From contig JAQUQX010000011.1 in the NCBI GenBank assembly GCA_028715885.1, positions 1-48,672 on the forward strand: a DNA stretch of 48,672 nucleotides. Reading direction: 5' to 3'. The notes beneath the pieces were generated by a model. It worked only from the letters and a program-made list of their open reading frames with translations, did no database searches and had not been told where the DNA came from. The position numbers and the translations under genes were made by a program. Shown here piece after piece: positions 1 to 48,672 of the stretch. The stretch is from Candidatus Methanoperedens sp. GTDB taxonomy: Archaea > Halobacteriota > Methanosarcinia > Methanosarcinales > Methanoperedenaceae. The number at the start of each line of letters is the position of its first letter. Position 1 is the stretch's first letter.

Positions 1-515
1 GGTATCTCGCTGACGGGCTGCATGGGGATTTGCAGCAGAGGCAAAGAGACGCTGTCATGTCTAAATTCAGAAGGAGGGAGATTGAGATTTTAGTGGCAAC
101 CGATGTGGCGGCGCGGGGAATCGATGTAGGGGATATCGAGGCTGTGTTCAACTATGATATACCTGCGGATGATGAATATTATTTACACAGGATTGGAAGA
201 ACTGCAAGAGCCGGAAAAGCGGGGCAGGCATTTACCTTTGTGACAGGCAGGGAGGTATACAGGATAAGGCAGATACAGCAATTCACAAAGACGAAAATCA
301 TAGCCCAGAAAGTTCCTTCTGTCAGTGATGTGGAAGATATCAGGACAAACCTGCTTTTAGAAAAAGTTAAAGGGACTGTTGATGCAGGACATCTGGGAGA
401 ATATAGTAACCTGGTTGAAAAACTTACCCAGGAAGATTATACTTCTTTAGAAGTGGCTGCTGCTTTGTTAAAGATGGTGATGGGTGAAGGGAGCGCAAAA
501 GAAGTAAAAAAATAG
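1..515 (+). CDS. DEAD-box RNA helicase, C-terminal part (5' end outside window)
   Basis: The open frame enters from the left edge (first complete codon at 3) and ends at a TAG at 513-515. It encodes the end of the second RecA-like domain of a DEAD-box ATP-dependent RNA helicase. The visible motifs are GDLQQRQRD (motif IV region), VATDVAARGIDV (motif V) and HRIGRTARAG (motif VI, arginine finger). A short helical tail of about 80 residues follows, ending in a lysine-rich stretch. Proteins of this class unwind short RNA duplexes in ribosome assembly or mRNA turnover. The Q motif and Walker A lie outside the window, so the subfamily cannot be named. A start at 30 would be internal to motif IV and is not real. 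Confidence 0.93.
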   Translation, partial: YLADGLHGDLQQRQRDAVMSKFRRREIEILVATDVAARGIDVGDIEAVFNYDIPADDEYYLHRIGRTARAGKAGQAFTFVTGREVYRIRQIQQFTKTKIIAQKVPSVSDVEDIRTNLLLEKVKGTVDAGHLGEYSNLVEKLTQEDYTSLEVAAALLKMVMGEGSAKEVKK

Positions 516-547
516 AGCGTTGTTTATCGGCTCTCCGTTCACAGGGA

Positions 548-1261
548 TTATTTATTTGAAATATTTCTATCACATTCCTTATTAAAACTGCAACCTCTGC
601 ATTTTCCTGGTTTATCGTTTGATTTATATTCTTCTTCTAATGAAATCAATCTGTGAATATGATTAATTGTTCCAATTATCTTGTTTTCAGCGTTTTCATC
701 AAATATCTCGTTCCAATAAATATCATTAGACCCCCGTTTTCGTAAAGCTGCATATATTGGTCTTGTATCTTGAAATTCTTCAATCATTTTTTCTTTTAAT
801 GCTAAACAGTATCCATAGACTTGATTTTTATCCGTTTCCCATGGTTCATTTGTACCTAGAGGATATTTTTTTGGACCTGGTTTATCATCTACTACAATGA
901 ACTTATCTGGATAAAAACTAATATTATCCGCTCTCCCTATGATACCATACTTTAAGCTTCTAAAAGGGAACTCTTGAGATAGCAGGGGTTTGATTTTAGA
1001 TTTTTCTACTATATTTTCAAATGTAGATAGCATAGATCTTTTCCTAAAATCTGCATAGGATTTTTCATGGATTTGTTTTCCTTCTATCCTTTCTTTTGTT
1101 TTTTCAGGTTTGATTCTTTTTTCTAATTGCAGATAAATTTTATATTCGCAAAAAGCTTGGTCATGTAGCCACCAGATCGAAAACATAACTTTGTTCTTAT
1201 ATATCCATAAGCCAGGCCGATCAGGATGTTCAATTGGCTTTTCAGTAATTAGACTGCTCAT
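548..1261 (-). CDS. Cas4-like PD-(D/E)XK nuclease with Fe-S cysteines, no CRISPR locus nearby
   Basis: This 237-residue protein has the Cas4/RecB-type exonuclease layout. A single N-terminal Cys (C38) is followed by an H in a GxxxH-like element (H65), an acidic residue in GRADN (D112), VVDDKPG (D125/D126 and K127, the D-x-K core) and QVYGYCLAL (Q147, motif QxxxY). Three C-terminal cysteines (C221, C224, C230) with C38 can ligate a [4Fe-4S] cluster. In the family these enzymes are 5' to 3' DNA exonucleases, either CRISPR adaptation proteins or stand-alone repair factors. No repeats, cas1 or cas2 are seen here, so a stand-alone or mobile-element role is more likely. The gene is more AT-rich than its neighbours, which hints at transfer. 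It is convergent with the upstream helicase. Confidence 0.78.
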   Translation of the reverse strand: MSSLITEKPIEHPDRPGLWIYKNKVMFSIWWLHDQAFCEYKIYLQLEKRIKPEKTKERIEGKQIHEKSYADFRKRSMLSTFENIVEKSKIKPLLSQEFPFRSLKYGIIGRADNISFYPDKFIVVDDKPGPKKYPLGTNEPWETDKNQVYGYCLALKEKMIEEFQDTRPIYAALRKRGSNDIYWNEIFDENAENKIIGTINHIHRLISLEEEYKSNDKPGKCRGCSFNKECDRNISNK

Positions 1262-1372
1262 AATTTATTTATCCTCTTTAATCAGCCTATTTTTCATCCG
1301 TAAATAGTTTATCATCAAAACGATTTTTTTTATTCTAATGCAACTCATTACTATTCCTTTTTTTTGTTAGCA

Positions 1373-1894
1373 TCAGCCATGATGCCCCGGATTTGAGCGA
1401 AGCGAAATACGAGGTCGTGACTTTTTCAATCTCCTCGCCCTCTCCATAATATTCTCCCAGTGCTTGCCCTGCCAGTAAACCTGCCCGCAATTATCGCAGA
1501 GCCAGAACTCAGTTCCCTCCCCCAGCCTGTCAGGATAAACATAATCCTTCGCCCTGACAATTTCCATCTCTTCGGGTTTAATTTTCCTGATAACCGAGTT
1601 GCAAAGAGTGCACCTGTCCAGTTGCGGTTCGATTGAAATCCCGAATTCTTTCTGCATCTCCCTTAGCTGTTCCATGATTTCAGACGATTGGACAAGATAC
1701 GTCCTTATCCCTCTTTTCACTGCTTTCCTGACAAGCACCCTGTCCCTTGAAACAAGTATCCTACCTTCTTTTTCAGCCAGCGCCAGCAGTGTATCGTCCT
1801 CGTTCTCCTGCCTCTTTATCTCAAGGGTATCATACCCGAAAAGACGAAGCCACCGCGAAAGTTTGCCGAGCATCCTGTCAGCGATGAATTTCAT
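1373..1894 (-). CDS. Mut7-C family RNase (PIN-like fold plus zinc ribbon)
   Basis: A 173-residue Mut7-C (DUF82, COG1656) protein. The N-terminus MKFIADRMLGKLSRWLR with D6, and VSRD with D51, are the signature acidic positions of the PIN-like nuclease fold. C95/C98 and C133/C136 form a zinc ribbon. The family is predicted to be a ribonuclease; the name comes from the C-terminal domain of C. elegans Mut-7. It is the last gene of a minus-strand run, 11 bases after the MFS transporter stop, and is probably cotranscribed with moaB and that transporter, which is not an obvious functional link. The C-terminal tail is rich in Arg and Ser and looks disordered. The substrate is unknown. Confidence 0.85.
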   Translation of the reverse strand: MKFIADRMLGKLSRWLRLFGYDTLEIKRQENEDDTLLALAEKEGRILVSRDRVLVRKAVKRGIRTYLVQSSEIMEQLREMQKEFGISIEPQLDRCTLCNSVIRKIKPEEMEIVRAKDYVYPDRLGEGTEFWLCDNCGQVYWQGKHWENIMERARRLKKSRPRISLRSNPGHHG

Positions 1895-1905
1895 GAGGTG
1901 TATCT

Positions 1906-3288
1906 TTATTGTAAATGTCCCGATTCATCCTTTCTTTTGCTGCGAACAAGCGATATAAGCACGGCGATACCGCAGATAATAGAAGAAACAATATACGTAT
2001 CCCGAAAAGCGGGTAAGAATGAACTTTCAACATTTCCATAAAAAACATACCTGTTGGAAAATACAGCCCCTGAAACCGCAACGCCAATAACCATCCCCAT
2101 GTTCCTCATCGTCCCCAGGGTGCCTGCAGCTATACCGAGCTGCTCTTTCGGGAGCGACCCCATTATTATGCTGTTATTCGGCGCCTGGAAAAGCCCCATG
2201 CCAAGACCGAGAAGCGAAAGCCGAAGAGCGACATCGATGAAACCTGAGTCTGGAGATAAGAAACCAAGTGAAAATATGGCTATGCTTGAAATAGCTACGC
2301 CTATTGAACTGAGTATATACGAGTTCGTCCTGTCGGATAGCCACCCGCTGACTGGAGACACAACTGACATAACCAGAGGTACAGCCATAAAAATAATCCC
2401 TACCTTCTGCGGTGAATATCCAAGCTCATTTTGGAGGAAAAATGGCATTAGAAGTATGACGGTGAACATGGCGATAAAACTTATAAAAGCGCTTATATTG
2501 GCTGCTGCAAACGGTAAATTCCTGAAATGCCGCAGTTCCATAACAGGCTGTTTCACATTAGTTTCAACTTTGATAAATAAGATAAAAAATACCATCGATG
2601 AAATAAATAGAAGAGTAATATAATTTGAGCGCCAGCCGAATTCCTGTCCCTCACTCAGTGCCAGAAGCAATGAAATAAGGCTGATAAACAGCGTGAGCGC
2701 GCCCGGTATATCGAAGGTTTGTCCTGATGTGGTTTCGTCTTTCCTGAGCACGGTTAACGCCATTGCAGTACCGAAAATCCCGACAGGGATATTGATATAA
2801 AAAATAGACTGCCATCCCACGTTCTCGATTAAAAACCCGCCAACGACAGGTCCGGTCATAGAACCTATAGCAACCACTGTCCCGATTAAACCCATCGCTT
2901 TGCCCCTTTCTCTTGGAGGAAATGCATGTGTGATTATTGCTATACCGGTCGCCATCAGCATAGCTGCGCCTATGCCCTGCACCACCCTGTAGAGTATCAA
3001 CTGGTTTTCGCTTGTTGAGATGGCGCACAAGCCTGAACTTATGGTGAAAATCGCAAGTCCCCCGGCGAATATCGTTTTTCTTCCTATCATATCCGAAATC
3101 CTGCCAAGACTCAAAAGAAGGCTTGTGATGGTCAAAAGATATGCCATCACCACCCATTCGATAGTGGTTATATCCGTTTTGAAGTATTCCGTGAGCGTTG
3201 GAAGAGCCACATTCACGATGCTTCCGTCAAGCGTAGCCATGAAGATGCCTATCCAGACTGTGAACATCGCCTTCCACTTGTATTCCAT
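1906..3288 (-). CDS. MFS drug:H+ antiporter, DHA2 (EmrB/QacA) family
   Basis: This is a 460-residue polytopic membrane protein with about 14 hydrophobic segments, the DHA2 topology. FMATLDGSIVNVALPTL in the first membrane helix and GRISDMIGRKTIF after it (loop 2-3, motif A) are typical of EmrB/QacA transporters. So is GPVVGGFLIENVGWQSIFYI (motif C in helix 5 and the following loop). Such proteins export hydrophobic drugs or organic anions against protons. The start ATG directly follows the moaB stop with no gap, so the two are cotranscribed. The C-terminus ends in a basic cytoplasmic tail. The substrate cannot be deduced. Confidence 0.93.
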   Translation of the reverse strand: MEYKWKAMFTVWIGIFMATLDGSIVNVALPTLTEYFKTDITTIEWVVMAYLLTITSLLLSLGRISDMIGRKTIFAGGLAIFTISSGLCAISTSENQLILYRVVQGIGAAMLMATGIAIITHAFPPRERGKAMGLIGTVVAIGSMTGPVVGGFLIENVGWQSIFYINIPVGIFGTAMALTVLRKDETTSGQTFDIPGALTLFISLISLLLALSEGQEFGWRSNYITLLFISSMVFFILFIKVETNVKQPVMELRHFRNLPFAAANISAFISFIAMFTVILLMPFFLQNELGYSPQKVGIIFMAVPLVMSVVSPVSGWLSDRTNSYILSSIGVAISSIAIFSLGFLSPDSGFIDVALRLSLLGLGMGLFQAPNNSIIMGSLPKEQLGIAAGTLGTMRNMGMVIGVAVSGAVFSNRYVFYGNVESSFLPAFRDTYIVSSIICGIAVLISLVRSKRKDESGHLQ

Positions 3289-3843
3289 TTACTGACCCTT
3301 CACATGTTTGAGTATATGCCCCATCTCAGGCAGTATAAGTTCAAGCGCCAGTTTTACCGCATTTGGCGAGCCGGGAAGGCAGAATATGATTTTCTGGCGC
3401 GCCACTCCTGCAATCGCTCTTGTAAGGAGGATAGAGTTTCCGACCTGTTCTATACTCTTATTCCTGAACAACTCCCCGAAGCCGGGCATCTCTTTTTCAA
3501 TGTACGGAGCCACTGCTTCGATGGTGACATCTGTGGGTGAGAGCCCCGTCCCGCCGCTTGATATTATCACATCAGCCTCTGTATAATACAGGCATTTCTT
3601 GAAGGCTTCCCTGATCATTTCCATATCATCCGGGATTAATTCGTAATGTACAATCTTGCTGCCCTGCACCTGTACCATTCCCCAGATGAGCTTTCCTGAA
3701 GCGTCCTCGGCGCGCTCGGGGCGGTCTGTTTTCCCGTATTTTTCGTATCGCGATGTGCTTATCGTGAGTATTGCACATTTGAACGAGTTATGCGCATTTT
3801 CCTTATGAAGCAGCGATGTGTCCATGAAATGTCTTATATGCAA
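3289..3843 (-). CDS. moaB: molybdenum cofactor biosynthesis protein B (MoaB/Mog family)
   Basis: This MoaB/Mog-family protein has up to 184 residues. The signature SSGGTGLSPTDVT is present, as are PGFGELFR and CLPGSPNAVKLALE near the end. Members adenylylate molybdopterin before metal insertion. In archaea the protein serves tungsten- and molybdenum-pterin enzymes such as formylmethanofuran dehydrogenase. An internal ATG at 3825 (MDTSLLHK) may be the true start, since the first six residues add nothing conserved. The gene is first in a run with the MFS transporter and the Mut7-C RNase. Confidence 0.9.
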   Translation of the reverse strand: MHIRHFMDTSLLHKENAHNSFKCAILTISTSRYEKYGKTDRPERAEDASGKLIWGMVQVQGSKIVHYELIPDDMEMIREAFKKCLYYTEADVIISSGGTGLSPTDVTIEAVAPYIEKEMPGFGELFRNKSIEQVGNSILLTRAIAGVARQKIIFCLPGSPNAVKLALELILPEMGHILKHVKGQ

Positions 3844-3979
3844 AAGGATATATGAAGAATTCTGTTATATCCTGACAGTCTGCCTGTGTTTTGCCGGTTA
3901 ATCAGGCAAATTTTGCCTTAACTTATAAAATTTTGTCAATATCTCAATGATTAATATCTATAAAAACATACTAACCATT

Positions 3980-4849
3980 ATGTCAAAACAGAAAGACAGG
4001 CATGTAATGGAAGCACTCGGCAAGACCCGTGTAGTAGTCGAGAGCGGAAAAGTCGTTGAAGTAGGGGAACCGCAGACCGAATACTGCCCCATATTCGATA
4101 AAGTTCGCGGCATAAAGAAATTCACATCAAAAACCGCAAAGGAAAATATCGAATTCAGGATTAAGGACTTCGGTTTGTTCACAGAAGACAGGGCCATTGA
4201 GATGGAGATTTTCGTAGGATTCGGAGCAAGCGAGACCTTCATGACAGGACTGCGCCGCGGGCTTATTGATACAAGCGTGACGGCATGTGACGGCGCGGGC
4301 ACGGTGATTACCAGCAATCCGAAGCTGGCGCAGGGTATGGGTTCCCGCATCTCAGGGCTTAGCGAAACCACACCGATACCCAAACTCATCCGGCGCATTG
4401 AAGAAGTGAACGGCATCGTGCTTGACCCCGAAACTGCTGCGCTTGACCAAGTTGCTGGCGTGAAAAAAGCCATCGGGCTTGGGTATAAAAAAATCGGCGT
4501 TTCTGTCACGAATGCAAAAGACATGCGGCAAATCCGCGAGCTTGAGCGGAAAAACAAAGTACAGGTCATTGGCTTTGGCGTGCATACCACAGGCATGCCT
4601 GAGGATGAGGCAAAGGAATTCATAGACCTTGTGGATATGACCACAGGATGCACATCAAAATGGATTCGCGGCTGCATTGCGGGCAAGACCATAGCGCAGT
4701 TCGGTACAGCAATACCCATATTTGCAATCACACAGTGCGGGAAAGAGATGCTGCTTGAGAGAGCCAAAGAGGTTACAGCCCCAATCCTGATAGATACGAC
4801 GGAACTGCCTGTGCAGCCCGATGAAAAGCAGCCAAGACCGCTTATCTAA
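3980..4849 (+). CDS. methanogenesis marker protein 8 (DUF2099)
   Basis: About 289 residues from the ATG at 3980 (MSKQKDRHVM). An in-frame ATG at 3947 would add 11 poorly conserved residues. The sequence matches the methanogenesis marker 8 family: early YCPIFDKVRG, FGASETFMTGLRRGLID, a cysteine in TACDGAGTVI, and TTGCTSKWIRGCIA near the C-terminus with two cysteines. The family is nearly restricted to methanogens and methane-oxidising archaea and its function is not established; Mcr assembly or modification is a common suggestion. A TATA-like CTTATAAAATTT at about 3920-3931 lies the right distance upstream for a transcript starting near 3950, which favours the later start. Confidence 0.9.
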   Translation: MSKQKDRHVMEALGKTRVVVESGKVVEVGEPQTEYCPIFDKVRGIKKFTSKTAKENIEFRIKDFGLFTEDRAIEMEIFVGFGASETFMTGLRRGLIDTSVTACDGAGTVITSNPKLAQGMGSRISGLSETTPIPKLIRRIEEVNGIVLDPETAALDQVAGVKKAIGLGYKKIGVSVTNAKDMRQIRELERKNKVQVIGFGVHTTGMPEDEAKEFIDLVDMTTGCTSKWIRGCIAGKTIAQFGTAIPIFAITQCGKEMLLERAKEVTAPILIDTTELPVQPDEKQPRPLI

Positions 4850-4877
4850 TTGAAACAGATACCGTAATAACTATTTT

Positions 4878-4894
4878 CTGCCGTATTACGGCAG
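4878..4894. terminator. palindrome CTGCCGTATTACGGCAG, probable hairpin terminator
   Basis: Perfect 8-base arms (CTGCCGTA / TACGGCAG) around a single T lie 29 bases after the marker-8 stop. They are followed by the T-rich CTTTATTTAGTTTAA. A further copy of CCGTAATA at 4862-4869 could pair with TATTACGG, so two alternative hairpins exist. A terminator for the upstream gene is likeliest. An operator for the next gene (start 4930) is also possible. Confidence 0.45.
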
Positions 4895-4929
4895 CTTTAT
4901 TTAGTTTAATATGCGCTCTTTAGAGTGTC

Positions 4930-5355
4930 ATGGAACTCATCAGTTTAATAATTGTTGCTTTAATATCTATTTCTCCGGTGGGGGAGGAATTGATTGCAAT
5001 ACCGGCAGGGGTAGTTATGGGACTGCCTGTTTATATTGTGGCAGCGGTAGCGCTTGTTGCTAACTTCCTGCCAGTTCCATTTATTTTTTTCGTTTTTGAC
5101 CAGGGAAATAAGTATCAGAAAATCCAGAACTGGCTTCGCAAGCGCAGGAACAATAATGTTAAAAAATGGATGGAAAAGTATGGTGTTTTAGGTCTGTTTA
5201 TTTTCACTCCATGGATGGGAGTTTATGCAACTGCCATTACCTGCGAACTCATGGGATTGCAAAGGTCAAGAGTATATGCTGCTGTTGCATCAAGCCTTAC
5301 TTTTTATGCAGTTATTGTTGCATTTCTTATTACCCTCGGGATCAACCTGAGATGA
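4930..5355 (+). CDS. small multidrug export protein family (PF06695/COG2426) membrane protein
   Basis: This 141-residue membrane protein has about four hydrophobic segments. ISPVGEELIAIPAGVVMGLP near the N-terminus and GVLGLFIFTPWMGVYATAI in the middle match the family annotated as small multidrug export protein (Sm_multidrug_ex). A basic amphipathic loop (residues 57-80, KIQNWLRKRRNNN) sits between helices. The annotated transport role is weakly supported experimentally. The P-x-G-E and P-W/L-P elements resemble DedA-like reentrant loops. It is a single gene, convergent with mfnB. Confidence 0.8.
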   Translation: MELISLIIVALISISPVGEELIAIPAGVVMGLPVYIVAAVALVANFLPVPFIFFVFDQGNKYQKIQNWLRKRRNNNVKKWMEKYGVLGLFIFTPWMGVYATAITCELMGLQRSRVYAAVASSLTFYAVIVAFLITLGINLR

Positions 5356-5378
5356 AATTTCATGAATCCCAATAAATA

Positions 5379-6080
5379 TTAAAGGCAAATCTCAGCCTTT
5401 AACCGCTCAACCAGTTCACGTTTGATGACAGAATTCCTGTCCCCGCCGCACACGCAGCCCCTTACCCCGATAATATCGGGCGATATGCGTTTTAATTGGG
5501 GGATATCCTCGAATTTTATCGTGCCTGCAATGGCAGTCATGAGCCCATAGCTTCTTGCGCTTGACACAAACTGCATAAGTTCCTCTTCTGTGAGAAACTC
5601 AAACGTGGAACGCCCGTCCTTGATTCCGGTGTCCATCATGACCACATCGACTCCCACAATGGCGCCTATTTTAGGGAGTTCAAGCGGCGAGATGGAATTG
5701 ATTCGTGCGTAATCCGAATAACATGAAGCCACTACTTTTTTATTTTTGTCATAGCCTTTTACGGCGCGCACGATATTGAGCAGCATATGCATGGCATGTT
5801 CCTTGGTCTGTATATCGTACAATCCCACCTTTATGTACTCAGCCCCCGAAACCGCGGCTCCAAGCGCAGCCAGCGAGGCTGTCCCGGGCTTATAATTGAA
5901 ATCTCCTATGGTGGCGCTAACAGGCACCGAACCCGCCGCTTTTTTCACAGCCCTTATCATCCACGGGAAATTTGCGCCGAGTGAGCCTTCTTTCGGGTTC
6001 TTCACGTCGATAATATCCGCGCCTCCATGCTTGGCGATTTTAGCCTCTTCAACATTTATTGGACTTACGAGCAATTTCAT
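5379..6080 (-). CDS. mfnB: (5-formylfuran-3-yl)methyl phosphate synthase
   Basis: A 233-residue MfnB (DUF556) enzyme that condenses two glyceraldehyde-3-phosphate molecules into 4-(hydroxymethyl)-2-furaldehyde phosphate, the first step of methanofuran biosynthesis. The opening LLVSPINVEEAKIAKHGGAD and DVKNPKEGSLGANFPW are near-diagnostic and contain the Schiff-base lysine region. KVVASCYSDYARI and GVRGCVCGGDRN complete the TIM-barrel signature. The length is normal for the family. The gene is divergent from a HisA-like gene with only 34 bases between starts, so both promoters are compact and the mRNAs are probably nearly leaderless. Confidence 0.95.
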   Translation of the reverse strand: MKLLVSPINVEEAKIAKHGGADIIDVKNPKEGSLGANFPWMIRAVKKAAGSVPVSATIGDFNYKPGTASLAALGAAVSGAEYIKVGLYDIQTKEHAMHMLLNIVRAVKGYDKNKKVVASCYSDYARINSISPLELPKIGAIVGVDVVMMDTGIKDGRSTFEFLTEEELMQFVSSARSYGLMTAIAGTIKFEDIPQLKRISPDIIGVRGCVCGGDRNSVIKRELVERLKAEICL

Positions 6081-6114
6081 AACAATTAAACCAGATAACT
6101 ACTCATATACATTT

Positions 6115-6810
6115 ATGTTTCGAATTGTTTTCGTACTGGACATACTTAATGGTAATGCTGTACATGCGGTCAGGGGAGAGAGGGCAAAGTACCTGCCCGT
6201 AAAGGGCAGCAGGATATGTGAATCATCGTCTCCCATAGATATAATCTCTGCGCTTACGCCTAATGAGGTTTATATAGCCGACCTTGACAGCCTGCAGCAT
6301 ATAGGGAATAATTTTGAGCTGATTAAAAGAATTTCCACAACAACAAGAACAATGGCTGACACTGGCGTTGAAAATATGAACGATGTCGAGAAATGCGCCC
6401 GGATTGCAGATACGGTGATACTGGGTACGGAGACGGCTTCACTTGACCTGATAGAAAATGCAGCCATGCGGTACAGTGGCAGGATTAATGTAAGTATAGA
6501 TATGAAAAACGGCAGGGTGCTGACTAAGGATAGGCGTATGGAAGCAGAGCCGCAAAAACTTGTAAAACTGCTGAATGAATATGACATCGGTGATATTATA
6601 ATCCTGGAATTAAGCAAAGTTGGAACAGGCGCGGGAATTGATGCTGAATTTCTAAGTAATATCGCCGGATTGTCATCCCATACCGTCCTTGTGGGCGGTG
6701 GAATAAGAGATATGGACGATATTAATGCGCTAAAAGAGATAGGGGTGGGCGGCGCGCTTGTGGCGACGGCTGTGCATAAGGGGAAGATACCGGTTGAACT
6801 TATCCGGTAA
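6115..6810 (+). CDS. HisA/HisF-related TIM-barrel protein (COG1411)
   Basis: About 231 residues from the ATG at 6115. The frame runs open further upstream through mfnB, but that part is antisense. Homology is to ProFAR isomerase (HisA): VFVLDILNGNAVHAVRG at the N-terminus (HisA has VDLKNGKAVR), YIADLDSLQ, and phosphate-binding glycine loops LVGGGIRDMDD and GALVATAVHKG near the end. It belongs to the archaeal COG1411 group, which is distinct from true HisA; the histidine operon is absent here. Divergent pairing with mfnB suggests a role in C1-carrier coenzyme synthesis, which is an inference. It overlaps the end of the convergent DUF1284 gene by 11 bases. Confidence 0.85.
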   Translation: MFRIVFVLDILNGNAVHAVRGERAKYLPVKGSRICESSSPIDIISALTPNEVYIADLDSLQHIGNNFELIKRISTTTRTMADTGVENMNDVEKCARIADTVILGTETASLDLIENAAMRYSGRINVSIDMKNGRVLTKDRRMEAEPQKLVKLLNEYDIGDIIILELSKVGTGAGIDAEFLSNIAGLSSHTVLVGGGIRDMDDINALKEIGVGGALVATAVHKGKIPVELIR

Positions 6811-7165
6811 AACAAACTTTCAGGTATCCGCAGTCCTGGCAAAATTGGGCTTTCCACTTGTCCATAATTCCGGGCAATTTAGCGGAAATCATCCTCCAGT
6901 CAATTATCTCGCCGGGTTTTAACCTCAACAGCCTGAGGGCTTCCCTGTCCTGATGCAGGATTTTTTCATCCGTGTAGTCATTATTTGAACATTTATTATC
7001 CTTCAAATATGGGCATCTGGCACAAACATCGTCCGGTCCAGCTACTATTTCCACATTTTCTTTGCTGATGACCGAATAGATATTCTTGATAAAATCCTCC
7101 GAATATCCTTCTCCCCTGAAAAAATTGAGGCAGATAAGATGATGACCCCGGAGTTTTGTTAGCAT
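6800..7165 (-). CDS. DUF1284 Fe-S-type cysteine protein
   Basis: This 121-residue protein opens LRGHHLICLNFFRGEGYSEDF, the DUF1284 (COG3543) signature. Cysteines occur at CARCPYLKDNKCS and CQDCGYLKVC, so an iron-sulfur or zinc centre is likely. The function is unknown in the family. The gene lies nine bases downstream of the repeat-protein gene (7175-8191) and is probably cotranscribed with it. Its 3' end overlaps the convergent HisA-like gene. Confidence 0.82.
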   Translation of the reverse strand: MLTKLRGHHLICLNFFRGEGYSEDFIKNIYSVISKENVEIVAGPDDVCARCPYLKDNKCSNNDYTDEKILHQDREALRLLRLKPGEIIDWRMISAKLPGIMDKWKAQFCQDCGYLKVCFTG

Positions 7166-7174
7166 AAATCCCTC

Positions 7175-8191
7175 TCAAGAATCAAATTGCACATTCTGGG
7201 AGCCGCATTTTCCGCATAAAGCCGAGACAATCAAACCCCTATAGTCCCCGAATACATCCACCACGACACAATAATGCTCCACACCATATTGTTTTTTCAT
7301 CATCTTATCAAGCCACGCTTCTTCTTCCCTAGTCTCAGGGCATCTCGATAAGATAAAATACCTTTCATTGAATCCTTTTTCATTTTCGCATTCCAGGCAC
7401 GCCCTCGGTCCAAAACCTTTCCACGAATCCTCAAGTTTATTTGAGCTTTGAAGCTCATTAAGAGATATTTCCCTTATCTCAATGGGTTTCGCATGGGCAG
7501 TATCTTCTATTTTCTGCGCAGCCACGATAGCTTTTCTTGCCTCATCATGGTTTTTTGCAATAAGGCACTTCTCGGCGCATGCGCGAAGCATCTCTTTATC
7601 CGGGGTTTTATTAGCCAGTTTGTAGGCTTCCAGACCCGGAGTTGTTCGTCCCGCATTGAAACACATGTTGCCGCAGGTAATGAGTTCTTCTTCAGGCGGG
7701 GTCTTATTGGCTAATTTATAGGCTTCCATGCCTGCATGGAATTGCCCTTCCTTAAAGCATATTTTACCGCAGGTAATGAGTTCTTCCTCAGGCGGAGCCT
7801 CTTTGGCAAGAGAGTATGCTTCCAGTCCCTGATTGAGTTTCCCTTTCAGCAGATGCCCCCTTCCAGTCATGACGATTTTATCTTTTGGAAGCGGCATCCC
7901 GGTTATTTTAGAAGCTTCAATAGCAGAATAGATTTGTCCCTTGTCAAGATATTTATTGACATAGAGGATAAGAACATCATTCGGGAGTTCTATTCCGGCA
8001 GATTCTGAGCCTTTTATGGCTTTTGACATCCATCCTTTTTCAAGGTATTTATAAATGTAATTTTTTAGCTCCTCTTTTGATAGCTCTATTCCTGTAGCGT
8101 TAGCGATTTCTATGGCTTCAGGCATCCTGCCGGTTTCAAGGCGCTCTTTAATGTATGAAGAAAATTTTTCCCTGTCTTTTTCATTTTTCAT
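7175..8191 (-). CDS. helical (TPR-like) repeat protein with C-terminal Cys domain
   Basis: A 338-residue protein not recognised as a named family. Residues about 10-220 are tandem helical repeats of about 33 residues. The early ones carry A-I-E-x-A-x-x-x-G-I-x-L-x-x-x-x-L and the later ones G-L-E-A-Y-x-L-A-x-x-x-P-P-E-E-E-L-I-T-C-G. Two adjacent units (G-M-E-A-Y-K-L-A-N-K-T-P and its neighbour) are almost identical, implying recent unit duplication. Residues about 225-338 form a separate domain with CLEC near its start and CGKC near its end, suggesting metal binding. Such repeats usually mediate protein-protein contacts. It is divergent from pncB with 123 bases between. Confidence 0.7.
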   Translation of the reverse strand: MKNEKDREKFSSYIKERLETGRMPEAIEIANATGIELSKEELKNYIYKYLEKGWMSKAIKGSESAGIELPNDVLILYVNKYLDKGQIYSAIEASKITGMPLPKDKIVMTGRGHLLKGKLNQGLEAYSLAKEAPPEEELITCGKICFKEGQFHAGMEAYKLANKTPPEEELITCGNMCFNAGRTTPGLEAYKLANKTPDKEMLRACAEKCLIAKNHDEARKAIVAAQKIEDTAHAKPIEIREISLNELQSSNKLEDSWKGFGPRACLECENEKGFNERYFILSRCPETREEEAWLDKMMKKQYGVEHYCVVVDVFGDYRGLIVSALCGKCGSQNVQFDS

Positions 8192-8314
8192 TTTATCGGG
8201 TAGGTTTTAAGTCTATTCCTGCAACTATATTAGCCCTTTGGGTACTTTTATCATGCGATAAAATGCCGCTTTATTTCAAAACTTTTAATAAAGCAGGCGT
8301 AATAAGCATAGATT

Positions 8315-9661
8315 ATGACCGAAGCCATCCGCACTGACCTCTACCAGCTTACCATGATGCAGGCTTATTGGAAGTCAGGGCATAACCCGGAAGCTACTTT
8401 CGATTATTTCGTCAGGAAAATACCATTCGGCTCATATCTCATAACCGCAGGACTGACCTATGTTCTGGATTACATCGGGAACCTGCGCTTTGATGACGAG
8501 GACATAGAATACCTGCGAAGACAGGGTTTTGATTCCGAATTCCTTGAGAAACTGCGGGATTTCAGGTTCACAGGCGACATCCTCGCCATGCCCGAAGGCA
8601 GCATTGCTTTTCCCCATGAACCCATAATCCGGGTAACCGCCCCCATCATGGAAGCGCAGCTCGCCGAAACTTTCCTGCTAAACAAAATGAATTTCTCAAC
8701 CCTGATAGCCACCAAAGCCTCACGCGTAGTATATGCCGCAAAAGGCAGGGCAATCGCGGAATTCGGTCTTCGGCGGGCACAGGGGGACGGGCATCTTGAA
8801 GCTACCCGTGCCACATACATAGGAGGATGCGCTTCAACGTCCAATGTAATGGCAGGGAAAAAACTCGACATCCCTGTATCAGGCACGATGGCGCATTCAT
8901 TTGTCACGAGTTTTGACCGCGAGATTGACTCATACCGCGCTTACGCAGATGCTTTCCCAAAAAGATGTTTCCTTCTCATAGACACCTACAACAGCATAGA
9001 AGGGGCGAAAAAAGCCGTTATAGTGGGAAAGGAGCTTGAAAACAAAGGAGAGAGACTCCTTGGCGTGCGGCTTGACAGCGGGGATTTATGTGAGCTCTCA
9101 AAACGGGTGCGAATAATCCTTGACGATGCGGGTCTTGATTATGTTAAAATAGTAGCAAGCGGAGACCTTAATGAATGGAAAATAGACGAGCTTATGAGAA
9201 AAGGCGCACGAATCGATATGTTCGGGGTGGGCACGGAACTCATAACGGGCAGACCGGCGCCGGCGCTTGACGGGATTTACAAGCTCTCTGATGTTGTGGA
9301 GCGCGGGAGGCACATGCCCAAGATGAAGCTTTCGGAAGAGAAAGCGAAAGCCACGCTTCCCGGGAAAAAAAACGTATGGCGCATCGTTGAAAAAGGAAAA
9401 TTCAAAAAAGATGTTATATCGCTGGATGATGAAGCGGTTGAAAATGCAGAGCCTTTACTGGAACAGGTTGTTAAAAACGGGAAAATCGTTTGCGAAAGAC
9501 CCACACTTGATGAGATACGGCAGACAGTAGCCCAAAACTTTTCGAAATTACCTGATAAATACAAGAAACTTGATGGCTCGCCTGCATATCCTGTTGAATT
9601 GAGCCCGGGATTGGCTGCTCTCCGGAAAACTATTGTCGAAAAAATAAAAAGGGAAGAATAG
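8315..9661 (+). CDS. pncB: nicotinate phosphoribosyltransferase
   Basis: A 448-residue enzyme of NAD salvage (nicotinate + PRPP to nicotinate mononucleotide). The start MTEAIRTDLYQLTMMQAYW is typical; the active-site region FGLRRAQGDGH, the phosphate site LDSGDL and the later ASGDLNEW and GVGTELITG loops are all present. The length fits the family. A TATA-like TTTTAATAAA at about 8283 puts the transcription start close to the ATG, so the mRNA is probably leaderless or nearly so; no ribosome binding site is seen. The ADP-ribosylglycohydrolase gene follows after 12 bases, which places NAD synthesis and ADP-ribose removal in one unit. Confidence 0.95.
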   Translation: MTEAIRTDLYQLTMMQAYWKSGHNPEATFDYFVRKIPFGSYLITAGLTYVLDYIGNLRFDDEDIEYLRRQGFDSEFLEKLRDFRFTGDILAMPEGSIAFPHEPIIRVTAPIMEAQLAETFLLNKMNFSTLIATKASRVVYAAKGRAIAEFGLRRAQGDGHLEATRATYIGGCASTSNVMAGKKLDIPVSGTMAHSFVTSFDREIDSYRAYADAFPKRCFLLIDTYNSIEGAKKAVIVGKELENKGERLLGVRLDSGDLCELSKRVRIILDDAGLDYVKIVASGDLNEWKIDELMRKGARIDMFGVGTELITGRPAPALDGIYKLSDVVERGRHMPKMKLSEEKAKATLPGKKNVWRIVEKGKFKKDVISLDDEAVENAEPLLEQVVKNGKIVCERPTLDEIRQTVAQNFSKLPDKYKKLDGSPAYPVELSPGLAALRKTIVEKIKREE

Positions 9662-9673
9662 TTAGAAGCGATA

Positions 9674-10621
9674 ATGAAACCCCTTGAAATATTAAGAAGT
9701 AAATACACAGGCTGCATGGTCGGAGCCGCAATAGGCGATGCGCTGGGAAAGCAAAACGAGGGGCTAAGCAGGAAGGATATTCTCAGCAGCGGATATGTTA
9801 CGGATTACGGCGCTGCCCTGCCAGGATGCCCGGGAGAAAAACTCAGGGCCGGTCAATATACCGACGACACGGAGCAGATGATTGTCCTTACCAGGTCAAT
9901 AATCGATTGTGGTGGATTCAATGCCGGGGATTTTGCCATGTGGATAGGGAAGTGGGGCGCTGATGCCCGAAACGACCCTGCAAGAAGTTCACTGGTCGGA
10001 CCTGCAAGCTCTGCCGCTATAGCCAGATTAAATTCCGGGATAAGCTGGGAAGAATCGGGCAGCGACATTCCATCATGCGGCTCTGCCATGAGGGCTGCGC
10101 CCATCGGGCTTTTTTATAAAGACCTTGATGATGTCGAGTCGAATGCAGCCCTTTCGTCTGTCCCCACGCATAAAAGCAAAGGTGCGATCGCCGGGGCAGT
10201 CGCTGTAGCAATCGGGGTCAGGTGCGCACTTCTTGGGATGGACTGCCTTGAAATCATAAAAACGACCTGCGCCAGAGCTTCAAATCATGATTCGGAACTT
10301 GGAAAAAAGATTGAACATTCATTCAATAAGAAGGATTCGGCTCCCGGAGATGTGTTTGCCGAATTGGGAACGTCGTATTCTGTATATGAAACTGTTCCAT
10401 GCGCCTTCTTTTGCTTTTCAAGACATTCCGGAGAACCCAAAAAGGCGATAATCGAAGCAGTAAACTCCGGAGGAGATACCGACTCTATTGCCTGTATTAC
10501 AGGCGCATTGTGCGGGGCGCTTCATGGAATTGGTTCTTTTCCCAATAAATGGGTAAAAGGACTTGAAAATATTGAGACGATTGAAGCTCTTGCAGGCACG
10601 ATTTTTGAAATAAGACAATAG
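9674..10621 (+). CDS. ADP-ribosylglycohydrolase (DraG) family protein
   Basis: A 315-residue ADP-ribosylglycohydrolase-fold protein. Metal- and substrate-binding motifs are intact: GAAIGDALG at residues 17-25, YTDDTEQM (the T-D-D cluster), CGSAMRAAPIG, and NSGGDTDSIACITGALCGA near the C-terminus. Family members remove ADP-ribose from arginine or other protein sites, or hydrolyse ADP-ribosyl small molecules. Pairing with pncB points to NAD/ADP-ribose metabolism. No partner DraT-type transferase is seen in the window, so the substrate is open. Confidence 0.92.
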   Translation: MKPLEILRSKYTGCMVGAAIGDALGKQNEGLSRKDILSSGYVTDYGAALPGCPGEKLRAGQYTDDTEQMIVLTRSIIDCGGFNAGDFAMWIGKWGADARNDPARSSLVGPASSAAIARLNSGISWEESGSDIPSCGSAMRAAPIGLFYKDLDDVESNAALSSVPTHKSKGAIAGAVAVAIGVRCALLGMDCLEIIKTTCARASNHDSELGKKIEHSFNKKDSAPGDVFAELGTSYSVYETVPCAFFCFSRHSGEPKKAIIEAVNSGGDTDSIACITGALCGALHGIGSFPNKWVKGLENIETIEALAGTIFEIRQ

Positions 10622-10623
10622 TT

Positions 10624-10649
10624 TAAAAAAAACAGGGCTCACAGCCCTG
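10624..10649 (-). terminator. hairpin plus T-run overlapping the stop codon of the MTH865 gene
   Basis: Read on the minus strand, CAGGGCT-GTG-AGCCCTG (7-base arms) is followed by eight Ts. The stop TGA of the MTH865-like gene lies in the hairpin loop and arm. The layout is that of an intrinsic terminator at the very end of the coding region. The same hairpin lies downstream of the convergent ADP-ribosylglycohydrolase gene. Confidence 0.65.
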
Positions 10650-10878
10650 CTCTTTGAACAATTATGTCTGCCACCTGTTTTGCGCTCTTAAAAGGGAAGT
10701 CGCTTCCTTTAAGCAGTTTTCCCGCTTCACCAGCTGTCATTTTAATTTCACCAACTTGACAGGTGGTATTGGCTCCATCGGGGAAGGCTGCAAGAAGTGC
10801 TTCAGGTGTCTTTATCGGGAACTTTGCGCCTTTAAGAGCTCCCACAATCTGGGCATGTATTTCTTCTTTTACGCTCAA
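10639..10878 (-). CDS. MTH865-like protein (TTG start)
   Basis: A 79-residue protein matching the MTH865 family, a small EF-hand-like helical protein known from a structural-genomics structure and of unknown function. PIKTPEALLAAFPDGANTTC and LKGSDFPFKSAKQVADIIV are the recognisable stretches. The start codon is TTG. It overlaps the stop of the upstream 54-codon gene as TTGA, so the two are translationally coupled. Expression probably begins at the promoter upstream of that small gene, near 11065-11080. Confidence 0.85.
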   Translation of the reverse strand: MSVKEEIHAQIVGALKGAKFPIKTPEALLAAFPDGANTTCQVGEIKMTAGEAGKLLKGSDFPFKSAKQVADIIVQRAGL

Positions 10879-11039
10879 TCTTCTGTCTCCATCATTGCTT
10901 TTATCTCACCGGCTGCAATGGCTATAGGGCACTCGTTGTTATGTGTTTCACAATGGAAACACGCACTTTTGACTGTGTTCAACGAGTTCTCAGCCTCTTC
11001 ATTCTTTACATTTTTGTTTGTATACTTCCATACAGGCAT
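10875..11039 (-). CDS. 54-residue protein with CxxC-x6-C, coupled to the MTH865 gene
   Basis: This short gene has an ATG at 11039 preceded by a good Shine-Dalgarno (GAGGTGAAAT). It encodes a 54-residue protein with C27-F-H-C30 and C37 (NECPIAIAAGEIK), a basic N-terminus and an acidic end. It ends in a four-base TTGA overlap with the MTH865-like gene. The cysteine pattern suggests a small zinc or Fe-S protein. I do not recognise the family. A TATA-like element (ATATATTAGT on the minus strand, around 11069-11078) sits about 35 bases upstream. Confidence 0.7.
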   Translation of the reverse strand: MPVWKYTNKNVKNEEAENSLNTVKSACFHCETHNNECPIAIAAGEIKAMMETED

Positions 11040-11184
11040 ATTTCACCTCAATACGGTAATTGTTTAGTTACTAATATATACTTAGCCGTCATAAAAATAT
11101 ACCAACTACATTTTAATATACAAATATGACCTTTAGAGTTGTAATAGAAACCTTTTTTATCTGAAAGGATAAAATACAATACTA

Positions 11185-11937
11185 ATGGTAAAAGAAAAAG
11201 AAACTTTTGAGAAGGAAATTCTTGAAATTAAATCAGAACTATCTGATATACATGCTGATCTGAAACGGTTTTTTGAGCAGTCTAACCGGCTGCATCACGA
11301 ATCTGTCCTTTCAGGTATCCAGAGGGATTTTTCCAATGTCATAATAGGACATGTTACAGAAGATATCGAGGATGGTCTTGATAGAAATATGATAAGAAAT
11401 TGCGAAATGCGAGACTCCTGCAAATCGATTTTTACAGGATTCCTGCAAAAAAATACTAGCTTGATAAAGCAGAGCAATGTTGATGAAGGCATTATTTCGA
11501 AAAATCGGTCTGAATTACGGGAAATGAAGAATAACGCTCCAAAAAAGCAATGTGACAAATGCTTTTTGGAAGTTTCGAATCTCTTCGGAAAACAGTTACT
11601 TTTAATGCGTTCTCTGCGGATTTATGATACAAATGATGAAAATAAGAAAGACATAACGGTAATCCCTGAGGAATTGATAGTCAATGATATACTTGAGCCT
11701 CTGTCTAATATGCAGAGAATTCAAATTTTGAAAGCAGTCTCTGCGGAGACAAAGACCTTCTCAGACTTTTGCGCACTTACAGGACTTCGCGGGGGGAATT
11801 TACTTTTTCATTTACAGAAATTACTTGATAGTGGAATGATTTTGCAGCGACATGAGCGAGGAGACTATATGATTACAGATAAGGGCTACAAAGCCCTCAA
11901 AGGCATAAGCGATATATATTTAACTTTGAAATCGTGA
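11185..11937 (+). CDS. winged-helix (ArsR-like) transcriptional regulator with four cysteines
   Basis: A 250-residue protein. Residues about 1-35 are predicted coiled coil. The middle domain has two cysteine pairs (C73/C79 and C123-x2-C126). Residues 165-245 form a winged helix of the archaeal ArsR-like type: EPLSNMQRIQILKAV, FSDFCALTGLRGGNLLFHL as recognition region, then the wing with RGDYMITDKGYKAL. The Cys arrangement could bind a metal or Fe-S cluster or act as a thiol switch; this is inference. It stands alone and is divergent from the 54-residue/MTH865 unit, which it may control. Confidence 0.75.
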   Translation: MVKEKETFEKEILEIKSELSDIHADLKRFFEQSNRLHHESVLSGIQRDFSNVIIGHVTEDIEDGLDRNMIRNCEMRDSCKSIFTGFLQKNTSLIKQSNVDEGIISKNRSELREMKNNAPKKQCDKCFLEVSNLFGKQLLLMRSLRIYDTNDENKKDITVIPEELIVNDILEPLSNMQRIQILKAVSAETKTFSDFCALTGLRGGNLLFHLQKLLDSGMILQRHERGDYMITDKGYKALKGISDIYLTLKS

Positions 11938-12013
11938 TGTTCCGCATCAGAGGGAAAAGAAAAAACGCTTATTAATAATTCCTATACATTAAAAAATTGA
12001 ATAAGTTGTAGGG

Positions 12014-12026
12014 AAAAGTTTATATA
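12014..12026 (+). promoter_or_regulatory. archaeal BRE/TATA promoter of gar1-tfb
   Basis: AAAAGTTTATATA has a purine BRE followed by a strong TATA box. It is about 50 bases before the TTG start of gar1, placing transcription start near 12048. It is probably the promoter for gar1, tfb, the small coiled-coil gene and mptE. Confidence 0.7.
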
Positions 12027-12066
12027 CCCCATATAGTAATATATAATCCTTTCGACTGAGGCGAAA

Positions 12067-12312
12067 TTGAAAAGATTGGGAACTGTTCTTCATACTGTTG
12101 ATAATCTATTGATTATCCGCGCTGATAAAACATTCCAGACAGATGCTTTATTTGCAAATTCAATGATTATTACAAAAAGCATGAAGAAGCTCGGGAAGAT
12201 AAAAGAACTATTCGGGCCGGTAAAAGCTCCCTACATTTCCATCAAGCTATTCAAAGAAATCAAAGACGTTGAAATCATGAACCTGAGAAACGAAAGAGTC
12301 TATTTGGCATAG
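12067..12312 (+). CDS. gar1: H/ACA RNP component Gar1 (TTG start)
   Basis: An 81-residue archaeal Gar1, a structural subunit of the H/ACA pseudouridylation RNP that guides rRNA modification with Cbf5, Nop10 and L7Ae. The core GTVLHT, RADKT, KLGKIKELFGPVKAPYISIKL is typical of the reductase/isomerase-fold Gar1 domain. There are no Gly-Arg tails, as usual in archaea. The start is TTG at 12067, and a longer N-terminus is not possible because the promoter lies just upstream. tfb begins 16 bases after the stop; gar1-tfb linkage is common in euryarchaea. Confidence 0.92.
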   Translation: MKRLGTVLHTVDNLLIIRADKTFQTDALFANSMIITKSMKKLGKIKELFGPVKAPYISIKLFKEIKDVEIMNLRNERVYLA

Positions 12313-12328
12313 AAGGAATGATGTATAA

Positions 12329-13342
12329 ATGGCAGAAATTGAGAAAGTTAAAGAAATTGAGAAGACTGAACGAGAGAAGATAAGAGAAGGCATCAAACAA
12401 AAAAAGGAAAAAGAAAAACTCGGTCAGTTTGAGAAAGCCACGGTTGAGTGCCCCGAGTGTGGGAGTCATACGCTTGTACATGACTACGAACGCGCGGAGC
12501 TTGTCTGCAACGAGTGCGGGCTTGTGGTCGATGCGGACTTCATAGACCAGGGACCGGAGTGGAGGGCTTTTGACCACGACCAGAGGATGAAACGCTCAAG
12601 AGTGGGCGCACCGATGACCTACACTATCCATGACAAAGGTCTGTCCACGATGATAGACTGGCGAAACCGCGATTCGTACGGTAAATCCATCTCCTCAAAA
12701 AGCAGGGCGCAGCTCTATCGCCTGAGAAAATGGCAGCGCCGCATCCGTGTTAGCAATGCGACCGAGAGGAACCTTGCATTTGCCCTTTCCGAACTTGACA
12801 GGATGGCTTCGGCGCTTGGTTTGTCCCAGAACGTGAGGGAAACGGCAGCCGTTGTATACAGAAAGGCGGTTGATAAGAACCTCATACGTGGGCGAAGTAT
12901 AGAAGGCGTTGCTGCGGCAGCATTGTATTCGGCATGCAGGCAGTGCAATGTCCCGAGAACACTCGATGAAATAGGCGAAGTTTCAAGAGTGAGCAGGAAA
13001 GAAATCGGAAGAACATACAGGTTTATCTCAAGGGAACTGGGCTTGAAACTCATCCCAACGTCGCCCATCGATTATGTTCCGCGGTTTTGCTCCGGGTTGA
13101 ATCTGCGCGGAGAGGTGCAGTCAAAGGCTGTCGAGATACTCAGGCAGGCATCCGAAAAAGAACTCACAAGCGGCAGGGGTCCGACCGGAGTTGCTGCGGC
13201 TGCGATTTACATCGCTTCAATCCTGTGCGGCGACAGGAGGACGCAGCGCGAGGTAGCAGAGGTAGCGGGAATCACTGAAGTGACCATCAGGAACCGTTAC
13301 AAGGAACTGGCTGAAGAACTGGACATTGAAATCATCCTTTAA
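12329..13342 (+). CDS. tfb: transcription initiation factor TFB (TFIIB)
   Basis: This 337-residue TFIIB homologue recruits RNA polymerase to TBP-bound promoters. A zinc ribbon lies at residues about 36-65 ([20 protein letters not shown], then CNECG). The B-reader and linker follow (GPEWRAF, RVGAP), and then two cyclin-like repeats: the first around residues 140-230 ([20 protein letters not shown]) and the second around 240-330 ([12 protein letters not shown]). The extended charged N-terminus, with [10 protein letters not shown], is a lineage feature. A TFB of this length with intact ribbon and reader should be functional. Confidence 0.97.
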
Positions 13343-13353
13343 GGTAGTTTAGC

Positions 13354-13539
13354 GTGTACGTTAAAGATTCTGTCATTGAAGCCCAGATCGAGAAAGACCT
13401 GGAAAAACAACGCGTAAAAGGCAGGATTGAAGAGGTTGAGCGGCAGCTTGACCTTCGGGCTAAAGGCAAACGCCGGTGTTCCGGGCTTAAGGGAAGATTG
13501 GAGAAACTGAGAGGGGAATTAAAACTCCTCTCGGACTGA
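13354..13539 (+). CDS. small basic coiled-coil protein (GTG start)
   Basis: A 61-residue Lys/Arg/Glu-rich helical protein starting at GTG 13354. An AAGGTAG ribosome binding site lies 7 bases upstream. It sits between tfb and mptE with gaps of 11 and 14 bases, and its codon use matches theirs, so a real gene is likely. Heptad-like spacing (IEEVERQLDL and LKGRLEKLRGELKLL) predicts a short coiled coil. I do not recognise a family. RNA or DNA binding is possible from the charge but unsupported. Confidence 0.6.
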   Translation: MYVKDSVIEAQIEKDLEKQRVKGRIEEVERQLDLRAKGKRRCSGLKGRLEKLRGELKLLSD

Positions 13540-13553
13540 TTTTTTTGCGATAA

Positions 13554-14207
13554 ATGAAATTTGAGGATTGGGAACCTGTATACGTGCAGGTTCTTGAGGA
13601 AATGGGGTTTGACAGGGCAGAGGATGAACGTGCTGCCCTCATGCTTTCCGGAATGCTTGAAATCAAAGCAAGGAAAAAAGACGAGGTTGTTGGAATTGAT
13701 GCTCTTCGGCAAGTTATTGAAGGGAAGGATGTCCTTGTATGCGGGAAGGCGCCGACGCTCGGGGACGAGATTGAAAACGTTGATTTTAAAAAATACGTAA
13801 TAATCGCAGCAGACGGCGCGACGAGCGTTTTGATTATGAACGGCATTACGCCGGATATTATTGTCACCGACCTTGACGGCAATATGGATGATGAGGCAAA
13901 AGCTAACGAACTCGGTGCCATAATGGTGGTGCATGCCCACGGCGATAACATGGATGCACTCAAAGAAGAAGTGCCTGGACTGAAAAAGGTCATCGGGACA
14001 ACGCAGTCAAAACCACTCAAGAACGTCTATAATTTCGGGGGATTTACGGACGGCGATAGAGCTGTTTTTCTTGCGAAGGAGTTTGGGGCGGGAAGTATAA
14101 CCTTAATCGGGTTTGATTTCAAGGATGAAAATGTAACCCCTTTGAAGAAGAAAAAGCTTGTGTGGGCAGAGAGGTTGATAAATATGGTGATGGGTGAGGA
14201 AATATAA
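13554..14207 (+). CDS. mptE: 6-hydroxymethyl-7,8-dihydropterin pyrophosphokinase, archaeal MptE type
   Basis: A 217-residue DUF115-family MptE that adds pyrophosphate to 6-hydroxymethyl-dihydropterin, on the way to tetrahydromethanopterin. The opening FEDWEPVYVQVLEEMGFDR is conserved; GKAPTLG, AADGATSVLI, PDIIVTDLDG and VHAHGDN supply the nucleotide- and metal-binding acidic motifs. GGFTDGDRAVFLA and TLIGFDF follow. The end is 22 bases before the next convergent gene. With mfnB and the DUF98 gene, this window holds several C1-carrier cofactor genes, though they are not clustered. Confidence 0.94.
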   Translation: MKFEDWEPVYVQVLEEMGFDRAEDERAALMLSGMLEIKARKKDEVVGIDALRQVIEGKDVLVCGKAPTLGDEIENVDFKKYVIIAADGATSVLIMNGITPDIIVTDLDGNMDDEAKANELGAIMVVHAHGDNMDALKEEVPGLKKVIGTTQSKPLKNVYNFGGFTDGDRAVFLAKEFGAGSITLIGFDFKDENVTPLKKKKLVWAERLINMVMGEEI

Positions 14208-14229
14208 TGACTATCTGGTATTTTATGGA

Positions 14230-14484
14230 TTATATCCCATATCGATTATGGAGTTCTTTCCTCACAGGACATGTGCATACAAAAGAATAGCCAAAAGGTA
14301 TCCTGTAACTGCAGGAGTCACCACTCACACACTTAATAAAATGGATTTTCTCATCAACGCAGAGTTCAACCTTGCAAAGGCTTCTTTCACCGGATAAACA
14401 TGAAAAGTCTTTTTTACATCTGGTAGTCTTTTTTAAAACATCTTCGTCTATTTTTAGATCCGTTTTTGATTCGTGTTTTTGCAT
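14230..14484 (-). CDS. cysteine-rich hypothetical protein
   Basis: An 84-residue protein with eight cysteines. Pairs occur in TRCKKDFSCL, SLCKVELCV, KCVSGDSC and FVCTC. The Cys-rich core and a C-terminal basic segment suggest a zinc- or Fe-S-binding mini-protein. I have no family name that I can assert. It is convergent with mptE and in the same direction as the Vms1-like operon but downstream of it by 72 bases. The Cys density and absence of frame disruption support a real gene. Confidence 0.6.
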   Translation of the reverse strand: MQKHESKTDLKIDEDVLKKTTRCKKDFSCLSGERSLCKVELCVDEKIHFIKCVSGDSCSYRIPFGYSFVCTCPVRKELHNRYGI

Positions 14485-14556
14485 AACGCTCTATCCCTAT
14501 TCCATTTCAAATAGATAACTTATCAGATAAGGGTATATTTTAATATTACCATCATA

Positions 14557-15531
14557 TCAAATCCCATACATCCTCACCGCCATCACATCCCTCAGTACCT
14601 GCTCGGTATTCGAGCCGGCATCCATGCTCTTGATAATCAGAGGATAATTATACCCTTCCAGTATCATTTTAATCAATTTACCCTCGCCGCCTGCAATAAC
14701 GTACTGTATATCCTTATGTTTCCCTATCATCCGGGAAAGCGCCGCCCTCACCTTATCCGCATGGTGTCTGACATCCTCCTCGACGAGGCTCTGGAAACGC
14801 TTCTGGCTCCATCCTCCCTGCTTATGTTTCCCCATAACGCTGCTTCTTATGATTTCATGTTCCACAAAAGTTTCAGCCTCAACTATGCCTGCAAACGTCT
14901 CGCCGGCATGGGCATTAAGCGCCAGTACCTTCTCAAATTCAAGGCTTTTTTTCAGGGGTTCGATATCAAATCTCCGCTCAAGAATGCCCGAAGAATGCGA
15001 AACCGGAAGAACCGGAAGTATAACTAATTTTATAACATGATTAGTATCATAAAAAATTGCCTTGCCTGTTGGGGATTCTATTTTCTCAATCAGGGTGATT
15101 GAAGCACTGTCAATCAGGGATGCTATGTCATGCGGTATATTTTTGAGAGTTTCCCCCCCTGCAAGATAAATCGTAACCAGCGTAGAGGTTTTTGATTGCA
15201 ATGAACCGAGTGAAAAAAGAACATCGTCAAATTCGTATCTGGATAAACTCTCAGAAAACCGGAATTTCAATTCGCAAGTGCCTTCTTTCTTAAGTTTTTG
15301 CAGCTCATCTTCAAGCGATAAGAGCTTATGCCTCGCCTCATTTAATTCGCGGTCAACTTCCTGTTTTTCAGCTACAGTTTTTCTTGTTTTCTCATCCTTT
15401 TTTTCAAGCCGGGCAGCGAGTTTCCTGGTTTCTTCTTCAAGCTCTGTTATTCTTGCTTTCAGGGAATTAATCTCCTCTTTCTTAAAAACCCCGAATTTAA
15501 ATACAAGGACTGATTCAAGCAATTCCTTCAC
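14557..15531 (-). CDS. archaeal Vms1/Ankzf1-type peptidyl-tRNA hydrolase
   Basis: A 324-residue protein with a coiled coil at residues 18-85 followed by the eRF1-related VLRF1 domain. The segment VMGKHKQGGWSQKRFQ carries the GxxQ-like loop with Q243, the residue that releases nascent chains from stalled ribosomes in eukaryotic Vms1/ANKZF1. The C-terminal YVIAGGEGKLIKMIL and DVMAVRMYGI continue the release-factor fold. It is the last gene of the exosome/ribosome superoperon and overlaps the brix gene by 17 bases. This placement suggests a job in ribosome rescue or quality control. No zinc finger or ankyrin part is present. Confidence 0.85.
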   Translation of the reverse strand: MKELLESVLVFKFGVFKKEEINSLKARITELEEETRKLAARLEKKDEKTRKTVAEKQEVDRELNEARHKLLSLEDELQKLKKEGTCELKFRFSESLSRYEFDDVLFSLGSLQSKTSTLVTIYLAGGETLKNIPHDIASLIDSASITLIEKIESPTGKAIFYDTNHVIKLVILPVLPVSHSSGILERRFDIEPLKKSLEFEKVLALNAHAGETFAGIVEAETFVEHEIIRSSVMGKHKQGGWSQKRFQSLVEEDVRHHADKVRAALSRMIGKHKDIQYVIAGGEGKLIKMILEGYNYPLIIKSMDAGSNTEQVLRDVMAVRMYGI

Positions 15532-15943
15532 CTTGTATATCCAGCACTTTCAATATGATGCAAGGTTTCCCTTTATCAATAAATTCAATCCTGTCATTGA
15601 CTCGTATAATTCTATCCGATATTTCACCCGTCTTAAATCCTGTGACCTCGCGCAGTACAGAAGCAAGAGGAGTATCCCCTTCAATAACTGGCGCTTTGCC
15701 GGTTACAATCTCATTATCAAGAGAAACACTGGCACGGATAGAGAGAACACACCTGCCGTTTGAAAAAAAATTGAAGCTTGCCGGGTTTCCTCTGTATTCT
15801 CCGACTATCAAAAAACATTCATCTGCAAGGTCTGACAGGCTGGTTTTCCCGCGGGTAACATACTCCAAGCCTGTGAACCTTGAAAGATGCTTGCAAAATA
15901 TCCGTGTTTTTGAAGAAGGTTTACGCGCAGTGGTAATAATCAT
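15515..15943 (-). CDS. Brix-domain rRNA biogenesis protein
   Basis: A 142-residue minimal archaeal Brix/Imp4-type protein. [23 protein letters not shown] is the characteristic start (T-S-R-x-P-S). [24 protein letters not shown] and the C-terminal [16 protein letters not shown] follow. Eukaryotic relatives bind pre-rRNA in small- and large-subunit assembly. The ATG overlaps the rpoP stop as ATGA, and its 3' end overlaps the Vms1-like gene, so all three are coupled. Confidence 0.9.
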
Positions 15944-16077
15944 TCAGCTTTTATACGCTTGACAATCACAGGTCTTTCCTTAACGAGAATCCTGTGACCG
16001 CAGTAAGGGCAACGGATACCGCTGTACTCATAGTCAATCTCGACAGCTCTTTTACACCGGGTGCATTTATATACCAT
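15940..16077 (-). CDS. rpoP: DNA-directed RNA polymerase subunit P (Rpb12-like)
   Basis: This 45-residue protein has the Rpo12/P zinc ribbon: YKCTRCKR with C5/C8, and [12 protein letters not shown] with C23/C26. The ILVKERP stretch is characteristic. The subunit helps open the promoter and stabilise the D-L platform of archaeal RNA polymerase. It lies 10 bases after rpl37ae and shares ATGA with the brix start, as in the conserved euryarchaeal order. Confidence 0.95.
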
Positions 16078-16087
16078 ACTGCTAACC

Positions 16088-16396
16088 TTATTTCTCTGCA
16101 GCTTTCAAGGCAGCGCTAACTTCGACTTTTTCGCCCTGTACAGCTCTTAATACTGTGAGATGCGCTGGAGTCTGTGGGACATACGCGCCCCCGGCATATG
16201 TGAATCCGCATTTGGTGCATTCCCATATACCTGTTCCAGTCCTTTTTATTTTTTTAGCGCCGCATTTCGAACATGTATATGCAGCATGCATTTTCTCTTC
16301 AATATCGGCTACGAGTTTCCGGTTCTTTGTGCCGTACCTGACGCCGAACCTGCCTGCCGACCTTGATTTTCTACCTTTTGCTGTAGTTTCAACCAT
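16088..16396 (-). CDS. rpl37ae: large-subunit ribosomal protein L37Ae (eL43)
   Basis: A 102-residue eL43. The basic N-terminus [14 protein letters not shown] is followed by a C4 zinc ribbon, [22 protein letters not shown], and the [10 protein letters not shown] segment. The alanine-rich acidic C-terminal tail is somewhat long. It binds 23S rRNA in the large subunit. The start lies two bases after the rrp42 stop, so the genes are tightly coupled in the exosome superoperon. Confidence 0.96.
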
Positions 16397-16398
16397 GA

Positions 16399-17184
16399 TT
16401 ATATCTCCAGGAATTTTTGTCTTAGCTCTTTTGCCTTCTCAATTGCAATATCCACTATATAATTTATCTGTTCGGTGGTAAGAGGGTGTACGCCGCTCTT
16501 CTGCATGCCTGACAATGCCCCTTTCTGGTTGGATATAACGGTCAGCTTCGTGCCTGCTATTCTTTGCTCGTTCAGCGAAGGGTCAAGCATTATTGAACCG
16601 CCTATTTCAACGGCTGTTATCGCTACAGGTACATCCCTTATCGGGACAGGTGAATCTTCGCCGAGATCAAACCGTTTGGCAGGCAGTTTTGCGGTCAAGA
16701 GCGCTGCAATGGAACCTAGCGCCGCCGCATCCATTATGTTGCCGCCGTCGTCAAGCACATGAACGTCTATGAAGACCATCCACACCTTTTCCCCGGCTGT
16801 GACGCACAGCTTGGAAAGGTCAATGGCGCCCGACTCGCGGATACCCCTATCCACAACCCTTGCAAGTTCAATGGCATCCTCTCTCGGGGGACCCGATTCA
16901 AACACAGGCGAAGCCAGGGGAATAAGCTCAAGGTTGGTAATAATCACACCTTGGTCAGGCGTGTCCGGGAACGGTGTGCCCGGCTGGATTTTCACGCCTA
17001 CGACTACATGCGTATCTCCCAGTTTCACGCGCGCCGACCCTTCAGCTTTTTCAATAACATTTGTATCGATTTGTATTTCCCTGTACTGGTCAAATGCTCT
17101 GCCGTCCTCTCTCTCCCCCTTAATCATGAGATTATATATGTAATCTTTATGAAGTTCAGCCATTATCTCGCTACTCAAGGACAT
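16399..17184 (-). CDS. rrp42: exosome complex subunit Rrp42 (RNase PH-like, non-catalytic)
   Basis: This Rrp42 has about 261 residues from the ATG at 17184. The frame stays open upstream to 17334 inside rrp41, but that extension has no homology. An ATG at 17163 ([11 protein letters not shown]) is an alternative start. It forms the hexameric RNase PH ring with Rrp41 and contributes to phosphate and RNA binding but not to chemistry. [43 protein letters not shown] and [13 protein letters not shown] are recognisable. It overlaps the rrp41 end by 14 bases. Confidence 0.94.
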
Positions 17185-17902
17185 CACCTTCCACCTGTGA
17201 AGAGTATTTTTCAACGAGTGCTGCCTTCTGCATCTCGGAAATAGCCACGCACCCTCTCTTTGCCATCTCAAGCCCTTCCTTGAATTCCTCGTTAGTAAGA
17301 TGACCGTCCATCTGTAACAGTGTAATCTTACCATCGGGCGTCATCGCAATGGGCATGTCAGCCTGTCCGTAATTATCCTCATCCTTATTCAGGTCAAGAA
17401 CAAGTGTGTCATCCACCTTTCCCACAGCACACGCTGAAACCAGGGATTTCATGGGGATGCCTGCATCTGCAAGGGCTATGGAAGCTGCATTAATCCCCGC
17501 GGTTCTTGTGCCCGCATCAGCCTGGAGAACCTCCACAAAAATATCAATTGCTGAACGGGGAAAATATTCCTCAAATATAACAGGCTCCAGCGCCTCGCGG
17601 CTCACCTTTGACACTTCAATACTTCTTCTATCAGGGCCCGGACGCTTGCGTTCTTCAACAGAAAACGACGCCATGTTGTACCTGTACCGCACAACTGCGC
17701 TGGTTGATTTCTGCTGATGGCGGGGATGAACCTCCCTGGGCCCATAAACAGCAGCAATTACCTTGTTTCCGCCGAATTCAAAATAACATGATCCATCTGC
17801 TCTGTTCAAAACTCCCACCTTGATTTTGATGGGTCTTAATTCATCGGGTTTTCTGCCATCAAGGCGAATACCGTTTTCTATCAACTTTTCTGGTTTGCTC
17901 AT
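17171..17902 (-). CDS. rrp41: exosome complex catalytic subunit Rrp41
   Basis: A 243-residue RNase PH-fold phosphorolytic 3' to 5' exoribonuclease. [16 protein letters not shown] at the start and [19 protein letters not shown] are family hallmarks. [20 protein letters not shown] supplies the RNA- and phosphate-binding arginines. [17 protein letters not shown] carries the catalytic aspartate region. It degrades or tails RNA together with Rrp42 and the Rrp4 cap. The gap to rrp4 is 46 bases, the largest inside this part of the operon. Confidence 0.96.
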
Positions 17903-17948
17903 AAAATTCCTCTTCTCTTTCTTCTTCCTTTATATTGTCATAAAAGCA

Positions 17949-18755
17949 TTATTTACCATTACCGAGGAGCTCATCCAGAATTCCTCCGGACTTTTCCTCT
18001 TCAACTTTTTCATGCTCAACTGCTATTTTTTCTTCTTCGATATGTTCTTCTGTCTTAATTTCTTCTTTCTCTACTTCTTTTTCAGGTTCTTTACCCTGCT
18101 TACCTTTTTCTTCTTTTAAAAACCTGGTCATCCTGTCAGTCAGACCTGAAATATGGGATTCTCTTTCTATCTTTAAGATTGCTTTCACTGCCAGATCCAA
18201 ATCCTTATCCTTGCCTGTCAACAATATCCTTCCATTCTGCCCGACAAAGATGCTGCACCGGGTTTCGTTTTTCAGCATTGCAATCATCGAACCGCTTCTA
18301 CCGATTAACCTCGGCACTTTAGAAGGCGTTACCTCGATGATGCGCCCTTCTTTAATCTGCCGTAACCTCTGGTCATTAAGGGTTAACTCGACTTTCATAG
18401 TTGGGTCTACGTCCGCTACAAGTGCCATTATCGAATCCCCTACATTGAGATATTTGGACATGTCTGTGTTCTCAATCCGCCTTGGGAATTCGGAGATGTG
18501 CAGCAACCCCTCATACGGCGAGCGGATATCAACAATCCAGTTAGAAAAAGAGACTTCGGTTATTATGCCTACAATCATATCGCCTGGTCTTGGAATATAT
18601 TTACCTGAAAGCGAAACGACTTTGATACGATTTTTCAATGACGCTATCCCGAAAACTGAAGAATATACTTTGCCATCTTCAACATACGTACCTTCATCAG
18701 CCCGGTTTATATCGTCAGATAAAAATTCACCTGGGATTACTAATTTTTTATCCAT
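17949..18755 (-). CDS. rrp4: exosome RNA-binding cap subunit Rrp4
   Basis: About 268 residues with an N-terminal domain (VIPGEFLSDD), a central S1 domain (DMIVGIITEVSFSNWIVDI) and a KH-like domain with GRSG (VPRLIGRSGSMIAMLK). The C-terminal 50 residues are Glu/Lys-rich and longer than in many archaeal Rrp4 proteins; they are probably disordered. I prefer the ATG at 18755, because GTGAT five bases upstream serves as ribosome binding site. A GTG at 18764 overlapping the sbds stop is the alternative. The protein caps the RNase PH ring and guides poly(A)-rich RNA. Confidence 0.94.
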   Translation of the reverse strand: MDKKLVIPGEFLSDDINRADEGTYVEDGKVYSSVFGIASLKNRIKVVSLSGKYIPRPGDMIVGIITEVSFSNWIVDIRSPYEGLLHISEFPRRIENTDMSKYLNVGDSIMALVADVDPTMKVELTLNDQRLRQIKEGRIIEVTPSKVPRLIGRSGSMIAMLKNETRCSIFVGQNGRILLTGKDKDLDLAVKAILKIERESHISGLTDRMTRFLKEEKGKQGKEPEKEVEKEEIKTEEHIEEEKIAVEHEKVEEEKSGGILDELLGNGK

Positions 18756-18760
18756 TTTTA

Positions 18761-19456
18761 TCACTTTAATAATTTAGTCTCTGCACAGCCTTTGGTGAGA
18801 CCGTTTAATAGAGCGTACAGTTCATCCTGCATTCCCGCCGGTATTGTAATAACGCCAATCCATGAGCCGTCGTTTTGCCATTCCTGCTTTGTAAGGCTCC
18901 CGAATTTTGCAACGCTTCCGTATGCTTTTGCCGCAAATTCTGGGGGGAGTTTTACTGCGATTCTTACCTCTTCAAAACGTATCGGGATGATGGGTCTTAT
19001 CGCCTTCATGGTTATATTGACCATCTCATCCACGCTTTTCATGGGGTCGATATGAACGCCTGCTTCAGCCATTGCAGCCTCTATCCGCGCGGGAGGATGC
19101 GGCGCTTTCGTCTGGGGGTTTATTGCATTTCTGGCTATCGCTGCGATTACCTGCCGTTTTTTTTCTTCCTGTATCTTTTTCTTCTGTTCGGTGGTAAGCT
19201 GAAGCTCGCCTTCCGTAATGATTTTTTCTGCTACCTTTATTGCATCCGTAGTGCCGAATGCATTGATAACGTCCTGCTCTGCGGGTCTGTCCCCGTTTTT
19301 AGCATCCGAGAACACATCTTCGACTGCCAGGATGTTTTCAACTTTTACCTGGTCGCCTCTTTTAAAAGCAAGCGCTCCATCAGGTTCAACAAAAACCTCA
19401 AAAGTCTTGCCGTGGGTTTTGAGTCGTGCGATTATGGACTCATCAAGAGCGACCAT
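18761..19456 (-). CDS. sbds: ribosome maturation protein SBDS
   Basis: A 231-residue archaeal orthologue of the Shwachman-Bodian-Diamond protein, which in eukaryotes releases eIF6 from the 60S subunit together with EFL1. The N-terminal FYSH domain spans about residues 5-90 (FEVFVEPDGALAFKRG). A helical middle domain carries TEQKKKIQEEKKRQVIAAIARNA split over two segments. The C-terminal ferredoxin-like domain begins near residue 165 (IPIRFEEVRIAVKLPPEFAA). It sits between psmA (6-base gap) and rrp4, the conserved archaeal order. Confidence 0.96.
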   Translation of the reverse strand: MVALDESIIARLKTHGKTFEVFVEPDGALAFKRGDQVKVENILAVEDVFSDAKNGDRPAEQDVINAFGTTDAIKVAEKIITEGELQLTTEQKKKIQEEKKRQVIAAIARNAINPQTKAPHPPARIEAAMAEAGVHIDPMKSVDEMVNITMKAIRPIIPIRFEEVRIAVKLPPEFAAKAYGSVAKFGSLTKQEWQNDGSWIGVITIPAGMQDELYALLNGLTKGCAETKLLK

Positions 19457-19462
19457 CTATAC

Positions 19463-20236
19463 TCACTCTTCTGTTTTCTTTTTCTTTTCCTTTCCTTTGA
19501 CTTCCGAGGCGTGCATCTTTATGACCTGTTCCACGTATTTCTCTACCTCGGACGGCTGGAGTTTCCTGAACTTCCTGTTTGAGAGCTCTATTATCCCCAC
19601 TTCAATCGTTGAAGCATTGAATACGCCTTCGGTGGTGCTGTGAAGCGCGTCAAGCCCCAGAAGAATAGCGTCTTCTAATTTAATATCGTCAGTGTATTTC
19701 TTCTCAAAGACTTCCATGGTCTCCGTCCTTCCGGAACCGATGCCTGTGGCTTTGTATTCAAGTAAAGCGCCGCTCGGGTCTGTCTCGAAAAGGCACGCTT
19801 TGCTGTCGTCAACCCCTGCTATCAGAAGCGCGGTTCCAAACGGTCTTACGCCGCCGTATTGCGTATATGTTTGTTTGAAATCGCATATTTTTTTGGATAG
19901 CGTTTCAACGCCTATCGGCTCATCATACGTAACTTTATTAATCTGCGCTTCAACCCTTGCCCTGTCTATGAGAGCCCTCGCGTCAGCCACAAGCCCGGAT
20001 GTGGCTGCTCCGATATGATCATCAATCTGGAATATCTTTTCTATTGATGCGGCTTCAAGGAGCTTGCTTGTAACCCGCTTATCAACCAGTAAAGCCACCC
20101 CGTCAACAGCCTTCACTCCTACTGCTGTTGTTCCGCGTTTTACAGCTTCACGTGCATATTCTACCTGAAACAACCGTCCATCAGGGCTGAAAACAGTTAT
20201 AGCCCTGTCGTATCCCATTTGTGGTGCCATTTGCAT
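19463..20236 (-). CDS. psmA: 20S proteasome alpha subunit
   Basis: A 257-residue proteasome alpha subunit. [24 protein letters not shown] is the universal alpha-type N-terminus that gates the pore. KGTTAVGVK-like and [13 protein letters not shown] elements follow, along with [18 protein letters not shown], where alpha subunits bind the Rpt/PAN tails. The lysine-rich C-terminus is normal. M3 ([10 protein letters not shown]) could be the start instead of M1. It is expressed with the RNase P and exosome genes, so protein and RNA turnover are linked here. Confidence 0.97.
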
Positions 20237-20283
20237 TATATCATCTCCTGAAAAACCGCAATTACTATATTTTACGTTCCTGT

Positions 20284-20646
20284 TTATTCTTTCTTCGGTT
20301 CTAACTCTTTAATGAGTGTCTTTTGTATAAACTTTTCCGTTGCTCCTTTGATAGTACCGGAGATTCCCATAACTAAAATGGAAACGCGGACTCCCCGTAT
20401 GCTATTGATACACGCCAGCGCAGCCCTTGTCTCCCAGGTTTTTTCCCGTGCGCAGCGAATTATCCCATATTTACCGTCAAAAGATAAAAGCTGTAAAGCC
20501 GTCTCGCTGCATCCCACATCGCCGAACAACGAGCCGAAAGATGTCAAAATTTCATTAAATAACTGCTGGCGGTTTATTGCCTCCCCGGATGCAATCTCAA
20601 AAGCGATATACCGTTTCTTGTCACGCAAGGTTGGAATAGTTTTCAT
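20284..20646 (-). CDS. rnp2: ribonuclease P protein component 2 (Pop5)
   Basis: A 120-residue Pop5 homologue, which with Rpp30 activates the RNase P RNA for tRNA 5' processing. [12 protein letters not shown] opens the RRM-like fold. [16 protein letters not shown] and [24 protein letters not shown] are conserved segments. The start ATG overlaps the rnp3 stop by four bases. The 47-base gap to psmA is probably read through in one transcript. Confidence 0.92.
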
Positions 20647-21305
20647 ATTATTTCAACGCCATCCTGTATATAATCCGGACTTTTTCTTTTTAATATCCCA
20701 AGAGGCGCTGCGCTCATGGCATCTACTGCTTCTTTTGGGGTCATGCCGAAAAGACCGGAAAGTGCAGCCATTTCTCTCGGGGTGCGCAGGTCGTAAACTG
20801 AATGTGCATTGCCTGTGAGAATCATTGATACGTCATACTTCCGCGCATGTTTCAGGTTTTTCCTCATTTTAATCAATTCCTGCACTCGCCCATCCCCGCG
20901 CAGCCGGATAAGCAAACCCAGGTTAAAACCGATTGCAACGGAGTTGTCACTTGCAGCCTTTGCCAGCACGTTGTTGAACTGCGCAGGCTGTAAAAGAATG
21001 TCAAGCCCTTCGGTTTCCACGGAGGCGCGATTGAATTCTTCGTCTCCACCCCGGACTACCAGTATATCACCGCTATTTTTGTGTTTTTTTATTTCTTCCC
21101 TTAGTCTTCCGGGTTTACACGAAATCTCAATGTCCCTGTAAATTGAAAAGCCCGGAGGTATTGTCTCCTTATCCGGAACCTGCGTGTTAATGACAGCGAT
21201 TCCGGAATATCCGTATCTCTGTGCCTCAAAAGCCATTCTGGCAATTGAGCCTGAGCCTTCCGGATGAATAATGAGGTCATAAAACTTGGAGTCAAACAGC
21301 GACAT
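20643..21305 (-). CDS. rnp3: ribonuclease P protein component 3 (Rpp30)
   Basis: A 220-residue Rpp30-type TIM-barrel subunit of RNase P. FYDLIIHPEG at the start, VVRGGDEEFNRASVETEGLDIL and VAIGFNLGLLIR in the middle, and SMILTGNAHSVYDLRTPREMAALSGLFGM split near the end are family features. It is the first gene of the minus-strand superoperon (rnp3 to the Vms1-like gene). Its upstream region (21306-21404) also holds the aIF5A promoter on the other strand, so the two units share a compact divergent control region. Confidence 0.93.
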   Translation of the reverse strand: MSLFDSKFYDLIIHPEGSGSIARMAFEAQRYGYSGIAVINTQVPDKETIPPGFSIYRDIEISCKPGRLREEIKKHKNSGDILVVRGGDEEFNRASVETEGLDILLQPAQFNNVLAKAASDNSVAIGFNLGLLIRLRGDGRVQELIKMRKNLKHARKYDVSMILTGNAHSVYDLRTPREMAALSGLFGMTPKEAVDAMSAAPLGILKRKSPDYIQDGVEII

Positions 21306-21360
21306 TATTTGGCTTAATAATTCTATGGTTTGATATAGTTATGCGGTCTTAATAATCGAC

Positions 21361-21378
21361 ATATTTATTATATAATAA
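21361..21378 (+). promoter_or_regulatory. TATA region of aIF5A
   Basis: ATATTTATTATATAATAA is an A/T run containing a TATA box about 25 bases before a plausible start site near 21390. A GAGGAG ribosome binding site follows at 21392-21397, then the ATG at 21405. Confidence 0.55.
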
Positions 21379-21404
21379 GCTATCATGGGACGAGGAGAAT
21401 TGCA

Positions 21405-21791
21405 ATGAAGGAACAAGTCGAAGTACGGACGTTAAAAGAAGGAAAATATATCCTGATAGATGAAGAGCCCTGTGTTATCAAAAGTATTTCTCATGCAAAA
21501 ACCGGAAAGCACGGCTCTGCAAAAGCAAGAATCGATGCCATAGGTATTTTTGACGGCTCCAAGCGCTCAATCGTTGCTCCTGTAACAGACAAGACATACG
21601 TCCCTCTTGTAGAACGGAAAAACGGGCAGGTTTTATCGGTTGCAGGCGATGTGGTGCAGATAATGGATAATGCTGATTATTCCACGCTCGAACTTAAAAT
21701 ACCTGAGGAGCTAAAAGGTAAAATCGAGGCGGGAAAGGATATTTCCTATCTTATTTCGATGGGAAAAATGAAGATTGATATGCGTGTGTAG
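21405..21791 (+). CDS. translation factor aIF5A (hypusine-containing)
   Basis: A 128-residue archaeal IF5A, orthologue of bacterial EF-P. The SH3-like N-terminal domain carries the hypusination loop HAKTGKHGSAKARID; K35 in T-G-K-H-G is the modified lysine. The C-terminal OB domain starts near residue 72. It stimulates peptide-bond formation at difficult sequences. The stop codon is followed immediately by the ATG of agmatinase, a pathway partner because hypusine derives from polyamine-type precursors, with agmatine reported in archaea. Confidence 0.95.
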   Translation: MKEQVEVRTLKEGKYILIDEEPCVIKSISHAKTGKHGSAKARIDAIGIFDGSKRSIVAPVTDKTYVPLVERKNGQVLSVAGDVVQIMDNADYSTLELKIPEELKGKIEAGKDISYLISMGKMKIDMRV

Positions 21792-22676
21792 ATGCGAAAT
21801 ACTATTTTTGCCGATGCAAACTCTGATTATAAAAAAGCAAGATATGTAATTTGCGGGGTGCCTTTTGACGACACTTCATGTTTCAGGAAGGGGAGCAGGA
21901 TTGCGCCTCAGGAGATGAGGGCAGCTTCCTACAATTTTGAGGCATACACTAACTTTTTCGATGTCGACCTCCGGGACATCAATATTCACGACGCCGGCGA
22001 CCTTGGGGTAGCAGAAAATGTAGATGCAACCCTTGATATGATTTCAGTTCATGCCGAAAAATACGTAACTGACGGAAAAATACCAATTATGCTCGGCGGG
22101 GAGCATTCCCTTACATATCCTTTCGCCAATGCCTGCAAGAAAAAATATCCCGACCTTGGGTTCGTGGTTCTTGACGCGCACATGGACTTGCGGGAGGAGC
22201 ACGAAGGTGAACGGAACAGCCATGCGTGTATATCAAGACACATTATCGAAGAGGTCACTAAAAAATACGTTTCCCTGGGTATAAGGAGCGGGACACGCGA
22301 GGAATACCAGTATGTTAAGGAAAATAACGTCATGGTGTTTTCAGCAGAAGATGTTTTTTCAGCGGGCATCGAGAAGATATTGAAGGAAATTAATGATTTT
22401 ATCAAAGGTCCAGTTTATTTATCCATAGACATGGACGCAATAGACCCTGCATATGCACCTGCGCTCGGGACACCCGAACCTTATGGACTTACGCCGCGCG
22501 ATGTCAGGTCTGTAATTTCCTGCCTTGCGCCTTATGTAGTGGGCTTTGACCTTGTCGAGATTGCGCCTGCTTACGATTCGGGTAATACCGCATTGCTGGG
22601 AGCTAAGCTTGTGCGCGATTTCATAGCTGCGAGCGCGAAAAAGCTGGATTGGAACAATAATTTAAACACAGATTAA
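21792..22676 (+). CDS. speB: agmatinase (ureohydrolase)
   Basis: A 294-residue ureohydrolase with all binuclear manganese motifs: GGEHSLTYP (His ligand), VVLDAHMDLREE (D-x-H-x-D), SHACISRHI (substrate loop) and LSIDMDAIDPAYAPALGTPEP (D-x-D). The length and GTPEP loop fit archaeal agmatinase, which converts agmatine to putrescine and urea or participates in deoxyhypusine formation. It abuts aIF5A with no spacer. Arginase or formimidoylglutamase activity is less likely but not excluded by sequence alone. Confidence 0.92.
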   Translation: MRNTIFADANSDYKKARYVICGVPFDDTSCFRKGSRIAPQEMRAASYNFEAYTNFFDVDLRDINIHDAGDLGVAENVDATLDMISVHAEKYVTDGKIPIMLGGEHSLTYPFANACKKKYPDLGFVVLDAHMDLREEHEGERNSHACISRHIIEEVTKKYVSLGIRSGTREEYQYVKENNVMVFSAEDVFSAGIEKILKEINDFIKGPVYLSIDMDAIDPAYAPALGTPEPYGLTPRDVRSVISCLAPYVVGFDLVEIAPAYDSGNTALLGAKLVRDFIAASAKKLDWNNNLNTD

Positions 22677-22682
22677 TTTTAA

Positions 22683-22757
22683 TGGGATAGCGCGGATTTG
22701 AACCGCGGTCTAAGCGTCCCAAACGCTCAAGGATGGACCAGGCTACCCTACTATCCC
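22683..22757 (-). tRNA. tRNA-Pro (anticodon TGG)
   Basis: A 75-base cloverleaf on the minus strand. The acceptor stem GGGATAG pairs with CTATCCC, with discriminator A and no encoded CCA. The D arm is GGGTAGCCTGGTC..., the anticodon stem GAGCG/CGCTT surrounds the loop TTTGGGA (anticodon TGG, Pro), and the T arm is CGCGG-TTCAAAT-CCGCG. No intron is seen. It lies six bases after the agmatinase stop on the opposite strand. Confidence 0.95.
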
Positions 22758-22924
22758 GTGGGGCGTTCCAGTAATAGCGTGATAAGATAAAAAGGTTGCC
22801 CAATAGGTTCCATGATTGTGAGAAAAACCAACTAACTAAAAAATCCCCTTTCTAATTTGATTGATATCCCGAATATGGGCTGAAAAATTCAGGGTATTGA
22901 CAGGTACCAGATAAAACACACTCT

Positions 22925-23353
22925 TTAATGCGCCCCTCCACCTTCCGCATGCTCCGCCGCATATCTCTCCGTAATCAGCGCGCGCCGCAGCTTGAACAAT
23001 ACCTTCTGCTTATCGAAATTATACTGCTCAGCAAGCGTCTTGACAAGTCTCTTCTTTGAACCGCCCTTTAGAACCATCTCAGCCATTACAGCATCCACGA
23101 ACTCCTTACTCGGGTCGGCTTCTTTCTTTGTTTCTGGCTTGGTTTCAGCTTTTGCTTCAGGTTTAGCCTCAGCTTTAACTTCGGCTTTTGGCGCCTCCGG
23201 ATTTACTTTGGATACCTCTTTGACAGCTTCGGTTTTTTGAATCTGTGACGGCGCTTTAACTGCTACCGCAGTCTTTTCCTTTTTCGCCTCTGGTTTTACC
23301 AGTCCGAGCAGCGTTGCTTTAGTCGCTTCCTTAACAGCCTTTTCTTCTGCCAT
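22925..23353 (-). CDS. Ala/Lys/Glu/Pro-rich protein with folded C-terminus, last gene of the Hdr operon
   Basis: About 142 residues from the ATG at 23353, which is preceded by an excellent GAGGTGAT site. The upstream GTG at 23362 is part of that site. Residues about 1-80 are low complexity, with EVKAEAKPEAKAETKPET-type repeats, and are probably a disordered linker. Residues about 82-142 (DPSKEFVDAVMAEMVLKGGS, KTLAEQYNFDKQKVLFKLRRA) look like a small helical domain, ending in a Gly/His tail. No family is recognised. The gene begins five bases after the stop of the molybdopterin-type gene, so it is a coexpressed partner, perhaps a tether or assembly factor for the complex. Confidence 0.75.
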   Translation of the reverse strand: MAEEKAVKEATKATLLGLVKPEAKKEKTAVAVKAPSQIQKTEAVKEVSKVNPEAPKAEVKAEAKPEAKAETKPETKKEADPSKEFVDAVMAEMVLKGGSKKRLVKTLAEQYNFDKQKVLFKLRRALITERYAAEHAEGGGAH

Positions 23354-23358
23354 ACCTA

Positions 23359-24774
23359 TCACCTCGAAATCTCAACAGGTGTAATTGTTCCCTTCTCAAT
23401 CCCGAACTTCCTGCACGATAGCAGTACATTATCCGGCACTGGCGCAACCTTGAACCTCTTTTCTATTGCGCTGCCGTTTGACTTTATCATGAGCATTCCA
23501 CCCTTCAGGAGCTTGAGCGCCCTGACCGTGTTAAGGCTCAGTTCAACAAAATCGTTATCATCGGATAAGTTAGACCACATGAATGGGTTGAACACACTCA
23601 CAAGCGCGGTCTTTGCCTCAGGTTGTTTTGGCGCCGCCTGTATGGCGCCGTATGCGGGTCTTTCATATTTCGGAATCGTGAACTCGTCGATTGCAGCAAC
23701 CCCAAGCGCCTTTTTCACCGATTCGTGCAGTGAATTGAAATCGAATTTGGTGCCTGCAACGATGCCGAGTGCATCAAGACCATTCGTTCCCGCGCCGCCC
23801 AGCGCCTGCGCCCGCCCTTCATTGTTAATGAGCGTGCCCTTTTTTTTATACAGGGGCTCGTGGGCAATTACGATGTTTGCTTTTGTATCAGGCGCCTGCC
23901 CTGTCTGGACTATGAGGTTCGTGAGTTTTCCAAGAGCCTCGGATGGTATTAGTTCAAGCGGATTTGATTCGAGACAGAACAATGTCTTAATCGTCCCTTT
24001 ATTAATATCATCAACAAGCTGCGCCAGCGACTTTTGTTTTGCATCCTTTGACATGATATACGCGCCAGTTGAATTCGCAAACGGTTTGAGGAACGTCACT
24101 TTAGCGCCTGCGTTCTTTGCAAGGGAAAGCACGCTCTTTACCTGCTCCACATCTGAAAACGGATGGAAATCAGCTATGATGAGTGAATCTTTTGTAAACT
24201 GCAGCTTTGAGACATCCTCAGGTCTGATATTTTCAGTCGCCAGCGCTAAATCTTTCCACCAGACTGCTGTAATTTTCGCTCCTTTATTTTTAGCAGAAAT
24301 CAGGCGCCGAACTATCAGTGGATACTGCTCGTATGGGTCGATGAAAAGCACGATATGCTTTGCATTTTCTATTTCACTGTAGGGTATCCCTACGCTCAAC
24401 GTCTGATACGTATCCTTCGGAAGCCCCTCAAAATTTACTCCTGTGCATAAATACGATTCAGATGCTTTCCGCAATGCCAGAAGCTCTTCACAGGTTGTAT
24501 TGCCAAATGATAGGAATGCTGTGGAACCTTTTCCAGCTGAAATCCTCTTTGCAGCTTCTTTAGCAGCATCTTCAATTGATGTTTCCTTGCCATCTACCAT
24601 CGACTTTATCGGCTTGTAGAAACGCGGAAGGCTCATCCCGAACCTGCACAGCTTTCCAGCATTGGCAGGTGATGATTTCCTGAAATCAACATCAAGCGCT
24701 CTGTTCTCGCGAATGTATAATCCACAGCCGAAATTGCAGCCGGGGCAAATCGTTGAATAAATAGTATCACTCAT
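23359..24774 (-). CDS. molybdopterin-oxidoreductase-like protein (FdhA/NuoG-like), lacks C-terminal cofactor domain
   Basis: A 471-residue protein. The N-terminus carries the [4Fe-4S] motif of MopB enzymes (C10-x2-C13-x3-C17 and C43 in KLCRFG). The body resembles FdhA, NuoG and FwdB domains: LIADFHPFSD, FCLESNPLELIP, and KGTLINNEGRAQALGG, the NuoG/FdhA-type E-G-R-x-Q motif. The usual catalytic Cys or selenocysteine stretch after the second domain is not found. Only a short C-terminal remnant (GGMLMIKSNGSAIEKRF) stands for the dinucleotide-binding domain, and known FdhA enzymes are about 200 residues longer. It may be an electron-transfer or scaffold subunit, as NuoG is. It overlaps its upstream FdhB-like neighbour by eight bases. 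Confidence 0.8.
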   Translation of the reverse strand: MSDTIYSTICPGCNFGCGLYIRENRALDVDFRKSSPANAGKLCRFGMSLPRFYKPIKSMVDGKETSIEDAAKEAAKRISAGKGSTAFLSFGNTTCEELLALRKASESYLCTGVNFEGLPKDTYQTLSVGIPYSEIENAKHIVLFIDPYEQYPLIVRRLISAKNKGAKITAVWWKDLALATENIRPEDVSKLQFTKDSLIIADFHPFSDVEQVKSVLSLAKNAGAKVTFLKPFANSTGAYIMSKDAKQKSLAQLVDDINKGTIKTLFCLESNPLELIPSEALGKLTNLIVQTGQAPDTKANIVIAHEPLYKKKGTLINNEGRAQALGGAGTNGLDALGIVAGTKFDFNSLHESVKKALGVAAIDEFTIPKYERPAYGAIQAAPKQPEAKTALVSVFNPFMWSNLSDDNDFVELSLNTVRALKLLKGGMLMIKSNGSAIEKRFKVAPVPDNVLLSCRKFGIEKGTITPVEISR

Positions 24775-25921
24775 TTAACTTCACCTCGAAATAAGGCGGC
24801 TTTCGCATATCCATACCAGGTTCATACTTCAACTGCTCCTGAACAGGGTTCGCAAACCTTCTATACAATCTGGTAAGAGGAATATCTACAGGGCACACAT
24901 CACTGCACTGCCCGCACCCGATACATGCATCGGCAAGATGTAAGAAGCGAACGAGATGATACATGGACATCTTGTAAGCATCGCCGCGGAAATGATATTC
25001 AGTACACTTTGAAACATCGCCGCATGAGCAGGTGGGACATACCGCCTTGCACGCTCCGCAGTCGATGCAGTGTTCAAGCTCTTTCCTGAAATATTCAAGC
25101 CTTCCATTATCGATTGGAACGAATACCTTACCTTTCCATTTCTTGCCAAGGTCTTCCATGACGCCTTTTATTTTGGCGCGCATTGCGATTCCTTTCTCAT
25201 CAGGTTTTTGCACCTGCACGTATCCTGCATCGATTGCATTCTGGAGGAGTTTTGCGCCCTTTTCTGAATTTATCTCAACAAATGTTGCTTTTCCCACAAG
25301 GTCTCCAGTGACGCCCCAGTTGCCGCAGGCGATATCGGAATTATTTGGCACTTTTATCGTGCAATAGCGACAGCTTTCGCGCCTTCCGTATCCTTTCTCT
25401 TCAAGCTCATCAATGGTTATGGCATGCTCTTTCCCGTCCTTTGTCTCGAATATGAGCTTCCCCTTCTCGATTTCTTCGCCATGCACATCTTCAGGCTTGA
25501 GCTTGTACATTACTTCAAGCATCTCTCGCGTGACAACAGGATGCATCGACCCGCCGCAGTTCAATCCCACGATGAAAGTATTATCAAGATTTATTGCATT
25601 GCGTTTTCCCTGCTCGATAATCCCACGCACATCACATCCTTTCGCAGGAAGCGCGACTTTCAGGTTCCTGTTAGCGATAAGCTTTGCAAAGTTGCTCGGG
25701 ACTGAGTGTAATGAACCCGCCGAGTTCAATACTTCATTAACGTCCGAAGTTATTATCGGCACTGCTTCAAATTCGTTAATTTTCTTAAGCACTACAACAG
25801 CATCAACCAGCTTCTTTTCAAGCGCCGCAGCCAGCATGGAAGTCACAAGACCGCCAGAGCCTCCGCGCTTTCTCACGTCCTCTTTTGTTGACCATCCCAC
25901 ATACATCTCGCTTTTTTGCAT
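24767..25921 (-). CDS. FrhB/FdhB-family F420-type oxidoreductase with two-cluster ferredoxin tail
   Basis: A 384-residue protein. Residues about 8-265 are the FrhB/FdhB domain that binds FAD and oxidises or reduces F420 in hydrogenase, formate dehydrogenase and Fpo complexes: KRGGSGGLVTSMLAAAL at residues 18-34, ALPAKGCDVRG, GLNCGG, and C184-x2-C187 with C199 in SCRYCTIKVPNNSDIACGNWG (split across two). Residues 283-345 add two ferredoxin motifs, C285-x2-C288-x2-C291-x3-C295 and C333-x2-C336-x2-C339-x3-C343, arranged as in HdrC. The fusion suggests direct wiring of F420 chemistry to Hdr. The start shares one base with the upstream mvhD stop. Confidence 0.9.
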   Translation of the reverse strand: MQKSEMYVGWSTKEDVRKRGGSGGLVTSMLAAALEKKLVDAVVVLKKINEFEAVPIITSDVNEVLNSAGSLHSVPSNFAKLIANRNLKVALPAKGCDVRGIIEQGKRNAINLDNTFIVGLNCGGSMHPVVTREMLEVMYKLKPEDVHGEEIEKGKLIFETKDGKEHAITIDELEEKGYGRRESCRYCTIKVPNNSDIACGNWGVTGDLVGKATFVEINSEKGAKLLQNAIDAGYVQVQKPDEKGIAMRAKIKGVMEDLGKKWKGKVFVPIDNGRLEYFRKELEHCIDCGACKAVCPTCSCGDVSKCTEYHFRGDAYKMSMYHLVRFLHLADACIGCGQCSDVCPVDIPLTRLYRRFANPVQEQLKYEPGMDMRKPPYFEVKLNE

Positions 25922-26382
25922 TAAGCCACCCCCTCAGGTTTTAATGGACTTGGACCGAGTTTCTTTATCTGCGCCGTGACGTCGCGGATGAAATTTGCGA
26001 ACTTCTCGCCTTCGCTGGCGGAAATCCAGTTAAGCTGAAGTCTCTCTTTTTCAATACCAAGTTCTCGCGCCACGTTCTCAAGGTACTTGTATTTTATTTT
26101 TGTCTTATCATTGCCATTCACATAATGGCAGTCGCCGATGTGGCAGCCTGTGACAAGAACTGCATCAGCGCCTTCAAGGAAAGCATTGAACACATGCAGC
26201 GGGTCTATCCTGCCTGAACACATCACACGTATAATTCGCGTTGATGCCGGCTGCTGGAATCGTCCCATACCAGCGCTGTCAGCGCCTCCGTATGAGCACC
26301 AATTGCAGCAGAATGCAACAATTTTAGGTTCCCAGCCGCCAGTCTTTGCAGCCGCCGGGGCTGCTGCCGCTTCTGCGCTCAT
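25921..26382 (-). CDS. mvhD: MvhD/FlpD-family [2Fe-2S] electron-transfer protein (copy 2)
   Basis: A 153-residue MvhD-type subunit that passes electrons between a hydrogenase or dehydrogenase and Hdr[23 protein letters not shown] supplies two of the cluster cysteine groups. [23 protein letters not shown] and [16 protein letters not shown] follow. It is close to, but clearly diverged from, the second copy at 28403-28846. Each copy sits directly downstream of an HdrA gene, so each HdrA probably has its own MvhD. It overlaps HdrA by four bases (ATGA). Confidence 0.93.
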
Positions 26383-28406
26383 GCCGCCACCTCCTGGAAC
26401 TTGAACACATTCTTTATCTGTGCAAGTAACTGGTTGTTCTTGAAGTGGCTTTGCTCAAGCGCGCCTGTCGGGCAGGCTGTGACACATGTGCCGCATCCCT
26501 TGCATAGCGCCTTCACCACATTCGCTTTTTTAATCCCCGTATTTAAATACGGGGTTTCATCCATCTTGATAGCCTGGAACGGACACATGGGTATGCACAC
26601 CTGGCATCCCACGCAGACCTCAGGATTCACCACTGCGGTTATGCCTTCTGTTATGGCTTTCTTGTTCTTTAGCAGAATAGTCGCCCTGCCTGCGCATGCG
26701 CTGCCCTGGGAAACAGCATAAGGAATATCTTTCGGACCTGACGCCACGCCTGCAAGGAACACTCCGTCGATAGTGGTATCAACAGGTTTTAATTTAGGAT
26801 GGGCTTCCATCAGCAGCCCATCTGCTGCTTTTGATAATTTCAATAATTGCTGTATCTGGTTTATTCCTTCATGCGGCACTATGCCTGTGGCAAGCACAAT
26901 AAGGTCAAATTCAAGATTCCGGATCTCATTTGCAAGCGTATCCTCAACTCTGACCTTGATATTTTTAGTAACGGGGTCTTCTTTAACTTCAACAGGTCTT
27001 CCGCGCAGGAATTTAACACCGAGCGCGCGCGATCTGTTGTATGATTCCTCATATCCCCTGAAGGGTGTCCTGATGTCAATATACATTATCGTGTGATCCG
27101 TTTCGGGGCGTTTCTCCTTGAGAAGCTGTGCATTCTTTATTGTGACCATGCAGCATACGCCAGAGCAGTAGATGTTGGTGGCTTTATCTCGCGACCCGAC
27201 ACAATTTACAAAACCCACGCGTATGGGTTCTTTACAGTCCGATGGACGCACAACGTGGCCGCCAGTTGGACCAGCAGCGTTCAGCAATCGTTCAAATTCC
27301 ATTGCTGTAATGACATTATCGTACAATCCGTAACCAAAATCGTGCCTGGGCTCAGGATCGTATGTTTTGAAACCCACTGCTCCTACAATGACGCCAACAT
27401 TAATATCTGTATAAGAAGTCTGCATATCATAATTTATGGCGCCGCTCTGGCATGCCTTGGCACACGCCTTACAACTGATGCAGTTCTCTTTATCAAGAAC
27501 TGCACGAAGCGGCACAGCCTGGGGGAACGGGACATAAATTGCCTTGCGCGTGCCGAAGCCTTCATTGAAATCATACGGCACTTCAACAGGACATACTTCG
27601 CTGCATTTGGCACAGCCTGTGCATTTGGCAACGTCAAGGTATCTGGGTTTATGCTCCACCTTCACGTTAAAGTTGCCCACATACCCTTCCACAGCTTTTA
27701 CTTCCGAATAACTCATTATCTTGATATTCTTGTTCCTTGCCACTTCCACCATCTTGGGACCCAGGATGCATATCGAGCAGTCGTTAGTTGGGAACACCTT
27801 ATCAAATCTCGCCATCCTGCCGCCGATAGAAGGTTCCTTCTCAACGAGATAAACCTGGAAACCCATATCCGCAAGATCAAGCGCTGATTGCATGCCGGCG
27901 ACGCCTGCACCGATGACAAGGGCTTTATCAGTAACAGGCACTTCACTTGCCTGAAGAGGCTCAAGCAGCTTTGATCGCTCAACGCCCATTCTTATAAGGT
28001 CTTTGGCTTTCTCCGTGGCTTTTTCCTTCTCCCACATGTGAATCCATGAGCAGTGGTCTCTGATATTTACGAATTCAAGGAAGTACTGGTTAAGACCCAT
28101 CTGCTCGATGCATGCGCGAAATGTGGGTTCGTGCGTCTTTGGCGAACACGCAGCAACAACAACGCGGTTCAGGTTGTGCTCTTTTATCTTCTGCTGGATG
28201 TCAGCCTGTCCCGAGTCAGAACATGTGAACTTGTTCACTGAGGTGACCTTGACGCCGGGCAGCGTTCCGATATAATCTGCCACTGCCTTTGTATTAACGA
28301 CGCCTCCTATATTCACGCCGCATTCGCATACGAACACACCTACCCGTTTTTCTTCATTATCTTTTGCAACGGCACCTTTATTTTCAGTACCTTTAATATC
28401 GCTCAT
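26379..28406 (-). CDS. hdrA: heterodisulfide reductase subunit A (HdrA)
   Basis: A 675-residue flavoprotein of normal HdrA length. The N-terminal domain (residues 20-150, [19 protein letters not shown]) is followed by an FAD-binding thioredoxin-reductase fold with [18 protein letters not shown] near 165. A ferredoxin is inserted at C262-x2-C265-x2-C268-x3-C272 and C309-x2-C312-x2-C315-x3-C319. Another pair lies at the C-terminus (C598 to C608 and C635 to C645). In methanogens HdrA is the bifurcating flavin subunit of HdrABC. Here it follows MvhD copy 1 and precedes MvhD copy 2, both with ATGA overlaps. Confidence 0.96.
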
Positions 28407-28846
28407 TTCTTCACTTCCTTGACTGGATTTTCACCCAATTTCTTTATCTCTTCCGTAAAATCCCGAATAACTTCTGAGAATCGTAATCCTTCACTGGCAG
28501 AAATCCACTCAAGCCGCAGCCTCTTATCAAGCCCCAGCTTTGCCAGCGCTTTTTTAGTGTTATTTATCCTGACTTCTGCGTTCTTATTTCCATCAATATA
28601 ATGGCAGTCGCCGATATGGCATCCTGCAATAAGAACGCCGTCGGCGCCGTCCTTGAGCGCTTTCAGGATGAATGAAGGCTCTACCCTGCTTGAACACATG
28701 ACACGCAGGACTTTGACTGTTGGAGGATACTGGAATCTGCTCACTCCTGCAAGGTCGGCTCCTGCATATGAACACCAGTTGCAGCAAAAAGCAAGTATAT
28801 TTGGCTCCCATCCGTTCTCTTTCGATGCAGGAGTTTCGGCACTCAT
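28403..28846 (-). CDS. mvhD: MvhD/FlpD-family [2Fe-2S] electron-transfer protein (copy 1)
   Basis: A 147-residue MvhD homologue with [30 protein letters not shown] and [15 protein letters not shown] motifs and an ISASEGLRFSEVIRDF tail. The cysteine set matches the second copy in the operon. It lies between the fused HdrA and the single HdrA with four-base overlaps at both ends. It is likely the electron bridge between one HdrA flavin and a dehydrogenase subunit. No hydrogenase large or small subunit is encoded here, so the partner is probably the FdhB-like or MopB-like protein. Confidence 0.93.
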   Translation of the reverse strand: MSAETPASKENGWEPNILAFCCNWCSYAGADLAGVSRFQYPPTVKVLRVMCSSRVEPSFILKALKDGADGVLIAGCHIGDCHYIDGNKNAEVRINNTKKALAKLGLDKRLRLEWISASEGLRFSEVIRDFTEEIKKLGENPVKEVKK

Positions 28847-31800
28847 ACAATCACCTCCACAACGCCCTTCTCAATTGAAATGCTCTTTACTCCCCTGTCG
28901 AAGGCATCTATCGCTTCGCCTATCTCTTTTGATGAGAAATGCTGCGCCGTAATAGCGCCTGCAGGACAGGCGGCTGCGCATGAACCGCATCCTTTGCAGG
29001 CGGCAGGATTAATTTTTGATTTCTTTGTGGTGTAAGTGACCTCTTCGACTTTGACGGTCGCATCATACAATGAAGGCGCATTATAGGGACAAACCGTAAC
29101 ACAGGTGCCGCAGCCAATGCATTTTGTTTCATTGACAACGGATATCGCGCCTTCTGTCTCTATGAACTTACGGGACAAAATCGTACACGCCCTTGATGCA
29201 GCGGCGCTTGCCTGCGAAATGGCTTCATCTATGAGCTTTGGCGCCTGGGCGCTTCCGCACAGGAATACGCCGTCAGTGGCAAAATCAACCGGACGCAGCT
29301 TGGGATGTGCCTCGAGGAAGAATTTGTTTTTGTCAAGAGGTATCTTGAACAACTGGTTTATCTCCTCGTTTTCACCCGCAACCAGCGGCGTGCTCAGCAC
29401 TACAAGGTCAGAGGCTATCTCGATATCCTCGTTAAGCATGGAATCATGCACAATAACCGAGCTGCCCTGCACTTTTGGCGGCTTGTCTGCATCGTATTTA
29501 ATGAATAGAACGCCAAGGTCTCTTGCAGTTTCATACAGCTTCTCGATAACGCCGTATGTTCTCATATCGCGATATAATACATACACGCTTGCGCTGCTGT
29601 TTGCTTTCTTGATTCGTATCGCGTTCTTGACAGCGTCAACACAGCATGTTCTCCCGCAGTATTCCCGTTCTTTGCTGCGCGCGCCCACGCACTGGATCAT
29701 GGTTATAGTTTTTGCGCCAACACCTGCTCCGAGCATTTTCTCAAACTGCGCCTGGGTAACAATGTGTTTATCGCTGCCGTAATTGAATAATCCTGATGGT
29801 TCAAGGTTCCTGGCTCCTGTTGCTACGACCGCTGCGCCAAAATCAACAGGCATTTCCTTTCCTTTTGCCAGTATCACTCCTTTGAAATTGCCAAGATACC
29901 CCTCGACCTTCATGAGTTTTGCTTCGTTTATGATCTTTATATTCTTATTCTCATTCACTTTGCGGATAAGGTCTTTCAGCACATCAGCAGGCTTCTTTCC
30001 ATCATATAATTCCGTCATCTCCCGCAGCATCCCGCCAAGCTCTTTTTCCTTTTCAACAAGGGTCACTGGATAACCGTTGTTAGCAATATCAAGCGCTGCT
30101 GTCATGCCTGCTACGCCTGCGCCAAGCACAAGCGCCTTATTGATAAGAGACACTTTTTGCTTGTAAAGCGGCTGGAAAAGAGCGGACTTTGCTACAGCCA
30201 TCTGCACGATAGCTTTTGCTTTTTCAGTAGCTTTATCTTTTTCTTTCATGTGAACCCAGGAACAGTGTTCACGGATATTCGCCAGTTCAAAAAGATACGG
30301 ATTTAATCCTGCTTCGCGGCAGGTATTCTGGAATAACGGCTCGTGCGTGCGCGGCGTGCACGACGCCACTACCACACGGTTAAGGTTATTTTTTGCTATC
30401 GCATCTTTTATTGTGACCTGTGAATCTGATGAACAGGCATACAACATTTCCTGTGCATGCGCAACACCAGGAAGCGTTTTCGCATATTCAACAACATTCG
30501 GGACATTGACCACTGATCCTATATTTATCCCGCAGTGGCATACGAATACGCCGATGCGCGGCTCTGGCGAGAGCGGCTTTTCATCCGGGAATTTTCGCTC
30601 TTTTATTAGAGTTCCGCGCTCACCTGATAGAAGGGCGGCAGCTTTTGAGGCGGCTGCGCTTGCCTGCGCCACGGTGTCCGGTATATCCTTTGGCCCCTGT
30701 GCAACGCCGCAGACATAGATGCCTGCAACACTTGTTTCGACAGGATTTTCAATCGTTGTTGCGATATTTCCGAACTCATCAAGTGCGATGCCCGACGACT
30801 GGGCAAGAGCGCGTGTCGAATCAGCAGGGTCAAGTCCTATGGAAAGAACGACCATATCATAATTCTTAGTCATAAGGTCGCCTGTGTTGAAATCTTCGAA
30901 TTTAAGTGATAGTGAATTATCAGGATTGACGATAACTTCAGGGGGGCGGGAATTGATATACCTGATACCGTATTCTCTCTGCGCGCGGTTGTAGAATTCC
31001 TCAAAATTCTTTCCATAAGCCCTGACATCTATCTGGAAAATCGTAATATCAAGCTCGGAGTCATGTTCTTTTGCGATTATGGATTCTTTGGTCGCATACA
31101 TGCAGCACACTGAAGAGCAGTGCTTCCTGTTGATGCGCGGATTCCGGGAGCCTACGCACTGGATAAATGCAATATTCTTCGGGACCTTTCCATCCGACTG
31201 CTTTGTCACATGTCCCTGGGTAGGGCCGCTTGCGCTCAGGAGACGTTCGAACTGGAGCGATGTAATAACATCGGGATGGTCGAACCTGTACTGTTTCAGC
31301 ACTGATGGGTCAAATGGCTTAAAACCTGTTGCAAGCACAACTGAACCCACATTCAGCTCGATCTCTTTGTCTTTCTGTTCATAATCCACGGCTTTTGGCC
31401 CGCATACTTTCTTGCACACGCCGCATTTGCCTTTTGTGAGATACATGCAGTGAGCAGCATCAATGGTAGCCACACGCGGTATCGCCTGTGCAAAAGGAAT
31501 GTAGATGGATTTACGCTTGCTCATGCCTGCGTTGTACTCGTCCGGCACTTTTGAGGGACATTTCTCGGTGCATGTGCCGCAGCCAGTGCATTTTGTCTCA
31601 TCAACGTAGCGCGCTTTCTTTACAATTTTAACTTTAAAATCGCCTGCTTTCCCTGAGATGGATTTAACATCGCTATACCCAAGCAATTCAATATTGGGGT
31701 GCCTTGCAGTTTCCACAAGTTTTGGCGAGAGGATGCACATGGCGCAGTCATTTGTGGGGAAGGTCTTGTCAAGCTGGGACATTACGCCGCCGATGCTGGG

Positions 31801-31902
31801 TCGTGATTCTATGAGATACGTTTTGTATCCGCTGTCTGCAAGGTCAAGAGCCGCCTGGATACCTGCGATACCGCCGCCTACTACCGCTACCGAGCCTTTC
31901 AT
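28843..31902 (-). CDS. hdrA: fused double HdrA (two flavin modules, 1019 residues)
   Basis: Two HdrA cores in one chain. Module 1 spans residues 1-430: FAD loop VVGGGIAGIQAALDLAD at 7-23, inserted ferredoxin C105/C108/C111/C115 and a second, irregular motif C160/C163/C167. It has no N-terminal HdrA domain. Residues 449-580 are a complete HdrA N-terminal domain (VFVCHCGINIGS, TPRTHEP). Module 2 follows (FAD loop LGAGVAGMTAALDIANNG at 593-610) without an inserted ferredoxin, then C-terminal ferredoxins at C928 to C938 and C969 to C979. Normal HdrA is about 650-680 residues. The chain could hold two FADs and many clusters. Overlaps of four bases join it to hdrB and mvhD. Confidence 0.93.
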   Translation of the reverse strand: MKGSVAVVGGGIAGIQAALDLADSGYKTYLIESRPSIGGVMSQLDKTFPTNDCAMCILSPKLVETARHPNIELLGYSDVKSISGKAGDFKVKIVKKARYVDETKCTGCGTCTEKCPSKVPDEYNAGMSKRKSIYIPFAQAIPRVATIDAAHCMYLTKGKCGVCKKVCGPKAVDYEQKDKEIELNVGSVVLATGFKPFDPSVLKQYRFDHPDVITSLQFERLLSASGPTQGHVTKQSDGKVPKNIAFIQCVGSRNPRINRKHCSSVCCMYATKESIIAKEHDSELDITIFQIDVRAYGKNFEEFYNRAQREYGIRYINSRPPEVIVNPDNSLSLKFEDFNTGDLMTKNYDMVVLSIGLDPADSTRALAQSSGIALDEFGNIATTIENPVETSVAGIYVCGVAQGPKDIPDTVAQASAAASKAAALLSGERGTLIKERKFPDEKPLSPEPRIGVFVCHCGINIGSVVNVPNVVEYAKTLPGVAHAQEMLYACSSDSQVTIKDAIAKNNLNRVVVASCTPRTHEPLFQNTCREAGLNPYLFELANIREHCSWVHMKEKDKATEKAKAIVQMAVAKSALFQPLYKQKVSLINKALVLGAGVAGMTAALDIANNGYPVTLVEKEKELGGMLREMTELYDGKKPADVLKDLIRKVNENKNIKIINEAKLMKVEGYLGNFKGVILAKGKEMPVDFGAAVVATGARNLEPSGLFNYGSDKHIVTQAQFEKMLGAGVGAKTITMIQCVGARSKEREYCGRTCCVDAVKNAIRIKKANSSASVYVLYRDMRTYGVIEKLYETARDLGVLFIKYDADKPPKVQGSSVIVHDSMLNEDIEIASDLVVLSTPLVAGENEEINQLFKIPLDKNKFFLEAHPKLRPVDFATDGVFLCGSAQAPKLIDEAISQASAAASRACTILSRKFIETEGAISVVNETKCIGCGTCVTVCPYNAPSLYDATVKVEEVTYTTKKSKINPAACKGCGSCAAACPAGAITAQHFSSKEIGEAIDAFDRGVKSISIEKGVVEVIV

Positions 31903-32828
31903 TCTGATGCCTCCGCTTCTGCTTTGGCTGCAGGTTTTGCCGCGGCTTTTGCCTCTGCCTTTGCAGTTCCTTTTCCTATGGATTCGATAAGCTTAGTAGT
32001 TGATACCATGTTCTTATCAAGTTCAAGGTCTTTCTCGCTAAGACCCATTGCAAGACCGATAAGCTGGGTAAAATACAGCACAGGCATCTCGATTACCGTA
32101 TTATGCGCCTTCTCTATCATTTTCTGCTGACCGTCCAGCAGCATATGGCACATGGGGCAGGCAACTACAACGCAATTCGCGCCAGCTGCTTTTGCCTCAT
32201 CGAATAATTTTTTTGTAAGAATGAATGCGTAATCCTGTTTGCTCATAAGGAGATTGCCCCCGCAGCATTTGGTTTTCTGCGTAAAAGGCAAGCATTCGGC
32301 ACCTGTCGCTTTTATCAGGTTATCAAGAGACATGGGATTTTCAGGATTGTCGAATTTTGAAACCTCGGAAGGGCGAACCAGCAGGCAGCCGTAATAAGCA
32401 ACAGCTTTTATCCCATTCAATGGTTTCACAAATTTCTTCGATATCGCATCCATCCCCATATCATTGACAATAACATCAAGCAGGTGCTTTAATTTGATAC
32501 CTTTGTATTCTTCACCAAGAGCCTTTTCGATTTTTTTCTTGAATAACGGATCATTTCTCATGGCTGTATCCGCTCTTGAAAGATTATGCGAGCATATACT
32601 GCACGGGATAACAAGATCAAGCCCTGTTTTCTGCGCTTTGAAGTTGTTGCGCGCCGACAATCCCATTGAAAGTTCCCTGTCAAATATAGCTTCAAGCGCA
32701 CCGCAACAGTTCCAGTCCTCTATCTCTACAAGCTCTATCCCTGCTGCTTTACATACTGCTTTTGTGGATGCATCGTATTCTCGCGCCGTGCCATGCAGCG
32801 TGCATCCCGGATAATAAGCAAGCTTCAT
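31899..32828 (-). CDS. hdrB: heterodisulfide reductase subunit B (HdrB)
   Basis: A 309-residue HdrB with both CCG domains intact: YYPGCTLHG, WNCCGALE and PCSICSHN in the first half, then YYGCLLVRP, KCCGGNLLMS and CPMCHMLLDGQ in the second. In HdrABC these domains ligate two non-cubane [4Fe-4S] clusters that cleave the CoM-S-S-CoB disulfide. The last 25 residues are a KAEAKAAAKPAAKA-type tail like that of the small terminal operon protein, not found in classical HdrB. The gene overlaps hdrC and the fused hdrA by four bases each. Confidence 0.95.
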   Translation of the reverse strand: MKLAYYPGCTLHGTAREYDASTKAVCKAAGIELVEIEDWNCCGALEAIFDRELSMGLSARNNFKAQKTGLDLVIPCSICSHNLSRADTAMRNDPLFKKKIEKALGEEYKGIKLKHLLDVIVNDMGMDAISKKFVKPLNGIKAVAYYGCLLVRPSEVSKFDNPENPMSLDNLIKATGAECLPFTQKTKCCGGNLLMSKQDYAFILTKKLFDEAKAAGANCVVVACPMCHMLLDGQQKMIEKAHNTVIEMPVLYFTQLIGLAMGLSEKDLELDKNMVSTTKLIESIGKGTAKAEAKAAAKPAAKAEAEASE

Positions 32829-33394
32829 TTCTTCTCCACTTCCTCAAAAATGCGTTTTATTTCTTTTGTGCCTTTTATTTTATGAGGGAGAATGCTGAGT
32901 TTTCCTTTCTTGAACAATTCAAACCCCATGGGAGCATATCCCAGTGCGCCGCCAATGCCTTTTGTTTTTAACATGAACGTTCCGGAAACACCAGCTTCAT
33001 ACCATTTGCCATTGCTTTTTACTGAATCAATGAAAAGATTATCAAATACAGGTTTGGAATTGCTGATCTTGATCTTCCCTGCTTTTGCCTCGCGCTGCGC
33101 TATCGCACGTATCGCTCCTATGACTTCTGTAATTTTAACATCCTGCGGACAGCGCTCATAACAGATATAGCATGAAGCGCAGAGCCACAGTGAATCGTCT
33201 GAGAGAACTTCTTTTCGCATGCCAAGGAGGGCTTTCCTGAGGATTGTTCTTGGATTATAGGACTTGTCAATTTCCGTGACCGGGCAGCCGACGGTGCATC
33301 CGGTGCAGTTGAAGCATTTCTTTATGTTCTCACCGCCGGGTTCTTTTGCAATCTCATATTTAAAATTCGGGTCAAGTTCGCTTGATTTTATCAT
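32825..33394 (-). CDS. hdrC: heterodisulfide reductase subunit C (HdrC)
   Basis: A 189-residue two-cluster ferredoxin subunit. Motifs are C27-x2-C30-x2-C33-x3-C37 (KCFNCTGCTVGCPV) and C72-x2-C75-x2-C78-x3-C82 (WLCASCYICYERCPQDV). It relays electrons from HdrA to HdrB. The IGAIRAIAQREAK and SVKSNGKWYEAGV segments are usual for the family. It sits between the HdrD-like gene and hdrB with four-base overlaps. Confidence 0.95.
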   Translation of the reverse strand: MIKSSELDPNFKYEIAKEPGGENIKKCFNCTGCTVGCPVTEIDKSYNPRTILRKALLGMRKEVLSDDSLWLCASCYICYERCPQDVKITEVIGAIRAIAQREAKAGKIKISNSKPVFDNLFIDSVKSNGKWYEAGVSGTFMLKTKGIGGALGYAPMGFELFKKGKLSILPHKIKGTKEIKRIFEEVEKK

Positions 33395-34432
33395 TTTCCC
33401 GCCTCCAGTTGTCTTGCGAGGAATACGCTGAGGTCAACCACATCGAAATTATATTTCTTTACTGCATCTTTTTCTGTTTTCAGGCAATTAAAATGAGCAA
33501 GGCATTTTGAACATGCGGTGATAAGAGTTTTTGCACCTGTTGCTTCTGCTTCATCCATCCGTGCGATGCGAAGCGCTTTTGTCTGTTCGTTGCAGTTCAT
33601 GAAACTGCTCACCCCGCAGCACAGGGCATTTTCTTTTGAATGTTCCATTTCTTTTACTGTGACACCATTTGATGTTAGCGCTTTTCGCGGCGCGTCATAT
33701 ACACCCATATGCCTTCCGAGCCGACACGGGTCATGGTATGTCACATCAGCTTTTATTTTCAGACCAAGTTTATCCAGAAGCTCACTGGTATGAACTACCT
33801 TGATACCAAGGTCATAATCTTTTGAAAAGGTACGGTAGCATTCTGCGCAGCTTGTTATGAGAGTATCGATGCCGCTTTCTTTTATGTATTTTCTATTATG
33901 GTTCTTGAGTTTTTCAAAAACATCCTTTTTCCCCTGCCAGAGCACGTCATGACCGCAGCATTTCATATTCATGACCTGCGGTTTAATGCCGAGCTTATCA
34001 AGCAGCATAAGCGAGGAAGTTGTTATTTCTCCAAAATCAGTCTTGACATCATGCAAGAATAAGCCAAGCTGGTCAACGCATCCGGGGAAAAAACCATATT
34101 TTGATTCTGATTTTTCAGGTTTGACCCCATCAAGTTTAGAACTCAGTTCATTGAATTCTGTGAAAACACCAAGATGCGCAACGTCAAGCGGCTGTTTACC
34201 CGCACGTTCTTCTTTTATGAAACTTAAGAAGTCCACCTGCTGCGGGCAGCCAACCGGACATAGCCCGCACGTCAGGCATGTCCAGATGTCTTTTGTATCA
34301 AGCCCGTAAACATTGGAATTATAAATAGAGCTGCGCGGGGAGGTTTTTGAAACTCGGCGCATGGGGCAAATAGATGTGCATTTACCGCACTGATAACAGG
34401 CTTGTACGTTACTCGTTTGTACCCACCAGCAT
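33391..34432 (-). CDS. HdrD-like (ferredoxin plus two CCG domains) subunit, 5' end apparently frameshifted
   Basis: The clean reading frame from ATG 34362 gives 323 residues. The same frame continues upstream with CYQCGKCTSICP (34363-34398), a full first ferredoxin motif that would pair with the internal CLTCGLCPVGCP. No ATG, GTG or TTG lies in that frame before a stop near 34458. An ATG at 34432 in another frame reads MLVGTNE then TAA at 34409. A one-base slip near 34409 would join them, so I extend the feature there. The C-terminal half has two CCG domains (FFPGC, KCCGHD, SCAEC; HDPCRLG, LCCGVS, ACSKC), as in HdrD or GlpC. It is the first gene of the operon. Confidence 0.8.
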
Positions 34433-34510
34433 TTTGTTGATTTGTAACGTTTTTTTGATTAGAGGGTATAATTGGTTTTAAACATTTCGATTTTTAACGA
34501 TGCAGAGAAT

Positions 34511-34524
34511 CATTATTAATAATG
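34511..34524. promoter_or_regulatory. 14-base perfect palindrome upstream of the Hdr operon
   Basis: CATTATTAATAATG is its own reverse complement. It lies in the 119-base gap between mcrD and the HdrD-like gene. It could be an operator or an AT-rich promoter element for the operon. A TATA-like TTTAAAA (minus strand, about 34478-34484) lies nearer the gene. Confidence 0.35.
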
Positions 34525-34551
34525 TAACTTGTTGCCTGTCATCCCGCTAAT

Positions 34552-35073
34552 TTATTTTTCACGCTCTGTGCCAATTACACAGAGGGTTGTTTCCGCTTTT
34601 GCATGCGGGTCTATTAAGCCAAGCATGCGCTCATCTTCAAGAGCGATTGATTCATCGGTCTTGCTTTTGAACCCGTATTTGGCATAATCAGTCAAAGTGG
34701 GTCTTCTCTTGATAAAGTGCCCGCGCTTGAACTCAAAGGCAAAGGGAAGCGCCCGTTCACACGCCCCCCTCACCCTGTCCACAGAAGCTTCATCCTCAAC
34801 TTCGACAAGTATCTCTCCCACGATTATGTGAAGTTCGAATGCGCAGTCGCCTACATGTATAATCTTCCTGTCCGGGTGGTTTACATCCGCGCCGGTTCCG
34901 GGTCCGCTTGTGACTTTCCTGGGCAGGTTTTTCCCATTAATTAGCATCCTGATTACACCTTCGGTTTGGTCGATTTCGTTCAATATTTTCTCAGCAGTTT
35001 CAGGCTGTAATAACCGTCTGGGGAATATCCTTACCTGAATGGGTTTATCAGTTGTTGCGGCAGTTTTTACCAT
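34552..35073 (-). CDS. mcrD: methyl-coenzyme M reductase operon protein D (McrD), orphan
   Basis: A 173-residue McrD. The ATG at 35073 follows AGGTGA with a five-base spacer; the GTG at 35082 is inside that site. VRIFPRRLLQPETAEKIL, GPGTGADVNHPDRKIIHVGD, GHFIKRRPTLTDYAKYG and GLIDPHAKAE are diagnostic. McrD is associated with methyl-CoM reductase maturation and is classically encoded in mcrBDCGA. No other mcr gene is in the window, so it is unlinked here and instead precedes the Hdr operon on the same strand. The downstream gap of about 119 bases may contain a separate promoter. Confidence 0.95.
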   Translation of the reverse strand: MVKTAATTDKPIQVRIFPRRLLQPETAEKILNEIDQTEGVIRMLINGKNLPRKVTSGPGTGADVNHPDRKIIHVGDCAFELHIIVGEILVEVEDEASVDRVRGACERALPFAFEFKRGHFIKRRPTLTDYAKYGFKSKTDESIALEDERMLGLIDPHAKAETTLCVIGTEREK

Positions 35074-35304
35074 TTGATTCACCTTATTTTATATTGACGT
35101 TACCTGGCTATGGCTCCCCGGTCGCCTATCGCTATTATCAGGCTGTTTACTTCCTGACCTGTCGGCTCCCTGTTGTTTTCCATTTCGAAAATGTCGATTA
35201 TTGCGCTGTAAGTGCAGTGCAATTTGTCAGCCGTTTTTCTTCTGGCACATCTGGTCATGTTTTACAATTAGTGTAAACGCTGTGTGACCTATTAAGGATT
35301 TTGG

Positions 35305-35320
35305 TTCGTATAGATACGAA
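35305..35320. promoter_or_regulatory. inverted repeat TTCGTAT-AG-ATACGAA between mcrD and carA
   Basis: Perfect 7-base arms with a 2-base spacer lie 72 bases before carA, next to an A/T-rich TATA-like stretch (ATAAAATAATAAAT, about 35320-35333). They are 232 bases upstream of mcrD. The position over the carA promoter suggests a dimeric repressor or activator site. The rest of the 35074-35391 gap holds only promoter-like AT sequence and no gene I can support. Confidence 0.45.
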
Positions 35321-35391
35321 TAAAATAATAAATGATGATAGTTAGTACTCGAATCGTAATCTATTTACATCCACTTGCCCTTTAAGCAACC

Positions 35392-36489
35392 ATGAAAGCG
35401 GTACTCGGGCTTGAGGACGGAACATTTGTAAAAGGCGAAGGATTAGGAGTGGAAGGAATTGTCCAGGGCGAGCTTGTTTTCACAACGCAGTACACAGGCT
35501 ACGAGGAAGCCCTGACAGACCCATCGTATAAGGGACAGATTCTGATGTTTACCTATCCTCTCATCGGCAACTACGGAATAAGCGGCGAAACCTTCCAGTC
35601 CGACTGCATGCAGGCTGAAGGCTTGGTGGTAAGGGAAGCCTGCGACCATCCTTCACATCATAAATCAAAGCGTTCTATCTACGAGTTCCTGAAGGACGAG
35701 GGCAAATCAGGCATCATGGGAATAGACACGCGCATGCTCACCATAAAAACAAGAGAGCACGGCACCATGAAAGCCGCAATAATAGTCGGGAGCGATGATG
35801 GCGAGGAAGCTGTAAGACTTGCGCGTGAGCAGCCGGATATAGGTGGCATTGACCTGATTAGCAGGGTCACATGCAAAGAGCCGTACCAGTTGAAAGGGCA
35901 GGAAGACGGGGGCAATATTGTCCTCATGGATTTCGGTGCAAAGAGAAACATCGTAAAAAGCCTGAACAAGCGGGGAATCAATGTCACTGTTGTTCCTGCA
36001 ACAACGAAGGTAAAGGACATCCTGAATTACGAGCCAGACGCCCTACTCCTATCCAACGGACCGGGAGACCCGCAGCAAGCGGTGAACGGTATCTCGGTCG
36101 TGAAAGAGCTGGCGGGACAATTGCCCATCTTCGGCATCTGCCTCGGTCACCAGATTATCTCACTGGCGCTGGGGGGAGAGACTTACAAGATGAAATTCGG
36201 GCACCGCGGAGCCAACCAGCCTGTGAAGGACAAAAAAAGGGGTATAGTGTACATCACATCGCAGAACCATGGCTATGCTGTGGATGAGAGCAGCATGGAA
36301 GGAAAAGAGGTATCTATCACGCAATTAAACGCCAATGATGGCACAGTAGAGGGGTTTGAGCATAAAAAGCTGGATATAGTATCGGTGCAGTACCATCCTG
36401 AAGCGCATCCCGGACCTCTTGATACGGAGAAGATTTTCTTTGACAGGGTTGCGGAGAGGATAAGAAAGATGAAAGTGGTGGTGAAGTAA
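35392..36489 (+). CDS. carA: carbamoyl-phosphate synthase small (glutaminase) subunit
   Basis: A 365-residue CarA. The N-terminal domain has GLEDGTFVKGEGLG, QYTGYEEALTDPSYKGQI and GIMGIDTRMLT. The C-terminal class I amidotransferase domain has LSNGPGDP, FGICLGHQIISLALGG with the catalytic Cys, NHGYAVDE, and QYHPEAHPGP with the His. It supplies ammonia for carbamoyl phosphate in arginine and pyrimidine synthesis. carB does not follow; the next gene is convergent and begins one base after the carA stop, so the large subunit must be encoded elsewhere. Confidence 0.97.
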   Translation: MKAVLGLEDGTFVKGEGLGVEGIVQGELVFTTQYTGYEEALTDPSYKGQILMFTYPLIGNYGISGETFQSDCMQAEGLVVREACDHPSHHKSKRSIYEFLKDEGKSGIMGIDTRMLTIKTREHGTMKAAIIVGSDDGEEAVRLAREQPDIGGIDLISRVTCKEPYQLKGQEDGGNIVLMDFGAKRNIVKSLNKRGINVTVVPATTKVKDILNYEPDALLLSNGPGDPQQAVNGISVVKELAGQLPIFGICLGHQIISLALGGETYKMKFGHRGANQPVKDKKRGIVYITSQNHGYAVDESSMEGKEVSITQLNANDGTVEGFEHKKLDIVSVQYHPEAHPGPLDTEKIFFDRVAERIRKMKVVVK

Positions 36490-36987
36490 TTACATCCTCC
36501 ACCTGTCATCCACAGGAAAACACTCGTTAATCCACATCAGCACCCTATTCTCATAGATTATCCTGTACTCCCTTGAAAGAACAGGCACATCTCCAAAAAA
36601 ATCCTGCCGCACAATTTCCATTTTCAGTATATCCCGCCTTGTCTCAAGCTTATGCTCCCGCAGAATCCTTCCTATCGGGATATCCGCCCTCATGAGGTCG
36701 TCCCTCATCGCCTTCGGCAGTCTTTTTAGAGGCGCCAGTGATTTTGCCAGAACGTAAATAGTCCCTCCGGCATCCAATGTCACAAGGCGGCTGTTGACCT
36801 CCTCCCCGACTTCGATATCAAGAAGCTTTGCGATATCAGGCGTTGCTTTTATCACGCTTTGTTCAAGCGTTTTGACCTCTACCCTTTTCCCTGTGAGCAC
36901 CTCAAGAAGCTGCGTGACCGAGCCATCAGTGCCTGCGCAGATGCGGAGGCATGCGGGAACATCAGGTCTTTTAAGGACATCCCACAA
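36490..36987 (-). CDS. DUF98 chorismate-pyruvate-lyase-like protein
   Basis: A 165-residue protein of the DUF98/UbiC-like fold (relatives include Rv2949c chorismate lyase). CAGTDGSVTQLLEVLTGKRVEV near the N-terminus, LDIEVGEEVNSRLVTL and the active-site-like ADIPIGRILREHKLETRRDI match the family pattern. In methanogens a chorismate lyase is proposed to make 4-hydroxybenzoate for methanopterin, so a role there is plausible but inferred. It follows the DUF5611 gene by two bases and abuts carA convergently. Confidence 0.8.
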   Translation of the reverse strand: MWDVLKRPDVPACLRICAGTDGSVTQLLEVLTGKRVEVKTLEQSVIKATPDIAKLLDIEVGEEVNSRLVTLDAGGTIYVLAKSLAPLKRLPKAMRDDLMRADIPIGRILREHKLETRRDILKMEIVRQDFFGDVPVLSREYRIIYENRVLMWINECFPVDDRWRM

Positions 36988-36989
36988 AT

Positions 36990-37316
36990 TCAGTCTCCCT
37001 GCACTTCTTTTTTTGCTTTTTTAAGTCTTTCTTTGGCAGTAAAACCAGTTGCCTCTTCAAGAAAGACCCTGTAGCGCTTATTGGTATCGAGAAAAACATC
37101 ATCCTTAACGTCTTTGTTGGATTCCGTGTCCACGCACAGCTTTTTGTTATTAACCCAGACAGTTAACTGTTTGAAGGCACCGTAATTTATTGTGTATTTC
37201 CCGCCCTCTTCCTTTATTGGTGCTGGAAAATTCTTCTCAAGCTCTGCCCTGATTCGCCCGGCATCAGGCGAAAAACCTCGTTTAAATGAATACTCCTGAA
37301 TAATATCACCATCCAT
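36990..37316 (-). CDS. DUF5611 family protein
   Basis: A 108-residue soluble protein. The QEYSFKRGFSPDAGRIRAEL opening resembles the DUF5611 group seen in Methanosarcinales; the function is unknown. It has a basic C-terminus (TAKERLKKAKKEVQ). It is transcribed with the DUF98 gene (two-base gap), which suggests a shared role. Assignment to the family is from memory of the motif and should be treated as moderate. Confidence 0.6.
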   Translation of the reverse strand: MDGDIIQEYSFKRGFSPDAGRIRAELEKNFPAPIKEEGGKYTINYGAFKQLTVWVNNKKLCVDTESNKDVKDDVFLDTNKRYRVFLEEATGFTAKERLKKAKKEVQGD

Positions 37317-37399
37317 TACAGGGTTCGCATAAGATTAAAAGATTACTGAAAATATTACCTCAACCTCAACTGAAAAGCTTAATTACCTGTGATACATTT

Positions 37400-37492
37400 A
37401 AAGCGGCTGTTTCACAGAAACAGGCGATGGAGTTCGCCTTTAACCGCTTGATAGCTGATAACTCCTACCAATCAATGAAAATTTAAAAGGAG
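37400..37492 (+). promoter_or_regulatory. fluoride riboswitch (crcB motif) with SD-sequestering platform
   Basis: The aptamer core spans 37423-37469. Stem 1 is GGCGA (37423-37427) with TCGCC (37434-37438). Loop GGAGT (37429-37433) can pair with ACTCC (37461-37465) as the pseudoknot. Stem 2 is GCT/AGC (37446-37448 with 37453-37455), then CTGATAACTCCTACC. This is very like bacterial crcB/fluoride aptamers (GGCGATGGAGTTCGCC, AGCTAATGACTCCTACC). CTCCT (37462-37466) can also pair with AGGAG (37488-37492), the ribosome binding site of the antiporter gene. A perfect hairpin CTGTTTC-ACA-GAAACAG (37407-37423) precedes the aptamer, and AAGCGG (37401-37406) can pair with CCGCTT (37444-37449). Confidence 0.88.
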
Positions 37493-37499
37493 ACAGAAT

Positions 37500-38648
37500 A
37501 TGAGAGCGGACATAATAGCGATTGCAGGTATATTAGTTTTCATTTCAAGTTTAATTTCCTTAAGATTCGGTCTGTCTGTAGCGATAATTGAAATTCTACT
37601 TGGCGCGATTGCCGGGAATTTCGGGGTTCAACCAGATGACTGGATGCTGTATTTAGCAAGTTTTGGCGGGATTCTCCTAACATTCCTTGCAGGGACTGAA
37701 ATCGATACGAAGTTAATGAAAGAAAAATTTAAAGAGAGTTTTCTTATAGGTACATTCTCTTTTTTGCTGCCTTTTGTCGTTGTTTTCCTTTATACTTATT
37801 ACGCAGCGGGCTGGAATTTCCAGGCATCCCTGATTGCGGGAACTGCGCTGTCCACAACATCTCTTGCTGTTGTTTATTCGGTTCTCGTGGAAACAGGGTT
37901 ATCAAAAACAGAGATTGGTAAATTAATTATGGCATCTACTTTTATAACAGATATGGGAACTGCGATTGCATTAAGCATATTATTTGTTAAGCCTACGTCT
38001 TATACAGTCCTTTTTATTTTAGTTTCATTATGTGTGATTTATTTTGCAGGAAATTTTTCTCATTACGTTTTCCATAATCCGAAATTGAAGAACAAAGTGA
38101 TTGAGCCTGAAATAAAATATATCTTCCTGCTGCTGTTTATTTTCATGTACTTTGCAAACCTGGGACAGGGGCAGGCTGTCCTGCCTGCCTTCGTATTGGG
38201 GCTATTAATGTCAAAACATTTTATCGAGACCTCTGAGACAAAAGAGTTAAGAAACAGGTTGAGAACAGTTGCTTACGCTGTTATCACTCCCATATTTTTT
38301 ATTGTCGGGGGTTTGAAGGTTTCATTTCCTTTGATTTTATCCGCACTTGGGCTTTTTGTTATTCTCTTTGCTCTCAAAATAGCAGCCAAGTTTCTTGGGG
38401 TTTACTTTCTTGCAAAAAAATACATTCCCGATGGAAGTATGTACACTACGCTTTTGATGAGTACGGGATTGACTTTCGGAACGATAGCGAGTGTTTTTGG
38501 CTTTAATTCAGGGCTTATAGACCAGGTGCAGTACTCTGTCCTTGTTGGAGTGGTTATTGCAAGCGCGGTTATCCCGACATTCATAGCGCAGAAATGGTTT
38601 ATGCCTGTTCATTCTGAGGATATTGTTGATTTGAAGAATGGGAATTGA
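37500..38648 (+). CDS. CPA-type cation:proton antiporter (Kef/Nap class), fluoride-riboswitch controlled
   Basis: A 382-residue membrane protein with about 12 hydrophobic segments. LRFGLSVAIIEILLGAIAGNFG at the start, FLAGTEIDTKLMKEKF, STTSLAVVYSVLVETGLSKTEIGK and FITDMGTAIALSI carry the family features; TDMGTA takes the place of the ND/DD ion site. FIVGGLKVSF follows in the second half. The start is ATG 37500 with AGGAG nine bases upstream. Na+/H+ antiporters are among the classes known downstream of fluoride riboswitches, presumably to cope with cytoplasmic fluoride or acid. The exact ions cannot be read from sequence. Confidence 0.9.
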   Translation: MRADIIAIAGILVFISSLISLRFGLSVAIIEILLGAIAGNFGVQPDDWMLYLASFGGILLTFLAGTEIDTKLMKEKFKESFLIGTFSFLLPFVVVFLYTYYAAGWNFQASLIAGTALSTTSLAVVYSVLVETGLSKTEIGKLIMASTFITDMGTAIALSILFVKPTSYTVLFILVSLCVIYFAGNFSHYVFHNPKLKNKVIEPEIKYIFLLLFIFMYFANLGQGQAVLPAFVLGLLMSKHFIETSETKELRNRLRTVAYAVITPIFFIVGGLKVSFPLILSALGLFVILFALKIAAKFLGVYFLAKKYIPDGSMYTTLLMSTGLTFGTIASVFGFNSGLIDQVQYSVLVGVVIASAVIPTFIAQKWFMPVHSEDIVDLKNGN

Positions 38649-38651
38649 AAG

Positions 38652-38686
38652 AGTTTGAGGGAATAGAATTCTTCAAACTTTCCCTC
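38652..38686. terminator. overlapping inverted repeats between convergent genes
   Basis: AGTTTGA (38652-38658) pairs with TCAAACT (38673-38679), and GAGGGAA (38657-38663) pairs with TTCCCTC (38680-38686). The two hairpins share bases and exclude each other at the edge. They lie just after the antiporter stop. A termination region is the simplest reading. Confidence 0.4.
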
Positions 38687-38754
38687 TTCTCATCCCTGAA
38701 ACCGGGTTCATGAAAGAAGCAGAGCAAAATTAGATTCAATAGAAGATGTTGGAT

Positions 38755-39735
38755 TCAAACCATTTCCGCATCATTATAGAGCTTTACAGCCATAATATGA
38801 CCGTCGTACCCGTTAATCTCTATCGACTCGCGCGTGCCCTTTATCTCCCATATCGGGATATGCAGGAGTTCCAATTTCAGGTTTATATCCCCGGGGTCAG
38901 GGGCAATTACCTTATTTTCGAAAACTATCGTATCGCCTATCATCTCATTCAGCCTGATTTCTTTTGTATGTTCCCTGATGATGGAATTCAGGGCTTTAGT
39001 CCCGGCATCGTTTTTCTGGACAACAGGCTGCTTAATCTCATAATTCTGTGTGGGGATGAACGTATTATCCTGGATATCCTTGAATTTAATAAAATTATTG
39101 TCTCCCGCAATCCCGTGGATATATCCCTCCCCTTCCCCGGAAAGGTCTGCTACCTTTGATTTGAACTTTACCTGGATATTGAAAGAATAAGTGTAATGCC
39201 AGACCGGTATGAATTTTAATATCTGGCTTTTTGCAGGTCCTACTTTTGCCTCGGCTATGGATAAGGCATCCGATTTTCCGATATTAATTGGAATTGAACG
39301 CAGTAATATCTTAATTGTTTTTTCATATTCATGTCTTGGAGCCTGAACCTCTGCTTGAAACGGCGTGGTTGAAAAATCAATTTTTTCCTTAACCGGTATT
39401 TTTGCTCCCGGTTCCATACCCCCCAGTACAGCCCTGCCTATCCGGGATTCAAGCTCGTTCCTGTCCCATAGGGTAAGCCTGTCGTCAAGGGCAAACATGC
39501 GCGTTTTTTCATCAAAAGATTCAGAGATAAGTATGCCTTTGCCCCTGTACCTCTGCACAATATTTGAAAAATACCTGATGCCGTTTAAATTGGGGTCATT
39601 TTCAAATTTTATTAAGAGGCGCTCCGAATCCTTTTCTGCGAGCAGGTCGCAGATATCCGAAGAACTTATACCGTAACCATAGTGTATAAAAATATTTTTT
39701 ACAATATCAATCACAGCTTGCTTATTCATGGACAT
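38755..39735 (-). CDS. uncharacterised protein with two P-x-W motifs
   Basis: A 326-residue soluble protein I cannot place. Residues 1-100 contain ERLLIKFENDPNL, GKGILISESFDEKTRMFALDDRLTLWDRNELESRIGRA in outline. That layout resembles the restriction-endonuclease-like folds of archaeal repair proteins, but the catalytic acidic/Lys set is not clear. Residues about 150-326 contain two related elements, FIPVWHYTYSF (175-185) and LLHIPIWEIKG near 295, with beta-rich sequence between. M3 (MNKQAV) is an alternative start. It is divergent from the NrpR-like gene with 68 bases between. Confidence 0.65.
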   Translation of the reverse strand: MSMNKQAVIDIVKNIFIHYGYGISSSDICDLLAEKDSERLLIKFENDPNLNGIRYFSNIVQRYRGKGILISESFDEKTRMFALDDRLTLWDRNELESRIGRAVLGGMEPGAKIPVKEKIDFSTTPFQAEVQAPRHEYEKTIKILLRSIPINIGKSDALSIAEAKVGPAKSQILKFIPVWHYTYSFNIQVKFKSKVADLSGEGEGYIHGIAGDNNFIKFKDIQDNTFIPTQNYEIKQPVVQKNDAGTKALNSIIREHTKEIRLNEMIGDTIVFENKVIAPDPGDINLKLELLHIPIWEIKGTRESIEINGYDGHIMAVKLYNDAEMV

Positions 39736-39803
39736 TTTACTTCTGCCTGACTATACTTGTCTTTCGGTATATTTATAACGCATTGTAATTATACATGGTC
39801 TGA

Positions 39804-40553
39804 ATGACAGATATCATGTTCATAATATCAAGAATTGAAAATATGATGTATGAAGTAACCTTTGACCCGAAAAAGCGCAAAGGTAAGATAATAGTAAATA
39901 TCTCCATCGTTAATGAATCGGATTTCAAGAAAGTTATAGGTTTAATCAGACAGGCAGTGCATAGCGGACTATCGGTAAGCCCTTATATAAAAATAGTACA
40001 TCCCGGCGAAAAAATAGGAAAAGTCGTTATTGGAAAAGGTAAGATAGGAATAGCCACAGCCTGCAGCATTACGATAGACGGCGTCCTGCTCAAGGCCGGA
40101 ATACCTGTTAAACCCAAATTCGGGGGCGTCGTGGAGATACATGACGGTTCGCCTTTAAGATTTACCGATGTCCTGACCTATGACAGCACAACAATCGACC
40201 CGCTTGATGTATTAATGTCACAGGAGCTTACATCCGTTACTCAAATGATCAATACAGGCTCGGGAAAGATACTGGCGAATCTGCGGGAAGCTCCCATGGC
40301 TGCCCGTGATAAGATAGAACAGGTGCTGGATTCGCTCGTTGAAGCTGGTTTTTCGTGTATCATGGAAGTTGGCGAACCTAATAATGACATACTGGGAGTC
40401 CAGGTAGGCAGGGACAAAATCGGGATTGTGGTAATCGGCGGCACTAACCCGATGGCTCTTGTGCAGGAGAATTATATTGATATCAATACACAGGAGATGT
40501 CAATACTTCTTGATATTGAAGAAATGGCTCATATAGACGAGCTTAAATTTTAG
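39804..40553 (+). CDS. stand-alone NrpR regulatory domain (NrpRII-like nitrogen repressor subunit)
   Basis: Up to 249 residues made of a single DUF128/NrpR domain. [61 protein letters not shown], and [15 protein letters not shown] are nearly invariant in NrpR, the 2-oxoglutarate-sensing repressor of nif and glnA in methanogens. No winged-helix domain precedes it. In Methanosarcina a two-protein version exists, with NrpRI carrying the HTH and NrpRII lacking it; this gene fits NrpRII. Several Mets near the N-terminus (39804, 39816, 39843, 39846) leave the start uncertain. Confidence 0.88.
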
Positions 40554-40618
40554 ACCTGCCGGGGTACGGGCACAAACTATTTATGGATTCATTGCCGTGT
40601 ATTTAACGGGGTGACAAA

Positions 40619-40684
40619 ATGAGCATAAGAAAGATTAAAAAAACCAAAAAAGGAATCTGCAAGTGCCATTCTTCCTGCATATAA
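40619..40684 (+). CDS. 21-residue Cys micro-peptide with own promoter and RBS
   Basis: ATG at 40619 follows GGGGTGA (40608-40614) at ideal spacing, and a TATA-like TATTTATG lies at 40578-40585. The product is MSIRKIKKTKKGICKCHSSC-I, very basic, with C14-x-C16-x4-C... (C14, C16, C20). Downstream are several T-runs (40688-40720) resembling an archaeal terminator. The complete signal set in 150 bases makes a real transcript likely. The small size prevents a homology argument. It could be a metal-binding or membrane-active peptide, or a regulatory leader. Confidence 0.45.
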   Translation: MSIRKIKKTKKGICKCHSSCI

Positions 40685-40709
40685 ATAGTTTAAATATTTT
40701 TTTATATTT

Positions 40710-41354
40710 TCAATATTTTTTATTGTATAATGGGTATGCAAATCGCCATGTTGTGGGGTCGTTATCTCCCGCATCATCGAAATAGCCGTAAATGTTGACC
40801 TCGGTAACCTGTTTCCCCATATTCTTACCGAGTTCCTGTTGCAGGGTCTCGGGCGTTAACAGGTTGTTTGTCTGCGGTTCAAAAAAATACCATGAGGTAA
40901 AGCCGCCAAACGTTGATTTGAATGATACAATCGCATGCCCGGTGCCGTCGGAAAAACGAACCGCGGCAAAATAGGCTTTATACCCCGCTTTTTCCGAGGC
41001 GTTAATCATATCGACCGTGTACTGACCGCAGACATATTCCTGGGGTGTGTATGACCGTATATTAAGGTTATAATCCCTGAACCAGTCCACGTATTTACGA
41101 TAATTGACCTCTACAGCTACGGATTTGTTTTCATACAACGATACCTGCGCTTTTTCATCAATTTTTTGTACAATTTCGGTATGCTGGACAGCGGCTGTCG
41201 GCGATGGGGCAGGAACCGTAACAGCCGCTGATGGGGTTGGGGTGGGTGATATGGTTACTTCAGGCGCTTTTGATGCGCGCGTTCCATCTTCAGTATTTAT
41301 ACATCCTGCAAATAATACAAAAATAAGGACAAACGGTATGTAATATCTGGTCAA
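40710..41354 (-). CDS. lipoprotein with transglutaminase-like domain
   Basis: About 214 residues from a TTG at 41354, chosen because GGTGAT lies seven bases upstream. It yields a compact signal peptide MTRYYIPFVLIFVLFAGC with a lipobox (FAGC). The longer frame to 41453 adds non-conserved residues. A Thr/Pro/Ala-rich spacer (SPTPTPSAAVTVP) follows. The C-terminal domain has Cys (YVCGQYTVDM), His (GTGHAIVSF) and an acidic/aromatic motif (WYFFEPQTN) spaced like a transglutaminase-type Cys-His-Asp triad. An extracellular, membrane-tethered protein is likely; the catalytic reading is tentative. Confidence 0.7.
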   Translation of the reverse strand: MTRYYIPFVLIFVLFAGCINTEDGTRASKAPEVTISPTPTPSAAVTVPAPSPTAAVQHTEIVQKIDEKAQVSLYENKSVAVEVNYRKYVDWFRDYNLNIRSYTPQEYVCGQYTVDMINASEKAGYKAYFAAVRFSDGTGHAIVSFKSTFGGFTSWYFFEPQTNNLLTPETLQQELGKNMGKQVTEVNIYGYFDDAGDNDPTTWRFAYPLYNKKY

Positions 41355-41482
41355 TATTTTTATCACCAGTTTTTCATTGGGATTCCGGACAACAAATAAA
41401 ACATAGTCCATGTTATGGGGAAACTGGATATTAAACATGACGGCAAAATACAAATTCTGTGAAAGGAATGCTTATCAAACGT

Positions 41483-41917
41483 TTATAGAAAAGTATCCAG
41501 TATTACATGCAGGGCATTTGCAATTATTATTCCGACAAGAAAAATAAAAATATAAAGCGATAAAATCGAGTTTTCAACCGGAAGCGAGCTGAACAGGAAG
41601 TAATATAAACCGAGAACCAGCAGGCTGATGTATAATATCCTTACAATTGCCCCGTACACGATATTGTGGGAACTCTGCCTGTGTGTAAACATCCACTTAT
41701 AAGGCAGCATAATGATTTTTAACCTGCCCCATTTTTTTATCGCCGTGCTGTCTGTATCAAGGTCAGGAGTTATGAATTCAGTGCCTATATAAAAACCAGC
41801 GCCCAGTGCAAGCAACATCCTCAGGTCAACAAGGGTTTTGTCCCAGGCGAAAAGTACTGAAATAATTGCGATAAAAACCGTGTAATTGAAGAGCCTGTGT
41901 ACGTTATATCCTGGCAT
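41483..41917 (-). CDS. DUF2227 membrane protein (putative metal-dependent hydrolase)
   Basis: A 144-residue membrane protein with three or four hydrophobic segments. NVHRLFNYTVF, GTEFITPDLDTDSTAIKKWG and FTHRQSSHNIVYG form the His/Asp motif set of the DUF2227/YdjM-type family, predicted metal-dependent hydrolases. The ATG shares one base with the hemB stop (TAATG), so the two are translationally coupled. No functional link to haem synthesis is known. Confidence 0.78.
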   Translation of the reverse strand: MPGYNVHRLFNYTVFIAIISVLFAWDKTLVDLRMLLALGAGFYIGTEFITPDLDTDSTAIKKWGRLKIIMLPYKWMFTHRQSSHNIVYGAIVRILYISLLVLGLYYFLFSSLPVENSILSLYIFIFLVGIIIANALHVILDTFL

Positions 41918-42894
41918 TATTCTGAATTCAATTCACGCGCCATGTCTTTTGCAAAATACGTCAGTATCATATCGGCGCCCGCGCGCTTTATTGAAATTAA
42001 AGATTCATAAACCACCCCGCGCTCATCCAGCCAGCCGTTCTGCGCTGCGGCTTTTATCATGGCGTATTCGCCGCTGACATGATACGCCGCCGTGGGCATT
42101 TTGAATTTCTTTTTTACACGGTAAATTATATCAAGATAAGGCAGCGCCGGTTTGACCATTATGATATCCGCGCCCTCTTCGATATCAAGCGCGACTTCAC
42201 GCAGCGCCTCGTCCGCATTTCCCGGGTCCATCTGGTATGACGCACGGTCACCGAATGCATAGCCTGAACCTGCCGCTTCCCGAAAAGGACCGTAGAAGGC
42301 AGAGCAATATTTTGCGGCATAGGACATTATAGGTATATCCTTAAAATCATTGTCGTCAAGCGCCCTGCGTATCGCGCCAACCATGCCGTCCATCATCCCG
42401 GAAGGCGCAACGATGTCGGCACCGGCTCGTGTGTGGCTAACCGCGGTCTTTGCGAGGATTTCAAGTGTGGGGTCGTTTAGAATCTCCTGCTTTTCGTTCA
42501 CAATGCCGCAGTGACCGTGCGATGTGTATTCGCAAAGACAGAGGTCGGTCATGACAATCAGGTCATCTCCCACCTGCTGTTTTATAGCTCGGACTGCTTT
42601 CTGGACAACATCGTCATCCCCGCAGGCGTGCGAACCCGTTTCGTCTTTCTTTTCCGGTATCCCGAACAGTATGACTGCGGGAATTCCCAGTTCCAGGATG
42701 CTGGAAGCCTCGTCTGCAACAGTCTCAAGCGGGTGGCGGAAATAACCTGGCATGGAATTTATTTCGAAAGGCTCTGATATGGTTTCATCTACAAATACAG
42801 GACATATCAAATCCTTAACGTCCAGTGTCGTCTCCCGGATAAACGGTCGGAACTTTGATGAGCGAAGTCTTCGCATGCGTACAGTTGGGAACAT
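41917..42894 (-). CDS. hemB: delta-aminolevulinic acid dehydratase (porphobilinogen synthase)
   Basis: A 325-residue HemB that joins two 5-aminolevulinates to porphobilinogen, on the route to haem, sirohaem and coenzyme F430. [17 protein letters not shown] opens the protein. Zinc-type cysteines occur in [16 protein letters not shown]. The catalytic lysines lie in [18 protein letters not shown] and [11 protein letters not shown]. The ALA-binding segment [17 protein letters not shown] is intact. Other hem genes are not adjacent. In a methane-cycling archaeon, F430 and cytochrome haem both need this step. Confidence 0.97.
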
Positions 42895-43010
42895 AGTTGT
42901 TTTTATTGGGTGGAAAGTACTTAATGATTACCCGACTGAAAAGATACGGCTGAATAGAAACCTATATACTCAATAAAAGAATTTATTAGTGCTTAAGGAG
43001 AATTAAGAGT

Positions 43011-43556
43011 ATGGATCCGAAATATAAAACATTAATCCCATTGGTGGTTATATTCTTCATTATTGGAATAGCGGTGGGGTATGCAGCCCATAAGCCCAGG
43101 ACGATTGAGAAAATCGAGTATGTAGAAAACAAGACCATTGTGACTGTAACTGTAACTGTTACACCAATTCCCAGCCAGACTCTAACTCCGGCTCTAACTC
43201 CAATTTCAACAGCAGCAGCAACCCCTGGGATAAGCAACTTTACCATTAAAAATTATGACCCATCAACCGATACTCCGACTAAAACAATGGTGTTTCAAAC
43301 AAACTATGTAATTGAGCCGAATCAGGTATCTATTCGTTCAGGAGAATCTGTTTTAATCAAGATTACTGAATGGTCGTTACCGTTTAGCTTGACACTTGTC
43401 TTGAATAACTCGTATCAAAAGTACCTTGGAGGAAGTGGCTCTGCCTTTGTTACTTTTAATAAGAAGGGAACATATAGTGTTGAAGGTATAATTCCTTCTG
43501 ACGATCCGAGTGTAAAGCCAAAAACTTACGCAACAGGTACAATAACAGTTTATTAG
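43011..43556 (+). CDS. membrane-anchored secreted protein with beta-sandwich domain
   Basis: A 181-residue protein. An N-terminal transmembrane segment (residues 8-26, IPLVVIFFIIGIAVGYAA) acts as an anchor. A Val/Thr then Pro/Thr/Ala-rich stalk follows (residues 42-75). The outer domain (about 80-181) is beta-rich, with IEPNQVSIRSGESVLIKITEW and GTYSVEGIIPSDDP, like a cupredoxin-type fold but without an obvious His/Cys/Met copper set. TATA (CTATATAC at about 42962) and AAGGAG sites precede the ATG. It is divergent from hemB. Confidence 0.68.
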   Translation: MDPKYKTLIPLVVIFFIIGIAVGYAAHKPRTIEKIEYVENKTIVTVTVTVTPIPSQTLTPALTPISTAAATPGISNFTIKNYDPSTDTPTKTMVFQTNYVIEPNQVSIRSGESVLIKITEWSLPFSLTLVLNNSYQKYLGGSGSAFVTFNKKGTYSVEGIIPSDDPSVKPKTYATGTITVY

Positions 43557-43698
43557 TTATTATCTTTTGAATCGGAAGTTCTCTTCAGGCTGAAGTAATG
43601 ACCATTTTTAAAATATCGCAATTAATTTTAATTATTATTAATTAATATTGCACAAACTTTATATACAATCACGTACAATGCTTTTTGGGGTGAACTGA

Positions 43699-43863
43699 AT
43701 GCATTCAACGACTTGTCGCCTGTGTTTATCAATACCGCCGGCAATATTTGCATTTTTTTTAGCGTCAGTGTTCGCGGTTGCTATTACTAATAGCAATTCG
43801 ATAGCTGTTCTTGTCGGGGTTGGAGCTGCGCTGAGCTCGACTGCCATAATACTAAGACATTAA
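43699..43863 (+). CDS. 54-residue small membrane protein
   Basis: ATG at 43699 is preceded by GGGGTGA at 43687-43693 and by a strong TATA box (TTTATATAC, 43658-43666), so transcription should begin just before the ribosome binding site. The product has 54 residues with two hydrophobic segments (IPPAIFAFFLASVFAVAIT and IAVLVGVGAALSSTAIIL). Two cysteines sit near the N-terminus (CRLC). No family is recognised. Confidence 0.6.
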   Translation: MHSTTCRLCLSIPPAIFAFFLASVFAVAITNSNSIAVLVGVGAALSSTAIILRH

Positions 43864-43950
43864 GAAAATGCTTAAACCAGAATCATACGTATGGTTTAGA
43901 TGACGAATTCTAATTTTGTTGATGTTATAGAGAGCGCTTGAGCCGGATCG

Positions 43951-43966
43951 GGCGCCGTCCTTTGAG
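43951..43966. repeat. 16-base direct repeat GGCGCCGTCCTTTGAG, left copy
   Basis: It is identical to 44773-44788. The pair flanks the vapBC module. It lies in a GC-rich island (about 43930-44090) that differs sharply from the AT-rich surroundings and holds no supported gene. Confidence 0.7.
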
Positions 43967-44122
43967 GTTGCCCTGCTGCCGCTGACTTGCGGGCTTGAAT
44001 CCTTGTGTGTGGGGGAAACAGGTGGGCAGGATGAAGGGGACGGGCGCAAAGCGAAGGGGTTTCGGATGTTTCCGGGCAGGCGAAATAGTTCAGGTTATTA
44101 CTACATTTAGTAAGCTTTATAT

Positions 44123-44138
44123 GTATTACTTATAATAC
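44123..44138. promoter_or_regulatory. operator-like inverted repeat GTATTA-CTTA-TAATAC before vapB
   Basis: Six-base perfect arms sit between the TATA box (TTTATATG, 44116-44123) and the vapB ATG at 44146. Predicted transcription starts within a few bases of the ATG, giving a leaderless mRNA. The position suits autorepression by the VapBC complex. Confidence 0.5.
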
Positions 44139-44145
44139 TACATAT

Positions 44146-44370
44146 ATGGATTACACGACAGTTTCAGCCAAGATACCAATAGAAATCAAACATAAAATTG
44201 GAGAGTATGGAATAAAACCATCCGAAGTGATACGGAAAGCTATACAGAATGAAATTAAAAAATTTGAGATTATGAACCTCAAAAAAGAATCAGAATTATT
44301 AAAGCCAATTATCAATAAAATCAAGAGCGAACGGGTTGCTAAATCAATTCGGGAGGACAGAGAGAGATGA
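44146..44370 (+). CDS. VapB-type antitoxin
   Basis: A 74-residue protein with a ribbon-helix-helix-like N-terminus (YTTVSAKIPIEIKHKIGEYG, then KPSEVIRKAIQNEI). A charged C-terminal helix would wrap the toxin. Its stop overlaps the toxin ATG by four bases. The RHH part likely binds the inverted repeat just upstream. The module is flanked by 16-base direct repeats. Confidence 0.85.
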   Translation: MDYTTVSAKIPIEIKHKIGEYGIKPSEVIRKAIQNEIKKFEIMNLKKESELLKPIINKIKSERVAKSIREDRER

Positions 44371-44762
44371 TTTACGATACAAGTTCCATTTATAGGGCTA
44401 TTGAAATTGGAGCTTTTAATGAGCTGCTGGAAGGAAAAACCCTGGATTTAGCGCAATATGAGCTTGGGAATGTGGTCTGGAAAGAGGTTACACGAGATAA
44501 AATATCTGAAAGCGAAGGGGCAAAATTGATAAAATTTATCTCGAAGGTCATTTCTTTGATGGAGATTTTAAAAATCGGGATCAAGAGTGAAGTTCTCAAG
44601 GTAGCGGTGGATAACAATTTGAGCTACTATGATGCATCGTACCTCTATGCATCGATTTCAATGAAGGATGTCCTTGTAACCGAGGATAAAAAGCTACTTG
44701 ATAGAGCGATTGAATGCGGAGTTGGTGAGGGGAGGTTGGAGGAGTTTTTGGAGAAAAAGTGA
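44367..44762 (+). CDS. VapC-type PIN-domain toxin
   Basis: A 131-residue PIN-domain ribonuclease. Acidic active-site positions are visible: D4 in MIYDTSS, E in AQYELGNVVW, D in LSYYDASYLYAS and D in VTEDKKLLDRA. Family members cleave tRNA or rRNA when the antitoxin is lost. It is preceded by its VapB partner with an ATGA overlap. The right-hand 16-base repeat begins 10 bases after its stop. Confidence 0.88.
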   Translation: MIYDTSSIYRAIEIGAFNELLEGKTLDLAQYELGNVVWKEVTRDKISESEGAKLIKFISKVISLMEILKIGIKSEVLKVAVDNNLSYYDASYLYASISMKDVLVTEDKKLLDRAIECGVGEGRLEEFLEKK

Positions 44763-44772
44763 CCAAGCTTTC

Positions 44773-44788
44773 GGCGCCGTCCTTTGAG
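44773..44788. repeat. 16-base direct repeat GGCGCCGTCCTTTGAG, right copy
   Basis: An exact copy of 43951-43966. A preceding TC and G-run extend the similarity with one gap. The flanking 44790-44860 is again GC-rich. It may mark the edge of an inserted vapBC cassette. Confidence 0.7.
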
Positions 44789-44892
44789 TGCGCATGGGCG
44801 GCGCGCTTTCCCTGAGGCGGGGGGCTGCGGGATAGGGAGATGAGGGGGGGCGAGTGCAAGTTGATTTTGAGGTTTTTCTAAAAACAGTGAAC

Positions 44893-45645
44893 TCAAAATC
44901 GAAAAATAATTTTTATAAAATAAAAGAATAGATTAAATATTTTTTCTATGCTATTCCAAATTACATTATATTTTTTAAATTCTACTTTTTTACGTTCACA
45001 TAAATTTTTATTTTCAATAATTATTAAATAGTTATTCAATTTATTGGCGACATCTTCTTTATCTTTTACAGTAATCATACAATTCAATTCGACTATAATT
45101 TCATTTAACTCTTCATACAGCCCATTTATTCGATATAGAATGTCCATCTTTGCGGACTTGTTATTTAATCCGGCAATAAATTGTTGAGAATATCTCCATC
45201 CTATAGGGATTCCAAAAAATTTGTCTTCAATAGTAATAAATTCTAATGTGTCATCTATAAAATTGGATATCTTATTTTTATTCTTTTTTGTATCATCCCA
45301 TGTTAAAGAAAAATCGAATGAATTAATCTCATCTATTGCTTTTTTAATAAATGAAATTAGTATGTCCGAGGTGTCAGGAAGACCAGACAATTTGTTTGAT
45401 GGTAATATAGAAGCAAAAATAATGATACCGCCAAGAGCAATTAGAATGAAAACAGAAAATAAAATGCTAAAAATATATAAACCAAATTGCATAATTGAAT
45501 TGATGAGTGAGACGTACTGTAAAATGCTATTGTTAGCTTTAAATGCGTCAATAACAACAACAGCGAAACCTGTTATGAAAATAAATATTGATATAAATAA
45601 CAAACATAATACTAAAATCAAGAAAATCATATTAAAAAACTTCAA
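44893..45645 (-). CDS. AT-rich hypothetical membrane protein
   Basis: A 250-residue protein. Two or three N-terminal hydrophobic helices cover residues about 1-80. A charged, mostly helical cytoplasmic domain follows (about 95-225, KKAIDEINSFDF, NGLYEELNEIIVEL), and then a hydrophobic C-terminus. The coding sequence is far richer in A/T than the core genes, as often seen in transferred accessory genes. I do not recognise the family. It is near toxin-antitoxin modules, so a defence or phage-related role is possible but not shown. Confidence 0.6.
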   Translation of the reverse strand: MKFFNMIFLILVLCLLFISIFIFITGFAVVVIDAFKANNSILQYVSLINSIMQFGLYIFSILFSVFILIALGGIIIFASILPSNKLSGLPDTSDILISFIKKAIDEINSFDFSLTWDDTKKNKNKISNFIDDTLEFITIEDKFFGIPIGWRYSQQFIAGLNNKSAKMDILYRINGLYEELNEIIVELNCMITVKDKEDVANKLNNYLIIIENKNLCERKKVEFKKYNVIWNSIEKIFNLFFYFIKIIFRF

Positions 45646-45670
45646 AGCCCACGTTACATATTTATAAAAT

Positions 45671-45931
45671 TTAATTTTTAAATCGTGATGCGAAAGAAAG
45701 TTTATAAAGTCGTCTCTCGGATGCAGGTCGAATTTTTTTTAAGATAATATATATACTATATAAGTATATAATAAATATGATCCCGAATAAAACTGGAATA
45801 ATCCTAAAAGAAATCGTTTTCAAAATGACGAAGGTAATGAGGATTTTTGGAATTAACAAAATTAACAATGTATATACAAAAATTATAGTGTCATATAAAA
45901 TTAATTTTCTATGGTTTTTATAGATATCCAT
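45671..45931 (-). CDS. small AT-rich hypothetical membrane protein
   Basis: An 86-residue protein with two hydrophobic helices (LYDTIIFVYTLLILLIPKIL and IIPVLFGIIFIIYLYSIYII). It lies 25 bases upstream of, and in the same direction as, the 250-residue membrane protein gene, and shares its AT-rich composition. The two probably belong to one accessory unit. There is no family assignment. Confidence 0.45.
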   Translation of the reverse strand: MDIYKNHRKLILYDTIIFVYTLLILLIPKILITFVILKTISFRIIPVLFGIIFIIYLYSIYIILKKIRPASERRLYKLSFASRFKN

Positions 45932-46025
45932 CTATCTCAATAATGTTCGATATGAGGTATATATTTTTCTTCTTAATAATATTACTACGCATTAATGAAT
46001 TTTGACTATTAGATTTTTACCCTGC

Positions 46026-46205
46026 CTACTCCCAGAACCTCTTCGTCTTCGCATAATTCCTCTCAGCAATCAAAATATCCCTGTAAAACTCCTCTCATCC
46101 TCCCGGAGCTTCCTTATAACCCTCGAAGCAGTCTCAGGTCCAATCCCCCTCGAAGCAAGCGCAATCGCCGCGGTCATCCCGTGCAAGTGCACGCGGTTTG
46201 CATTC
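46026..46205 (-). pseudogene. decayed copy of the lhr helicase 3' end (copy 1)
   Basis: About 180 bases are closely similar to the end of the helicase gene at 48326 onward. On the minus strand, GMTAAIALASRGIGPETASR is readable, then a one-base loss in the EDEEE region shifts the frame; the end again reads [10 protein letters not shown]-stop. No upstream helicase sequence is present. The VapC-type gene at 46215 begins directly at its border. Confidence 0.8.
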
Positions 46206-46214
46206 TTATTTCTG

Positions 46215-46607
46215 TCACATCCCCAAATACACGACATCCTTCACGCCTTTAAAATGCGGGTCGCCTGTCATGAGCATGGCGCCCTCCCTTTTTGCAGTAG
46301 CATAAACGATAGAATCGCCAAGACCCCACTTCATCTTATGTTTCAACCTCGCAGATTCAACGGCGATATTTTCATCCACCTCAAAGATGTACGACCTCTG
46401 CCTCATCGCTTCCCGTGAAGCTTCAGCCAGACGCTCATTATCGGGATAAGGAAAATCCCGCAGGAATGAATTATACACTTCAGCAATATTGATGGCGCTG
46501 ACTATCACTTTTTCTCTGGGATTTTCAATTAATTCCTTTACTTTCTCACCATATGCGCTCCCCTTAAAATATTCAATCCAGCCCCAGGAATCAACCAAGA
46601 CGGTCAT
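46215..46607 (-). CDS. VapC-type PIN-domain toxin
   Basis: 130 residues from ATG 46607 (MTVLVDSWGWIEYFKG). The frame runs open to 46712 across the antitoxin gene, but that part is not conserved. Acidic sites: D6 (VLVDSWG), E in INIAEVYNSF, D in WGLGDSIVYATAKREGA and D in MTGDPHFKGV. Its start overlaps the antitoxin end by 17 bases. The 3' end touches the first lhr-end fragment. Confidence 0.87.
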   Translation of the reverse strand: MTVLVDSWGWIEYFKGSAYGEKVKELIENPREKVIVSAINIAEVYNSFLRDFPYPDNERLAEASREAMRQRSYIFEVDENIAVESARLKHKMKWGLGDSIVYATAKREGAMLMTGDPHFKGVKDVVYLGM

Positions 46608-46791
46608 CTTCTTCCTCGTGCCTGTTAAATTCCTTAAGTTCCGGAAACGCCCCGAAATACGATTTCTTAAATCTCTTCTTGGATTTGATAAGCGCCCGGA
46701 TAACATCTTCATAGCTCTTGAGGTTAAGCTCTTTTTTTAAAGCGCTGAGTTCTTTCAGGAGTTCTTCATGCACCTGGATGGTTGTTACCAT
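46591..46791 (-). CDS. antitoxin of VapBC pair
   Basis: A 66-residue protein with VTTIQVHEELLKELSALKKEL at the N-terminus, a ribbon-helix-helix-like DNA-binding part as in archaeal VapB. A basic then acidic tail follows (RFKKSYFGAFPELKEF, HEEEDD), which would bind the PIN toxin. It overlaps the toxin start by 17 bases, ensuring coupled translation. Confidence 0.8.
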   Translation of the reverse strand: MVTTIQVHEELLKELSALKKELNLKSYEDVIRALIKSKKRFKKSYFGAFPELKEFNRHEEEDDRLG

Positions 46792-46908
46792 TATATCACC
46801 TATAGCTCTATAGATATGTGATGAGATAAAGCTTTACCATCCCTGATATTCCACCCCCTACTACCAGACTTAGGGTTCACGGAAAAAGAACTTATTATAG
46901 TTCTTCAA

Positions 46909-47238
46909 TCAGTTTGCAGTAGGTTCTTTAAGTTCGACTATCAAGACATGAGTGTTTGTCTCTCCGATATTTTCCCCGATATGTGATTGTTCATCAGACC
47001 ACATTATTTCGCCGCCCTTAAATTCCCGAACTGCTATTTTACCATCGTCAAAAGTAAGTCTTCGTTTGAAAGGACCAAGCGCATATAACACAAAATCCTT
47101 GTGATGATGCATCTTTGTTTTATCCCCGGGTTTGTCGTTATAATCAAAAACCCTTACCCGATCATTTTCAAAGATAACTTTGTACTTATCAGGGTCGGTA
47201 TTAACCGGGTCCGGCGCTGTATTGCGTGTTGTTGCCAT
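46909..47238 (-). CDS. cupin-domain protein
   Basis: About 109 residues from ATG 47238 (MATTRNTAPDPVN). The open frame to 47325 has no supported start. The single cupin barrel has KTKMHHHKDFVLYALG (His ligands) and FKGGEIMWSDEQSHIGENIG (second His). Such small cupins bind Fe, Mn or Ni and serve as dioxygenases, isomerases or sensors. It stands alone between two toxin-antitoxin regions, so context gives no hint of substrate. Confidence 0.75.
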   Translation of the reverse strand: MATTRNTAPDPVNTDPDKYKVIFENDRVRVFDYNDKPGDKTKMHHHKDFVLYALGPFKRRLTFDDGKIAVREFKGGEIMWSDEQSHIGENIGETNTHVLIVELKEPTAN

Positions 47239-47442
47239 ACCACAATAATAGCAAACCCCATGAATAAACTTATCCCTTTCAGTAGCTAAAGGCTTGAAAA
47301 GGAATCTGTTGTGCTCTGTTATCAAATCAGGACACTCGATAAAAGGCGTCTGATTAGGAAAAATGATTAAAATTGAGGATTTTGATTACAGACAAAAATA
47401 ATCGGAGCTTTATGTTTCCAATTAGGCATTACCAGATGAAAA

Positions 47443-47640
47443 CTACTCCCAGAACCTCTTCGTCTTCGCATAATTCCTCTCTGCAATCAGAATTCCCGAT
47501 AAAACTCCTCCTCATCCTCCCTCAGCTTCCTTATAACCCTCGAAGCAGTCTCAGGTCCAATCACTCTCGAAGCAAGCGCAAATAGTCGCAGTCATACCAT
47601 GTGAGGGCACACCAGCATTCCGGTAAACTCAGGCAGTCCT
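47443..47640 (-). pseudogene. decayed copy of the lhr helicase 3' end (copy 2)
   Basis: About 200 bases are similar to 48326-48523 and to the first fragment. Readable pieces on the minus strand are [27 protein letters not shown] and [13 protein letters not shown], separated by frame slips. Fragments 1 and 2 share CTACTCCCAG at the end where the resident gene has CTACCCATCCCAG, so they are closer to each other than to it. Confidence 0.8.
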
Positions 47641-47721
47641 ATCGTCATTTATATTTCTTTGTTAGGTTTCATATATAATGAAGAGAAATTATAGTACGTA
47701 AATGCAAAATAATGGAGGAAT

Positions 47722-47967
47722 GTGGTTTTGGAAGCAGTCAAACAAATTGTTAAAATACCTAAAGATCATGAGATAAGGATAAAGGTTCCAAAAAATATTC
47801 CGGAAAATGAAACAATAGAAGTGATTTTAATTATGAAAAACAGGCATGATAGCTTTAAACAAAAAATTAGGGAATTAAAAAATGCTACTAAAGATAAACT
47901 ATTTCTCAAAGATATGAAAGAAATATCCGAAGACTTCAGAACAGTTGATTTAGAAGGAATTGACTGA
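47722..47967 (+). CDS. antitoxin-like protein paired with MazF-type toxin
   Basis: About 80 residues. A GTG at 47722 or a TTG at 47728 could start translation after GGAGG (47714-47718); the TTG has the better spacing. The N-terminus (VKIPKDHEIRIKVPKNIPENETIEV, in two parts) has a beta-strand pattern, followed by a charged helical tail typical of antitoxins. The toxin gene begins two bases after its stop. The family is not certain. Confidence 0.7.
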   Translation: MVLEAVKQIVKIPKDHEIRIKVPKNIPENETIEVILIMKNRHDSFKQKIRELKNATKDKLFLKDMKEISEDFRTVDLEGID

Positions 47968-47969
47968 AG

Positions 47970-48320
47970 ATGCAGTATAAGTGGCATATATTCTTAGCCA
48001 ATCTTGACCCAGTGGTAGGCTCTGAGCAGGGAAAGACCCGTCCGGTTCTGGTAATAAGCGAGGAAGAGATAAACCAGATTCTGCCAGTCGTGAATGTTCT
48101 TCCGATAACATCAAGAAAGCCAGAAAGGAGGATTTACCCGAATGAGGTTTTAATGCCTGCCAATACCGGAGGACTTGAGAAGGAGTCTATTGTTCTTTGT
48201 TATCAAATACGGACTCTTGATAAAAAGCGCCTGATAAAAGAATTGGGTATAATCGAAGATTTCGATTTACAGCAGGGAATAATTGATGCCCTTGTTTTTC
48301 AATTGGGAATTATCAGATAA
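47970..48320 (+). CDS. MazF/PemK-type endoribonuclease toxin
   Basis: A 116-residue toxin of the MazF/PemK (CcdB-like) fold. WHIFLANLDPVVGSEQGKTRPVLVIS is the classic opening, including the G-x-E-Q-x-x-x-R-P-V motif. VNVLPITSRKPERRIYPNEV and ESIVLCYQIRTLDKKRL follow. Members cut mRNA at short motifs. It ends five bases before the stop codon of the convergent lhr gene, so it sits exactly at that gene's terminus. Confidence 0.9.
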   Translation: MQYKWHIFLANLDPVVGSEQGKTRPVLVISEEEINQILPVVNVLPITSRKPERRIYPNEVLMPANTGGLEKESIVLCYQIRTLDKKRLIKELGIIEDFDLQQGIIDALVFQLGIIR

Positions 48321-48325
48321 TACCC

Positions 48326-48672
48326 CTACCCATCCCAGAACCTCTTCGTCTTGGCATAATTCCTCTCGGCAATCAGAATATCCCTGTAAAACTCCTCCTC
48401 ATCCTCCCTCAACTTCCGAATAACCCTCGAAGCAGTCTCAGGTCCCAAACCCCTCGAAGCCAGTGCAATAACCGCGGTCTTCCCCTGCGAGAGCACAATG
48501 TTCGCATTCCGATAGACCCGCGCCGTCCTTTTCCTCTCCTCCTCAGTTTTGTCCTTATCAGGCTTCCTGACAATCTTAATCTCCTCTTCCTCCCATGGTT
48601 TAAGCGCCGCAATCAGCCTGCTGCTGCACAGGGGACATTCGGGAACCGAAGGGACATTGTTGACAATCCTGT
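48326..48672 (-). CDS. Lhr-type ATP-dependent helicase, C-terminal end (5' part outside window)
   Basis: 115 residues of an open frame entering from the right edge. [15 protein letters not shown] is a CxxC zinc-like element. [22 protein letters not shown] and [19 protein letters not shown] match the end of archaeal Lhr-family superfamily 2 helicases, which act in DNA repair or recombination. The helicase core is not visible, so the name rests on the C-terminal motif alone. Two broken copies of this same end lie upstream in the window. Confidence 0.75.

Follow-up and report, generated by a model that had tools for sequence, protein, structure and literature searches.

Oxidation of its nickel inactivates MCR, and Methanoperedens, which respires nitrate, can encounter oxidants. 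According to PMC11301259, the assembly factor McrD associates with MCR in the apo or half-loaded state, and the deletion of mcrD in M. acetivorans had a minor effect only. The complex described for MCR activation contains McrC, Mmp7, Mmp17, Mmp3, A2 and nitrogenase-like clusters, in the synthesis of which NifB is probably involved; the Hdr-Mvh-Fwd complex belonged to an earlier, cruder fraction, A3a (PMC12176620). MsvR is a redox-sensitive repressor of methanogens that was found to bind its own promoter in the reduced state. Its site is TTCGTAN4TACGAA, or TTCGN7-9CGAA in the relaxed form. In M. acetivorans the reduced protein binds TTCGTAN4TACGAA and is released by oxidation; the motif alone is insufficient, and MsvR did not bind at the rpoK site or the tested oxidative-stress intergenic regions (PMC3729527). 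For ANME-2/3 archaea a Type II HdrA cluster has been described that comprises HdrBC, MvhD, FdhB and Molybdop together with an extra HdrA and HdrD (PMC12054007, PMC9012536). McrD is not mentioned in the available main text of PMC9012536, nor in the available sections of PMC12054007 on the Type II HdrA cluster. The accessible parts of PMC9081873 and PMC12138975 treat the operon mcrD, or merely list mcrD, and do not mention a second copy. Our literature search found no paper joining MsvR with anaerobic methanotrophic archaea and none joining McrD, McrC, the activation complex and heterodisulfide reductase.

The window, i.e., the whole stretch of 48,672 nucleotides analysed here, is contig JAQUQX010000011.1 of a Candidatus Methanoperedens sp. 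assembly (GCA_028715885.1, here G000; 2.09 Mb, 78 contigs, 95 % complete). An mcrD gene was located at 34552-35073 on the minus strand, with an ATG start and 173 codons. The deduced protein matched PF02505 with 177.3 bits (cut-off 25) and TIGR03260 with 174.3 bits (cut-off 100), covering nearly the whole model in both cases. On its 5′ side lie a conserved 52-aa ORF without assigned function (35100-35258, minus strand) and a divergent carA-like gene. The original prediction of an mcrD leading into Hdr genes on the same strand was confirmed by family matches for HdrD-like, HdrC, HdrB, HdrA and MvhD/FlpD proteins 3′ of mcrD. In detail, the minus strand encodes an HdrD-like protein with CCG domain (33391-34416 from a likely ACG start, based on PF02754 for the ATG-started part 33391-34362 and an audit of the start), an hdrC-like gene (32825-33394; TIGR03290, below its cut-off), an hdrB-like gene (31899-32828; TIGR03288, below its cut-off), a long double-flavin HdrA of 1019 aa (28843-31902; three HdrA2-model stretches and two FAD domains), an mvhD/flpD-like gene (28403-28846; PF02662), a second hdrA of 675 aa (26379-28406; NF040770, below its cut-off), a second mvhD/flpD-like gene (25921-26382; NF045873 and NF040770, both below cut-off), an frhB/fdhB-like F420 subunit (24767-25921; PF04432, PF04422) and a molybdopterin-oxidoreductase-like subunit (23359-24774; PF04879). 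A double-flavin HdrA accompanied by HdrBC, MvhD, FdhB and Molybdop genes defines the Type II HdrA cluster, and the content of the window cluster is the same; unlike the described cluster, it has the small ORF and mcrD in front. McrC, Mmp7, Mmp17, Mmp3 and A2 were not found among the subset of window genes run against Pfam/NCBIfam.

The arrangement of the locus suggests that the cell makes extra McrD when MCR is damaged. Our preferred reading, to which we give even chances, is that a spare mcrD and the 52-aa protein were recruited to the promoter unit of the Hdr locus under predicted MsvR control. A bolder and less probable reading is a redox-sensing regulon for the rebuilding of MCR, in which MsvR would switch on mcrD, the small protein, NifB, a redox-disulfide protein and the two-flavin Hdr for the reassembly and reactivation of MCR after oxidants.

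In comparison to the McrD proteins of mcr operons (M. acetivorans, PDB 8gf5/8gf6; M. luminyensis, 8w33), the window protein belongs to the same family, is of full length and has the conserved residues; it differs in being a second, extra-operon copy next to Hdr genes with an MsvR-type box upstream. Its nearest named relatives were records of Candidatus Methanoperedens (M. nitroreducens ANME-2d, isolate Mnv1 and strain BLZ2 among them), which points to an ANME-2d archaeon of the Methanoperedens type. Thirty-two positions were at least 95 % conserved among 50 other McrD sequences; 28 of them were invariant in all 20 extra-operon copies, and the other four varied in some copies. No site separated these 20 copies from operon McrD by a fixed difference. 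The median dN/dS was 0.10 for extra-operon versus 0.12 for operon McrD, calculated from 86 of 105 pairs after removal of the pairs with saturated synonymous change, and dN was higher in the extra-operon copies (median 0.153 versus 0.104; 98 of 105 pairs). The window mcrD is a second McrD copy under purifying selection, and probably a functional one. A paralogue that has diverged to a clearly new function was ruled out, because the copies mix in one group and lack a distinguishing site. In the McrD tree, calculated without seven short-flank loci present under other identifiers (L028, L032-L037), Hdr-linked and operon copies fell together into one Methanoperedenaceae group (100/98). The Hdr-linked copies needed three changes on the best tree, and their single clade was neither recovered nor rejected (AU p 0.226); the extra copy may have arisen by several duplications, or by a single one followed by gene conversion. 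No relative of the window McrD was found in a scan of viral contigs.

McrD matches were present in 27 of 31 genus genomes, and 20 of the 31 possessed an McrD outside the mcr operon. It is usually found beside the 52-codon ORF and an HdrD-C-B-A/MvhD cluster; 15 of the 20 genomes have, 3′ of mcrD on the same contig, an HdrD-like gene whose match covers more than 70 % of its length. Near the extra mcrD of G093 the HdrD-like match is partial and contains a stop, and in G095 the contig end truncates it; the G079 contig stops just past the small ORF, and G017 and G077 have the pair of mcrD and small ORF apart from the Hdr cluster. The HdrD-like gene itself occurred in 32 of 34 family genomes, with or without an adjoining mcrD. 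G048 and G087 have two Hdr loci each, one with and one without mcrD. For the locus tree, loci lacking long HdrD-like and HdrA matches of more than 60 % identity were excluded, and G079, cut by the contig end, was labelled mcrD-minus. Three loci, L048 (G022), L161 (G077) and L163 (G068), had HdrC at about 31 % and long HdrA at about 55 % identity 3′ of the HdrD-like gene and no HdrB match, as if Hdr subunits had been swapped. In the order-level family f4 (G003, G008, G013, G018, G023, G028) none of the six genomes gave an McrD match; five of them are less than 90 % complete.

The 52-codon ORF was detected in 27 of the 34 family genomes, on either side of mcrD, with a median dN/dS of 0.12. In G017 and G077 it travels with mcrD, not with the Hdr genes. 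Its structure was modelled as a hairpin of two helices. Assignment to a known family or to a relative in the PDB was dropped, as no family match and no PDB match at E values up to 10 were obtained. MtrI, a small protein of the Methanosarcinales tied to oxygen exposure (PMC12774963), is likewise the product of a short ORF and comes from the order to which Methanoperedens belongs; it has four helices, in contrast to the two-helix hairpin modelled here.

These distributions bear on an alternative explanation, a redundant or dosage copy of mcrD that sits behind a ready promoter, helps slightly or is harmless, and has no tie to redox state or Hdr. The proteins gave no sign of a new McrD function, in 11 of the 31 genus assemblies McrD was absent outside the mcr operon, G085 has kept only a 24-codon mcrD match at its Hdr site, and the copies of G017 and G077 are away from Hdr. 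This explanation is doubtful in view of the strong purifying selection and of the same kind of box being kept in 18 of 20 mcrD units, in either gene order.

The gene had been regarded as an orphan, which is correct for its surroundings: it is flanked by carA, the small ORF and the Hdr genes instead of lying between mcrB and mcrC/mcrG, it is the sole McrD in the assembled G000, and no mcrA family match was found in the assembled 78 contigs. For the genome as a whole the term does not hold. Alignment of the mcr region of G007 (L081) to G000 revealed that contig C30 starts inside the 5′ part of mcrB and contig C47 inside the end of mcrA; C31 and C55 provide a second pair of the mcrB/mcrA edges. 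A G000 without mcr operon was thus ruled out, as C30/C31 end inside mcrB and C47/C55 inside mcrA. The mcrA operon that was to be sought elsewhere in the genome is thereby traced to contig ends, but it is not assembled through. C30 and C31 have exactly 127 identical bases in common and diverge beyond; the same holds for C47 and C55 (L094-L097). As judged from these contig ends, the 127-base shared edges are the mark of a repeat collapsed in the assembly, either two mcr operons or two strains. The order mcrB-mcrD-mcrG was observed in 21 of 21 mapped family mcr loci, a set apart from those of G068, G081, G095, G100 and G102, with mcrA next where the contig extends. Since all 21 mapped operons hold mcrD, the operon mcrD of G000 very probably lies in the assembly gap.

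Directly 5′ of the small ORF, the window contains TTCGTATCTATACGAA (35305-35320, minus strand), an exact match to TTCGTAN4TACGAA, and immediately 3′ of it the BRE/TATA-like CCAAAATCCTTAATA (35290-35304, minus strand). The MsvR promoters of M. thermautotrophicus and M. acetivorans have the same inverted repeat against the TATA region, and there, too, msvR carries its own box. Across the family, TTCGN8CGAA with a TATA-like box heads 36 of 40 mcrD/Hdr loci, comprising 18 of 20 units with mcrD and 18 of the 20 remaining Hdr units. The box precedes whichever gene is first, mcrD or the small ORF; in units lacking both it stands before the HdrD-like gene. The separate mcrD pair and the Hdr cluster of G017 and G077 carry a box each. 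Altogether 37 of the 42 TTCGN8CGAA sites in 823,828 bp of collected loci lay at the heads of these units. Half-sites and TATA were nearly invariant, the outer TTCG and CGAA being required by the search, and the spacer was variable, with 27 distinct 16-mers among 36. Among the four loci without box, the mcrD units of G048 and G087 had none even at three mismatches; the others were the G085 locus with its mcrD stretch and the HdrD-like gene of G079 at the contig start. As controls, no mcrB had a box within 400 bp upstream (0 of 21), and within 250 bp a box was found at 0 of 20 mcrB, 0 of 20 mcrG, 0 of 17 mcrA, 1 of 31 HdrC, 0 of 30 HdrB, 0 of 28 for each of the two HdrA, 0 of 29 for each of the two FlpD and 1 of 4 chorismate-lyase-like genes. 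The new element is the promoter, a predicted MsvR-type site that heads the mcrD and Hdr units and is absent from mcrB. In the whole genome of G000, the strict motif, with one mismatch allowed, occurred at 14 sites versus 9 for the reversed pattern. This is a mild enrichment in a single genome, and the case for an MsvR box therefore rests on the conservation between species.

A gene with HTH and V4R domains in G000 was identified as MsvR equivalog (268.8 bits, cut-off 220), with one of the 14 sites just upstream. The msvR gene was found in 31 of 31 genus genomes, and its own box was located 46-50 bp upstream in all 30 loci covered by this check, G093 being absent. Further boxes preceded a nifB-like gene (TIGR01290, below its cut-off; G000 C5:55137, L218) in 26 of 29 genus loci, a count that leaves out one more-distant relative (L284, 46 % identity), and a hybrid-cluster-associated redox-disulfide gene (G000 C21:25011, L221) in 25 of 27 loci. 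The three nifB loci without box included M. nitroreducens ANME-2d (G074). An AhbC-like radical SAM gene of heme synthesis in G000 has an exact MsvR-type box 19 bp before it (C19:28452, L214). The targets predicted from sequence in Methanoperedens, i.e., mcrD, the Hdr cluster, nifB and the redox-disulfide gene, differ from the known MsvR promoters. We infer one predicted regulon of mcrD, nifB and the Hdr cluster, with MsvR binding and redox induction as predicted properties; the NifB may serve nitrogenase rather than MCR activation. The box could also be bound by another regulator that answers to a different signal, such as metal, sulfide or growth state, with mcrD, Hdr and nifB still forming one regulon. 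The insufficiency of the motif for MsvR binding in M. acetivorans would agree with this, as would the second palindrome at the Hdr promoter and the related sequence 5′ of many boxes; we regard it as unlikely, given that msvR is present in every genus genome and has its own box in every locus examined, as expected of an autoregulator.

The second palindrome, CATTATTAATAATG (34511-34524, no strand assigned), lies between mcrD and the HdrD-like gene and was conserved with at most one mismatch in 27 of 34 loci. It is accompanied by the TATA-like CGAAATGTTTAAAA (34476-34489, minus strand), which aligned across relatives. Because of this conserved palindrome and TATA-like sequence, the Hdr genes probably have their own promoter, separate from the mcrD unit; transcript read-through from mcrD into the Hdr genes is possible. 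In some relatives the palindrome is repeated at intervals of about 20 bp, with two or three copies when up to two mismatches are allowed, and sequences similar to it are located just 5′ of many MsvR-type boxes. Position 34432 had been taken as start of the next gene, which proved untenable, as the ATG there is followed by a TAA after seven codons. In the HdrD-like frame, the sole plausible start is ACG (34416-34414). In nine of 35 loci (the window, L051, L053, L056, L060, L062, L167, L168 and L170), this frame offers no ATG, GTG or TTG start after the upstream stop and ahead of the first cluster cysteines. The ACG occupies the exact position of an ATG in 12 relatives and is immediately preceded by a stop in L051, L056 and L060. 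The HdrD-like gene likely starts at this ACG.

The link proposed earlier between MCR maturation and this Hdr set thus stands in a changed form. The mcrD-Hdr neighbourhood recurs and both parts keep the box even when apart, and therefore the link is supported as predicted co-regulation; the mcrD in the operons of relatives and the probable own promoter of the Hdr genes count against the stronger version. A second mcrD within the operon together with a separate transcript here had been named as evidence against it. Half of this was found: all 21 operons mapped in relatives hold mcrD, and a conserved promoter-like region precedes the Hdr genes. A McrD that physically works with the neighbouring Hdr complex to provide low-potential electrons for MCR activation would fit the conserved neighbourhood and the Hdr-Mvh-Fwd in the A3a fraction, but is very unlikely, since McrD was reported on apo or half-loaded MCR during assembly, the purified activation complex consists of other proteins (McrC, Mmp7, Mmp17, Mmp3 and A2), no fixed residue differences from operon McrD exist, G017 and G077 have the two units at separate sites, and Hdr loci without mcrD are numerous. 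Direct contact of McrD and Hdr is possible.

In the mechanism that we propose for the preferred reading, MsvR seated against the TATA box would repress the mcrD unit under reducing conditions. Under oxidising conditions (O2, NO or nitrite), MsvR would be released, and the small protein and extra McrD would be made. The additional McrD could hold MCR open for the insertion of F430 and the rebuilding of the enzyme, and NifB and the redox-disulfide protein, behind similar boxes, may help to rebuild iron-sulfur clusters for reactivation. The Hdr cluster, in the same predicted regulon, would supply or drain electrons, for which a contact with McrD is unnecessary.

The locus is of interest for the protection and restart of MCR in anaerobic methanotrophs. 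With the spare McrD, NifB and Hdr predicted to be under a common redox switch, a repair programme for MCR can be proposed in testable form, and the window-type mcrD, not the operon mcrD, would be a candidate marker gene for oxidant stress in metatranscriptomes.
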